The translations under genes and the position numbers were made by a program. A model generated the notes under the pieces. It did not search any database. It saw only the letters and a program-made list of their open reading frames with translations, and was not told the origin of the DNA. Shown here piece after piece: positions 1 through 45,466 of a stretch of DNA of 45,466 nt (position 1 is its first letter; each line of letters starts with the position of its first letter). The stretch lies in contig JABWCP010000026.1 in the NCBI GenBank assembly GCA_013360215.1, positions 1 through 45,466 on the forward strand, written 5' to 3'. The stretch is from a bacterium (GTDB taxonomy: Bacteria; CLD3; SB21).

Positions 1-639
1 ACCAAAGTATCGTTCGGCCATAACTTGCCATGCATCCGGATCGCCATCCCCGGAAATCACGAGCGTCATTTTATTTGATACATATTGCTGTCGGTAATAC
101 GCCATCAAATCATCGCGACCGATACGATCAAGATCATCCCATGAACCGATCACTAAATTTTTATACGGATGGTTTTCATACGCAAGATCAAGTACATGTT
201 CATACAATTTACCCATCGGCGCATCTTCGTAGCGTAAGCGTTTTTCTTCTTTGATGACTTCTTTCTCCGACGTTACCATGTTTTCCGGAAGCGCAAGATT
301 ATAAAACCGATCGGCTTCCATATCTATTACCATTTCCATAGCCGAAAAAGGCACCTGACTGTAATACGCCGTATAATCATGCGAAGTAAAAGCATTTTTA
401 GTACCGCCCAGCCTTTGAATAATCCACGAATTTTCACGCGGTTTAAAGCGGTTCGTACCCATCGAATAGCAGTGTTCCAGATAATGCGATATGCCCGACT
501 GGCCATTTTTTTCGGTGCGGCTGCCGACTTCAAACCAAACCATCACGGTACATATCGGTAAACGATGATCGGCATTGATCAACAGCCGCGAACCGCCGGG
601 TAGCGTAGCACGTCGTATATCAAGGTTAGAACGAGTCAT
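1..639 (-). CDS. M16 family zinc peptidase, N-terminal part (cut by window edge)
   Basis: The frame is open from the ATG at 639 to base 1, giving 213 residues of an unfinished protein. Residues 52-56 read HYLEH, the inverted zinc motif HxxEH of the M16 (insulinase/pitrilysin/processing-peptidase) family. It is followed by the family's NAFTSHDYTAYY block at 82-93 and by the EKEVIKEEKR stretch (125-134), which should supply the third zinc-binding glutamate. All catalytic elements of the first domain are therefore present; the second, non-catalytic half lies outside the window. No signal peptide is visible at this start, so the protein is cytoplasmic unless the true start differs. No strong ribosome binding site precedes the ATG. 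The substrate cannot be told from sequence. Confidence 0.9.
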   Translation of the reverse strand, partial: MTRSNLDIRRATLPGGSRLLINADHRLPICTVMVWFEVGSRTEKNGQSGISHYLEHCYSMGTNRFKPRENSWIIQRLGGTKNAFTSHDYTAYYSQVPFSAMEMVIDMEADRFYNLALPENMVTSEKEVIKEEKRLRYEDAPMGKLYEHVLDLAYENHPYKNLVIGSWDDLDRIGRDDLMAYYRQQYVSNKMTLVISGDGDPDAWQVMAERYFG

Positions 640-809
640 AAATTCATTTTATGCTGATGAACATAAACTAAAACACAGAAGTGCAAAAAACGAAGTACGG
701 TAATATTGTAGTATAGCGGAAACTTAAACTGCGCAGTGCGGAGAACAAACACCGCGCAAGAAAGCTGATTTTATTTATAATTTAAAAATTAAAATGAAGC
801 TGTCGTTTT

Positions 810-1805
810 TTAATAAAAACTCAGTCCGAGTCCCCAAAGTTTATTGCCTTTGACCGTAGACCGTAGGATCGAAAAACTTACGCCGTCACCTTCGATCGGT
901 GTCCAATAAAAAATACTTGCCGATGAGGATTGACCGGTAAGGTTATCGGCGATAGTTTCATCTTTTTTCAAAGAGATGCCGCGCAAGTAACCGAAGCGTA
1001 AATAATCATAAACTTTGAAATCGCCACCAAAGGTCATGTAGTGGCCATCCACTTCGCGTGTATATTTACTATACCCGGCTTTGGCGATAATGCGGCGAAA
1101 AAATAAACCAAAGTCAACCGTAGCCATAAAATTTTTAAATGTAGGTTTTCCCGATGTCCAAGAATAGTAACCGGACATGCCTCCTCCGAAAAACTTGTCT
1201 TTGGATTTGGCCAGGGACTTTTCATAATCTCTTTGACGGCGCTTTTCTTCTTCCCGACGCAATTTTTCATCGCCAATACCCAAAAGATTATCCACACGGG
1301 CATCAATTTCCATTTCGTAGCTCATGACATCGAGAATACTCCCTGTTTCCACATCCACGAGTTTGGTGTTAACGAGTATGTATTCTTTCAAAGGTTGATA
1401 CGTACCTACAATGATAACATTGGCGTTGAGTAGCCGGCCGACTTGCACCGATTGATCTTGATTCACATAATCCGATGCGCCGAAATCCTGTTCGCGAATC
1501 ACTTTTTCGAGCGAATTGCGTTCGACCACTTCAAACTGTAGTTTTCCCCGATTTTTCATCAGCGTCAAAACAATTTGATCGTTCACATAATTTTCAAAAA
1601 CATGGTACGTCAAGCTTTCATACGTATCGAGTCGTTCAAAATTAAAGACGCCGATACGCACCGGTGTCGTGGGATCTTTCATGCGATCACGAAGCCTGCG
1701 AATAACCCGTTTACTGGCATTCTCAATCACGTCGTCCAAATCATCTTTCGCAAAAAGAGAAAGCGATGCGGCCAAAAAAATCATGCCGTATTTCAACCAT
1801 TTCAT
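810..1805 (-). CDS. Exported CsgG/FlgO-like protein with C-terminal beta-rich domain
   Basis: 331 residues with an N-terminal signal peptide (hydrophobic residues about 7-19, then AKDD). Residues about 48-170 resemble the CsgG/FlgO/TolB-N type domain: a VRIGVFNFE strand, then VVERNSLEKVIREQ, then ANVIIVGTYQ and KLVDVETGSI. A charged linker (about 180-205) leads to a C-terminal part rich in alternating aromatic/hydrophobic strands that ends in the aromatic pattern LSFY, so this half may form or bind an outer-membrane barrel. There is an AGAGGAG-like ribosome binding site about 9 bases before the ATG. It lies 33 bases downstream of the YiiX-like gene on the same strand, probably in one transcript. 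It is probably an envelope protein; the exact role is unknown. Confidence 0.7.
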   Translation of the reverse strand: MKWLKYGMIFLAASLSLFAKDDLDDVIENASKRVIRRLRDRMKDPTTPVRIGVFNFERLDTYESLTYHVFENYVNDQIVLTLMKNRGKLQFEVVERNSLEKVIREQDFGASDYVNQDQSVQVGRLLNANVIIVGTYQPLKEYILVNTKLVDVETGSILDVMSYEMEIDARVDNLLGIGDEKLRREEEKRRQRDYEKSLAKSKDKFFGGGMSGYYSWTSGKPTFKNFMATVDFGLFFRRIIAKAGYSKYTREVDGHYMTFGGDFKVYDYLRFGYLRGISLKKDETIADNLTGQSSSASIFYWTPIEGDGVSFSILRSTVKGNKLWGLGLSFY

Positions 1806-1838
1806 AACCCAAAACTCCTCTTAAAAATCCCCAGCCCT

Positions 1839-2516
1839 TCAGCCATGCCATTCGCGCGCTACAAGAGATTCGTTTTTATTAAAATAAATTTTATTAAACT
1901 TAATGATCTCAAAATTGGGACTCAAATCGTAATCACCGGGTACGATTTGTGAAAAATTAACTCCCGGCAAAACAGGAAATCCCACCTGATTGTACGCTTC
2001 AGCGATCAGGCCGGAGCATACTTCATTGGAACCGGAAATATCCCCTAAAAACTCAGTATAATCCACTTTCTTTTTAAAAAAACTGAAAAGTAGGTTACTG
2101 ATATTGATGTGATCGTAACCCCGCCCGACATGTGACATGGCAAAAGAAACTACTTTGTCTATGGCCTCACCGCTCAATCCGAAAGGGCGGCAAACTCGAA
2201 TATTGAGGTGCGCAAGCGCCTCAACCGGATTGACTACCGTTCCCGTTGACGGCAACGGATCAATGATCTTCCCGTCACCCACATAAAGCGCACAATGACT
2301 CCATGTCGAATGGGTCACGGCCATAATAACACGGCTAATCAATTTATTACCTTCAACCAAAATAACATCACCGGGCTTCAGTGCTCGCTTAAGGTTTTCC
2401 ATGTTATTGCGTGTACGTAAGTGATAACTGATAAGATCCCGATTGAGTCTTTCGGCAAGTACCCGTGCGGCTTTTTTCTGGACGGCTTCCCACACCCATA
2501 GCAGAGGGTTTGACAT
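1839..2516 (-). CDS. YiiX/YebB-like permuted NlpC/P60-fold cysteine hydrolase
   Basis: 225 residues. The segment LKPGDVILVEG (46-56) followed by STWSHCALYVG (70-80) is the hallmark start of the circularly permuted NlpC/P60 (papain-like) fold of the YiiX/YaeF group. His74 is the expected general base and Cys167 in NEVCSGL the expected nucleophile, so the permuted order His-then-Cys is intact. Such proteins cleave amide or thioester bonds; the substrate is unknown. No signal peptide is seen. No ribosome binding site is obvious before the ATG; Met39 is an alternative start that would still keep the catalytic domain. It is divergent from the S9 peptidase, with 159 bases between them, and probably cotranscribed with the CsgG-like gene downstream. 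Confidence 0.8.
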   Translation of the reverse strand: MSNPLLWVWEAVQKKAARVLAERLNRDLISYHLRTRNNMENLKRALKPGDVILVEGNKLISRVIMAVTHSTWSHCALYVGDGKIIDPLPSTGTVVNPVEALAHLNIRVCRPFGLSGEAIDKVVSFAMSHVGRGYDHINISNLLFSFFKKKVDYTEFLGDISGSNEVCSGLIAEAYNQVGFPVLPGVNFSQIVPGDYDLSPNFEIIKFNKIYFNKNESLVAREWHG

Positions 2517-2675
2517 TTTTAAAATCCAAACAAGAGTAATACATCACAAAATCCGCTATTATTGTACTTCTTTTGCCTTCCATTTTCAATATCTATGTAG
2601 TTGCATAAAAGTTACGGAATGGATATGTTGTCGGGTCATTTTATCCCTAGCCCACGATAATCAAAGGAGCTTACC

Positions 2676-4712
2676 ATGCCTCAAGTACGTCGCTATTATT
2701 TGATGATCAGTATTTTTTTGTTATTTGGATACACGCTAAAGGCGCAAGGTAAACGCCCAATTACTGCCGACGACTTATGGGCATTTAAGCGTCTGTCGGG
2801 TTTCACCGTGTCGCCCGATAATAGATATGGTTGTTTTGTTGTCACAGACTACAATGTGAAAGAAAACAAAGGTAATTCAGATCTGTATTTGATCGAATTG
2901 GCCACAGGAAAAACAAAACGCCTTACAACCAATGTCGGCAGCGACAACTCGCCTGCATGGCACCCCAACAGTCGAACGATAGCTTTTATTTCCAAACGTG
3001 AAGGCGATTACGCCCAACTTCATCAGATAGACATTGACGGCGGCGAAGCCTCCTTGATCACAGAGATGCCGATGGGAGCCGCCGCTCCGAAATTTTTTCC
3101 TGACGGAAAACGCATTGCTTTCGTGAGTACGATATTGCCCGCGTATGAAAATGATTTTGACGGGATGAAAAAAAATTTGAAAGAACGCAAAGATTCCAAA
3201 ATGTCGGCTAAAGTGTCTGAAAATCGTTTTTTCCGTTATTGGGATACATGGCTGACAGACGGTTATGTCCCGCATTTATACAGTTATCACATCGAAACTA
3301 AAGAACGCAAAGACCTCACACCGGGGCTCAATGCGTTGGTCAGTTCCGATGGCTCTTTGGATTACGATATCAGCCCGGACGGTCAATGGATAACTTTTAC
3401 CCGTAATAGTTCTCATCCTCCCTACGCACAGCTCAACAGCGATGTTTTTCTCTTTAAGGTCGGCGAATACGCTTCGGCCGTTAATATCACGGCAGATAAT
3501 CTCGATGATGACGGCGGTGCGGTTTTTTCCAAAGACGGTAAATCGTTGTGGTATAGCCGTTCGTTTGAGAAAAATCATCCCGATCTGAGCCATGTCGTCC
3601 GCTATGATCTGACATCAAAAGAACATAAAGTCATAACCGATAAAATGGATCGCAGTTTCGGTTCCTACACGGAGTCCGATAATAAAAAAGACTGGTACTT
3701 TGTAGCGGAAGACATGGGGCGTACGTCCGTATATAACTACAATACGCAAAACCAGAAAATTGAAAAAATATTCACCGAAGGCGGCATGGCCAATATGAAT
3801 GTGGGCGCCGACAAACTTTGGTTCTTACGCACAAGTATTTCATCCCCTGCTGAAATCTGGGAATATAATTTCAAAACCAAAAAAGCCGGAGCGGTAACGT
3901 CGTTTAACAAATCGCTTTTGGATTCTTTGGATTTCGGTAAAACGGAATCGCTCACTTTCAAAGGCGCGGACAATGACGATGTCCAGATGTACGTAGTTTA
4001 CCCTCCAAATTTTGATCCGAACAAAAAATATCCTCTGGTTCATATGATTCACGGCGGCCCCCATGGTGCCTTTGGCGATGACTGGAGTTACCGCTGGAAC
4101 GCGCATGCCTTTGCCGCGCCGGGTTATGTCGTAGCTTTGATCAATTTTCACGGCTCGACCGGTTTCGGTAAATCCTTTATGAAATCCATCGTCGGTGCAC
4201 ACGGAGATAAGCCATTTACCGACATTATGCGCGGTACGGATTATTTGCTGCAAAAATACAGCTTTCTCGACAGCACACGTATGGCGGCCAGCGGCGGAAG
4301 TTACGGCGGATATCTAGTCAATTGGATTGCCGGCCATACCAATCGCTTCAAATGCCTCATCAGCCATGCCGGCGTATATAACCTGATGGGCCAATTTGCC
4401 TCCGATGTGACTTTTGATCGTGTTATCAATTATGACGGATCACCTTGGGCCGGTCGTTACGAACAAATCAACCGTTGGAGCCCGGCTTTTTTTGCTCATA
4501 ATTTTTCAACACCTATGTTGATTATTCATGGCGAAAAAGATTATCGCGTCGTCGTCACTCAGGGTATTGAAATATACGGTGTACTTACGGGTAAAGGCGT
4601 TCCCGCGCGTCTCGTGTACTATCCCAATGAAAACCACTGGATTTTGCAGCCGCAAAATTCCATTTATTGGAACAAAGAAGTGCGCGATTGGTTCGCACGT
4701 TGGTTGAAATAA
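2676..4712 (+). CDS. Exported S9 family prolyl-oligopeptidase-type serine peptidase
   Basis: 678 residues. Signal peptide at about 1-23 (LMISIFLLFGYTLKAQG), then a beta-propeller with TolB/WD-like repeats (SPDNRY, SPAWHPNSR, FFPDGKR, SPDGQWI). The C-terminal alpha/beta hydrolase domain (about 430-678) has the triad Ser542 in GGSYGGY, Asp622 in GEKDYR and His654 in NENHWI, the order and spacing of the S9C/acylaminoacyl-peptidase group. HMIHGGPHG at about 460 is the usual oxyanion-side HGGP motif. AAAGGAG precedes the ATG at good spacing and fixes the start. It should act on short peptides in the periplasm. A strong terminator hairpin follows the stop codon. Confidence 0.93.
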   Translation: MPQVRRYYLMISIFLLFGYTLKAQGKRPITADDLWAFKRLSGFTVSPDNRYGCFVVTDYNVKENKGNSDLYLIELATGKTKRLTTNVGSDNSPAWHPNSRTIAFISKREGDYAQLHQIDIDGGEASLITEMPMGAAAPKFFPDGKRIAFVSTILPAYENDFDGMKKNLKERKDSKMSAKVSENRFFRYWDTWLTDGYVPHLYSYHIETKERKDLTPGLNALVSSDGSLDYDISPDGQWITFTRNSSHPPYAQLNSDVFLFKVGEYASAVNITADNLDDDGGAVFSKDGKSLWYSRSFEKNHPDLSHVVRYDLTSKEHKVITDKMDRSFGSYTESDNKKDWYFVAEDMGRTSVYNYNTQNQKIEKIFTEGGMANMNVGADKLWFLRTSISSPAEIWEYNFKTKKAGAVTSFNKSLLDSLDFGKTESLTFKGADNDDVQMYVVYPPNFDPNKKYPLVHMIHGGPHGAFGDDWSYRWNAHAFAAPGYVVALINFHGSTGFGKSFMKSIVGAHGDKPFTDIMRGTDYLLQKYSFLDSTRMAASGGSYGGYLVNWIAGHTNRFKCLISHAGVYNLMGQFASDVTFDRVINYDGSPWAGRYEQINRWSPAFFAHNFSTPMLIIHGEKDYRVVVTQGIEIYGVLTGKGVPARLVYYPNENHWILQPQNSIYWNKEVRDWFARWLK

Positions 4713-4735
4713 ACATTTCATATAATTATAGCACA

Positions 4736-4771
4736 AAAGGTCAAACGACTACGTTTGACCTTTATTTTTTT
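4736..4771 (+). terminator. Rho-independent terminator after the S9 peptidase gene
   Basis: A perfect 12-bp inverted repeat (4736-4747 with 4752-4763, 4-base loop) is followed by a run of T broken by one A up to 4771. It lies 23 bases after the S9 stop codon and ends only 11 bases before the ATG of the DUF255 gene, so it also sits in the leader of that gene. Confidence 0.9.
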
Positions 4772-4782
4772 ACTTCATCACT

Positions 4783-6906
4783 ATGCTGCCTGTACTTACA
4801 AACGAAGAATTATCCCAACTGCCCCCGGACGGTGGCACTGAATATAACCGGCTAATTTTTGAAAAAAGCCCCTACCTGCTCCAACACGCACGTAATCCTG
4901 TAAAGTGGTGGTCATGGTGTGACGAAGCGTTTGAAACAGCACGCGCCGAAGATAAGCCTGTTTTTTTATCCATCGGTTATGCGACATGCCACTGGTGCCA
5001 TGTAATGGAACATGAATCGTTTGAAGATGCCGAAATTGCCTCAGCGATGAACGCATCGTTTATCTGCGTCAAAGTAGATCGCGAAGAAAGGCCCGACATT
5101 GACCATGTCTATATGGCCGTCACGCAAGCCATGACAGGTCATGGCGGATGGCCGATGACGGTACTGATGACATGGGATAAAAAACCTTTTTTTACCGGAA
5201 CGTACTTTCCCAAACGCAGCCGGCACGGCCGCATCGGCATGAATGATCTGATCAAAGCTATCAACGACGCGTGGCTGCACCGTAAAGACGATGTTTTGAC
5301 CAATGCCCGTCAAATCGTTGAATCTGTATCAAAAGCCGAAGCAAGCGAGCCTAAGCCCTTACGTACGGTGATCGTGTCGGAAGCGGTGGAGATGTTTAAA
5401 AACCAATTTGATCAGCGTTATGCAGGTTTCGGAAATGCGCCCAAATTTCCCACACCACATAACATATCTTTTTTACTACGATATTATCATACCACGCATG
5501 ATGCGGACGTCCTCCAAATGGTCGTACGAACATTGGACGCTATGCGATGGGGTGGTATTTATGATCATATCGGATTTGGATTTCACCGCTACTCCACCGA
5601 TGCACGATGGTTTTTACCGCATTTTGAAAAAATGCTCTACGATCAGGCTTTAACGGCTATCGCCTACACCGAAGCCTATCAAGTGACCGGATATGCTCGA
5701 TTTAAAGAAACAGCACAGAATATTTTGGAGTATGTACTACGCGACATGGAAGCGCCGGACGGCGGATTTTATTCGGCCGAAGATGCCGACAGCGAGGGTG
5801 AAGAGGGAAAATTTTATTTATGGACGTTCAGTGAAATCGAGACCATACTTGGAACTAAAGACGCTGAATTATTTGCAAAGGTATATAACCTGGATCGAGA
5901 TGGTAATTATTATGATGAAGCCACACGCGAGCCCAATGGGTCGAACATCATATTTTTGACCAAAGAATGGTCAGAGATCTCGACCGAAACCGGAATTACT
6001 GAACATGCATTGCGTGAACAACTAAACCTAATGCGAAAAAAACTGCTTGAAGTACGCTCACGTCGCACGCGGCCTTTAAAAGACGATAAGATTCTTACGG
6101 ATTGGAATGGCTTGATGGTTGCCGCATTATGCAAGGCCGCTCAGGTTTTTGACGACGCAACCTATGTACATGCCGCGATGCGTGCCGAACATTTTATCCG
6201 CACGCGTATGATGACGAAGGATGGTCACCTGTATAAACGTCATCGTCTGGGTGAATCCGGATTACCGGCTCATTTGGACGACTACGCGTTTTGGATATGG
6301 GGATTGATTGAACTTGTGGAAACTACGGGCGAAGTACAATTTCTAAAAGAAGCGCGACGATTAACAACTATCGTGATTGATGAATTTGAAGATCGCGACA
6401 ACGGCGGATTTTATTTTACCTCGCAATACGGTGAATCCTTGATCCGCCGTGCTAAAGAACTATACGACGGCGCAATACCTTCCGGTAACTCCGTAATGCT
6501 ATCCAATCTGTACCGTATGAGCCGCTTGCTGCACGAACCGGCTTTAGCCGAAAAAGCAGAACGTATCGGTTTATCATTCGCCGATACCATTCATCGCATG
6601 CCTATGGCGTATGCACAATTTTTGAGCGGATGGGATCGACTGCACCAAGCGCCGATGGAGATCATTATCACGGGAACAAAAGGCAACGCTATATTTCAGG
6701 CTATGTCAACTTTGGCACATCACACATACCATGCGAACAAAACTTTAATCATCAAATCATCGGATGCGTGGGATGATTTGTCACCTCAGTATAAAAATTA
6801 TCCGAACAATTCAGATAATGCTAAAGCCTATGTATGCCGCGATTTTCATTGTGAGGCACCGACAGCGACGGCAGAAGAATTTAGGAATCTATTAAATATG
6901 CATTAA
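4783..6906 (+). CDS. DUF255 thioredoxin-domain protein (YyaL/SPATA20 family)
   Basis: 707 residues, the normal family length. The signature [18 protein letters not shown] is at 26-43, and the thioredoxin-like domain (about 25-185) carries the redox-like motif CHWCH at 69-73 followed by the DREERPDID block. The rest is an alpha/alpha toroid (six-hairpin) like that of N-acyl-glucosamine epimerases and glycosidases (for example [20 protein letters not shown], then a conserved DWNGLM segment). Biochemical function is unproven in the family. No signal peptide. The ATG has no ribosome binding site and lies 11 bases after a terminator T-run, so the start or transcription mode is odd; about 20 residues precede the first conserved block, which still fits the family. 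Confidence 0.92.
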
Positions 6907-7185
6907 CTCAAGCACGTCAAAACACGAATTAATCAAAAAAGATACACGCTATTTCTTGTTGATAGATTCAAATTATATCTCCAAATCATGTACATGAGCA
7001 TGTATATAGTATAATAATTACAACGCTTCCCCACCAACCATACACACTGCGCTTTCAACAAGCGATTTTAATTTATCATTGAGCAAATGCTGTTATAGCA
7101 ATTATTATCAATAATTATGAATCAACTTTTTACGCCAAATCGGCTACACATATTGACGTTGAAAGCGAAGCAATACTATCAACTT

Positions 7186-8361
7186 TTATTTACTTAATAC
7201 ATCAGTCGGTAATTTAACTCTATTAATTACGACATTAAGTTTATCGGCACCAACGGCCGTGCCTTTCGGAATTGCACCACCTATCAAATCAAAGACATTA
7301 TCACGTCGTACGATCGAATAACCTAGGCTGTAGGTACTGTCATTATACGTGTTCATATCCATTTCTGAACCATCTTCTATCTTTACGATTACTGAAAAAG
7401 CCTGTGTCATTCGAACTCTTGTATCAATGAATCCGCCTATCAACGCTGCGTTATCATTAATCGCAACTATACAACTACTTTCATTATTTTTGCTTGTGTA
7501 ATAATTCTGCGCCCAACTCACATCTCCGATAGCATTGGTCTTAACAGCGAACGTTGACGTCGAGCCCACCACAGTACTAACACGAGCTCGCCCGGCAAAA
7601 ATAAAACCGCCATCCGGTAATACGATCACGCTTCGTGCCTCAGATACAGATCCGGCCGCATAAACTCTACTCCACACTTCTTCTCCATCTGAAGTTATCT
7701 GAGTAAGTGATGCCTGATAAGGTGTTTGACCGTCAGAGCGGTTTCCGGCTATTATGTATCCTCCATTGGCCAACGCTTGTATATCACGCCCCGCATCCGC
7801 ATAAACCTGACCTATCGTCCGTTGCCAAATCAGGCTTCCGTCTTGGCCTATTTTAACTAAAAACATATCTCCTCCTCCCGCTCCAAAACTTAACGTTGTT
7901 CCGAGCGCCATGATCGCACCATCCTCCGCCTGCGCCAGCGCCCGACCCTCGTCCGTATTCCGCCCCCCAAATGTTCTTGACCACAACACTTCACCTCTTT
8001 CATTCATCTTCACTACCAACATGTCCGTATTAAAAGCCGAATATTCCACGCTCCCAATGGCTACTATAGATCGATCTTTCAATTCCATCACGTCATAACA
8101 TTTATCAATCGTATGTCCACCAATAGTTTTTGCCCACAGCCTACGATTATCTTTATCAAACTTCATAAATAGCATCTCTTGATTGTCTCGGATACTCGTT
8201 GTCGTTCCGCCGATAACCATGCCTCCGTCAAAAGTTGCAGTAGAGGATACGGCATATTCGTCTTTACCAAAATCAATCATTGTCTCTTTTTGGATTGTCT
8301 TTACTTCCTCACAGGACAATATGATCGTTATAATCATTCCTATTATTATATGATTCTTCAT
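7186..8361 (-). CDS. Lipoprotein with repeated beta-propeller blades
   Basis: 391 residues. The N-terminus is a lipoprotein signal with the lipobox IILSC (Cys17). The mature part is made of about six 45-55-residue repeats with the pattern DGG-hydrophobic-GGTTTS, D-hydrophobic-VVKMNERGEVLWSRTFGG, as in propeller lipoproteins of FCB bacteria (SBBP/delta-60-like repeats). It is translationally coupled to the TonB-dependent receptor: the receptor stop TAA forms the start of this gene's TAAGGAG ribosome binding site, 7 bases before the ATG. A surface or periplasmic accessory role for the receptor is an inference from that coupling. The substrate is unknown. Confidence 0.75.
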   Translation of the reverse strand: MKNHIIIGMIITIILSCEEVKTIQKETMIDFGKDEYAVSSTATFDGGMVIGGTTTSIRDNQEMLFMKFDKDNRRLWAKTIGGHTIDKCYDVMELKDRSIVAIGSVEYSAFNTDMLVVKMNERGEVLWSRTFGGRNTDEGRALAQAEDGAIMALGTTLSFGAGGGDMFLVKIGQDGSLIWQRTIGQVYADAGRDIQALANGGYIIAGNRSDGQTPYQASLTQITSDGEEVWSRVYAAGSVSEARSVIVLPDGGFIFAGRARVSTVVGSTSTFAVKTNAIGDVSWAQNYYTSKNNESSCIVAINDNAALIGGFIDTRVRMTQAFSVIVKIEDGSEMDMNTYNDSTYSLGYSIVRRDNVFDLIGGAIPKGTAVGADKLNVVINRVKLPTDVLSK

Positions 8362-8372
8362 TGTCGTTCTCC

Positions 8373-10679
8373 TTACTTCGTGCGTGGTAAACTAAACTCC
8401 ATGCTAATTCCAAGCGAAAAGAATCTAGGAAAATACTCCTGATCTTCGACCGTAAAAGGTGCAAGCGTACCATCGCTTTTTACATGGCGTTTCCATGCGC
8501 GCTGTCGAACATTTTTATGATCCGTAATGTTGATTATACTCCCATACGCAACGAAATTCATCTGCCCTGTCACCCATTTTTTGTCAATGCGCAGATCAAC
8601 CGTGTAAAAAGTCGGAAGACGGCCGCTATTCTTCGTTTGCGTTTGATAATAGACCTTACTGTTTTCCACTGTGCCATCACCTATGATTTTTACATTACTC
8701 GGCGTATAAGGATCTCCACTGCGCACTCTAAACATTCCGGAAAAGTTCACCATTTTCCCCAAGTCAATAATATTATTTACTGTTAGCATATGCGTTCGAT
8801 CGAGGTCACGATACGTCTCAAAATCATTCTCATCTCGTATGTGGCTCGTGCCCAGTGAATAGGCAATGCTTACTAAGTTTTGCGTCTTGTACTTATGCTT
8901 GATTAGCAGATCAATTCCGGTTGCAAATCCTGTTCGAGTTTGATACGGCTTATCCACAACCCCTACACCTTCGATGCGATTTGAAAAATCAAATGTAAAA
9001 TCATCGAATAAAACCGGATAATCTTTATAATACCCGTCTAAGGTCATGCTTGTATTATCATCGTATTGATATAACAAAGATGCAATGTAATGAATACTTT
9101 TTTCAGGCTTTTTGTTTGGAAGGTGTTGATTGTCATAGGTTCGTAATTTTTGAAAGTTATCAGGCTGGTAATACCATCCATAAGCAAAACGCAAGGTCAT
9201 GGCTTCGGTTATATCGTGGCTTAGCGCCGCACGCGGGGAAATTTGAAATCCCGTGCTATAACTTTGCGTAGAACCCCTCACCCCTATAAGAAAGGAGGTC
9301 CTATCCGTAAACTTATGTGTGTTTTGAAGATAACCGGCCCCTGTATATCCTGAAAACTTGCTGTCAACAAAAATGATGTCGGTTGATACGACGATAGGCG
9401 TAGTTTCTGTCGGGTCTAATCTGAATTCACGGTAATAGTAATCACTCCAGAACTGATTAAACTCACCTCCAAATTCGACGATATTTTTCTTGTTTAGTTT
9501 CCAAAAATGATCTTGCTTGGCCGTAATCAAGTGTGTACTACGTGTATCGCGGTTGTCGTCAGTAAAACTGCCATCAAAAGAAAAGGATGCGGCTTTATCC
9601 AAATGTTGGTAACCGACAGTTGTCGAAAAGAAACGATCATCATTCGTGTAGTGATACCAATTTAACCATGTGTAATAATTAGTCTTATTGCTTTTAAAAA
9701 ACTCGTTTCGAATAATTTTAGAGTCTTTTTTATATGATATTTTATCACTTAATACCATATAATTTAGCGATAGTTTGTTTTTGGAGTCTGCTTTGTAGTC
9801 TACTTTGGACCAAAAGTCCCATACTATAGCAGGAAAATTATTGTCAATCGCATTCTCAAGAAGAAAAAGGTAACTTCTGCGGCCACTGATGAAAACATTG
9901 GTCCGATCATTAATGCGCTGATGAATGGCTGCCGAAGCATTGCTAAAATCTATGGTCGCCTTAATCGAGTCATCCTGAATCTGGTCTACGGTGTTAATAA
10001 AAAGAACACCGGACATACGATCACTGTATTTCGGCGCAAAACCTCCGGTTAGAACCTTCATGCTTTTCACAAGATCGGAACTTATAACACTGTAAGGTCC
10101 GTCAATTTCTTCAAGATGAAATGGTTCACGAATTTCGAGATTATCAATAATAACCGCCGTCTCATCCGGATTACCGCCTTTGACGTGCGGCTTAGAACTC
10201 CACTCACTATTAGAAATACCGGGAACCGTCTGTAATGTACGGTAAACATCTTTACTGAAAACTTGTACAGAATTCATAATTTCCTGTGTTGTTACCGTCG
10301 ATGATGCCCCTTCATCTATGGACATTTCCGTCACGCCGGGCGTGATCTCCTGCGCTTCGAAAACGATCGCTTGCTCCTCCATCTTAATGGGAAAGTTAAT
10401 ATCCTTGAAAAGCTGCACTTTGCGCGTCACACGCTTATAGCCTACACGCGTGAGTACAAGTGTGTAATAGCCTTTCTTAAGATCTTTGATTGCAAAATAA
10501 CCGGCTGTGTCTGTGAGAGTGCCTTTTTGAATTTCCTGAACGTACACATTGACCGATGGCATAGGACGCCCCGTGTAGAGATCTTTGACTGTTCCATCCA
10601 ATGAAAATGTCACTTGTGCTGAAAGAGAAAAAATACCCACAAGCAGAAACAACCCCGAAAGACTTAAACGATAGATCAT
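8373..10679 (-). CDS. TonB-dependent outer-membrane receptor with carboxypeptidase-regulatory-like N-domain
   Basis: 768 residues. Signal peptide at about 1-21 (ending SLSAQ), then a CarboxypepD_reg-like/beta-sandwich domain at about 27-108 (GTVKDLYTGRPMPSVNVYV, DTAGYFAIKDLKKGYY). The plug follows at about 125-230 (VQVFSKDVYRTLQTVPGIS, VKGGNPDETAVIIDNLEI, MSGVLFINT), then a long barrel of alternating strands ending RFFSLGISMEFSLP. This is the FCB-type receptor architecture. GGAGGT lies 5 bases before the ATG. The stop overlaps the ribosome binding site of the lipoprotein gene. Substrate unknown; neighbours do not indicate iron or vitamin uptake. No obvious TonB box was identified. Confidence 0.93.
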   Translation of the reverse strand: MIYRLSLSGLFLLVGIFSLSAQVTFSLDGTVKDLYTGRPMPSVNVYVQEIQKGTLTDTAGYFAIKDLKKGYYTLVLTRVGYKRVTRKVQLFKDINFPIKMEEQAIVFEAQEITPGVTEMSIDEGASSTVTTQEIMNSVQVFSKDVYRTLQTVPGISNSEWSSKPHVKGGNPDETAVIIDNLEIREPFHLEEIDGPYSVISSDLVKSMKVLTGGFAPKYSDRMSGVLFINTVDQIQDDSIKATIDFSNASAAIHQRINDRTNVFISGRRSYLFLLENAIDNNFPAIVWDFWSKVDYKADSKNKLSLNYMVLSDKISYKKDSKIIRNEFFKSNKTNYYTWLNWYHYTNDDRFFSTTVGYQHLDKAASFSFDGSFTDDNRDTRSTHLITAKQDHFWKLNKKNIVEFGGEFNQFWSDYYYREFRLDPTETTPIVVSTDIIFVDSKFSGYTGAGYLQNTHKFTDRTSFLIGVRGSTQSYSTGFQISPRAALSHDITEAMTLRFAYGWYYQPDNFQKLRTYDNQHLPNKKPEKSIHYIASLLYQYDDNTSMTLDGYYKDYPVLFDDFTFDFSNRIEGVGVVDKPYQTRTGFATGIDLLIKHKYKTQNLVSIAYSLGTSHIRDENDFETYRDLDRTHMLTVNNIIDLGKMVNFSGMFRVRSGDPYTPSNVKIIGDGTVENSKVYYQTQTKNSGRLPTFYTVDLRIDKKWVTGQMNFVAYGSIINITDHKNVRQRAWKRHVKSDGTLAPFTVEDQEYFPRFFSLGISMEFSLPRTK

Positions 10680-10714
10680 GCGTACCTCCGTTGTTATGAC
10701 ATTATATCTTAAGC

Positions 10715-12355
10715 TTAAACTTGTAATACACCAAAATTAGGGGGCGGTACATTGGGATTATTGCTGGCCGCATCTAAACATCGAATCAACGTGTCACGTG
10801 TCTCTGTAGGTTCGATGATCGCATCAACCCAGAGACGTGCCGCCGCATAACGCGGATTGCCCTGTTTTTCATAATTGGAACGAATTTCTTCGTAAAGCTT
10901 TTTCTTCTCTTCTTCGCTGACTTGTTTACCGGCCAATCGGATTTCTGTAATCGTTGATGCGGCTTGTGCTCCGCCCATCACGGAAATATTCGCTGTAGGC
11001 CATGTAAAAATAAACCGCGGATCGTATGCTTTTCCGCACATGGCATAGTTCCCTGCACCATAACTTCCGCCGATCACGATCGTAATTTTTGGCACTACGG
11101 AGTTGGCTACGGCATTTACAAGCTTCGCGCCGTCTTTGGCAATGCCCGCATATTCCGCATCGCGGCCTACCATAAAACCATTTACATCATGCATAAAAAT
11201 CAGCGGTATGCCGTCCTGATTACAATTCATCACAAATCGCGCCGCTTTGTCCGCCGCTTCATTGTACATCACGCCGCCCATTTGCATTTCGCCTTTGACC
11301 GTGCGTTGGACCAGTTTTTGATTGGCCACAAATCCGACCGCATAACCGCCGACGCGTGCCGTCCCGCAGACAACGGTTTTGCCGTAAGTCGCTTTGTATT
11401 CGTTGAAATCCGATCCGTCAATCAGACGTGCAATGATTTCACGCACATCATATTGACCTAGACCTTCGGGTAAAATACCTGCGATTTCATCCATCGCCCA
11501 TTGGGGTGCAACGGCAGCGATTTTGTTGAAATTGGCTTTGGGGCGCTCGGCTATTTTGCTCAAGATATCCCGAATTCGGTCCAATGCGGCGTCATCATTG
11601 GGCTCATGATAATCCGCCGTACCGCTGATCGCGTTGTGCGTGGTCGCTCCGCCTAAAGTTTCCGCATCGATCACCTGCCCGATGGCCGCTTTGACTAGCG
11701 CAGGCCCGGCGAGAAACAAGCTCGCACCCTGCACCATGATAAATTTGTCGCACATTACGGGCAGGTAGGCGCCGCCTGCGACGCACGGCCCCATCACGGC
11801 CGCTACTTGCGTAATGCCCATCGCACTCATGCGGGCGTTGTTATAAAAAATGCGACCAAAGTGATTTTCATCGGGAAAAACCTGATCCTGAAGCGGAAGG
11901 AATACACCGGCGGAATCCACGAGATACACGATCGGCAGAAAATTTTTCATCGCAATTTCCTGCGCGCGTAATGTTTTTTTGACCGTCATTTCAAAATGCG
12001 CTCCGGCTTTGACTGTCGCATCATGTGCAACGATGACAGTTTCTTTGCCGTGAATCAAACCTATGCCTGACACACAACCCGCCGACGGGCAACCGCCAAA
12101 ATCAGTATACATTTCGTAAGCCGCAAAAAGCCCCAGTTCCATGAAATGGGCATTTGGATCCAAAAGTTTAACAATACGCTCACGGGCCGTGAGCCGTCCT
12201 TTTTCATGCTGTTTATCAATATTTTTTTGACCGCCGCCGCGTTTGATCGCCTCGCCATCTTGACGAAGGGCATTCAGCAAACGTTCCATAAAGCTACGAT
12301 TCTTCTGATACTTTTCCGGGTTCCACTGACCGGCCGGTGATCCTATCACGGGCAT
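10715..12355 (-). CDS. Acyl-CoA carboxylase, carboxyltransferase (beta) subunit
   Basis: 546 residues from the ATG at 12355, which has AAGGAG 6 bases upstream; a longer frame to 12445 overlaps the previous gene and is not used. The crotonase-like carboxyltransferase N- and C-domains are both present (GGQKNIDKQHEKGRLTARER at about 39-58, GPCVAGGAYLPVM, then C-domain GSYGAGNYAMCGKAYDPRF and MGGAQAASTI). The sequence is closest in pattern to the methylcrotonyl/propionyl-CoA carboxylase beta group, which transfers CO2 from biotin to the acyl-CoA; I cannot fix the acyl chain. No biotin-carboxylase or biotin-carrier gene lies in the window, so the partner must be encoded elsewhere. It lies 31 bases downstream of the TolB-like lipoprotein gene on the same strand. 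Confidence 0.93.
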   Translation of the reverse strand: MPVIGSPAGQWNPEKYQKNRSFMERLLNALRQDGEAIKRGGGQKNIDKQHEKGRLTARERIVKLLDPNAHFMELGLFAAYEMYTDFGGCPSAGCVSGIGLIHGKETVIVAHDATVKAGAHFEMTVKKTLRAQEIAMKNFLPIVYLVDSAGVFLPLQDQVFPDENHFGRIFYNNARMSAMGITQVAAVMGPCVAGGAYLPVMCDKFIMVQGASLFLAGPALVKAAIGQVIDAETLGGATTHNAISGTADYHEPNDDAALDRIRDILSKIAERPKANFNKIAAVAPQWAMDEIAGILPEGLGQYDVREIIARLIDGSDFNEYKATYGKTVVCGTARVGGYAVGFVANQKLVQRTVKGEMQMGGVMYNEAADKAARFVMNCNQDGIPLIFMHDVNGFMVGRDAEYAGIAKDGAKLVNAVANSVVPKITIVIGGSYGAGNYAMCGKAYDPRFIFTWPTANISVMGGAQAASTITEIRLAGKQVSEEEKKKLYEEIRSNYEKQGNPRYAAARLWVDAIIEPTETRDTLIRCLDAASNNPNVPPPNFGVLQV

Positions 12356-12386
12356 ACTGCACTCCTTATACACACAGGCTGATGAT

Positions 12387-14096
12387 TTATTTCGTTGCTT
12401 CCAAAAGTTTAGCCACACTTTGCATCCAGATGTCGGTGTTCCCACCTGACTCGTAGATCATATATTTTCCGTCATGCGTCCATCGACCGCGACGTTCTTG
12501 ATGGTTATTGTCTTTGGACAAAGTACGCGACGTTTTTTCTCCTTCGTCGGTTTTATAAAGCCAAATATCCGCATCGTCATACCACGTACGCGTGATGGCA
12601 AGCCATTGGCCGTCGGGTGACCAACTCGGTTCCCGATCGGAGCCGTAGGGCGTTTTATCGCGCGTCACAGGTGAAGGCATTCCTCCGGAAACAGGCACGC
12701 GCCAAATGCTCCAGCGACCGGCCCAATCGGCGTCAAAATAAATATACGCGCCATCGTTTGAAAAAACGGGGTTCGCTTCGGTTCGCATATCTATGGTCAA
12801 CTGTTTCTCTTTTTTGGTCGCGGTATCGTACACCCAAATATCGGGACTGCCGCCTTTTAGGGAAACATATGTGATCGCTTTGCCGTCTATAGCATAATGC
12901 GCTGCATAGCGGTGTACGCTGTCTTGAAATAAAGCGTAGGCTGATTTTCCGGCCGCATACTCCTCGATCAGATTGGCTTGCGTGATGGGCATTTCATACA
13001 GCGTGGATAACCCGCCGCGAACCACGGAAACCACCGCGGCCCTGCCGTCATTTCGTAAGTCGCATTCGGTCACATCGGCATCCGGCCAATAGGCGATGCG
13101 AATTGCTTTATTGGCGCTCAGATTACGCGCATACAGCGCGTAGCGGCCTTCCGCATTGCTCACATATAACAGTGTTTTGCCATCCGCCAACATGACCGGA
13201 GAACGATCATCGCCATTGGTCTCGATCAGCATTTGTTCCATTTGTGTTTTGACTTCGATACGGCGAATATCATACGAGGTCTCTGCCTGATAGGCCATCG
13301 CATGCCCGTCTGGCGTCCACGCCGGAAAATCCAAATGTTTGGATTCGCCGCTGATCAGCACCGGATTGAACGTATCGGCACGTGTAAAAAAAATCTGCGC
13401 ATAGCCGTTGGTATCGGAAGAAAAGAACAAATGCTTGCCATCCGGAGAAAGCGCTGCATGACGCACATCACGATATCCGTCACTCCATCGTGCGACGGAC
13501 CCTGTCGCGGGATCCAAACGCATTAAAACCCACGATGCTTCGTTTTTTTCACCAAACACAATTTTGTCTTTAGCGACAGTAATTTTTTCCAATGGCCCGC
13601 GGCTGCGATAAATAACTTCTGATTTGGAAAAATTACGGGCTTCGGTTCGATGGATGGCATATCCGCCGTCGACCGCCGATTTGCTTATGGCTATATACCA
13701 AATATACATGCCATCGGGCGAATACACCGGAAAAATTTCGTCAACCGAATCCGTTTTGGTAACCTGAATCAATTCATCATTGGGAGAGACAATCCACAAG
13801 TCGTTTTGTCCGTTGAGACGTGACGTGAAAATGATGCGCTCTCCGTCAGGTGCAAACGACGGATGCTCATCAACACCTTCATTGACGGTTACGGGGATCG
13901 TAATACGTTCGCCCAAATCGTAAAGCCAGATGTGCCGATCGCCGGTTTGCGTAGTGACAAATGCCATCACATCGCCGTTCGGTGAAAATGCCGGCTGACC
14001 TTCATAACACGATAAGGTCGTAATTTGTTCCTGATTAAAGGGATTGCAACCGGCTGACACGACGACCAGTGCGACAAGAATAAAACTTTTGGGCAT
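12387..14096 (-). CDS. TolB-like (PD40) beta-propeller lipoprotein
   Basis: 569 residues from the ATG at 14096. This start places a lipoprotein signal with the lipobox VSAGC (Cys17) at the N-terminus; an upstream in-frame ATG at 14144 would bury the signal. The mature protein is a string of PD40/WD40-like blades: QPAFSPNGDVMAF, HPSFAPDGERIIF, FPVYSPDGMYIWY, HAALSPDGKHLFF, FPAWTPDGHAMAY, NPVFSNDGAYIYF, EPSWSPDGQWLAI and GRWTHDGKYMIY. These suffice for one or two propellers as in TolB and the DPP4 N-domain, without a peptidase domain. It is probably an envelope scaffold. No clear ribosome binding site is seen. Confidence 0.8.
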   Translation of the reverse strand: MPKSFILVALVVVSAGCNPFNQEQITTLSCYEGQPAFSPNGDVMAFVTTQTGDRHIWLYDLGERITIPVTVNEGVDEHPSFAPDGERIIFTSRLNGQNDLWIVSPNDELIQVTKTDSVDEIFPVYSPDGMYIWYIAISKSAVDGGYAIHRTEARNFSKSEVIYRSRGPLEKITVAKDKIVFGEKNEASWVLMRLDPATGSVARWSDGYRDVRHAALSPDGKHLFFSSDTNGYAQIFFTRADTFNPVLISGESKHLDFPAWTPDGHAMAYQAETSYDIRRIEVKTQMEQMLIETNGDDRSPVMLADGKTLLYVSNAEGRYALYARNLSANKAIRIAYWPDADVTECDLRNDGRAAVVSVVRGGLSTLYEMPITQANLIEEYAAGKSAYALFQDSVHRYAAHYAIDGKAITYVSLKGGSPDIWVYDTATKKEKQLTIDMRTEANPVFSNDGAYIYFDADWAGRWSIWRVPVSGGMPSPVTRDKTPYGSDREPSWSPDGQWLAITRTWYDDADIWLYKTDEGEKTSRTLSKDNNHQERRGRWTHDGKYMIYESGGNTDIWMQSVAKLLEATK

Positions 14097-14189
14097 GTGG
14101 GACGTTACGATTTCAAATGAAAATATTGCTGACGCAACATACACAAAACGATAGAAAAGCTCTACAGTTATTTTTTGAAAAAAAGCCCT

Positions 14190-15224
14190 TTAGGCGATAC
14201 GCAACGAAGCTTTAGGAGATAGACCCAAATTATCGGTACGCCCCATACGATAATGCATCAGACCCGTGATACCGATCATCGCGGCGTTATCCGTACAATA
14301 CTGGCGGGCGGGCATGAATAGTTGTACTCCGTCCTGTGCACATACTTCCGTAAGCCTGGCACGTAAGCGGCTATTGGCCGCAACACCGCCTGATAATACG
14401 CATTGACGGATGCTCGTCGTTTTTAAGGCGGCACGTGTTTTTCCGACTAAAACATCCACTGCGGCTTCCTGAAAACTTGCGCACGCATCCGCCAGCAAAT
14501 TTTGCGCAAGCGGTTGATTTTGCTTTTGCACAAAATGGAGAACCGAGGTTTTTAAGCCGCTGAAACTAAAATTCAAATCGCCGGACTGGAGCATCGGTCT
14601 GGGAAAGGCGATCTCTTTAGGATTGCCTTGCGATGCAAGACGATCTATAACCGGCCCGGCCATCAAAGCGCCTTCTACCGGTGTTAAACCTAGCAATCGC
14701 GCAGTTTTATCAAAACACTCACCGGCCGCGTCGTCCACGGTTTCACCCAAAATACGGTATTGACCCGGATTTTGTGCTTCCACCAATAACGTATGCCCTC
14801 CGGACACGATCAGTGCGATGAAGGGAAAAACCGGTTTGTCTTTTTCCAAAAAACTGGCCAATACATGCGCTTCGATATGATTGACTCCGACGAGCGGTTT
14901 TTGTAAACCAAAGGCTATCGCTTTAGCAAAATTGACACCGACTAAAAGACTGCCGATCAGCCCGGGGCCTTTGGTCACCGCGATCAATCCGATATCATCC
15001 GGCGAGATACCGGCTGCCGAAAGTGCGGCCCGGATAACGGGTACAATATTGGCCTGATGTGCGCGGGAAGCCAGTTCCGGGACAATGCCTCCGAAACGAA
15101 GTCCGTCAATTTGCGACGATACGATATTGGATAATACCGACGATCCCCGCAAAACCGCCGCCGACGTATCATCGCAGGAAGTTTCGATCGCCAGTGTGAT
15201 CAGATCATCGTTCGAGGCTATCAT
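14190..15224 (-). CDS. tsaD: tRNA N6-adenosine threonylcarbamoyltransferase TsaD
   Basis: 344 residues from the ATG at 15224 (E. coli TsaD is 337). It starts with the ASKHA segment LAIETSCDDTSAAVL and carries the metal-binding HIEAH at 116-120, plus IALIVSGGHTLLV, the GETVDDAAGECFDKTARLLG block and the C-terminal LSGGVAANSRLR and DNAAMIGI motifs. TsaD transfers the threonylcarbamoyl group to A37 of ANN-decoding tRNAs with TsaB and TsaE, neither of which is in this window. The gene overlaps the 3' end of the YbbR gene by 20 bases. An open extension to 15398 lies wholly inside that gene and is rejected. Confidence 0.96.
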   Translation of the reverse strand: MIASNDDLITLAIETSCDDTSAAVLRGSSVLSNIVSSQIDGLRFGGIVPELASRAHQANIVPVIRAALSAAGISPDDIGLIAVTKGPGLIGSLLVGVNFAKAIAFGLQKPLVGVNHIEAHVLASFLEKDKPVFPFIALIVSGGHTLLVEAQNPGQYRILGETVDDAAGECFDKTARLLGLTPVEGALMAGPVIDRLASQGNPKEIAFPRPMLQSGDLNFSFSGLKTSVLHFVQKQNQPLAQNLLADACASFQEAAVDVLVGKTRAALKTTSIRQCVLSGGVAANSRLRARLTEVCAQDGVQLFMPARQYCTDNAAMIGITGLMHYRMGRTDNLGLSPKASLRIA

Positions 15225-16143
15225 CTTCGATACGCACGAGGTTAAATCGCGACGGTGTGACTTGCGTCCAGGTAAGATCCGCAGGAACGCGGATGTCCAG
15301 ACGCGGTTGGACGGAATTGTATTCTTTTTGATAATCAATTTCTCCGACGACGCTCTCTTTAGGCAACGTGGAAAGATAGTCCACCCCGCCGCGTACACGT
15401 ACGGAAAAAGTGGACGGTTGTACCGCTACCGTCGTAAAAGGCGGCACATTGATCAATCGCACGGGCAAGTTTTCCAGAACGATTTCGCCTAAAGGCTGTA
15501 CATCCAGAAAAATTGAAGTTGTGGATTGAAGTACGTTGATGCGTTTATCCGGATGCGCTGTGAGTCGCAGCTCCGTGCGCACATCGCTATTGAGATTTTC
15601 CCAGCGGTGCGATGCGGTGCCGATAACAACCGCACTGTCACGGTAACTCCAGGGCATTGTCACTGTCACGGAATCCGGCATGAGTTGCATGCCGCCAACT
15701 AATATAAAACCGGCTTCGCATGTGATCTGCACATCCGCTACCACCGGAACGCGGCGCGCGATCATGCGGTCCATTCGTACGATGACCGAATCCGGCCATT
15801 GTACGGCGATGGCGTGCACCGGCACTTTGGACGGATACACGATTTCGTGGAGATGTTCCGAAAGTATAAAACGGCTTTTGTCTTTGTGCTGTGCCATATC
15901 CAAAACAAAACGCGGCGGATTGAGAAAGCGCATACCAAGCAGGGATTTGCCGTCGCCTTCAAAAAGAATATCGACGGCCTCCGGAATATCGGAGACTACG
16001 CCGTAACCGTCTTTGATATTGGTCACTTGAAACGGGACGTGGATCTCCATCTGGTACGTCGCGCCGAGGCGCACGTATAACCAAAGAAATATGGCGATGC
16101 ACAGCGATAGAAAAAAAATGCGATGGCTTTTGAGAAGGCGCAT
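15205..16143 (-). CDS. YbbR-like (CdaR-type) domain protein
   Basis: 312 residues with one N-terminal membrane anchor (residues about 9-27, IFFLSLCIAIFLWLYV) followed by extracytoplasmic repeats of the YbbR fold (about 33-110, 120-205, 215-300), including the typical VPVVADVQ and LPVRLINVPP strand starts. In Firmicutes YbbR/CdaR controls the diadenylate cyclase CdaA; no cyclase of that kind is next to this gene, so that role is not shown here. It starts 6 bases after the dNTPase stop and overlaps tsaD by 20 bases, so the three are probably cotranscribed. Confidence 0.85.
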   Translation of the reverse strand: MRLLKSHRIFFLSLCIAIFLWLYVRLGATYQMEIHVPFQVTNIKDGYGVVSDIPEAVDILFEGDGKSLLGMRFLNPPRFVLDMAQHKDKSRFILSEHLHEIVYPSKVPVHAIAVQWPDSVIVRMDRMIARRVPVVADVQITCEAGFILVGGMQLMPDSVTVTMPWSYRDSAVVIGTASHRWENLNSDVRTELRLTAHPDKRINVLQSTTSIFLDVQPLGEIVLENLPVRLINVPPFTTVAVQPSTFSVRVRGGVDYLSTLPKESVVGEIDYQKEYNSVQPRLDIRVPADLTWTQVTPSRFNLVRIEDDSLER

Positions 16144-16149
16144 GGCAGT

Positions 16150-17484
16150 TTATAATACCGAAGCTTCGGGAATGTAGATAGCTTTGTACTCCTGAATCGC
16201 AAAACTATCGCTCATACTGGCGATATAGTCCGCGATGTGGCGCGCATAGAGCGGGTTCTTTTTGAACTCGCTGACTTTTTCCTGCACCATTTTTGGCGGG
16301 AGCTTGCGCAGATCAAACTTAGCATCGACCTGTTTTTGCGTAAAACGCATCAAAAATTTATCATTCATCTGCAAAGGATTGCTGTAATACGCTTTGAATA
16401 ACTTACGAATGACTTTTTCGCATTTTTTATTGTAGCGATTGACCAGAAAATTATTACCCATTTCTTTCTGAATAAACGTTTCCAGTTCGTTCTGTTTACG
16501 GTTGATATCAAGCGAAAAAATCACGAGCCATTCGTCAAAGTGATCGGTGCGCTGCTTACGTCCGCAGAATTCCTCCACCCGGCGAATGGTGTTTTGAATC
16601 ACGTCGCTCACCAAAACACGCACCAATCCGCTGATCATAAAATTGATGTATTCATCCGGATCTTCTTCATAAAAATGCGCGATACTGCATGAACGATCCA
16701 CATCCTGCACGAGTTTTAATTCGCGCACATCTTTGAGACGGATATAGTTGGCACGCAATGCATCTTCGAGATCAAATGTGCGCTGCGCGATTTCGTCAGC
16801 TATCGCGGCGACCTGCCCTTCCAGCGTCAGCGAAACAAATTGATCACAATGCAGTTTGTCCGTATCAATATCAGGATAACGGTATCGTTCGGAGCGAATA
16901 CTGGTATGCTTGAGAATGCCTTCGCGTACGAAAGAAGTCAGATTAAGCCCTTCGTATTCGTATTTTTTTTCCAGAATATCCGCCACGCGCAAACTTTGAT
17001 AGTTGTGCTTAAATCCGCCGAAATCGTCGCCCGGAAGTGTACCTTCGGCGGTATCTTCGCCGTTGAGCAGCGCATCCAAAATCGCTTCGCCGGTATGCCC
17101 GAACGGCGGATGGCCGAGATCGTGGCCGAGCGCAATGGCTTCAGTAAGATCTTCGTTGAGACCCATTGATTTAGCGATGGTTTTGGAAACTTGTACGACT
17201 TCTACGGTATGCGTCAGACGGCTGCGGTTTCGTTCGCTGTCGTGCTCGACCAAAATTTGGCGTTTGTCGGACAGGTTACGAAACGAATTGGAATAAATGA
17301 TACGATCGCGGTCGCGCTGAAACGCCGTGCGGTGCACGTCTTCCATTTCACCATGCTGGCGCGTTTTATGCGCATCTTTGCTTTTACAGGCGTACGGCGC
17401 GAGAAACTGTTCTTCACAATCTTCGACGAACTGGCGTCCGCGCTCAAAAAAAACTTTTTGCGGGTGGAGTGTTTCCTGAACCAT
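16150..17484 (-). CDS. dgt: Deoxynucleoside triphosphate triphosphohydrolase (dGTPase-like, HD domain)
   Basis: 444 residues. The HD-domain metal ligands are readable: His92 in RLTHTVEV, then His121-Asp122 in GHDLGHPPFGHTG, and a later DIDTD/DEIAQR segment at about 205-230. The N-terminal RTAFQRDRDRIIYSNSFRNL is the family's dNTP-binding region. Such enzymes hydrolyse dNTPs to the nucleoside and tripolyphosphate and influence dNTP pools. Length and motifs fit the Dgt family rather than YfbR. It lies 60 bases after the sigma factor stop, beyond a terminator, so it may have its own promoter in that gap. Confidence 0.92.
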   Translation of the reverse strand: MVQETLHPQKVFFERGRQFVEDCEEQFLAPYACKSKDAHKTRQHGEMEDVHRTAFQRDRDRIIYSNSFRNLSDKRQILVEHDSERNRSRLTHTVEVVQVSKTIAKSMGLNEDLTEAIALGHDLGHPPFGHTGEAILDALLNGEDTAEGTLPGDDFGGFKHNYQSLRVADILEKKYEYEGLNLTSFVREGILKHTSIRSERYRYPDIDTDKLHCDQFVSLTLEGQVAAIADEIAQRTFDLEDALRANYIRLKDVRELKLVQDVDRSCSIAHFYEEDPDEYINFMISGLVRVLVSDVIQNTIRRVEEFCGRKQRTDHFDEWLVIFSLDINRKQNELETFIQKEMGNNFLVNRYNKKCEKVIRKLFKAYYSNPLQMNDKFLMRFTQKQVDAKFDLRKLPPKMVQEKVSEFKKNPLYARHIADYIASMSDSFAIQEYKAIYIPEASVL

Positions 17485-17501
17485 AGTTAATACTTTCGAT
17501 C

Positions 17502-17533
17502 AAAAAAGAAGTCCCGACGCTTAGCATCGGGAC
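17502..17533 (-). terminator. Terminator after the sigma factor gene
   Basis: On the minus strand a hairpin with 7-bp outer arms (17527-17533 with 17511-17517), one mismatch and a 2-bp inner extension is followed by a T-run (six A on the plus strand, 17502-17507). It sits 12 bases after the sigma factor stop codon. Confidence 0.85.
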
Positions 17534-17544
17534 CCGAGACAACA

Positions 17545-18402
17545 TTAACCCAGATATGAACGCAGCGACTTACTGCGGGATTTGTGGCGCAGGCGATTGA
17601 TGGCTTTTTCCTTGATCTGCCGCACGCGTTCGCGGGTCAGTTTAAATTCTTCCCCGATCTCTTCGAGGGTTAGCGAACGCTCGATACCGAGGCCGAAATA
17701 CAATTTGATAATTTTGGATTCGCGCTCACTCAGCGAAGCCAGCGTGTTTTCGATATCACGGCGCAGCGATTCCTGCATAAGTGTTTCGTCCGGAAGCGGA
17801 TTGACTTTATCCGGCACGGTATCCATCAGTACGCTTTTTTCGTCTTCCTGCAGCGGCGCATCCAAGGACAAGTGGCGCTTGGAAATACGCAACGCATCGG
17901 ATACGTCATAATCTTTGATTTCGAGTTCGTGTGCGATTTCTTCCGTACTCGGTTCACGCTCAAATTCCTGCTCGAGTTCGTTATACGCTTTACCGATTTT
18001 ATTGAGCATGCCGACACGGTTGAGCGGAAGACGCACGATACGTGAGTGCTCAGCAATAGCCTGCAAAATAGACTGACGAATCCACCACACGGCGTACGAA
18101 ATAAATTTGAACCCGCGCGTTTCGTCGAAACGTTCCGCTGCTTTCATAAGGCCGAGATTACCTTCATTGATCAGATCGCTCAAAGGCAAACCTTGATTCT
18201 GATAATCCTTGGCCACACTCACCACGAAACGCAAATTGGCTTCTACCAATTTTTTGAGCGCTTCTTTTTCTCCCTTTTTGATCCGCTTGGCAAGTTCGAT
18301 TTCTTCATGCGGCTTTAAAAGTTGTACTTTGTTTATCTCTTCCAGATAACGCTCGATAGACTGATCTTCACGGCTGTTAATGCGCATTTTAATGCGGGCC
18401 AT
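17545..18402 (-). CDS. rpoD: Primary-type RNA polymerase sigma factor (RpoD/SigA)
   Basis: 285 residues, the short primary sigma of FCB bacteria that lacks region 1.1. Region 1.2 is at about 16-45 ([14 protein letters not shown]), region 2 at about 50-125 ([17 protein letters not shown], then [17 protein letters not shown]), region 3 at about 130-205, and region 4 with its helix-turn-helix at about 225-275 ([20 protein letters not shown]). All core-binding and -10/-35 contact regions are present. It is preceded by a 354-base gene-free stretch that should carry its promoter and followed by a terminator, so it is probably monocistronic. Confidence 0.95.
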
Positions 18403-18756
18403 TATACATTCTCTTTCGTGTTAAGTTTATATTTTACAAATACTTTAATTCTTGGTTGCTTTCATTAAACGCCCGAAAGTTCCACTTAGTTCCATTTTTT
18501 TTGAAAATTTGAAAATAAATAATGTTACGCTTTCCGGATAACGAAACACAGTGAACTTTATTAACTGATATGAGTTAAAAAACAGGCGAAAGGTTTGATC
18601 TGAATGAAGGATCGGGAGAATTGAAATATTATATTATTAAACCGTAAAATGATGCGTTTTCTGATAGCCTAACCGTGCTAAGGTATTTGACCGAAAAATG
18701 AACTTTAGTTCTTAAATTAGTTATACTCGTTTTTTCAATTTCGTTCAAATTATGTT
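18403..18756. other. Gene-free stretch upstream of the sigma factor gene
   Basis: 354 AT-rich bases between the glycosyltransferase and sigma factor genes, both on the minus strand. It must hold the sigma factor promoter, but several AT-rich hexamers compete and I could not single one out. No RNA gene, long repeat or terminator hairpin was recognised. Confidence 0.5.
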
Positions 18757-19443
18757 CTATTCATACCATCGTTTTAACCTCGACGGCGAAACGCCAAAAC
18801 AATACAACGTCTGCATGAAAAGATTTTTACAACTGCGCCTAAAAAAACCTTCCGCCGTAAAGCGACGCGCTGACGTCACCACATAAGCCGGCAGCATTTC
18901 AAAATCTCCGGCTTTTTTTAATCGCCGGACAAAATCCAAATCCTCCATGATCGGAAAATCCTCGCGGTATCCACCCAATGCCCGAAATACATCGGCTTTC
19001 ACAAATACGGCCTGATCGCCAAACGGTGTTTTGAATAAACGGCTCCGCTGCTTTGAATACCACGCCAAATAATTGTATTTCCACCCCGGATGATCCATTT
19101 GCAAATAAAATGCACCACCAATTAATTGTCGCTTTTCTTCGATGGTTTTACGTAATACCTCCCAACTGCTTTGAGATAAAGAAGTATCCGCATGTAAAAA
19201 AACATACCATACCCCTGAAGCCAAACGGGCTCCGGCATTCATCTGTAGGGCACGCCCTTTACCGGATTGTACCCAATCTAAGTGGTTATTCCGTATGGCG
19301 GCATCACGAACGTATTCCGCCGTGCCATCGGTACTACCGCCGTCAGCAAGGATGATTTGTGCATCCGTCAATGCACTGCATTCTTCGATCCGAATAGGGA
19401 TGTTTTGGATTTCGTTATACGTAGGAATGATAATAGAAATCAA
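18757..19443 (-). CDS. GT2 family glycosyltransferase (TIGR04283-like)
   Basis: 228 residues. It opens with MISIIIPTYNE and has the GT-A nucleotide-sugar loop ILADGGSTDGT (about 30-40), the DXD-like LHADTSL (about 84-90) and EDLDFVRRLKKAG near 185-198. GKGRALQMNAGA and FGDQAVFVKADVF are characteristic of the TIGR04283 group, putative transferases often linked to carotenoid or lipid-phosphate genes. The start codon is TTG, chosen because it puts the family's first strand at residue 2 and has AAGGTA about 8 bases upstream; no in-frame ATG is available. It follows the DUF547 gene by 31 bases. The acceptor is unknown. Confidence 0.88.
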   Translation of the reverse strand: MISIIIPTYNEIQNIPIRIEECSALTDAQIILADGGSTDGTAEYVRDAAIRNNHLDWVQSGKGRALQMNAGARLASGVWYVFLHADTSLSQSSWEVLRKTIEEKRQLIGGAFYLQMDHPGWKYNYLAWYSKQRSRLFKTPFGDQAVFVKADVFRALGGYREDFPIMEDLDFVRRLKKAGDFEMLPAYVVTSARRFTAEGFFRRSCKNLFMQTLYCFGVSPSRLKRWYE

Positions 19444-19474
19444 ATAGCCGTACCTTGCCGCCGGATGCGGCCAC

Positions 19475-20203
19475 TTATTCGTTGAGTGACCAGTCGTAAT
19501 CGAGATATTCTACACGATAAGACGCCACGCGATCCGTATCGTTTATACCCATATACCGCAAAAGATACCTGACCATATCCCCAGTACTTTTGCCGAAATC
19601 CGTTCCGTACCATTTGAAAATGGACGACAAGTATAAGACCTTGGCTTGATGATCTACCCTGTTACGTACCGGGTCGTTCATAAATTGACGAGCGGCTTCG
19701 TTCAACTGTTCATCCAATTTTTCGGCACGATACGGTTCATTGCGCAGAACCGGACAACTTTTAGCTGCACATACCAGGGCAAAGTGAATGCGCGGATCAT
19801 TCATCGGTCGCAAGATTTTATGTTCGACATCATTCAGAGAATATTTCTTTCCGCCTACATGGACATACGGTTTATCCCAAACACTCGTACCGAATAATCC
19901 GGTGTCAATATCGCGAATACTTTTGACGGGATAATGCTCGCGCACCACGCTCAGGGTATAGGCATTATATACGTTGATCCAAAATGCTTTCCTGGCGTTC
20001 AAATTTTGAATGGTATCGGGATTCACTTCCGTCAGGCTGAAAAGATAATTGGAAAATCGACGATCCAAGCGTAATCGTGCATAATCCACTTTTCCGGAGT
20101 GAACATGTTGCGATAAAACGGTGACGTATAATTCACTGTCATTGTACTGCGCGAAAACGACGGATGAAAAAAGCCAGCTAGCTATACAAAAAATTTTAAT
20201 CAT
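19475..20203 (-). CDS. Exported DUF547 protein
   Basis: 242 residues from the ATG at 20203 (an in-frame TTG lies 12 bases upstream). Signal peptide at about 1-18 ending VVFAQ. The DUF547 core is clear: RKAFWINVYNAYTL, then SLNDVEHKILRP, and IHFALVCAAKSCPVL, with invariant-looking Asn, His and Cys residues. The family is widespread but biochemically uncharacterised; the conserved Cys/His suggest a papain-like fold but this is not established. The start lies 1 base after the DUF1569 stop, so the two genes are translationally linked. Confidence 0.88.
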   Translation of the reverse strand: MIKIFCIASWLFSSVVFAQYNDSELYVTVLSQHVHSGKVDYARLRLDRRFSNYLFSLTEVNPDTIQNLNARKAFWINVYNAYTLSVVREHYPVKSIRDIDTGLFGTSVWDKPYVHVGGKKYSLNDVEHKILRPMNDPRIHFALVCAAKSCPVLRNEPYRAEKLDEQLNEAARQFMNDPVRNRVDHQAKVLYLSSIFKWYGTDFGKSTGDMVRYLLRYMGINDTDRVASYRVEYLDYDWSLNE

Positions 20204-20204
20204 A

Positions 20205-20648
20205 TTATACGCCAAACTGCCGAAGATGATGATCGGTGTGTTTATAAATCATTTTGCCCCACTCCTCCGCGGTCAGATAACCGAAAAAGCCGTGTTCGAA
20301 ATAGGTGATCGCTTCCGGACCACGACTGACTTTTTGAAAGTTATCAATAAAATTCTTTTTTTCTGTTTCAAAAATACGTTCATCCGTGATCAAAAATTCT
20401 GCCGCGGTAGGTGAATTTTTTTGAAACGGTTTATCGTTTGTCGCAAGCGATTTAAAAAAACGGCCGATAAATCTGACCCACGTCTTTTGGATCGTAAAGT
20501 CGCCGGTGGGAACACGAAAACTGATGCCGCAATGTGCCAGCATTTGCGCCGCATTCATTTTACCCCATTGGGCCTGTGTCGCGGGCGAGAGCTTATTTAC
20601 ACGATCAATGATTTCCTGACGCGCTGCAGGATCAAATACTGATTTCAT
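20205..20648 (-). CDS. DUF1569 (DinB-like four-helix) protein
   Basis: 147 residues of the DUF1569 type, a relative of the DinB/YfiT metal-binding four-helix fold. Visible blocks are the helix start LSPATQAQWGKMNAAQMLAHCG (His39 in MLAHC region), FGYLTAEEWGKMIYKHTDHHLRQFG at the C-terminus (its His cluster would complete a metal site), and EHGFFG in between. AAGGA precedes the ATG. No function is known for this group. It heads the small DUF1569-DUF547-GT2 run. Confidence 0.85.
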   Translation of the reverse strand: MKSVFDPAARQEIIDRVNKLSPATQAQWGKMNAAQMLAHCGISFRVPTGDFTIQKTWVRFIGRFFKSLATNDKPFQKNSPTAAEFLITDERIFETEKKNFIDNFQKVSRGPEAITYFEHGFFGYLTAEEWGKMIYKHTDHHLRQFGV

Positions 20649-20824
20649 ATTTTTCCTTAAGTTTGGTATAAAAAACTACGTGCTTTTTTTTATGAAAATT
20701 ATTTAGACGACGTCCTTCACATCGCACGAAGAAATGAAGCGATGTTATCTATTAATTATCATTTTGGCAATTATTTTTCATAATAGGCAACGGGCGAGTT
20801 TTTTTAATTTTTTTAATTTTTACT

Positions 20825-20853
20825 TTGAAAAATTCCTTTTTTTACGAGATAAT
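20825..20853 (+). promoter_or_regulatory. Candidate sigma-70-type promoter for the SWIB gene
   Basis: TTGAAA at 20825-20830 and GATAAT at 20848-20853 are separated by exactly 17 bases, matching five of six and five of six consensus positions. The spacing to the ATG at 20903 leaves a leader of roughly 43 bases. Prediction by eye only. Confidence 0.5.
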
Positions 20854-20902
20854 ATAGGGTCATTTAACTTACTCTCACTAACTAAACAACGGAAGTACCA
20901 CC

Positions 20903-21268
20903 ATGGCAACAAAGAAGCCTGCCAAGAAAAAACCAGCTAAAAAAGCTGCGAAGAAGACCGTAAAAAAAGCTGCTAAACCGAAGAAAGCAGCCAAACCGGC
21001 GAAGAAAAAAACAGCCCGTAAACCCAATGCGGCGTTTATGGCTAAACTCACGCCCAGCGCGACTTTAGCAGCTGTTATCGGCGATCAAGCCCGTCCCCGT
21101 ACGGAAATGATCAAAAAGATCTGGGACTACATCAAGAAGAATGGTCTCCAGGACAAAACGAACAAACGCATGATCAATGCAGACGACAAACTCCGCGCCC
21201 TTTTCGGCGGCAAGAGCCAAGTCTCCATGTTTGATCTCGCCAAGCTCGTTTCCAAAAACGTTGCTTAA
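20903..21268 (+). CDS. SWIB-domain protein with histone-H1-like Lys/Ala/Pro tail
   Basis: 121 residues. Residues 1-42 are almost only Lys, Ala, Pro, Thr and Arg in AKK/PAKK steps, like the tails of histone H1 and bacterial Hc1/AlgP-type nucleoid proteins. Residues about 46-118 are a SWIB/MDM2-type domain: LTPSATLAAVIGD, then MIKKIWDYIKKNGLQDKTNK and DDKLRALFGG. The tail should bind DNA non-specifically; the SWIB domain should mediate protein contacts. The family exists in chlamydiae and various FCB and other bacteria, usually described as DNA topoisomerase-linked or nucleoid-associated. GGAAG precedes the ATG. It is a single-gene unit with its own promoter and terminator. Confidence 0.93.
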   Translation: MATKKPAKKKPAKKAAKKTVKKAAKPKKAAKPAKKKTARKPNAAFMAKLTPSATLAAVIGDQARPRTEMIKKIWDYIKKNGLQDKTNKRMINADDKLRALFGGKSQVSMFDLAKLVSKNVA

Positions 21269-21285
21269 TCGCGATTTGCAACCGA

Positions 21286-21320
21286 TAAAAAAACCCGCTC
21301 ACGAAGCGGGTTTTTTGTTT
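21286..21320. terminator. Bidirectional terminator between the convergent SWIB and WD40-caspase genes
   Basis: A perfect 9-bp inverted repeat (21291-21299 with 21305-21313, 5-base loop) flanked by an A-run on the left and a T-run on the right, so it can stop transcription from either side. It lies 17 bases after the SWIB stop and about 25 bases after the end of the WD40-caspase gene. Confidence 0.92.
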
Positions 21321-21345
21321 TGTATGCGAAACGTATCTATGATGA

Positions 21346-24300
21346 TTACTTCATTCCTATCGGAAAATCCTGCCCCCAAATAAAAATCGTCGGATACTGT
21401 TCTTCTCCCTTATATTTTTTTGTGATCTCCGGGATTTTATCATCCACATACGCTTTGATACTTGAGACGGTCAATTGACCGTTGGGTAAACCGGCTTGAC
21501 CGCCCAGCGCATCAATCAAAACATACGTAAAAGCGCCGTGTTTGAGTGCGGCTAACTCCGTGGCAAATTGTTCCTTCGTCGTGGATGCGTAGATCACCGA
21601 CCCCGAAGCCCGACTCAGTTTGGCTAAGGCATTTTCCTCTGCCGCACCGCGCACGGCAAACTGCTGAGCAAACGCGCCTGAATTGCAGGCATCCACGAAC
21701 ATGACTTGTTTGGTCGCTTTGATATCAGACAAAATTTTACGCATTTCGGTCCCGGAAATACCTTCCTGCGCACACTTCATCGGATCCGACATTTGTGTAA
21801 CTTCACTGAGGATATAAAAAAATTCATTCCGCGATGGACCGTTTTCTTCGATATCCATGGCCATGCCATGACCTGCATAAAAAATAATCAACACATCTTC
21901 CGGTTTCGCCGCGGCTTGTATGGATGCCAATGCTGCCAAAACGCCGGCCCGGTTGGCTTCTCGATCAAGTAAAAGTGTGGTATGTATATTGGAAAATATT
22001 TTCTTCGCTTTGGGCGTAATCGCATCGACAAAACCTTGCGCGTCGCCGACACAGTAATTTAGGTTATACTTGGCATTACGATACTGATTGATACCGACAG
22101 CCAAAATATGCATATCCGGTTTTGATAAGATCGGCTTACGGTATGTAAGAAGCGCTATGACGGGATTGGACTCCGATTTATCATCCGACATTCCGATAGC
22201 CGACAGTTTATTTTCGCCTTCCGACAAAGTGACGGAAAATTCATGTTCTATTTTTTTATCACGTGAGGTTGTTTTAAATCCTCGAATATTTTCTCCGACC
22301 GCCTTGCCATTATTAAACAAGCGCACACCCCAAACCCCGCCGCCGGCGTCTTCGGCGATAATTTTTATTCGGATGACCCCGTTGCTGATATGTGCCGTTT
22401 TTTCGTTTTCGGAAACCAGTGGTACATACTGACCGTTATGACCTAATGCCAGTAGTTTAAGCGTCGGCGGTATTTTAACGCCTTGAAGCAGGCCGTCCGA
22501 GCTACCCATGGTTTCAATAGCGCGACCCGCTAACTTAGCCTGTATAATATCCGGCCGAAAATAGGTTTCAAAAAAATTATCAATCGTGTACACCTGATCG
22601 CCGGCCGAAATATTGATATTACGGGCGCCTGCACCGCCGGCATCAAAGTACCCTTCGCGTGTCATGGTGACCCAATCCGCATCACCGAGCGAAATGAATG
22701 AAACATACTCCGCCCCGGATTCGACGTCCCACATGCGAACACTGCCATCCGCGCCTGCCGTAAATGCGCTTTTGCTGTCCGGAGAAAAACATACTAATCC
22801 TATCGTGCCGGTATGTCCTTTTAATGTGCGCCATTCCGTTCCGTTATCATTACGCCAAATCTTGATTGTTCCGTCCGCACTTCCGGACACAGTCCACCTT
22901 CCGTCGGGTGAAAGACCTGCCGCCGTAATTCCCTCATACGGTTTCATGAAAGCCAGCGGGATCAATGTATTAAAACTGCGAATCAGTTTTCCCGACTGAC
23001 TGTCCCATAGTTTCAAGGTATTATCTTCATGACCCGAAAGAATCATTTTTCCATCGAAGCTAACGGAGACGCACCGCGGTGTTCCCGCTTCACTGTGCAA
23101 CTCAAAAACCAATTGCCCGCTTGGTATATCCCACACGGTCAATAATCCGTCGAACGGCGCATAAGGCGTTTTCCAAAACCCGATGACCACCCGCCGCGAA
23201 TTCGGAATAAACGTTATGTCGCTCCAAGTGATGTGCGGCGATCGCCATGTACTCAACATCACACCGTCGCGGGTCTGGTAAGCCGCAAATTCATTTTCAT
23301 TGGCCGAAATAGCTATTTCGCCATCATCGGACAATGCCGCAAACGGGACTTCTGTTTTGAAGGTGCGCAAGGGTTGTTTGGCCGTGATGTCCCACAGGGA
23401 TGCCACGGATGCGTGATCCACTAACAAAGCAAACTTCCCATTGTTTGAAATCGCAACACTTTGCACGTCACTGACTGTCGAAAGAAAGGCCGCCGCAGGT
23501 TTTCCGGAGCGGACATCAAAAAAGCGGAGTCTGTTTTCGGAATTTGCTAGGATGAGCGATCCACCGTCCGGGGTTGTGCGTACGTCATTTATTCGACCTT
23601 GCACGACACCCTGATAACGCAGGATAGGTTCCGTCGTATCATTATTCCACATATGAATACGCCGACCGTCTATACCAAAAATCGTAGACCCGTCCTTCAT
23701 AAATGCACAGGCCTTGATACTGACGACCCCATTCTCAGCTTTCATTTCATCGACCTTGCGATACGAATCCGCTTGCAGTTGGCGCAATGGTTCGCCGGTC
23801 TTTCTATCCCATACATAATACCCTGATAATTTATGAGCGGATAGAATTTTCTTTTCATCCGGAGAGAAAAAAATCGAAATGGCTTCATCCATTTCATCAC
23901 TGGCAAACATAGCCGGCTCGGTTTCATAACCGAATGTGCGCACACTTAGCCCCGCCGTGATGTCCCAAAGTTTGATTGTATTGTTCCTTTCGCCCGTTAC
24001 GACATAACGCGTATCGCGCGTAATGGCGGCCGTCATGGCGTTTGATGAATCCAACTTCCGGATGGTTTGTCCGCTCAATAAGTCCCATATGTGCAATCGC
24101 TCTGCCGTGGTGGCGATCACCCCATCGGGTCGGTCATAGAGACGGGAGATGGCTTTTTTACCGTCATCCGATATACATAGGAGGGATCCGACATTTTGAA
24201 AGCGACGTTCTTCTTTTCCTGTTTGTAGACTGTATTCGATGACCGCATCCTCCGATGACGATACCAAAATCGAATTCCATGCGGGCCGCACCAGCATGGC

Positions 24301-24687
24301 GGTCATTTCGTAATTCAACCGTATTTTCAATTTTCGAACACCCGAAACACTCTCCCAGATCATGACACTCGAATCTTTCGACGATGCCGAAACAATGGTT
24401 TTCCCGTCCGGAGAAATGGCCACATGCGTCACGGGCGCGGTGTGTCCTCGAAACGTTCGCACCTCCTTGGCGGACGCGATTTCCCAAAGTTTGACGGTAG
24501 CATCGGTACTTCCCGTCACCAAAAAACGATCATCGGATGTTTTGTCAAGCCCGAGTACTTGGCTCGAATGACCGGTTTGAACGAATATGCTGAGAGCGCC
24601 GGAAGTTGGAGTCTGTGCCGATAAAAATGAAGCGACGCATATGAAATAAAAACACAAGCGTAACACCAGAGACCACAATGCATTCAT
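21346..24687 (-). CDS. Exported WD40-repeat protein with C-terminal caspase-like (C14) protease domain
   Basis: 1113 residues. Signal peptide at about 1-24 (ending FLSAQ). A long WD40 array follows (about 28-690): FLVTGSTDATVKLWEIA, ISPDGKTIVSASS, VSFDGKMILSGHEDNTLKLW, LSPDGRWTVSGSADGTIKIW and FSPDSKSAFTAGADGSVRMW, about a dozen blades or two propellers. An Ig-like linker (about 760-850) leads to a metacaspase/C14 domain from about 860 (HILAVGINQYRN). The dyad is His940 in FYAGHGM and Cys1001 in VDACNSG. It should be a periplasmic or surface protease with a propeller sensor. Its ATG directly follows the stop codon of the glucosidase gene (0 bases between), so it is translated by coupling. Targets are unknown. 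Confidence 0.92.
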   Translation of the reverse strand: MNALWSLVLRLCFYFICVASFLSAQTPTSGALSIFVQTGHSSQVLGLDKTSDDRFLVTGSTDATVKLWEIASAKEVRTFRGHTAPVTHVAISPDGKTIVSASSKDSSVMIWESVSGVRKLKIRLNYEMTAMLVRPAWNSILVSSSEDAVIEYSLQTGKEERRFQNVGSLLCISDDGKKAISRLYDRPDGVIATTAERLHIWDLLSGQTIRKLDSSNAMTAAITRDTRYVVTGERNNTIKLWDITAGLSVRTFGYETEPAMFASDEMDEAISIFFSPDEKKILSAHKLSGYYVWDRKTGEPLRQLQADSYRKVDEMKAENGVVSIKACAFMKDGSTIFGIDGRRIHMWNNDTTEPILRYQGVVQGRINDVRTTPDGGSLILANSENRLRFFDVRSGKPAAAFLSTVSDVQSVAISNNGKFALLVDHASVASLWDITAKQPLRTFKTEVPFAALSDDGEIAISANENEFAAYQTRDGVMLSTWRSPHITWSDITFIPNSRRVVIGFWKTPYAPFDGLLTVWDIPSGQLVFELHSEAGTPRCVSVSFDGKMILSGHEDNTLKLWDSQSGKLIRSFNTLIPLAFMKPYEGITAAGLSPDGRWTVSGSADGTIKIWRNDNGTEWRTLKGHTGTIGLVCFSPDSKSAFTAGADGSVRMWDVESGAEYVSFISLGDADWVTMTREGYFDAGGAGARNINISAGDQVYTIDNFFETYFRPDIIQAKLAGRAIETMGSSDGLLQGVKIPPTLKLLALGHNGQYVPLVSENEKTAHISNGVIRIKIIAEDAGGGVWGVRLFNNGKAVGENIRGFKTTSRDKKIEHEFSVTLSEGENKLSAIGMSDDKSESNPVIALLTYRKPILSKPDMHILAVGINQYRNAKYNLNYCVGDAQGFVDAITPKAKKIFSNIHTTLLLDREANRAGVLAALASIQAAAKPEDVLIIFYAGHGMAMDIEENGPSRNEFFYILSEVTQMSDPMKCAQEGISGTEMRKILSDIKATKQVMFVDACNSGAFAQQFAVRGAAEENALAKLSRASGSVIYASTTKEQFATELAALKHGAFTYVLIDALGGQAGLPNGQLTVSSIKAYVDDKIPEITKKYKGEEQYPTIFIWGQDFPIGMK

Positions 24688-27513
24688 TTATCGTCTCCAT
24701 TCCTGAAGCAACGTCGCGATCAGGCCCGTCCATCCCGTCTGATGGGAAGCGCCCAGCCCGCGCCCGGTATCGCCGTGAAAATATTCGAAGAATAATACAT
24801 AATCTTTCCAATACGGATCGTTTTGAAACTTCTTAATGTCGCCATAGACAGGACGATGCCCATTGGCGTCGCGTGTAAAAATGCGAATCATCCGCTCCGC
24901 GATGTCCTTTGCCAGATCTTTGGGGCGAATCAATTTGCCGTCGCGTGTGGTTCCGAAATCATCGCCGTACGCTTCCGAAAATTTCTGCAAAGCGTTGATC
25001 ATCAGGTAACTCGTCGGAAACCAGATCGGGCCGCGCCAATTGGAATTCCCGCCTTTGATTTTGCTGGTCGCCTCGGCCGGTTCGTATTCCACTTTTTTCT
25101 CACCGAAATAATACGGATGCTCGGCATGGTATTTGGACAAACTGCGCAGTCCTGCCGGTGATAAAAATTCCTCCGGATCGCACATACGCTCCATGATACG
25201 CTGCAGCTGATGCGCATCCACGATGGACAAAATGTGACGGCGATTGGAAGCATCCGTTTCGTCAATATACACGCAGCGCTGAACGATGTCCGGGCGATTG
25301 CGTACAAACCAATCCAGATTGGAAACAAATTCTTTATTCGCTTCGACATCTTTGGCATTGAGAATGTCTATCGCGTACATGGCGATGAGACCGACCAAAG
25401 AGCGCACACGAAATTTTTCGTAACCGCTGTGATTGGGATAGACCAATACATCATAAAAAAATCCGTCCTGTTCGTCCCACAGTTCGATGCCTTGCTCGCC
25501 CATGTTTTTCATCGCGGCACCGACGTAGATGTAGTGCTGGACAAATTTTGTGGCAAGACCTTCATAGACTTTATTGTAGCGCGCCAGTTCGAGACAGATG
25601 CGCATGAGATTGAGGCAAAACATACCCATCCATCCGGTCGCATCGGACTGCTCCAGCACCGCACCGCCGGGCAGTTTTTCGCTGCGATCCACGACGGTGA
25701 TATTATCCAGTCCGAGAAATCCGCCTTCAAACACATTATTGCCCGACGCGTCCACTTTATTGATCCACCAGGCAAAGTTCATCAGCAGTTTGTGAAAACA
25801 TTTTTCCAAAAATACCAGATCGGGTTTGCCGGTACGATCGCGATCCATCGTATAGACTTTCCACACGGCCATGGCGTGCACCGGCGGATTGAGATCGGAA
25901 AATTCCCATTCGTACGCCGGGATTTGCCCGTTGGGATGCTGAAACTGCTCGAAAAGCATGATCCACAACATTTCTTTGGAGTACTCGATATCCAGATCGG
26001 CAAAAGCGATCGTGTGAAACGCCAGATCCCACGCGGCAAACCAAGGATATTCCCATTTGTCGGGCATGGAGATAATGCGCATCGAGTTCAGATGGCGCCA
26101 GTGGTGATTGCGTATCGTCCAGCGCGATTCGGAGGGCGGCATCGTAGGATCATCACCCGTCAGCCAGCGATTGACATCGTACAGGTAGATTTGTTTGGTC
26201 CACAAAAGGCTCGCATACGCCTGGCGCATGACATTGCGTTCATCGGCGCTGAGTTTGGGCGGGTACACGGTTTCATAAAACTCGTCCGCTTCGTTTTGGG
26301 ACGTTCTTACTTTTTCGTCAAATTTTTCAAACGGCGCCTGGAGTGTCTCCGGCGTCAACCGCAGACGATATACTTTGCTGCTTTTGGCCGGTATCGTATC
26401 CGTGTAGTGAAAGCACGACTTCGTCCCGATATGATCCGGATTGATGCAGTTTTCTTTGTTCACGATATAGCGGTGAAAAGCATCTTTGACATGCGGTTTG
26501 GCGCTCGGTACGCCGTAGAGTTTTTCGTGATGGGATTCGTTATCCGTAAAATAAATTTCCGGATTGCCTTCGGCGTAGAGATAGCGTTTGCCGAGTTGAT
26601 ACAGAAAAGGAAGATTTTTAAATGTCTCCATCGTCGTATCGTCGCTGATGACGCTGACGAAGTTTTTTCCTTTCGGACCCGGTACGATGGTCGGTTCGCC
26701 CGTACGCGGTTTACTCCAGCCCCAGCGATTGCGAAACCAATAGTTGGGCACGTAGTGAAACGGTGCATCCTGATCGCCGCGGTTATGCACTTCCACGCGA
26801 ATAAGTATATCCTCCGGCCCGGCTTTGGCGTATTCGATAAAAACATCAAAGTACCGGTCCTCATCAAAAAGACCCGTATCCAAAAGTTCAAATTCTTCCC
26901 CTTGTCCCTGACGGCGTTTGTTTTCGTCGATCAGCCACTGATAGGGATATTCCGCCTGCGGGTATTTATAAAGATATTTATTGTATGCGTGCGACGGTAC
27001 GCTGTCGAGATAAAAATAATATTCTTTCACGTCTTCGCCGTGATTGCCTTCCAGCGGCGTGAGGCCAAACAAACGTTCTTTCAAAATCGGATCTTTGCCG
27101 TTCCAAAATGCTGGAGCAAATGTCACGACCTGATAGCGGTCACACCATCCGGCGATGCCGTCTTCGCCCCACCGAAAAGCTTTGCTGCGTGCATGGTCAT
27201 GAGAAAAGTACGCCCATGCATTGCCGTCTTTGCTATAGTCTTCGCGCACCGAACCCCAGGAGCGTTCCGACACGAAAGGGCCCCATCGGCGCCACGGCGG
27301 TACGCCGGGCGTAAATTCTTTCATCCGCTTGTGTTCGGCGGTTTCTTTGGACTCCGCCGTTTTGGCATCGGCTTCATTGGGTGAAGGGTTGACGGTCGGA
27401 TTGGCGGCAATGGCCTCGCGCAGTTTTTTGGCATCTTCTACGCCGAAAATCATCGTTTTGGGTGTGGCTGAAGACGTTTTTTTTCCTTGCGACTTGGACT
27501 TTTCAGAAGGCAT
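24688..27513 (-). CDS. GH63-like/MGH1-type glucosidase
   Basis: 941 residues. Residues 1-70 are a charged, low-complexity extension (Ser/Lys/Ala-rich). The rest matches the bacterial 'glucosidase' family of the GH63/MGH1-like (alpha/alpha)6 fold: [18 protein letters not shown] (about 77-94), [20 protein letters not shown], an N-terminal beta-sandwich (about 130-400) and a toroid with [35 protein letters not shown] and [18 protein letters not shown]. Acidic residues in the last two blocks are candidates for general acid and base. No signal peptide is seen, so a cytoplasmic glycosidase is likely; the sugar is unknown. A GAGG box lies just before the ATG. The gene abuts the WD40-caspase gene without a spacer. 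Confidence 0.9.
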
Positions 27514-27595
27514 GGAACCTCGCAGTGTAAAACTTTATGAGAACGTATAAATACTTAGGTAGACGGAGATTGGTACAGGTAGTTTATCTGACCGG

Positions 27596-27697
27596 GCGAA
27601 GAAATTCAAGAGGAAAACTTCGGAGGGAAATTTGAGTTCAATGCGAAATAGAATTTCGCCTGAGTACACGTGCGGTTCATCTGTTAGCTTGCGATCA
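27596..27697 (+). repeat. Direct repeat R1, left of the toxin-antitoxin pair
   Basis: 102 bases that recur at 28435-28537 with about 8 substitutions and 3 gap positions. It contains a short stem (27643-27649 with 27653-27659, 3-base loop). It does not resemble an insertion-sequence end or a tRNA. It lies between the glucosidase start and the end of the DUF5615 remnant. Confidence 0.9.
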
Positions 27698-27752
27698 TGT
27701 GGATATTAAAAAAAATGTAAAATATTTCGATGATCGTTACATCGGTTCTATT

Positions 27753-28110
27753 TTACAAGACATCTCTATATCGTACTTTCTTGGCCGTAAGTACGACAAA
27801 ACGGTTGGGCAATTCGTTCGATTTTTCAAGAACGGTATGTAAAGCGCTTACAATTTTATCCAGTTCCTCAGATCGGTACCGAAGGAAAATTACGCCTTGA
27901 GCTTTGGCTTTATGCGCAAATATCCATTCTCCAAAATCGCTGTCTTCGGTCAGGAGGATGGCCGCAAAATCACGCGCCAGTGCTAAGACCGTTTCGTCGG
28001 AAACGCTTGGGTATTTTTCGAGAACGGAAATGACTTCGAAGGATGTGCAGCGTAGAGTTTTGATAAGATTGTAATTAAACGCTTTCGTCGGCCAGTATCC
28101 TAATGGACAA
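27753..28110 (-). pseudogene. Frameshifted DUF5615 (PIN-like) toxin gene
   Basis: The frame starting at TTG 28110 reads LSIRILADESV and then hits TAA at 28077-28075. Reading on from 28076 in the next frame gives about 107 residues that continue the family perfectly: NYNLIKTLR, VSDETVLALARDF, ILLTEDSDFGEWIF, GVIFLRYRS and FVVLTAKKVRYR, ending at the TAA at 27755-27753. This is the PIN-like DUF5615 toxin pattern (DEN near the N-terminus, TEDxDFG in the middle). One extra T in a T3 run (28077-28079) would explain the break. Its start overlaps the DUF433 gene by 11 bases, as in intact pairs. It may be a true pseudogene or a sequencing error. Confidence 0.85.
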
Positions 28111-28324
28111 GCATTTCCTCCTTGGCTATGACGTCCACCGAATAGGAAAGCGCCGCTAAAACATCTTCCTTTGTTAAATGCGGATACCCTTGCAGTAAGG
28201 CTTCCATCGTCATACCATCTGATAATTTACGTAAAACCAATTCCACCGTAATGCGCGTACCTTTAATGATCGGCTTTCCAAGCATGATGGCGGGATCGGT
28301 TGTGATGCGTTCGCGATAATCCAT
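28100..28324 (-). CDS. DUF433 antitoxin-like protein
   Basis: 74 residues. The DUF433 motif is complete: ITTDPAIMLGKPIIKGTRI (7-25), VELVLRKLSDGMTMEALLQGYP (27-48), and LTKEDVLAALSYSVDVI. These small winged-helix-like proteins are the usual partners of DUF5615 PIN-like toxins and probably repress their own operon. GGAGGT stands just before the ATG. The stop codon region overlaps the start of the frameshifted DUF5615 gene. With the toxin broken, the antitoxin may be an orphan. Confidence 0.92.
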   Translation of the reverse strand: MDYRERITTDPAIMLGKPIIKGTRITVELVLRKLSDGMTMEALLQGYPHLTKEDVLAALSYSVDVIAKEEMLVH

Positions 28325-28434
28325 AGAATACCTCCGTTTTAATTATAAAACATTCCCGTATGTTTAGCAATACAAACCCATATTTCAGCTAACGCAATAT
28401 AAACTTTGGATTGCACCATCGCGCTATCAGTGTA

Positions 28435-28537
28435 GCGAAGAAATTCAAGAGAAAAACTTCGGAGGGAAATTGTGTTCAATGTGAAATAGAATTTTGCCTG
28501 AGTACACGTGCGCAGTTCATCGATTGGCTTGCGACCA
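28435..28537 (+). repeat. Direct repeat R2, right of the toxin-antitoxin pair
   Basis: 103 bases, the second copy of R1 (27596-27697), 839 bases away at its left end and in the same orientation. The internal stem (28481-28487 with 28491-28497) is kept in RNA through U-G and G-U pairs at the two positions that differ from R1. No ORF is conserved between the copies. Confidence 0.9.
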
Positions 28538-28957
28538 GGTAAACGTCACGGAACTCTGTGGGTCAACGTGTGTTGTACGAGTCATATCGCTAGCCGGTGA
28601 GAGCAAATTAAAAACCAAAAATGATGCAGGGGAGAAGTCTCTCCCCTCGCCTAAGATATAGATAGGCGACGTGGCCACGCTTACGGCGTGGAAATGTCAG
28701 CGTCCAGTAAGGGCGTGGTAGATCAGGAAAGCGATGAAAAAATGTCAATCGAAAGCATGAGCCTGCCTCGCGCACCAAACGCGGGGTGTAGCGGCGCTTA
28801 GGCGAAAGCACGCGAAAGCGAGATGTCGTTCGGATTCAAGAATGATAAGGCAGCAGGAGATGGTCCAAAGGATCAAGCACACAGAAAAATTCACCGCAAT
28901 CAGCAACAACGATGCGGAAAACCACTTATAGCCCGTGTAAACCACAAGATAAAACAT
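28538..28957. other. Gene-poor stretch with hairpins, downstream of the Rhs array
   Basis: 420 bases without a convincing gene. A perfect 8-bp inverted repeat (28628-28635 with 28640-28647, 4-base loop) reads on the minus strand into two T-tracts, so it may terminate the Rhs/immunity transcript. A second hairpin (28675-28680 with 28686-28691) has a CCACGC/GCGTGG stem like others in this island. A 70-codon frame starts exactly at the stop of the upstream immunity gene (ATG at 28957) and encodes one hydrophobic segment, but its second half looks random and I do not call it. Confidence 0.5.
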
Positions 28958-29389
28958 TTAGAGATAAAGAATTTTAAACACCATAAACAGGAGAATTAAA
29001 AACAAGATTATTTGTGTGTAAACGAAAGAATAATTTGCCGTGACGGTTGCGTTCCTTGGCATAATAATCGATATGGCTTTAAATAGTCGATATGTACCAC
29101 CGAATGCGCCCCAATAGCCGAAAAGCTTCCCATCTGCAAAGTAACAGGTTTTAACTGAATCTCCGCTTTTATAAGTCACTTTGATAAAACAATTCACAGG
29201 ATCAGTCCCTTGCAAACCTAGATGCAAAGCAATCAAGTTCGATATTTCTATTTTATTTTTTTTCCCAATGAAACTGATTTGACCGTGCTCTATTCTTAAT
29301 TTCCCTTTATCTCTTTTAAAGGCCTCCTCAAAGTTCATTTTCAATTGCGGGTGGTCTCTATACCAAATTCCTCGATATGTTTTGTTCAC
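28958..29389 (-). CDS. Putative immunity protein of the Rhs-B toxin (membrane-anchored)
   Basis: 143 residues from a GTG start. Residues about 28-110 look like a small beta-sheet (PH-like) domain (GKLRIEHGQISFIGKKNK, CFIKVTYKSGDSVKTCYF); residues about 119-142 form one C-terminal membrane segment. No family was recognised. The toxin stop TAA is part of this gene's AAGGA ribosome binding site, 6 bases before the GTG, so the two are translationally coupled. This is the normal place of an immunity gene, and that is the basis for the call. A membrane immunity protein fits the hydrophobic, possibly pore-forming, toxin tail. Confidence 0.6.
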   Translation of the reverse strand: MNKTYRGIWYRDHPQLKMNFEEAFKRDKGKLRIEHGQISFIGKKNKIEISNLIALHLGLQGTDPVNCFIKVTYKSGDSVKTCYFADGKLFGYWGAFGGTYRLFKAISIIMPRNATVTANYSFVYTQIILFLILLFMVFKILYL

Positions 29390-29398
29390 ATTCTTTCC

Positions 29399-31159
29399 TT
29401 ATTTTAGAATTTTCCAACCCCAATCTATCGCAGCACCCAACCCTTCTTTTGTTGCAATCACCCCTGTTCCGAAACTATTGCTAACAAACCTGCCGTTAAC
29501 CAAACCGAGAGTATTACTTGCAGCTCTGTATTGAGGCCCCGTAGCAAAGCCCGTTCCTCGAACAATTTTATCAGCCGCAAACCCAAATCGAATTGCAGCC
29601 CCTGCGCCTGTTGCGGTCTTTACCAGTTGGAGGTTTGCTTTATTCTCTGATCCGCCTAACAACACGGCATCAGTTTGTTCTATGAGTGTAGAGGTCGCGT
29701 CTGCTGCCAAACTATAAGCACCGGCTAAGCCCGCAAGTGGCAATGTTGCACCGCCAGTCGGCAAAGCCAATATCAGTGAAGCCGTGCCGACATAAAGAGA
29801 CATATCGCCAGATTGTTGAACTTTTTCATCAACAGCGCGAACCACTTGCGTCGTTGCCGCACCAACAATTGCAGTAGTTGTTAAAGCTTCATTGACATTT
29901 TGTTGAAGCTTTCCAACTTGAGATGTCATTTTAGCTTCAGTTTTATCTTTTTGTTCATCCATTCCGCCGCTGAAGAAAGTTCCTATTGCATCTACAAAAG
30001 TATCCCAAAATCCACCGCCATCGGAAGGATCTCCCCAAGTGCCATCGTGATCCATGAAATTCATAGGATCATTTCCTACATATTGATAAGGAGAAAGATA
30101 TTGGCCAAGTGGATCAATTGAATGCCACCTGCCAAGCTGTGGATCATAATAGCGAGCACCAAAATGGTACCAATTTAGACCGAGATATTCTTCAATCTCT
30201 TTACCATTGTAAATGACTTTATTGTCAATTGTAGGTGTTCCAAGACCCTCTATACGAAGGCCAAACGCATAAAAATGAGACTCGTCTTCTACCTCAGCAA
30301 CGCCATTATTATCATCGTCTATAAACATAACACGAGCGTTACCTAAATGATCACTAAGGGTATACTCGTACCTTACTGAGCCGTTTGACTTGCGTTTTAT
30401 CCTTCCTACATCTGTAAAGGAGTAATCCAGCGTCCCATTCTTATACACGAATCCTGATACGTAATCCTGTGTGAGGTCGATTGTTCCATTCTTATAAACA
30501 GTCTTACGAAGCTTAGCACCCGACACGGTATAAATCCACTCAATCCTATTCTGATGATCGGCCCCGAATTCGACCTTGGTGGGCAGATTGAGATAGTTGT
30601 ATTCGATACTCGTGATGCCTTTGTTTTTGTCTTGGGTCATATTACCATTGACATCGTAGCTGTATTCAGCCGTTGCCACGGGATTAGCTACATCATAGAC
30701 CAGATTGGAGCCGTTGTCTGCCATATCATATTTATTATTTCCCGAGATCACAGGGATCGCGTCTCCCACGGACATCAGTTGGTTACCTTTGTACTTGTAC
30801 GTCAGATTATCCATCGTACCATACCCTGAAGGCTGCCCGCTCGACCAAGCTGTCGCTCCACCGCGAATCAAACTTTGAATATTCCCATTGAGATCATACG
30901 TCGCTTGTTCGTTAAACCTTCCCGCATCCTGATTCCACGAGCCGTTGTATTTTTCGTATTCGGCGATGGAGAGCTGATTGATCTGATCGTATGTGTAGCC
31001 ATAGGCATGGCGTACTGTGGTAGATGAGGCCCATATTTGCTGGCTGATATTACCGTTATATTGCGCCGTGCCCGCGATAGCCGCATCCGTTGATTCGTAT
31101 TTGAGTTCCATACCGAAAAGATCTGTCCCTAGATTAGCCGGGTCGTTTATTTTTGTCAT
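29399..31159 (-). CDS. Orphan Rhs-B: truncated Rhs core with a hydrophobic C-terminal toxin tail
   Basis: 586 residues from the ATG, but the frame is open for 22 more codons upstream (KGYYKYNIRGW is already Rhs sequence), so the true Rhs protein has lost its N-terminus. YD/Rhs repeats cover 1-265 (YTYDQINQLSIAEYEKYNG, YDVNGNMTQDKNKGI), and the conserved Rhs core is at about 270-373 (DHLGNARV, ARYYDPQLGRWHSIDPLG, YVGNDPMNFMDHDG). The variable tail 374-586 is Gly/Ala-rich with hydrophobic stretches (about 440-490, 520-545) and no recognisable enzyme motif; membrane disruption is a guess. No signal or secretion domain and no promoter are seen. It is coupled to an immunity gene downstream. Confidence 0.8.
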   Translation of the reverse strand: MTKINDPANLGTDLFGMELKYESTDAAIAGTAQYNGNISQQIWASSTTVRHAYGYTYDQINQLSIAEYEKYNGSWNQDAGRFNEQATYDLNGNIQSLIRGGATAWSSGQPSGYGTMDNLTYKYKGNQLMSVGDAIPVISGNNKYDMADNGSNLVYDVANPVATAEYSYDVNGNMTQDKNKGITSIEYNYLNLPTKVEFGADHQNRIEWIYTVSGAKLRKTVYKNGTIDLTQDYVSGFVYKNGTLDYSFTDVGRIKRKSNGSVRYEYTLSDHLGNARVMFIDDDNNGVAEVEDESHFYAFGLRIEGLGTPTIDNKVIYNGKEIEEYLGLNWYHFGARYYDPQLGRWHSIDPLGQYLSPYQYVGNDPMNFMDHDGTWGDPSDGGGFWDTFVDAIGTFFSGGMDEQKDKTEAKMTSQVGKLQQNVNEALTTTAIVGAATTQVVRAVDEKVQQSGDMSLYVGTASLILALPTGGATLPLAGLAGAYSLAADATSTLIEQTDAVLLGGSENKANLQLVKTATGAGAAIRFGFAADKIVRGTGFATGPQYRAASNTLGLVNGRFVSNSFGTGVIATKEGLGAAIDWGWKILK

Positions 31160-31225
31160 CCAGCCGCGGATGTTGTACTTGTAATACCCCTTTAAGACAG
31201 CACCAGTTATGTTTTCAAAACAAAT

Positions 31226-31780
31226 CTATTTCGGCTTGCGATAAAATCGATACATCAGCCAATCTGTAAATATAGATCCTCTTGAATAATAGTGTGATCC
31301 AATCGATCTCTTATTAAACGAAAGATAGAAGATGTTGCTTTCCGGACCTATATATAAACTTACTGTATCCTGATGTAGTGTGAAATCAATTTTGAGTTTC
31401 ATAAAATAATGGGTTGGGCCCTTGAACACACCGTCTTCATAGTTATTCAAATCATGGACTTGTTGCCTAATCTGCTCCATGTCAAGAGTAGATAAATCAA
31501 ATATCGAATCCGTTACGCAATTCTCATACTGTTCAGGAAGCACCCAATGGCTAAATTTTTTTACGCAACTATCCATATCAAAGAAATAAATTACAGCATT
31601 TTCACTGCTGTCAATTATGGCTAGTATTTTTTCAGTAAAGAATCTGGCATATACACTATCTCTATCATAAAGATAGTTTCGTTGCTGTTGTTGAATTGGA
31701 CTCAATTTTACTTTTTCACTAACACACGAATTTAGTGTCAAAATACTTGCTACTATAAGAAAAAGATACATTGCCATCAC
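31226..31780 (-). CDS. Lipoprotein, putative immunity protein of the Rhs-A toxin
   Basis: 184 residues. The lipoprotein signal has the lipobox TLNSC (Cys19). The rest is a soluble domain with no recognised family (DSSENAVIYFFDMDSCVKKF, HYFMKLKIDFTLHQD, SNIFYLSFNKRS). Its ATG overlaps the Rhs-A stop by 4 bases (ATGA), the tight coupling of a toxin-immunity pair. An exported, lipid-anchored immunity protein implies that the toxin acts in the periplasm or at the outer membrane. Its TAG stop is followed in the same frame by the Rhs-B core fragment. Confidence 0.6.
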   Translation of the reverse strand: MMAMYLFLIVASILTLNSCVSEKVKLSPIQQQQRNYLYDRDSVYARFFTEKILAIIDSSENAVIYFFDMDSCVKKFSHWVLPEQYENCVTDSIFDLSTLDMEQIRQQVHDLNNYEDGVFKGPTHYFMKLKIDFTLHQDTVSLYIGPESNIFYLSFNKRSIGSHYYSRGSIFTDWLMYRFYRKPK

Positions 31781-33039
31781 TTTCCTCTCTTAACAGTAAT
31801 TTGTTCTAATGTTTTCTTCTGGTTTAGAGGAGTAAGAACAGGTTTTCCATCCTTTGTGTCTCCAACCCAAATATAATCATCGTATCCTGTAACAGATACG
31901 TTTTTACTGCCTTGGAAAAGATTGGCAAATACCAGACCTACTGCGCCAGCAGAATTACAGCCTACTAATTCCACAGAAACATCTTTGCTAAAAGATACAC
32001 CTCCATCCGAAAGCGTCTTAAAAATTTCGGTCCCCGACATTTGTTCCGTTATATCCTTCGTACCACTACTATTTTTTGTGGCATTGAATCCAAAATGATC
32101 TCCAAGAATACCCTCTCCTGCATGAGACACTAATATCACTTTTGTAACTTGTTGAACATTGCCAATCTCTTTAGGGATACTTGAAACTTCTGATGCTTTA
32201 TTAACATTTACTATTTTAATATTATCTTTTTGATATCCTGCAGCCTCCAGCTCCCTTGCTCTGGCTTCTGCATAAGCCTGAAAACCTTCCCAAGCCTCGT
32301 GCCCATTTTTGTCTTTTAAACCAGACTCATCCCCACCAACTATGATCAGAGCTACACCATTGTTTCCTCCTTCACTTTCTGTGCCGTCGGGATCGACCAA
32401 ATTCACCGGATCATTGCCGACATAGGCATAAGGTGAAATAAATTCACCAGCTGGGTCAATCGCGTGCCATCTTCCGAGTTGCGGATCATAATATCGAGCC
32501 TGATAATCGTACCAACCAAGCCCAAGATCATTCTCAAGTTCTTTTCCGTTGTACGTGAATTTATTATCCGGATTGGATGTGGAAAGCCCTTCTATTCGCA
32601 TACCGAATGCATAGTACGCCGAGTATTCGAGTGTCTCAGCCGAGCCGTTGGCATCATCATCGGTGAATGTCACACGTGCATTACCCAAGTGATCGGCTAG
32701 TGTGTATTCGTACCTCAGAATACCGTTGGATTTGCGTTTGATGCGACCAGTCTCTGTAGAAAAGAAATCGAGAATTCCGTTTTTGTACACAAACCGGCTT
32801 ACATAATTCTGAGTCAGTGTGAGATTCCCGCTTGTATAAACACGTTTTTCAAGTTTAACGCCCGATACCGTGTACGTCCATTCAATCCTGTTATTGCTGC
32901 TTCCAAATTCGACTTTCGTCGGCAGATTGAGATAGTTGTATTCGATGCTCGTGATTCCCTTGCTCTTATCGGAAGTCATGTTACCATTGACATTTTGATG
33001 AAACCCAAATAAAGCTTTTTCGGAAGCACCTCTGATCAA
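31777..33039 (-). CDS. Orphan Rhs-A: truncated Rhs core with a caspase-like (clan CD) C-terminal domain
   Basis: 420 residues from TTG 33039; the start is arbitrary because the Rhs homology begins abruptly at residue 16 (NVNGNMTSDKSKGI), after non-Rhs codons that run back to a TAG at 33061-33063. The Rhs core is at about 115-219 (DHLGNARV, ARYYDPQLGRWHAIDPAG, YVGNDPVNLVDPDG). The tail 225-420 has a strand-rich alpha/beta pattern: VALIIVGGDESG, then VTKVILVSHAGEG with His306, then VSVELVGCNSAG with Cys361. Hydrophobic strand-HxG and hydrophobic strand-GC in that order are the block pattern of clan-CD peptidases (caspase, DUF4347-like). The lipoprotein downstream overlaps it by 4 bases and is the likely immunity partner. 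Confidence 0.75.
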   Translation of the reverse strand: MIRGASEKALFGFHQNVNGNMTSDKSKGITSIEYNYLNLPTKVEFGSSNNRIEWTYTVSGVKLEKRVYTSGNLTLTQNYVSRFVYKNGILDFFSTETGRIKRKSNGILRYEYTLADHLGNARVTFTDDDANGSAETLEYSAYYAFGMRIEGLSTSNPDNKFTYNGKELENDLGLGWYDYQARYYDPQLGRWHAIDPAGEFISPYAYVGNDPVNLVDPDGTESEGGNNGVALIIVGGDESGLKDKNGHEAWEGFQAYAEARARELEAAGYQKDNIKIVNVNKASEVSSIPKEIGNVQQVTKVILVSHAGEGILGDHFGFNATKNSSGTKDITEQMSGTEIFKTLSDGGVSFSKDVSVELVGCNSAGAVGLVFANLFQGSKNVSVTGYDDYIWVGDTKDGKPVLTPLNQKKTLEQITVKRGK

Positions 33040-33071
33040 GACGTGAATAGATAAAAGTAACTAAGGAATTT

Positions 33072-33563
33072 TTAAAAATTATATTTATTTACTATTTGTT
33101 TAGTTTTGGTATCAAATTTAGAACGATCAACTTTCGAAGCTATGAGTTTGAGTGCCTTTTTATAGTTTGACCAAAAAAAACCTATATTAAAACTGAAATA
33201 ACCACTGGAAGTTATAACATTTATCCAAATTATTTTAAGAGGCATCCATGATGGGCTAAAACAATTAACACTTTTTATGTCAGTCCAATTAAATGCGTTT
33301 TTTTTTCCAATCCATTTCGTTCTATACTTAAATCCCCATGATGAAATGCCTCCTATAGTATTTAAAGAAGTACGATCAGTTAGAATAACAACTAAAATTA
33401 AAAACATAAAAATTGTGCTAAAGATGCCTTTCCAATTTTTCACTAGAAAATCAAAACTAAAGTATTTTATTGTGAAATAAGCGGCCAAACAAATACCACA
33501 AAGCATAAATAATTTCCATACAATTTTCCATTGTACTCGAATATCTTCTGTCGTTTTAATCAT
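33072..33563 (-). CDS. Membrane protein, orphan immunity candidate
   Basis: 163 residues from the ATG at 33563, which has AGAGAGG about 9 bases upstream (a GTG at 33596 is less likely). Two N-terminal membrane segments lie at about 16-35 and 43-61, followed by a soluble beta-rich domain (WGFKYRTKWIGKKNAFNWTDIK, YFSFNIGFF) resembling bacterial PH-like domains. No family was recognised. The gene ends 12 bases before the open frame of the Rhs-A fragment and its codons are very AT-rich, as in the other small genes of the island. Position suggests immunity for a toxin no longer present upstream. Confidence 0.55.
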   Translation of the reverse strand: MIKTTEDIRVQWKIVWKLFMLCGICLAAYFTIKYFSFDFLVKNWKGIFSTIFMFLILVVILTDRTSLNTIGGISSWGFKYRTKWIGKKNAFNWTDIKSVNCFSPSWMPLKIIWINVITSSGYFSFNIGFFWSNYKKALKLIASKVDRSKFDTKTKQIVNKYNF

Positions 33564-33761
33564 TTTAGAGGCCTCTCTCCTCGCCTCGGCTTTCACGCAG
33601 TCAGGCGTGACAATCCTCGGCGTCTCTCTTATTTCCGTTAACTACGTCACGCTCAGTCAAAACAGCGCATCTAGTGTGAGTAATAGATGCAGGATAACTA
33701 TCTCGCCAACACAACAGACGTATATCTAGAACTTAATACTGTCCACTGTGAGTGAACATAA

Positions 33762-33980
33762 TTACATGTGATTACAAGCGAATTTGATCAAACTAGAAAA
33801 TACCAAAAAAGCTGTTCCAATAAATACGGTGATTATCCAACGCATCTGATAACCTGGTAAATTCTCCCAGTCATGCCAGTGTTTGAAATAAGTCAACGAT
33901 ATTAGTAGTGCAACTATTGCTGAAAAATAAATAGGATCAATTCCGATACTAACTAATAAATCATAAAGTTTGTCTGCCAT
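33762..33980 (-). CDS. Small two-helix membrane protein
   Basis: 72 residues with two hydrophobic segments (about 16-33 and 48-66) and a short charged loop between them (KHWHDWENLPGYQMRW). No family recognised and no ribosome binding site visible. It lies alone between hairpin-bearing spacers in the AT-rich island; it may be a holin-like or immunity protein, but nothing proves that. Confidence 0.45.
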   Translation of the reverse strand: MADKLYDLLVSIGIDPIYFSAIVALLISLTYFKHWHDWENLPGYQMRWIITVFIGTAFLVFSSLIKFACNHM

Positions 33981-34204
33981 TTTTAATTACTTTTTTATAT
34001 CAGTTAGTTTTATATCAATTTCTACTCCACCAGCTTGAATATAAAACCATCCCCTCGCTTTACACTTTTAATTATCATTAATGTTCATATCCAATTGATT
34101 GTAGCATAGGTCCTCGGACACAAAAAAGCTAATTCGCTCCCGCTTGTGCGGATCAGACGAGCAGAGTAGGTAAGCACGCTTTTTATGTAATCCATATTCA
34201 ACGA

Positions 34205-34735
34205 TTACTTACAATCTCTTTTTGAATTCGGCAAACAGGGATATACTTCATATTTTGTTCCGAAAAGCAATCCCGTCGGAATTCCAACCAATCCTCCCAA
34301 TAAGCCATTAGAAATAGCAATCAGGAAATAATCACCGGTAGAAAAAGGAACACCGGAATTTCCAAGTTTTGTCAATGCAACGCTTCCGACTGCCCCGGTT
34401 GCAAATCCGATCGCCGATCCGCGGTACATACCTTCCTTACGATTGCGCCATGACAGCATGATCAAATCTTTTAATGCCGCACTGTCTCTTTGAGTGGTTT
34501 TCACATGTGACCAGATAATATGTGTGTCCGTAAGTGTGATGTGATCGGCCTTTATCGTTCCCTTTTTTTTGACGTTTATTTCACATGTACGGTCATTTAA
34601 TTTAGAAGTAAGCGCATCTCGATTGGATGCGTTTTCCATATTCACCGAGAACGAACTGGAACAAGAGGAATAAATGACTACATTCAAAAAGAGGAGTATC
34701 GTTTTGCTCAATCGAGAAAATATTACGTGGTACAT
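34205..34735 (-). CDS. Hypothetical lipoprotein with C-terminal glycine-rich membrane segments
   Basis: 176 residues. Signal with lipobox YSSC (Cys25) after a hydrophobic core at about 12-22. Residues about 50-100 are a small charged domain (CEINVKKKGTIKADHITL). Residues about 105-165 hold two Gly/Ala-rich hydrophobic stretches (RGSAIGFATGAVGSVAL, FLIAISNGLLGGLVGIPTG) with glycine-zipper spacing, as in small envelope proteins. No family recognised. It stands alone in the island and has no close neighbour that would define its job. Confidence 0.55.
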   Translation of the reverse strand: MYHVIFSRLSKTILLFLNVVIYSSCSSSFSVNMENASNRDALTSKLNDRTCEINVKKKGTIKADHITLTDTHIIWSHVKTTQRDSAALKDLIMLSWRNRKEGMYRGSAIGFATGAVGSVALTKLGNSGVPFSTGDYFLIAISNGLLGGLVGIPTGLLFGTKYEVYPCLPNSKRDCK

Positions 34736-34917
34736 AAGTTCATTTCCTATCTATGTAAATTATTTTTATCTGAAATGATTGTAGAATGAAAAAATATTGG
34801 TGTTTAAAGCCCCCGAAATCATCTGTGATTTTTGATTAAAACCGGCAAAACTCTCCGTTACGAAGAACTACATTCATTGAAAATTTTAAGTTAATGTTAA
34901 AGTTTCTCAATTAATAA

Positions 34918-34958
34918 AAATTAAAAAACCGACCATTAATAATTTAATGATCGGTTTT
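34918..34958 (-). terminator. Terminator downstream of the tRNA-Val-like copy
   Basis: On the minus strand a 14-bp hairpin with one mismatch (34945-34958 with 34925-34938, 6-base loop) is followed by a long T-rich run. It lies 25 bases beyond the 3' end of the defective tRNA-Val copy, a typical place for a tRNA terminator, and the intact tRNA copy has none. Confidence 0.8.
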
Positions 34959-34983
34959 ACATTTTGACACATCAAAAATGATG

Positions 34984-35058
34984 TGGGCGCTCATGGATTC
35001 GAACCAAGGACCTTCTCGGTGTAAGCGAGACGCTCTAAACCAGCTGAGCTATGTGTTC
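34984..35058 (-). pseudogene. Defective tRNA-Val copy (broken acceptor stem)
   Basis: From the D-arm to beyond the 3' end this is identical to the tRNA-Val at 36582-36656 over a 69-bp perfect repeat (34983-35051). The 5' acceptor strand differs at four of seven positions (2, 3, 5 and 7), so only three of seven acceptor pairs can form. The anticodon loop still reads TAC. It is probably not a working tRNA; the pattern is that of the distal attachment-site copy left by an element inserted in the tRNA gene. Confidence 0.8.
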
Positions 35059-35276
35059 GAAACATGCGGTTAAAAATAAACTAAATTTTCAATACCTCAA
35101 GAAACGATTGTAATATTTTTTTAATTTTTTCTTCATTCTACACGCCACACCCTCAAAATCTGTTTTATTGAAAAAATCAGTTTAATTCCAGAATCCAACT
35201 AATCTTATTAAAGACTTTTCTTTACCATCGTTCAAGAGCGTAATTCTTTCATTTAGTGCTAATCGCCCAATTAGCA

Positions 35277-35747
35277 TCACCACTGCGGTTTGTCAGACCA
35301 TTCATAACCATAAATATCATTATTTAAGATATCTTTGATATTTGAATTAAACGAATACGCTCCCTCATCACCGTTATTAAAAAACAAGAACTCATTTCTA
35401 TCTGTATTAATTTTAACATAATAAATAACGCAACTGTTAGTGTCTAAAGTTTTCTCTAATCCAAACTTTATGTTTAAAATATTATCTTGCAGCAATCTAA
35501 ACAAATCGGCATCGCGGTCAGTCACATAACTTACCAAAAAAGAGTCATATTTTATGTCATTTAAAAACAACCATTTTTCCTCTATATTGAAGGCTACTAT
35601 TTCACCATCATCGCCGATGCTTAATTTAAAAGTAAGTTTTTCATCTAAATAACTAACATTAAAATGGAGTTCTAAAAGTATGTCTTGTAAAACAACCTTT
35701 ATGATTTCTCTTATTTTGGCTTGCTTTATTTTCTCTATTTTTTCCAT
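35277..35747 (-). CDS. Hypothetical AT-rich gene, orphan immunity-like
   Basis: 156 residues, acidic and soluble, with no signal or membrane segment. It opens with an amphipathic helix (KIEKIKQAKIREIIKVVLQD) and continues with beta-strand-like stretches (LTFKLSIGDDGEIVAFNI, CVIYYVKINTDRNEFLFF). No family recognised. Size, acidity, AT-rich codons and position beside a decayed toxin tail resemble the immunity genes of polymorphic toxin loci. It lies inside the segment bounded by the two tRNA-Val copies. Confidence 0.5.
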   Translation of the reverse strand: MEKIEKIKQAKIREIIKVVLQDILLELHFNVSYLDEKLTFKLSIGDDGEIVAFNIEEKWLFLNDIKYDSFLVSYVTDRDADLFRLLQDNILNIKFGLEKTLDTNSCVIYYVKINTDRNEFLFFNNGDEGAYSFNSNIKDILNNDIYGYEWSDKPQW

Positions 35748-35862
35748 ATTGTAACTGCATTATTGAAATGCTTGTTTCCGGCGGCGTAGGAAATAACAGT
35801 GAAATCATCACAAACATGCTGTTATTTCAAAAAAAACCAAATGAAACATTACGGAAAATACT

Positions 35863-36183
35863 TTACAAATTTGTTTCCCAATACTCGTCATATGCTGCAA
35901 ATAGAACAAAATCATGATCTTTATTTATATCGTAGTCCTTCATTGCTACTACCATACTTTCTACAAAAAAATCTGGGATATGAGCGTTAGTGTCTGTTAC
36001 TATATCATCTAAAAGTTCTAATTCCAATTCAGATGGGTCCGTAGCATAAACTGCAGTTAGCAGTATCCTGTTTGAATCGACATAGACATCCATGTCGATT
36101 CTTCTTAAATTGTTTGTTATTTTAAATGTCAAAAATTTAAGAGCAATTGAGTATAACTTGTGTTTTTTTTGTTCAATTGTCAT
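35863..36183 (-). CDS. Small acidic protein, probable immunity partner of the decayed toxin tail
   Basis: 106 residues, acidic, soluble, without recognised family (for example SELELELLDDIVTDTNAHIP, FVLFAAYDEYWE). It starts 7 bases after the stop codon of the toxin-tail remnant at 36191, the usual toxin-immunity spacing. It lies inside the tRNA-Val-bounded segment and shares its low GC. The immunity role is inferred from position only. Confidence 0.55.
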   Translation of the reverse strand: MTIEQKKHKLYSIALKFLTFKITNNLRRIDMDVYVDSNRILLTAVYATDPSELELELLDDIVTDTNAHIPDFFVESMVVAMKDYDINKDHDFVLFAAYDEYWETNL

Positions 36184-36190
36184 TTTTTAC

Positions 36191-36452
36191 TTAAACCTTT
36201 TTGTGTTTGGATGTTTCTCCTGCATGAGTATCATCTAGCACTTGAACAGCTTCATCTACACTCTTTAAGTAACTTTTCCACCAAGTTTTTTGCTGCCAAC
36301 AGTACTAATAGTTTAGGCGTGAACGGATTCATGTTCCAAAATGGATACGGGCCCACACCTGTATGGGACCACAGGTAGAACAAAAACCTCTGAAATATAT
36401 AGCTGAGCAATACAATGGTTGATATATAAACCCACTTTATCTTTAGTTTGCT
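36191..36452 (-). pseudogene. Decayed toxin C-terminal tail with a frameshift
   Basis: On the minus strand one frame, open from 36452, reads FYLWSHTGVGPYPFWNMN and PFTPKLLVLLAAK. Near the T6 run at 36286-36291 (A6 in the coding strand) the protein-like reading moves to another frame: KTWWKSYLKSVDEAVQVL, then DDTHAGETSKHKKV and TAA at 36193-36191. Joined, they look like the last 70 or so residues of a polymorphic toxin. No start codon or upstream toxin body is present. The immunity-like gene follows 7 bases after the stop. The exact left limit is uncertain. Confidence 0.55.
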
Positions 36453-36581
36453 CTAATTTCATAGTATGGATCTGCTTTCTGCGATAGGATCAATATATGC
36501 AGAATAGAAAAACCTTACGTCTTATAAAAGACACTGTGGTAAAAAAATGATTGAAACGATGAAGGAAGATGCTAATAGAAG

Positions 36582-36656
36582 TGGGCGCTCATGGATTCGA
36601 ACCAAGGACCTTCTCGGTGTAAGCGAGACGCTCTAAACCAGCTGAGCTAAGCGCCC
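36582..36656 (-). tRNA. tRNA-Val (anticodon TAC)
   Basis: 75 bases on the minus strand. Seven-pair acceptor stem (GGGCGCT with AGCGCCC), D-arm GCTC/GAGC, anticodon stem TCTCG/CGAGA around the loop CTTACAC, giving anticodon TAC (valine, GUA codons), variable region AGGTC, and T-arm with TTCGAAT. The T stem contains one T-T mismatch. The discriminator is A; CCA is not encoded. No terminator hairpin follows it directly. Confidence 0.93.
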
Positions 36657-36671
36657 GAAAAAATGTGGATA

Positions 36672-36709
36672 GCGAGACGTCACGCCAACGGCGTGACTAA
36701 GCGCCCGAA
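36672..36709 (-). pseudogene. Third, partial tRNA-Val-like fragment (5' half) with a palindrome in place of the D-arm
   Basis: Both ends match the 5' half of the tRNA-Val just to the left: 8 bases of the anticodon-stem side (36672-36679) and 13 bases covering the acceptor and its flank (36697-36709). The bases between, which would be the D-arm, are replaced by a perfect 8-bp inverted repeat (36679-36686 with 36690-36697). Total length is 38 bases against 37 in the tRNA. Confidence 0.6.
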
Positions 36710-36746
36710 GTATGTACTTCAAAAAACGCGGGGCGAATATAATACC

Positions 36747-37568
36747 TCAAACCCCCGATTGCAAGAGTTTTCCTATCTGATCGCGTAAATATTCTGTCGC
36801 CTTACGTGCCGCATCTTCAAAATCTTTTCCGTTAGAAGCATAAATAATATTGCGGGACGAATTGATCAATGCACGCAGCGTCTCCCCCGATGCGTTGGAT
36901 TGGACGACGCTAGCCAGGTCGCCCCCCTGCGCTCCGATGCCCGGCACCAAAAAAGGCATATCCCCCGCCGCTTCACGAACGGACTTCATATCGTCCGGAT
37001 GCGTCGCACCGACGACCAATCCGATATTGCCGGATGTATTCCATAATTGCGATTTTTCGGCAACATGACGATACAAAGGTTTTCCGTCGATCATCTTGTA
37101 TTGAAAGTCGTGCGAACCGCTATTGGACGTCAGGCATAAAATAAACGCCCCGTATTCGGGATCTTTGACAAAAGGCGACACCGAATCCCATCCCATATAC
37201 GGATTGACCGTCACACAGTCAAACTCAAGGTCTTCAAAAATAGACTGCGCATACATGGCCGCCGTATTGCCAATGTCACCGCGTTTGGCATCGGCCACGG
37301 TGATGATATCCGGATTTTTGGCACGAATATAGGCTACCGTCTCACGCAACGCTTCCATGCCCACCACGCCATGCCCTTCATAAAAAGCAAAGTTAGGCTT
37401 ATATGCGCCTACCAAATCTATCGTCGCATCCACGATGCGGCAGTTAAATTCCAGAATCGGATTAGGAGCCGAATGCAGAAATTCCGGTATCAAACGCATG
37501 TCCGTATCAAGCCCGACACACACCGGGCTCAGCTGCATCGCCTGCTGCAAACGATCGCGAAAGCTCAT
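36747..37568 (-). CDS. pyrF: Orotidine 5'-phosphate decarboxylase (long, type 2 subfamily)
   Basis: 273 residues, the length of the type 2 (mycobacterial-like) PyrF. The beta/alpha barrel carries VCVGLDTD (16-23), YKPNFAFYEGHG (56-67) and the catalytic signature TVADAKRGDIGNTA (about 90-103) with its Asp-Lys-Asp charge array; PFLVPGIGAQGGD and NSSRNIIYAS form the phosphate site. It makes UMP from OMP, the last step of pyrimidine synthesis. The ATG overlaps the rhomboid stop by 4 bases (ATGA), so translation is coupled. No other pyrimidine gene is in the window. Confidence 0.96.
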   Translation of the reverse strand: MSFRDRLQQAMQLSPVCVGLDTDMRLIPEFLHSAPNPILEFNCRIVDATIDLVGAYKPNFAFYEGHGVVGMEALRETVAYIRAKNPDIITVADAKRGDIGNTAAMYAQSIFEDLEFDCVTVNPYMGWDSVSPFVKDPEYGAFILCLTSNSGSHDFQYKMIDGKPLYRHVAEKSQLWNTSGNIGLVVGATHPDDMKSVREAAGDMPFLVPGIGAQGGDLASVVQSNASGETLRALINSSRNIIYASNGKDFEDAARKATEYLRDQIGKLLQSGV

Positions 37569-38410
37569 GGTTTTTTTTGCTCCGCATAGTTTTGACTCGC
37601 ACGGAGTAATATTTCTTTTTCCTCCGCCGTCAGTTTATCGTAACCTACTTCATTGATTTTATCCAATATCTCATCCACCCGATCACGAATAACCTGCTTG
37701 GGTTCAGGCGGTTTGGGTCGGCTCTGAACGGTCATTACCGGCGGTGTAACCGGAGGACGTTCTGCGGTGCGCGGTTTCGGAGTTTCCTGCATTTTCCGCT
37801 TGAACCACTCTTTTTTCAAATACAAAAATCCGAAGACCATACCACCAAGATGCGCAAGGTGGGCGATATTATCTCCGCTGGGATTGGCGATATTCATAAA
37901 CGTAATCACACCGTAGATCATCACCATGTATTTGGCTTTGATGGGAAATAAAAAACTCATCATGATGATTTGATCGGGAAAGGTCATGCCAAAAGCCAAC
38001 AATATGCCAAACACCGCACCCGACGCACCAACGACAATGCCGTTCGAAAAAAATAAAAATGTCAGACCCGCACCCACGCCGCAGATAAAATAATATTTCA
38101 CAAATTCACGACTGCCCCACACCATTTCCAGTTCTTTGCCAAACATCCACAGAGCCAGCATATTAAACAAAATGTGAAAAGGATCATTGGCACTATGCAA
38201 AAACATATAGGTCACAAGTTGCCAGATTTCGCCATCCCAGATGTAGGGTGACAAGGCCAAATGCATGGATACCCATCGTCCCAATCCAAAAAATATCAGG
38301 ATGTACTGGATAAAATATACCACGACATTGATCGAAATAAGAAGTTTGACCATCGGATAGTCGGTTCCCAACCACCGGTTATAACTGTCAAATCGGGAAT
38401 GATAACGCAT
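37565..38410 (-). CDS. Rhomboid-family intramembrane serine protease
   Basis: 281 residues with about six membrane segments (20-42, 62-75, 82-95, 105-125, 135-165, 185-200). The catalytic Ser130 lies in GASGAVFG and His187 in AHLAHLGG, with HILFNMLALWMFG giving the usual oxyanion-side His/Asn. The cytoplasmic C-terminal tail (about 205-281) is charged and Pro-rich (RPPVTPPVMTVQSRPKPPEP) and ends in a helix. It cleaves membrane proteins inside the bilayer; substrates unknown. It lies 17 bases after the M50 protease gene and overlaps pyrF, so two intramembrane proteases are probably cotranscribed. Confidence 0.93.
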   Translation of the reverse strand: MRYHSRFDSYNRWLGTDYPMVKLLISINVVVYFIQYILIFFGLGRWVSMHLALSPYIWDGEIWQLVTYMFLHSANDPFHILFNMLALWMFGKELEMVWGSREFVKYYFICGVGAGLTFLFFSNGIVVGASGAVFGILLAFGMTFPDQIIMMSFLFPIKAKYMVMIYGVITFMNIANPSGDNIAHLAHLGGMVFGFLYLKKEWFKRKMQETPKPRTAERPPVTPPVMTVQSRPKPPEPKQVIRDRVDEILDKINEVGYDKLTAEEKEILLRASQNYAEQKKP

Positions 38411-38427
38411 GCATTAACTTTCTTTAT

Positions 38428-39657
38428 TTAAGGAATCGGTATTTTTTCATACACCGGCAACGGGATAAAACTTACAAAAAAAATAAGGAACGATACAATA
38501 CCAATCGCAATTCGTTTGTTATCCAGCGGTTCGTCTTCATCCATCACCCGCGGATGTTTAAATCGAATCAAAAATAAAATCAGGAGCGCCCAGATAAACC
38601 AGCTCCCCGCGCCATAGAATAAACCGATCGTAATGATCACGGCAAATGCCCCATATGCCACAAAACGTTGCTTTGATCCGATCAGTGCATATAAAATATG
38701 ACCACCGTCCAATTGGCCGATCGGAAGCATATTAAGCGCGGTGACCAATAATCCAAACCATCCTGCGAAGATAAACGGATAATGCACGATATCATACATC
38801 GCCGGCATACGATCACCGGCGAGTTCGTGGCCAAGCCATCTGAACAGCAACGAATCACCAAAATACATCACAGGCTGGCCCGAAAAAATTTCCTCTACAT
38901 TGTAAAACTGATACGCCCATGTTTTATCCGGGATGGTTGCAAAACCGTATATGAGCACGAATAAACACACCACGAATCCCGCAATCGGTCCTGCCGCACC
39001 GACATCCATGAGTTGGCGTTTGTTAATAATCGGCGACTTGATACGAATAAAAGCACCAAACGTGCCGGGCATAATTGTTGTCCCAAGAAAACCCAACCAC
39101 GGTATCGGCGGAATAAGAATCCCCGGAAGATAATAAGGCAATGTCACATTAAGCTTATGGTAACGCGCGGCAAAATAATGTCCGAATTCATGCGCTGTTA
39201 ATATACCTAACAGCGAAAAAGAAAACTGAAAACCCATCACCCAATCCCAGTCATCGGACAATGATCTGTTGGTTATCGTTGCGGCGCCCGTCATGAATAC
39301 GACAGCAAACGTAATAACAAACAAGATGCCATTTACCCAAGGATTGCTTAGCCATGCCCAGCGGCTGGGCGTTTCGACCTCCTGCGTCATCGTGTAACGT
39401 CGTATCGGATTCCATGCGGCCGTTACGGGTTCGATCCTGAGCACGATCGTATCTTCCATTCCGCGCGGAATGCGGTTGATGCTGGCAATCGAACTTTTAA
39501 GTCCGAGCGGCGCCAAACGTGCCTCGATTTGCGCCATAAGATCCGTGTTGATCTGCGGTGTACGCAAAGCTACGTAGGCGGTATCCCACTCGAAAACTAT
39601 TTCTTCGATAGCTATCAGATCGCCCAGCGCGGCGCGCAATTGTTCATCCATTATCAT
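38428..39657 (-). CDS. M50 site-2-type intramembrane metalloprotease
   Basis: 409 residues. The zinc motif HEFGH is at 156-160 in a membrane helix, and the second metal-binding motif is NMLPIGQLDGGH (about 310-321). There are about eight hydrophobic segments; the first hundred residues form a soluble N-domain (QIEARLAPLGL, RIPRGMEDTIVLRIEP). This resembles the EGY/S2P-like group without a PDZ domain. It should clip membrane-bound anti-sigma factors or other proteins. The start is at 39657 or at the second ATG at 39651. It is divergent from lpxB with 41 bases between the chosen starts. Confidence 0.92.
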   Translation of the reverse strand: MIMDEQLRAALGDLIAIEEIVFEWDTAYVALRTPQINTDLMAQIEARLAPLGLKSSIASINRIPRGMEDTIVLRIEPVTAAWNPIRRYTMTQEVETPSRWAWLSNPWVNGILFVITFAVVFMTGAATITNRSLSDDWDWVMGFQFSFSLLGILTAHEFGHYFAARYHKLNVTLPYYLPGILIPPIPWLGFLGTTIMPGTFGAFIRIKSPIINKRQLMDVGAAGPIAGFVVCLFVLIYGFATIPDKTWAYQFYNVEEIFSGQPVMYFGDSLLFRWLGHELAGDRMPAMYDIVHYPFIFAGWFGLLVTALNMLPIGQLDGGHILYALIGSKQRFVAYGAFAVIITIGLFYGAGSWFIWALLILFLIRFKHPRVMDEDEPLDNKRIAIGIVSFLIFFVSFIPLPVYEKIPIP

Positions 39658-39698
39658 TATCCGTGATTTTAAATCTTATTTACATTATCATCGCACCG

Positions 39699-40868
39699 AT
39701 GCATAACCTCACTCCGCCACAGCACATCATCTTACTCGCCGGTGAAAAATCGGGCGATCTGTATGGCGCATTATTAGCACAGCGACTTCTGAGTATCAAT
39801 CCGACTAGCCGACTGTCCGGTATCGGCGGTGATGCGATGCAAAAAGCCGGTGTGCAACTATGGGAAAATACCACGTATCATTCTGTCATGGGCTTCGTTG
39901 AAGTTTTTCGTTCGATCCGTTACTGGTTAAAACTGCGAAAAAAAGTAATCCGCCATATCATTGCCGAAAAACCTGCCGCTATTATTCTGATTGATTTCCC
40001 GGATTTCAATCTATCCGTCGCACGCTTGATAAAAAAAACGCTGGGAGAACGCAGTCCTTTTATTTTTTATTTTATTCCGCCGCAAGTTTGGATTTGGCGA
40101 AAAAAACGCATCCATCGCATCGCCAAATTATGCCATACCGTGTACCCGCTTTTTTCATTTGAAAACGACTTATATCAAAGCCGCGGAATACGAAGTCGCT
40201 ACTTCGGTCATCCGATTCGCGACATGCTTAGCGCCGGAAAATATCCCCAAAACCCGCATCAAAAGCAAGATAACCACATAACGCTCGGACTTCTTCCAGG
40301 CAGTCGCAACCAGGAAGTTGTACGCATACTTCCTATCATGTTACAAAGTATCCTTCTTTATTCGCAACGATCAAGGCAACCCCTTCATCTGTATATAAGT
40401 CGCGTCGGCGAAGTAGATGCGTCCATCTATGAAACGACCCATCGGCATTTTCCGACATTAAATATTACATGGTGCCATACGAGCGATGAGGTGATAACTC
40501 ACAGTGATGCCATCTTGGCCAAATCGGGAACCGTCAATCTCGAACTGATCTACCATCGTAAAGTGTCGTTGATCGTGTACCGTACCGGCACACTCACCTA
40601 CCTGATCGCACGCGCCTGGTTGCGTATTCGTCATATTTCGCTGATCAATATCCTCGCAGGAAATACCGTCGTGCGTGAATTTATACAACACCACGCCCGG
40701 CCTGAATCCATCGCGCAAGAAATCGAGCAATTACTTCTCAATGACGTGTATCGCCATCACATGCTCGACGAACTGGATAAACTGCGCGCCTCACTATTTC
40801 CAGAATCGGAATCCCCATCGGTTGTAAATCAGATCGCCGCAGACATGCTCAGTATAATTTGCCGATAA
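39699..40868 (+). CDS. lpxB: Lipid-A-disaccharide synthase
   Basis: 389 residues from the ATG at 39699 (E. coli LpxB is 382); an in-frame GTG at 39663 would give 12 extra residues but is less likely. Family motifs are present: LLAGEKSGDLYG (N-terminal acceptor loop), SVMGFVEVF, IDFPDFNLSVARLIKK, FIPPQVWIWRKKRI, YFGHPIRD, LLPGSRNQEVVRILP and AKSGTVNLELI. The enzyme (GT19) joins UDP-2,3-diacylglucosamine and lipid X to form the lipid A disaccharide at the inner membrane. It shows that the host makes lipid A. No ribosome binding site is evident. The other lpx genes are not in the window. Confidence 0.94.
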   Translation: MHNLTPPQHIILLAGEKSGDLYGALLAQRLLSINPTSRLSGIGGDAMQKAGVQLWENTTYHSVMGFVEVFRSIRYWLKLRKKVIRHIIAEKPAAIILIDFPDFNLSVARLIKKTLGERSPFIFYFIPPQVWIWRKKRIHRIAKLCHTVYPLFSFENDLYQSRGIRSRYFGHPIRDMLSAGKYPQNPHQKQDNHITLGLLPGSRNQEVVRILPIMLQSILLYSQRSRQPLHLYISRVGEVDASIYETTHRHFPTLNITWCHTSDEVITHSDAILAKSGTVNLELIYHRKVSLIVYRTGTLTYLIARAWLRIRHISLINILAGNTVVREFIQHHARPESIAQEIEQLLLNDVYRHHMLDELDKLRASLFPESESPSVVNQIAADMLSIICR

Positions 40869-40879
40869 CAGAAAAATAA

Positions 40880-40960
40880 AAGAGGCTGTTTCAGCCGCTC
40901 AACTTGATTTTTTCATGCGACGAAAAAATCTTACCCATTGAACTTTTGAAACAGCCTCTT
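40880..40960 (-). terminator. Nested stem-loops between convergent lpxB and FecR genes
   Basis: A perfect 14-bp outer inverted repeat (40880-40893 with 40947-40960) encloses a second perfect 9-bp hairpin (40906-40914 with 40922-40930, 7-base loop). On the minus strand the outer stem is followed by a broken T-run, so it can end the FecR transcript; the plus-strand side has no T-run. It is larger than an ordinary terminator. Confidence 0.7.
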
Positions 40961-40982
40961 AAAAGCTGAACCGTATTAAATT

Positions 40983-41933
40983 TTATTTTTTGCCTTCGCT
41001 CAATTTGCGTGCTTGCTCTTCGGCGGCTTTGGCCTCTTCCAGTCGGCCTGTTTCTTTGTACAGTGTAGCGAGCATGACGTGCGCTTGCACCATATCAGGC
41101 TTCATGGCGATCAAAGCTTTGATGGCTGTTTCGGCTTCTTTCATCAAACCGTAATCGCGATACAATGCCGCACTCAAAAGATACCACTGCGGATTGGTGT
41201 TATCATTATTGCAAACTTTGGCCACTTCTTTGATGTCGTCTTCCAACGTTTCTTTATCTTCCGGAGCCAGTAATGAAAACTTGGCTGTCGGAGAAACTTC
41301 AGCGCCGGTCGCATCTTTGATGGACCATTGATATTTTTCATCAGACTTCAATTTGGGCGCTGTTTTAGGATACGCAGCTTGTTTTGACCCCTTGATGGTC
41401 ATTTCGTATTTAAAATCAGAAATTTCACTCGAAATCGTGATCACATAGTCATTGCCCGGTGTGGCGCGGTGGTCGGCCCATTCGAAAACGGGACTATCGT
41501 TGATGACTTTGGATTCTGAAGGATATACCGCGGTGATATTACGATTGGCATCACCGGCCCAAGCGCGTGTCGCTCCGGCCATGGACGAATTAGAAGCTTC
41601 TCCCCACAACATTCCCGACAGAGATTTGTACAATCCCGACAGGAATGAATCTTCCGTTTTGACGGCCGTAATCACGTGATTTTGTCCGGCTTTCAGAACG
41701 ACTTCTTTGCCGCTGTAATACATGACGCTGACGGAACTGTTGGCGCTGGCTGTGATCTTATCGCCGGCCAGCAATTTGAGGCTGGGCGATGCTTTTTTTT
41801 CTTTACCCGACGCATCGGTTACTTTGATAGTGCCTTTGATGGATGACAGGAACGCGACACCGTTATCCTGCCCGTTAACCGCCGAAAGGCTCAAAGCCAA
41901 TGCGACGAACCATGTTAACATAAATGACTTCAT
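40983..41933 (-). CDS. Exported FecR-domain protein with C-terminal TPRs
   Basis: 316 residues. Signal peptide at about 1-21 (ending AVNGQ). A FecR-like beta domain lies at about 27-95 (GTIKVTDASGKEKKAS, LLAGDKITASANSSVSVMYYSGKEVVLKAG). A middle Ig-like part (about 135-225) is followed by two or three TPR helix pairs at about 240-312 (ALYRDYGLMKEAETAIKALI, MLATLYKETGRLEEAKAAEE). The FecR fold here is not joined to an anti-sigma domain, so it is a periplasmic sensor or scaffold. GGTGAGGT stands just before the ATG. It lies downstream of the CHASE2-cyclase gene with 125 bases between them. Confidence 0.85.
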   Translation of the reverse strand: MKSFMLTWFVALALSLSAVNGQDNGVAFLSSIKGTIKVTDASGKEKKASPSLKLLAGDKITASANSSVSVMYYSGKEVVLKAGQNHVITAVKTEDSFLSGLYKSLSGMLWGEASNSSMAGATRAWAGDANRNITAVYPSESKVINDSPVFEWADHRATPGNDYVITISSEISDFKYEMTIKGSKQAAYPKTAPKLKSDEKYQWSIKDATGAEVSPTAKFSLLAPEDKETLEDDIKEVAKVCNNDNTNPQWYLLSAALYRDYGLMKEAETAIKALIAMKPDMVQAHVMLATLYKETGRLEEAKAAEEQARKLSEGKK

Positions 41934-42058
41934 ACCTCACCTCTCTATGTTAGAATACTCATCTCAAAACTTTGTTGAACTGATGTGAATACAAACGAAA
42001 GTCATCAGGTAAACCGCTTCGCGCGAATATAATTTAAAACCTCTTGTAAACTCAAGGC

Positions 42059-44176
42059 TTATTTCGATGTCAGATGGTATGTACCATCCCAATCCGGCGC
42101 CGGCGGTTCTGCGATAAACTGCTTACAGCGGTGAATATACAGCTTGGACGGTTCATCCGTATGCGCATAGGTAAGCGCTTGCTCAAATCGGCGGATCGCT
42201 TCGCTCCATTCACGTTTGTGGTACAGATCAATACCTTCCTGATAACGTGCCAAAAGATGGCGTGTGTTTTCCGGCAAAGGCTCATTAGCACGACCCAAAA
42301 GTTCGTACACTTTGACCGGTTTGGTTTTGCCTTTGACGACGATCATATCCAGTTCGCGCACGATCACCCGCTCACGCACCTGAGCATGGGTAAATTCGCT
42401 GATCATCAGATAGGTGCCATATTGTTTATTCGCCGCCTCGAGGCGCGATGCCAGGTTCATGGCATCACCGATGCCCGTATAATCGTATCGGATATCCGAA
42501 CCGATATTACCAAACACTACCCGGCCGGTATTCACACCGATACGATTGCGAATGGCCGGCATACCTTTAGCCATCCATTTAGCACGAAATTCTTCTAAGG
42601 AAGATTGCATGTCCAGCGCTGCATAACACGCATGCAGCGCATGTTCATTTTGCGGCAATGGTGCACCAAATACGGCCACGATCGCATCGCCGATATATTT
42701 ATCCAACGTACCGCCTTGTTGAAAAATACGTTGCGTCATCGCGTTAAGATAATCGTTGAGCAATTCGACCAATTGTTTCGGTGCCATCGTCTCTGAAATG
42801 GACGTGAATCCTTCGATATCCGAAAACAGAATACTGATTTCTTTTTCTTCGCCGCCAAGCTCCAGTTTCGACGGATCCAGCACAAGTTGGTCTACATACG
42901 CCGGTGGCGCGTAGCGCGAAAACATTCCTTTGATCTGCTTTTTATCGTGTTCTTCCGTAAACGCCTGAAATATGGATGTCATAAAATATGAAAGCAGAAC
43001 CACCAGAGACAGGCTTACGGCGGGAATCCACCATCCCCCGGCAAACAGAATATGCGCTCCGGTCCATACGGTGATTAAAAGAACGGTCAGCGTGGCCATT
43101 TCGGCGGCGAATCCCAAACGTACCGTAGCCATCACCATAGTGATACTGAGCAGCAGCATACACAGTGCGATCACCGGCCAGCCGGGTTTATCAATAAATG
43201 ACTTATTAAGCAGGGTGAGAAATGCATTGGCATGTACTTCGGCGCCGTACATCCAATTGCGGCGTGTTTGTTCGAAAAACGGGGTGATAAACCGATCGGG
43301 TACAAATTCCGAACCGTTTCCGACAACGATCAATTTATCTTTGAAAATATCTTCCGGCCATTCGATATCGCCGGTCAGCTGACTACTGCGGTAGGTCGTA
43401 ATGCGGCTCGGCGTCATTTGCGTCCACGTACCGTCCTCCTGTTTCACCCATTCGCTCGGTGCGCTGATATAGTTGATCAGCATGTTGCCTTGGGCATCAC
43501 GCGGAATACGCGGCAAAAGTTGCCAGCGATTTTCACGTATATCACGGATAAATTCCTCCGCCGGAAGATCCATCATCTGGCAGTAAGCCGCCGCTGAAAA
43601 AGAAAGCAACATGGTATTGTCGGACATGGTAGCCACCGGACGCACTTCGCGCACACTCGCTAAACCGCCGCCGCCGGAAATCTGAAGATTGGCATATCCC
43701 ACGGCTTGCAAAGCGGGACGGAAAAACGGATCCGGTTCCTGTATGCGTATGGAACCGTCTTCACGTTGATGCCAAATCGAAACCGAAACGACATTGCGGG
43801 CACGGCGCATCGCATCGCGCAAAAGCGTGTCGCCCCGGGCGTCGAGTTGATCTAACTTATCATAAAAGGCGATATCAAGAGCGATTGTTTTCGCGCCTTT
43901 GGCCTTGAGTGTATCAATCAATCGCGCAAGATAACGCCGCGGTAATGGGTCATAATACCCAAAATCCTTTTCGTACGCCTTTTCGTCCACCATCACAACC
44001 ACGACAGGAATTTGTTCGGGCACATCGGTTCGTATCTTAAACAAAAAATCCAAACCGCTTTCTTCCCAGCTACGAAATGCCGGTGCATGCGCGACATTGA
44101 GCCCGACTAATACGGCGACGGCGACGATCATGCTGAGCCACAATTTTTTATTATGGCGCTTGACTTCTAACTTCAT
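42059..44176 (-). CDS. CHASE2-domain adenylate cyclase (class III)
   Basis: 705 residues from the ATG at 44176, which has CGGAG about 8 bases upstream (an in-frame TTG lies 6 bases further up). One N-terminal membrane helix (about 14-32), a periplasmic CHASE2 sensor (about 35-335: VVVVMVDEKAYEKDFGYYDP, IALDIAFYDKL), three helices (about 335-410) and the cyclase domain (about 445-620). Metal aspartates are Asp453 in LFSDIEGFT and Asp497 in KYIGDAIVAVFG; the Lys of KYIGD and the Thr of DYTGIGDAMNLASRLE favour ATP. A short TPR-like tail ends the protein (YQEGIDLYHKREWSEAIRRF). It should turn a periplasmic signal into cAMP. Confidence 0.94.
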   Translation of the reverse strand: MKLEVKRHNKKLWLSMIVAVAVLVGLNVAHAPAFRSWEESGLDFLFKIRTDVPEQIPVVVVMVDEKAYEKDFGYYDPLPRRYLARLIDTLKAKGAKTIALDIAFYDKLDQLDARGDTLLRDAMRRARNVVSVSIWHQREDGSIRIQEPDPFFRPALQAVGYANLQISGGGGLASVREVRPVATMSDNTMLLSFSAAAYCQMMDLPAEEFIRDIRENRWQLLPRIPRDAQGNMLINYISAPSEWVKQEDGTWTQMTPSRITTYRSSQLTGDIEWPEDIFKDKLIVVGNGSEFVPDRFITPFFEQTRRNWMYGAEVHANAFLTLLNKSFIDKPGWPVIALCMLLLSITMVMATVRLGFAAEMATLTVLLITVWTGAHILFAGGWWIPAVSLSLVVLLSYFMTSIFQAFTEEHDKKQIKGMFSRYAPPAYVDQLVLDPSKLELGGEEKEISILFSDIEGFTSISETMAPKQLVELLNDYLNAMTQRIFQQGGTLDKYIGDAIVAVFGAPLPQNEHALHACYAALDMQSSLEEFRAKWMAKGMPAIRNRIGVNTGRVVFGNIGSDIRYDYTGIGDAMNLASRLEAANKQYGTYLMISEFTHAQVRERVIVRELDMIVVKGKTKPVKVYELLGRANEPLPENTRHLLARYQEGIDLYHKREWSEAIRRFEQALTYAHTDEPSKLYIHRCKQFIAEPPAPDWDGTYHLTSK

Positions 44177-44203
44177 ACACAACTCCGGAAAATGGGGAAC
44201 AAT

Positions 44204-44761
44204 TTATCCTTGGATCGGCGCACTTTCCGTGCGCAGAGATACGCCCGAGTCCACCAAGCGGTGCAGGCGTTCATTGATTAATAGAATAGACGTGCTATCG
44301 CTAAACCGCATGCGAATGTGGCCGAATAATTTCCGGCGCAACTGAAGATGCAGTACGTTGTTTTGCCAATAAAACGATTTTATTTCATTCCACTGAAATT
44401 CCATTTCCGATTGGACATTGACACTCCCGATGCCGATTTCATTGAAAAAGCAGATGCGTGACACAACCGCATTGACAAAAAAACCGACGGCTAATGCTAT
44501 GCATGCGACCAGATTGGTGTGATTTTCGGCATCGGATAAGAGAATCAGCGCACTGATAAGTAACGTGACAAAAAATCCGCACCAGTACACTATGGTTTCC
44601 AAACGCCCTGCGGTCGCCTGATAAAACTGTGCTTTGCCCATCGTGCGTTCACTAAATCGGATGACCGCATATAATTCCTGATAGATATTGGCCAATACCG
44701 TAAATACCACAAGCGCATTGAAGATCAGCAGCATAAAAGAATGATTTTCGAACAAGGTCAT
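44204..44761 (-). CDS. Membrane protein with C-terminal PH-like domain
   Basis: 185 residues. Three hydrophobic segments (about 8-27, 55-75, 82-102), then a beta-rich domain at about 108-180 (NEIGIGSVNVQSEMEFQW, FYWQNNVLHLQLRRKL) that resembles bacterial PH-like membrane-associated domains. No family or enzyme motif was recognised. It lies 15 bases after the PorQ-like gene and 27 bases before the cyclase gene on the same strand, so all three may share a transcript. Confidence 0.65.
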   Translation of the reverse strand: MTLFENHSFMLLIFNALVVFTVLANIYQELYAVIRFSERTMGKAQFYQATAGRLETIVYWCGFFVTLLISALILLSDAENHTNLVACIALAVGFFVNAVVSRICFFNEIGIGSVNVQSEMEFQWNEIKSFYWQNNVLHLQLRRKLFGHIRMRFSDSTSILLINERLHRLVDSGVSLRTESAPIQG

Positions 44762-44776
44762 ACCGTGCCGTATGTT

Positions 44777-45466
44777 TCAGAATTGATATTGAATTGAAAA
44801 ACGATTGAGTGTACCGATGCCCCATGATGCAAATGAATAATCCACGATATATTTATCGTATTTAAATCCTATACCGGCGGAGGCTCCGGCCATACGATCC
44901 AAAAAATCCGAAGAACCTGCATGCAATTCACGGTCACGCTGTAAGCTGTAACCGAGACGTACCGACCAACTTTCGTGCAGCATCCACTCTGCGCCGACTA
45001 CCGGGCTTTTGATCAGATCATTTTGTATATCGGTAAATGTCAGATTGACCGTAACCGGGGCATTCCGCAGTTTATAATTTACGCCGGCTTGCAATGATAA
45101 CGGCAGGCTTTCTTTATGGCGGATAAACGGATCACTGACGAAACCCGCATTGAGCAAAACAATGCCCAGGCGCACACGTTCCTCAGGTGAATACTGCACA
45201 CCGGCATCCATCGCCCATGCGGAAGATGTGAATTCATCAATCGTGCTCCGAATATATTTGAATGTCCCGCCGACGGAAATGTGTTCATCCAACATGCGCG
45301 CATAAAAAACATGCCACGCCATATCGTTGGCATGAAATGATGACGTCGCAGCACCATTGGCATCATAACCTTCAAATTCACCGTATGTGAAATACGTTAT
45401 TCCTACGCCTATATTACCACCCCAACGCGGCAACGGCTGGACATAACTTGCAAAACCTGAACCGAT
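44777..45466 (-). CDS. PorQ/UPF0164-like outer-membrane beta-barrel (N-terminus beyond window)
   Basis: 229 residues of the C-terminal part; the frame stays open to the right edge (SGFASYVQPLPRWGG continues upstream of the apparent start at 45433). Alternating strands fit a FadL-like barrel: NIGVGITYFTYGEFEGYDAN, ISVGGTFKYIRSTIDEF, VRLGIVLLNAGFVSDPF, SLQAGVNYKLRNAPVTVNL and a closing RFSIQYQF. This is the pattern of the PorV/PorQ group, which in Bacteroidota serves type IX secretion; whether this host has that system cannot be seen here. Confidence 0.8.
   Translation of the reverse strand: MGSGFASYVQPLPRWGGNIGVGITYFTYGEFEGYDANGAATSSFHANDMAWHVFYARMLDEHISVGGTFKYIRSTIDEFTSSAWAMDAGVQYSPEERVRLGIVLLNAGFVSDPFIRHKESLPLSLQAGVNYKLRNAPVTVNLTFTDIQNDLIKSPVVGAEWMLHESWSVRLGYSLQRDRELHAGSSDFLDRMAGASAGIGFKYDKYIVDYSFASWGIGTLNRFSIQYQF

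Follow-up and report, generated by a model that had tools for sequence, protein, structure and literature searches.

An orphan Rhs fragment with a putative caspase-like tail, remotely related to DUF4347, overlaps a probable lipoprotein immunity gene

What does an Rhs fragment of only 420 residues carry in its variable tail, and what is the role of the lipoprotein whose gene overlaps it? Both genes lie in a bacterial contig of 45,466 nucleotides, which was analysed as a whole (the window). An earlier note on this DNA had proposed that the tail is a caspase-like protease effector, neutralised by the lipoprotein. The features of the locus are the following.

31777..33039, minus strand: orphan Rhs fragment of 420 aa, core remnant and variable tail (ORF call, profile, paralogue comparison)
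32383..32616, minus strand: Rhs-associated core end (TIGR03696), residues 142-219 (NCBIfam profile match)
31780..32382, minus strand: variable C-terminal tail, residues 220-420, putative caspase-like domain remotely related to DUF4347 (profile, hhalign, AlphaFold)
32122..32124, minus strand: codon of His306, putative catalytic His, on the invariant His of DUF4347
31957..31959, minus strand: codon of Cys361, putative nucleophile, on the invariant Cys of DUF4347
31226..31780, minus strand: lipoprotein gene, 184 aa, 4-nt overlap, probable immunity protein
31724..31780, minus strand: signal peptide with lipobox LNSC, Cys19 (sequence inspection)
29399..31159, minus strand: another orphan Rhs fragment, unlike the first in its tail, probable neighbouring cassette (ORF call, profile, core comparison)
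33072..33596, minus strand: small membrane protein upstream, AT-rich (GC 0.29; family search without a match)

The NCBIfam model Rhs_assc_core (TIGR03696) matches residues 142-219 with an E value of 2.5e-20 and ends together with the motif VDPDG (residues 215-219), where the earlier note had placed the end of the Rhs core; the variable tail begins at residue 220. Over residues 13-225, the fragment shares 68% identity (217 aa) with the core encoded by the downstream gene at 29399-31159. The likeness stops just past the core and the tails are unrelated, and such a common core running into unrelated tails is a hallmark of polymorphic toxins. The second fragment (28958-31159 region) has a Gly/Ala-rich tail without a family match, followed by a small membrane protein, and is probably another tail/immunity cassette.

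Core and variable tail of an Rhs polymorphic toxin are thus present, whereas a full-length repeat shell with an N-terminal delivery region is not. The frame starts about 200 residues ahead of the core end and has neither a signal peptide nor an N-terminal half, so that the description as an orphan tail holds. Full-length Rhs proteins comprise well over 1000 residues. Searching the genome itself with the core, we found four copies, whose open frames have 427, 608, 854 and 370 codons, and measured by that length all four look like fragments; since the assembly consists of 56 contigs, a full-length Rhs gene may have escaped this count. Given the missing delivery region and N-terminal half, the copy at 31777-33039 is probably a stored cassette and not a deliverable weapon. 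Standalone toxin cassettes have been described by Zhang et al. 2012 (PMC3482391).

One may ask whether the locus is instead a decayed and silent remnant, a displaced Rhs 3' end which is neither expressed nor active. The absent N-terminal half, the TTG start codon of the 420-aa ORF, the lack of an obvious ribosome-binding site upstream of this TTG on sequence inspection, and the short frames of all four genomic core copies (370-854 codons) would fit such a remnant. However, neither the frame of the tail, which retains both dyad residues, nor that of the lipoprotein is disrupted, and lipobox and overlap are kept as well, which suggests selection until recently at least. Moreover, a stored cassette may be silent yet functional. 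We consider a remnant rather unlikely and prefer the stored cassette. The GC content is 0.44 in the Rhs core and 0.45 in the whole window, against 0.40 in the tail region, 0.34 in the lipoprotein gene and 0.29 in the small gene upstream; such AT-richness is usual in exchanged cassettes. The membrane protein encoded at 33072..33596 is possibly the immunity protein of another, displaced tail.

The tail contains His306 within ILVSHAGEG (residues 302-310) and Cys361, the sole cysteine among the 420 residues, within VELVGCNSAG (residues 356-365), both as reported in the earlier note and 55 residues apart. Compared with a profile of DUF4347 (PF14252), the tail scored 12.5 bits (single-comparison E 6.3e-6, P about 6e-6), and His306 and Cys361 were aligned on the invariant His and the invariant Cys of the family. 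DUF4347 had been named before the comparison and was therefore not selected among many families. The profile consists of 14 domains from genome G055 and plasmid records; a first version had held L021, which was found through the tail, and it was rebuilt so that the 12.5 bits refer to a profile excluding L021 and any sequence found via the tail. Among 20,000 composition-preserving shuffles of the tail none reached this score (maximum 10.3 bits), and the best unrelated natural frame in a set of 317 reached 3.6 bits, where two higher-scoring frames are copies of the tail in overlapping loci. Using hhalign, tail and DUF4347 were related with P 0.02 (3 sequences) and P 0.0045 (14 sequences, in an alignment that includes L021). 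These statistics support that the likeness of the His/Cys blocks to DUF4347 is more than chance.

Genuine DUF4347 members score 86-163 bits in a leave-one-out comparison, far above the 12.5 bits of the tail, which places the tail outside the family, as a remote relative. It also has no PF14252 match above the Pfam cut-off of 24.6 bits, and filing it under DUF4347 was rejected for this reason. In both, a block made of a hydrophobic strand and the His precedes a like block with the Cys. In contrast, the tail has HAGEG where DUF4347 has HGxxG, its His-Cys spacing is 55 whereas the adhesin-type members used have about 42, and the members used lie mostly within large surface proteins, unlike an Rhs tail.

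Support from another side came from a tblastn search of the tail in the phylum of the SusD-rich genome G150, covering 395 genomes; this phylum is presumably the Bacteroidota (SusD was used to choose the phylum in place of a 16S signature search for Bacteroidota, which gave no result). The best match (E 0.003) was a DUF4347 protein (PF14252, E 4e-46), with LLYGCNVGAGAEGLAF aligned to the Cys block of the tail; close relatives of the tail were not found in these genomes. Together, the comparisons indirectly support the tail as a clan-CD-like domain and a remote homologue of DUF4347.

An AlphaFold model of the tail, made without an alignment, has a mean pLDDT of 58 and a pTM of 0.60. At this low confidence, strands and helices follow the caspase order, with His306 placed right after the third strand and Cys361 right after the fourth. 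A Foldseek search of the model against the PDB gave no match at E <= 1e-3, and its top matches were mixed, with caspases alongside reductases, lumazine synthases and dehydroquinases. The model thus speaks for an alpha/beta sandwich, but on its own it does not single out caspases. As to the clan-CD reading of the earlier note, the profile score, the register of His and Cys and the strand/helix order speak for it, while the missed Pfam cut-off, the pLDDT of 58 and the Foldseek result leave it short of being established.

It could be argued that the tail has another alpha/beta fold and that the likeness of its His and Cys blocks to clan CD is fortuitous, as the low-confidence model, the mixed fold matches and the absent Pfam match would allow. 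This appears very unlikely, since the profile score exceeds those of 20,000 shuffles and of the natural frames with His and Cys in register, and since an unbiased search of 395 genomes returned a DUF4347 protein as its best match.

No credible family for the tail was found in Pfam, NCBIfam, PHROGs or PADLOC. Patterns and single-sequence tblastn, which miss distant relatives, gave no relatives in the 9 genomes of its own phylum, in 386 genomes of diverse origin or in two further phyla (82 and 5 genomes), nor in viral contigs, genome_contigs, phages and plasmids; several of the empty scans of viral contigs and one of genome_contigs weigh little, as their search patterns were chosen with the help of X-masked alignment rows, most of them with guessed alternative residues. 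Weak matches to the C-terminal region of a large protein in L005, to a gyrase/topoisomerase-like sequence in L014 and to the ILEI domain within an Rhs protein in L017 were dismissed as chance, and phmmer matches in the PDB to leucine-rich repeats as spurious. The Rhs protein at L017:1153-2526, from the unrelated genome G430, carries an ILEI domain (PF15711, E 8e-24) inserted between core pieces and adjoins a transposase-like ORF.

The gene directly downstream of the tail overlaps it by 4 nt at the junction GGAAAGTGATGGCAATG, where the TGA stop of the Rhs ORF overlaps the GTG start of the lipoprotein gene; in GTGATG, an in-frame ATG immediately follows this GTG. The encoded protein begins with a hydrophobic stretch followed by the lipobox LNSC with its Cys at position 19. 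Hence, the earlier note was right about both the 4-base overlap and the lipoprotein. The protein has no family in NCBIfam and a Pfam match only by chance, its plasmid matches were likewise discarded as chance, and it was identified neither as Imm36 nor as Imm57 in Pfam and NCBIfam. Its single-sequence model (pLDDT 36) was unusable and discarded. Position, overlap and export signal make lipoprotein immunity the natural reading, and judged from its sequence the protein is probably the immunity protein of the tail. If a lipoprotein is the protector, it should encounter the toxin at the outer membrane or on the periplasmic side.

In 2012, Zhang et al. (PMC3482391) predicted a toxin domain called Tox-Caspase and listed RHS as one of its repeats. 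Like the putative caspase-like tail described here, this domain has His and Cys, ends an RHS-type protein and adjoins a small gene. Its partners were given as Imm36 and Imm57 (PMC3482391), whereas here we find a lipoprotein without a Pfam family. In the same survey the sole lipoprotein immunity protein is Imm65, the partner of Tox-JAB-1 (PMC3482391). Imm65 resembles our lipoprotein in having a signal peptide and a lipobox and in adjoining an RHS-type toxin, and differs from it in its partner and in that the lipoprotein matches no Pfam family. Taken together, neither the tail nor its probable lipoprotein partner matches a described family. The earlier note knew of no described Rhs toxin with this pairing: a C-terminal caspase-like toxin, RHS types included, had already been predicted, and a lipoprotein partner for this class does look undescribed in the openly readable literature.

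Most caspase-like domains in polymorphic toxins were described as releasing peptidases, while C-terminal ones are likely toxins (PMC3482391). The former role would make the tail an autoprocessing peptidase of the Rhs protein, the toxin following it having been lost and the lipoprotein not being its inhibitor. However, a releasing domain is usually followed directly by a further toxin domain (PMC3482391), and here the domain is the last in the protein, with only about 30 residues between the final strand in the motif region and the stop overlap. We regard a releasing peptidase as quite unlikely and return to the tail as the toxin itself.

DUF4347 presumably overlaps the CPDadh family. The C80 toxin peptidases belong to clan CD, and the wider CPDadh family is mentioned in a review (PMC2900308). 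Searching the PDB with the DUF4347 profile, we obtained 9QPE chain G (E 3e-4; E 3e-5 once the tail was added to the profile, whose other rows differ as well). This chain is Tce1 (PA0256), taken from an Hcp3-effector complex (PMC13323088), and the DUF4347 domain of PA0256 was noted in an earlier paper (PMC8262886). Tce1 is a putative cysteine protease delivered by the T6SS, whose His186 and Cys240 align with a known catalytic dyad (PMC13323088). In the experiments reported there, the growth of E. coli was unaffected by Tce1 and Tce2, and Tce2 was toxic in yeast, unlike its C115S mutant; there is no immunity gene near Tce1 or Tce2 (PMC13323088). The DUF4347 domain of Tce1, to which family the tail is remotely related, is comparable to the tail in a His/Cys dyad 54 residues apart (55 in the tail), and Tce1 is a delivered effector, as is proposed for the tail once joined to a shell. 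In contrast to the tail, Tce1 is a cargo of Hcp3, not an Rhs tail, and has no immunity gene nearby.

Overall, we think that the locus is probably an orphan cassette of a polymorphic toxin, in which an immunity gene is coupled to the 3' end of an Rhs gene, made up of a core remnant and the variable tail. The low confidence of the AlphaFold model, the mixed fold matches, the absent Pfam match, the distance of the tail from real DUF4347 members, the absence of close relatives in the collections searched, the unaffected growth of E. coli with Tce1 and Tce2, the missing N-terminal half and signal, the TTG start and the lack of an obvious ribosome-binding site all count against a caspase-like toxin. 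The two ORFs, the border between core and tail, the two dyad residues, the overlap and the lipobox are read directly from the sequence, the homology to DUF4347 has statistical support, and fold, proteolysis, toxicity, compartment and immunity are inferred. From its sequence, the tail would fold as a caspase-like, clan-CD-like cysteine peptidase related to DUF4347, with His306 and Cys361 as its dyad. Recombination through the common core could join it to a complete, exported Rhs shell, and in this form it would be delivered into a neighbouring cell, where it may cleave proteins of the periplasm or envelope by means of the dyad. With its anchor on the periplasmic side, the lipoprotein would bind the peptidase there and protect kin. 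The pair would offer a case of an antibacterial caspase-like peptidase together with its site of action, which can be addressed because the protector should sit on the periplasmic side. A more tentative proposal, which we would put somewhat below an even chance, is that the tail belongs to a novel family of caspase-like proteases used between bacteria and seen so far in one genome of a small phylum, which act in the periplasm and have a lipoprotein as their own specific inhibitor. If true, no earlier case would be known of a clan-CD toxin with lipoprotein immunity.

Several further observations concern the surroundings of the two genes. Upstream, a small protein with a hydrophobic N-terminus and the Cys-containing motif IYSSC is encoded at 34205-34735, possibly a second lipoprotein gene of the cluster. 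An intact tRNA-Val(tac) gene lies at 36581-36656 on the minus strand, within 36578-36660, and a partial tRNA-Val copy of 83 nt (34980-35062) is 94% identical. The two enclose two small AT-rich ORFs and are likely an integration footprint adjoining the toxin cassettes. A small ORF at 35277-35747 matches Cas6b_C below threshold, with 18 bits where the cut-off is 39 (E 0.003), which is probably chance. At the downstream edge of the cluster lies a direct repeat of about 105 nt (27596-27700 and 28435-28540, 89% identical, about 840 nt apart). Also downstream of the cluster, a stretch of 159 nt (28647-28805) is 72% identical to L011:5966-6123, which lies downstream of the Rhs fragment on contig C4 of this genome. 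The Rhs fragment on C4, at L011:6860-10425 and directly downstream of an IS30-like transposase, has a tail that looks HNH-like by eye, without a Pfam match.
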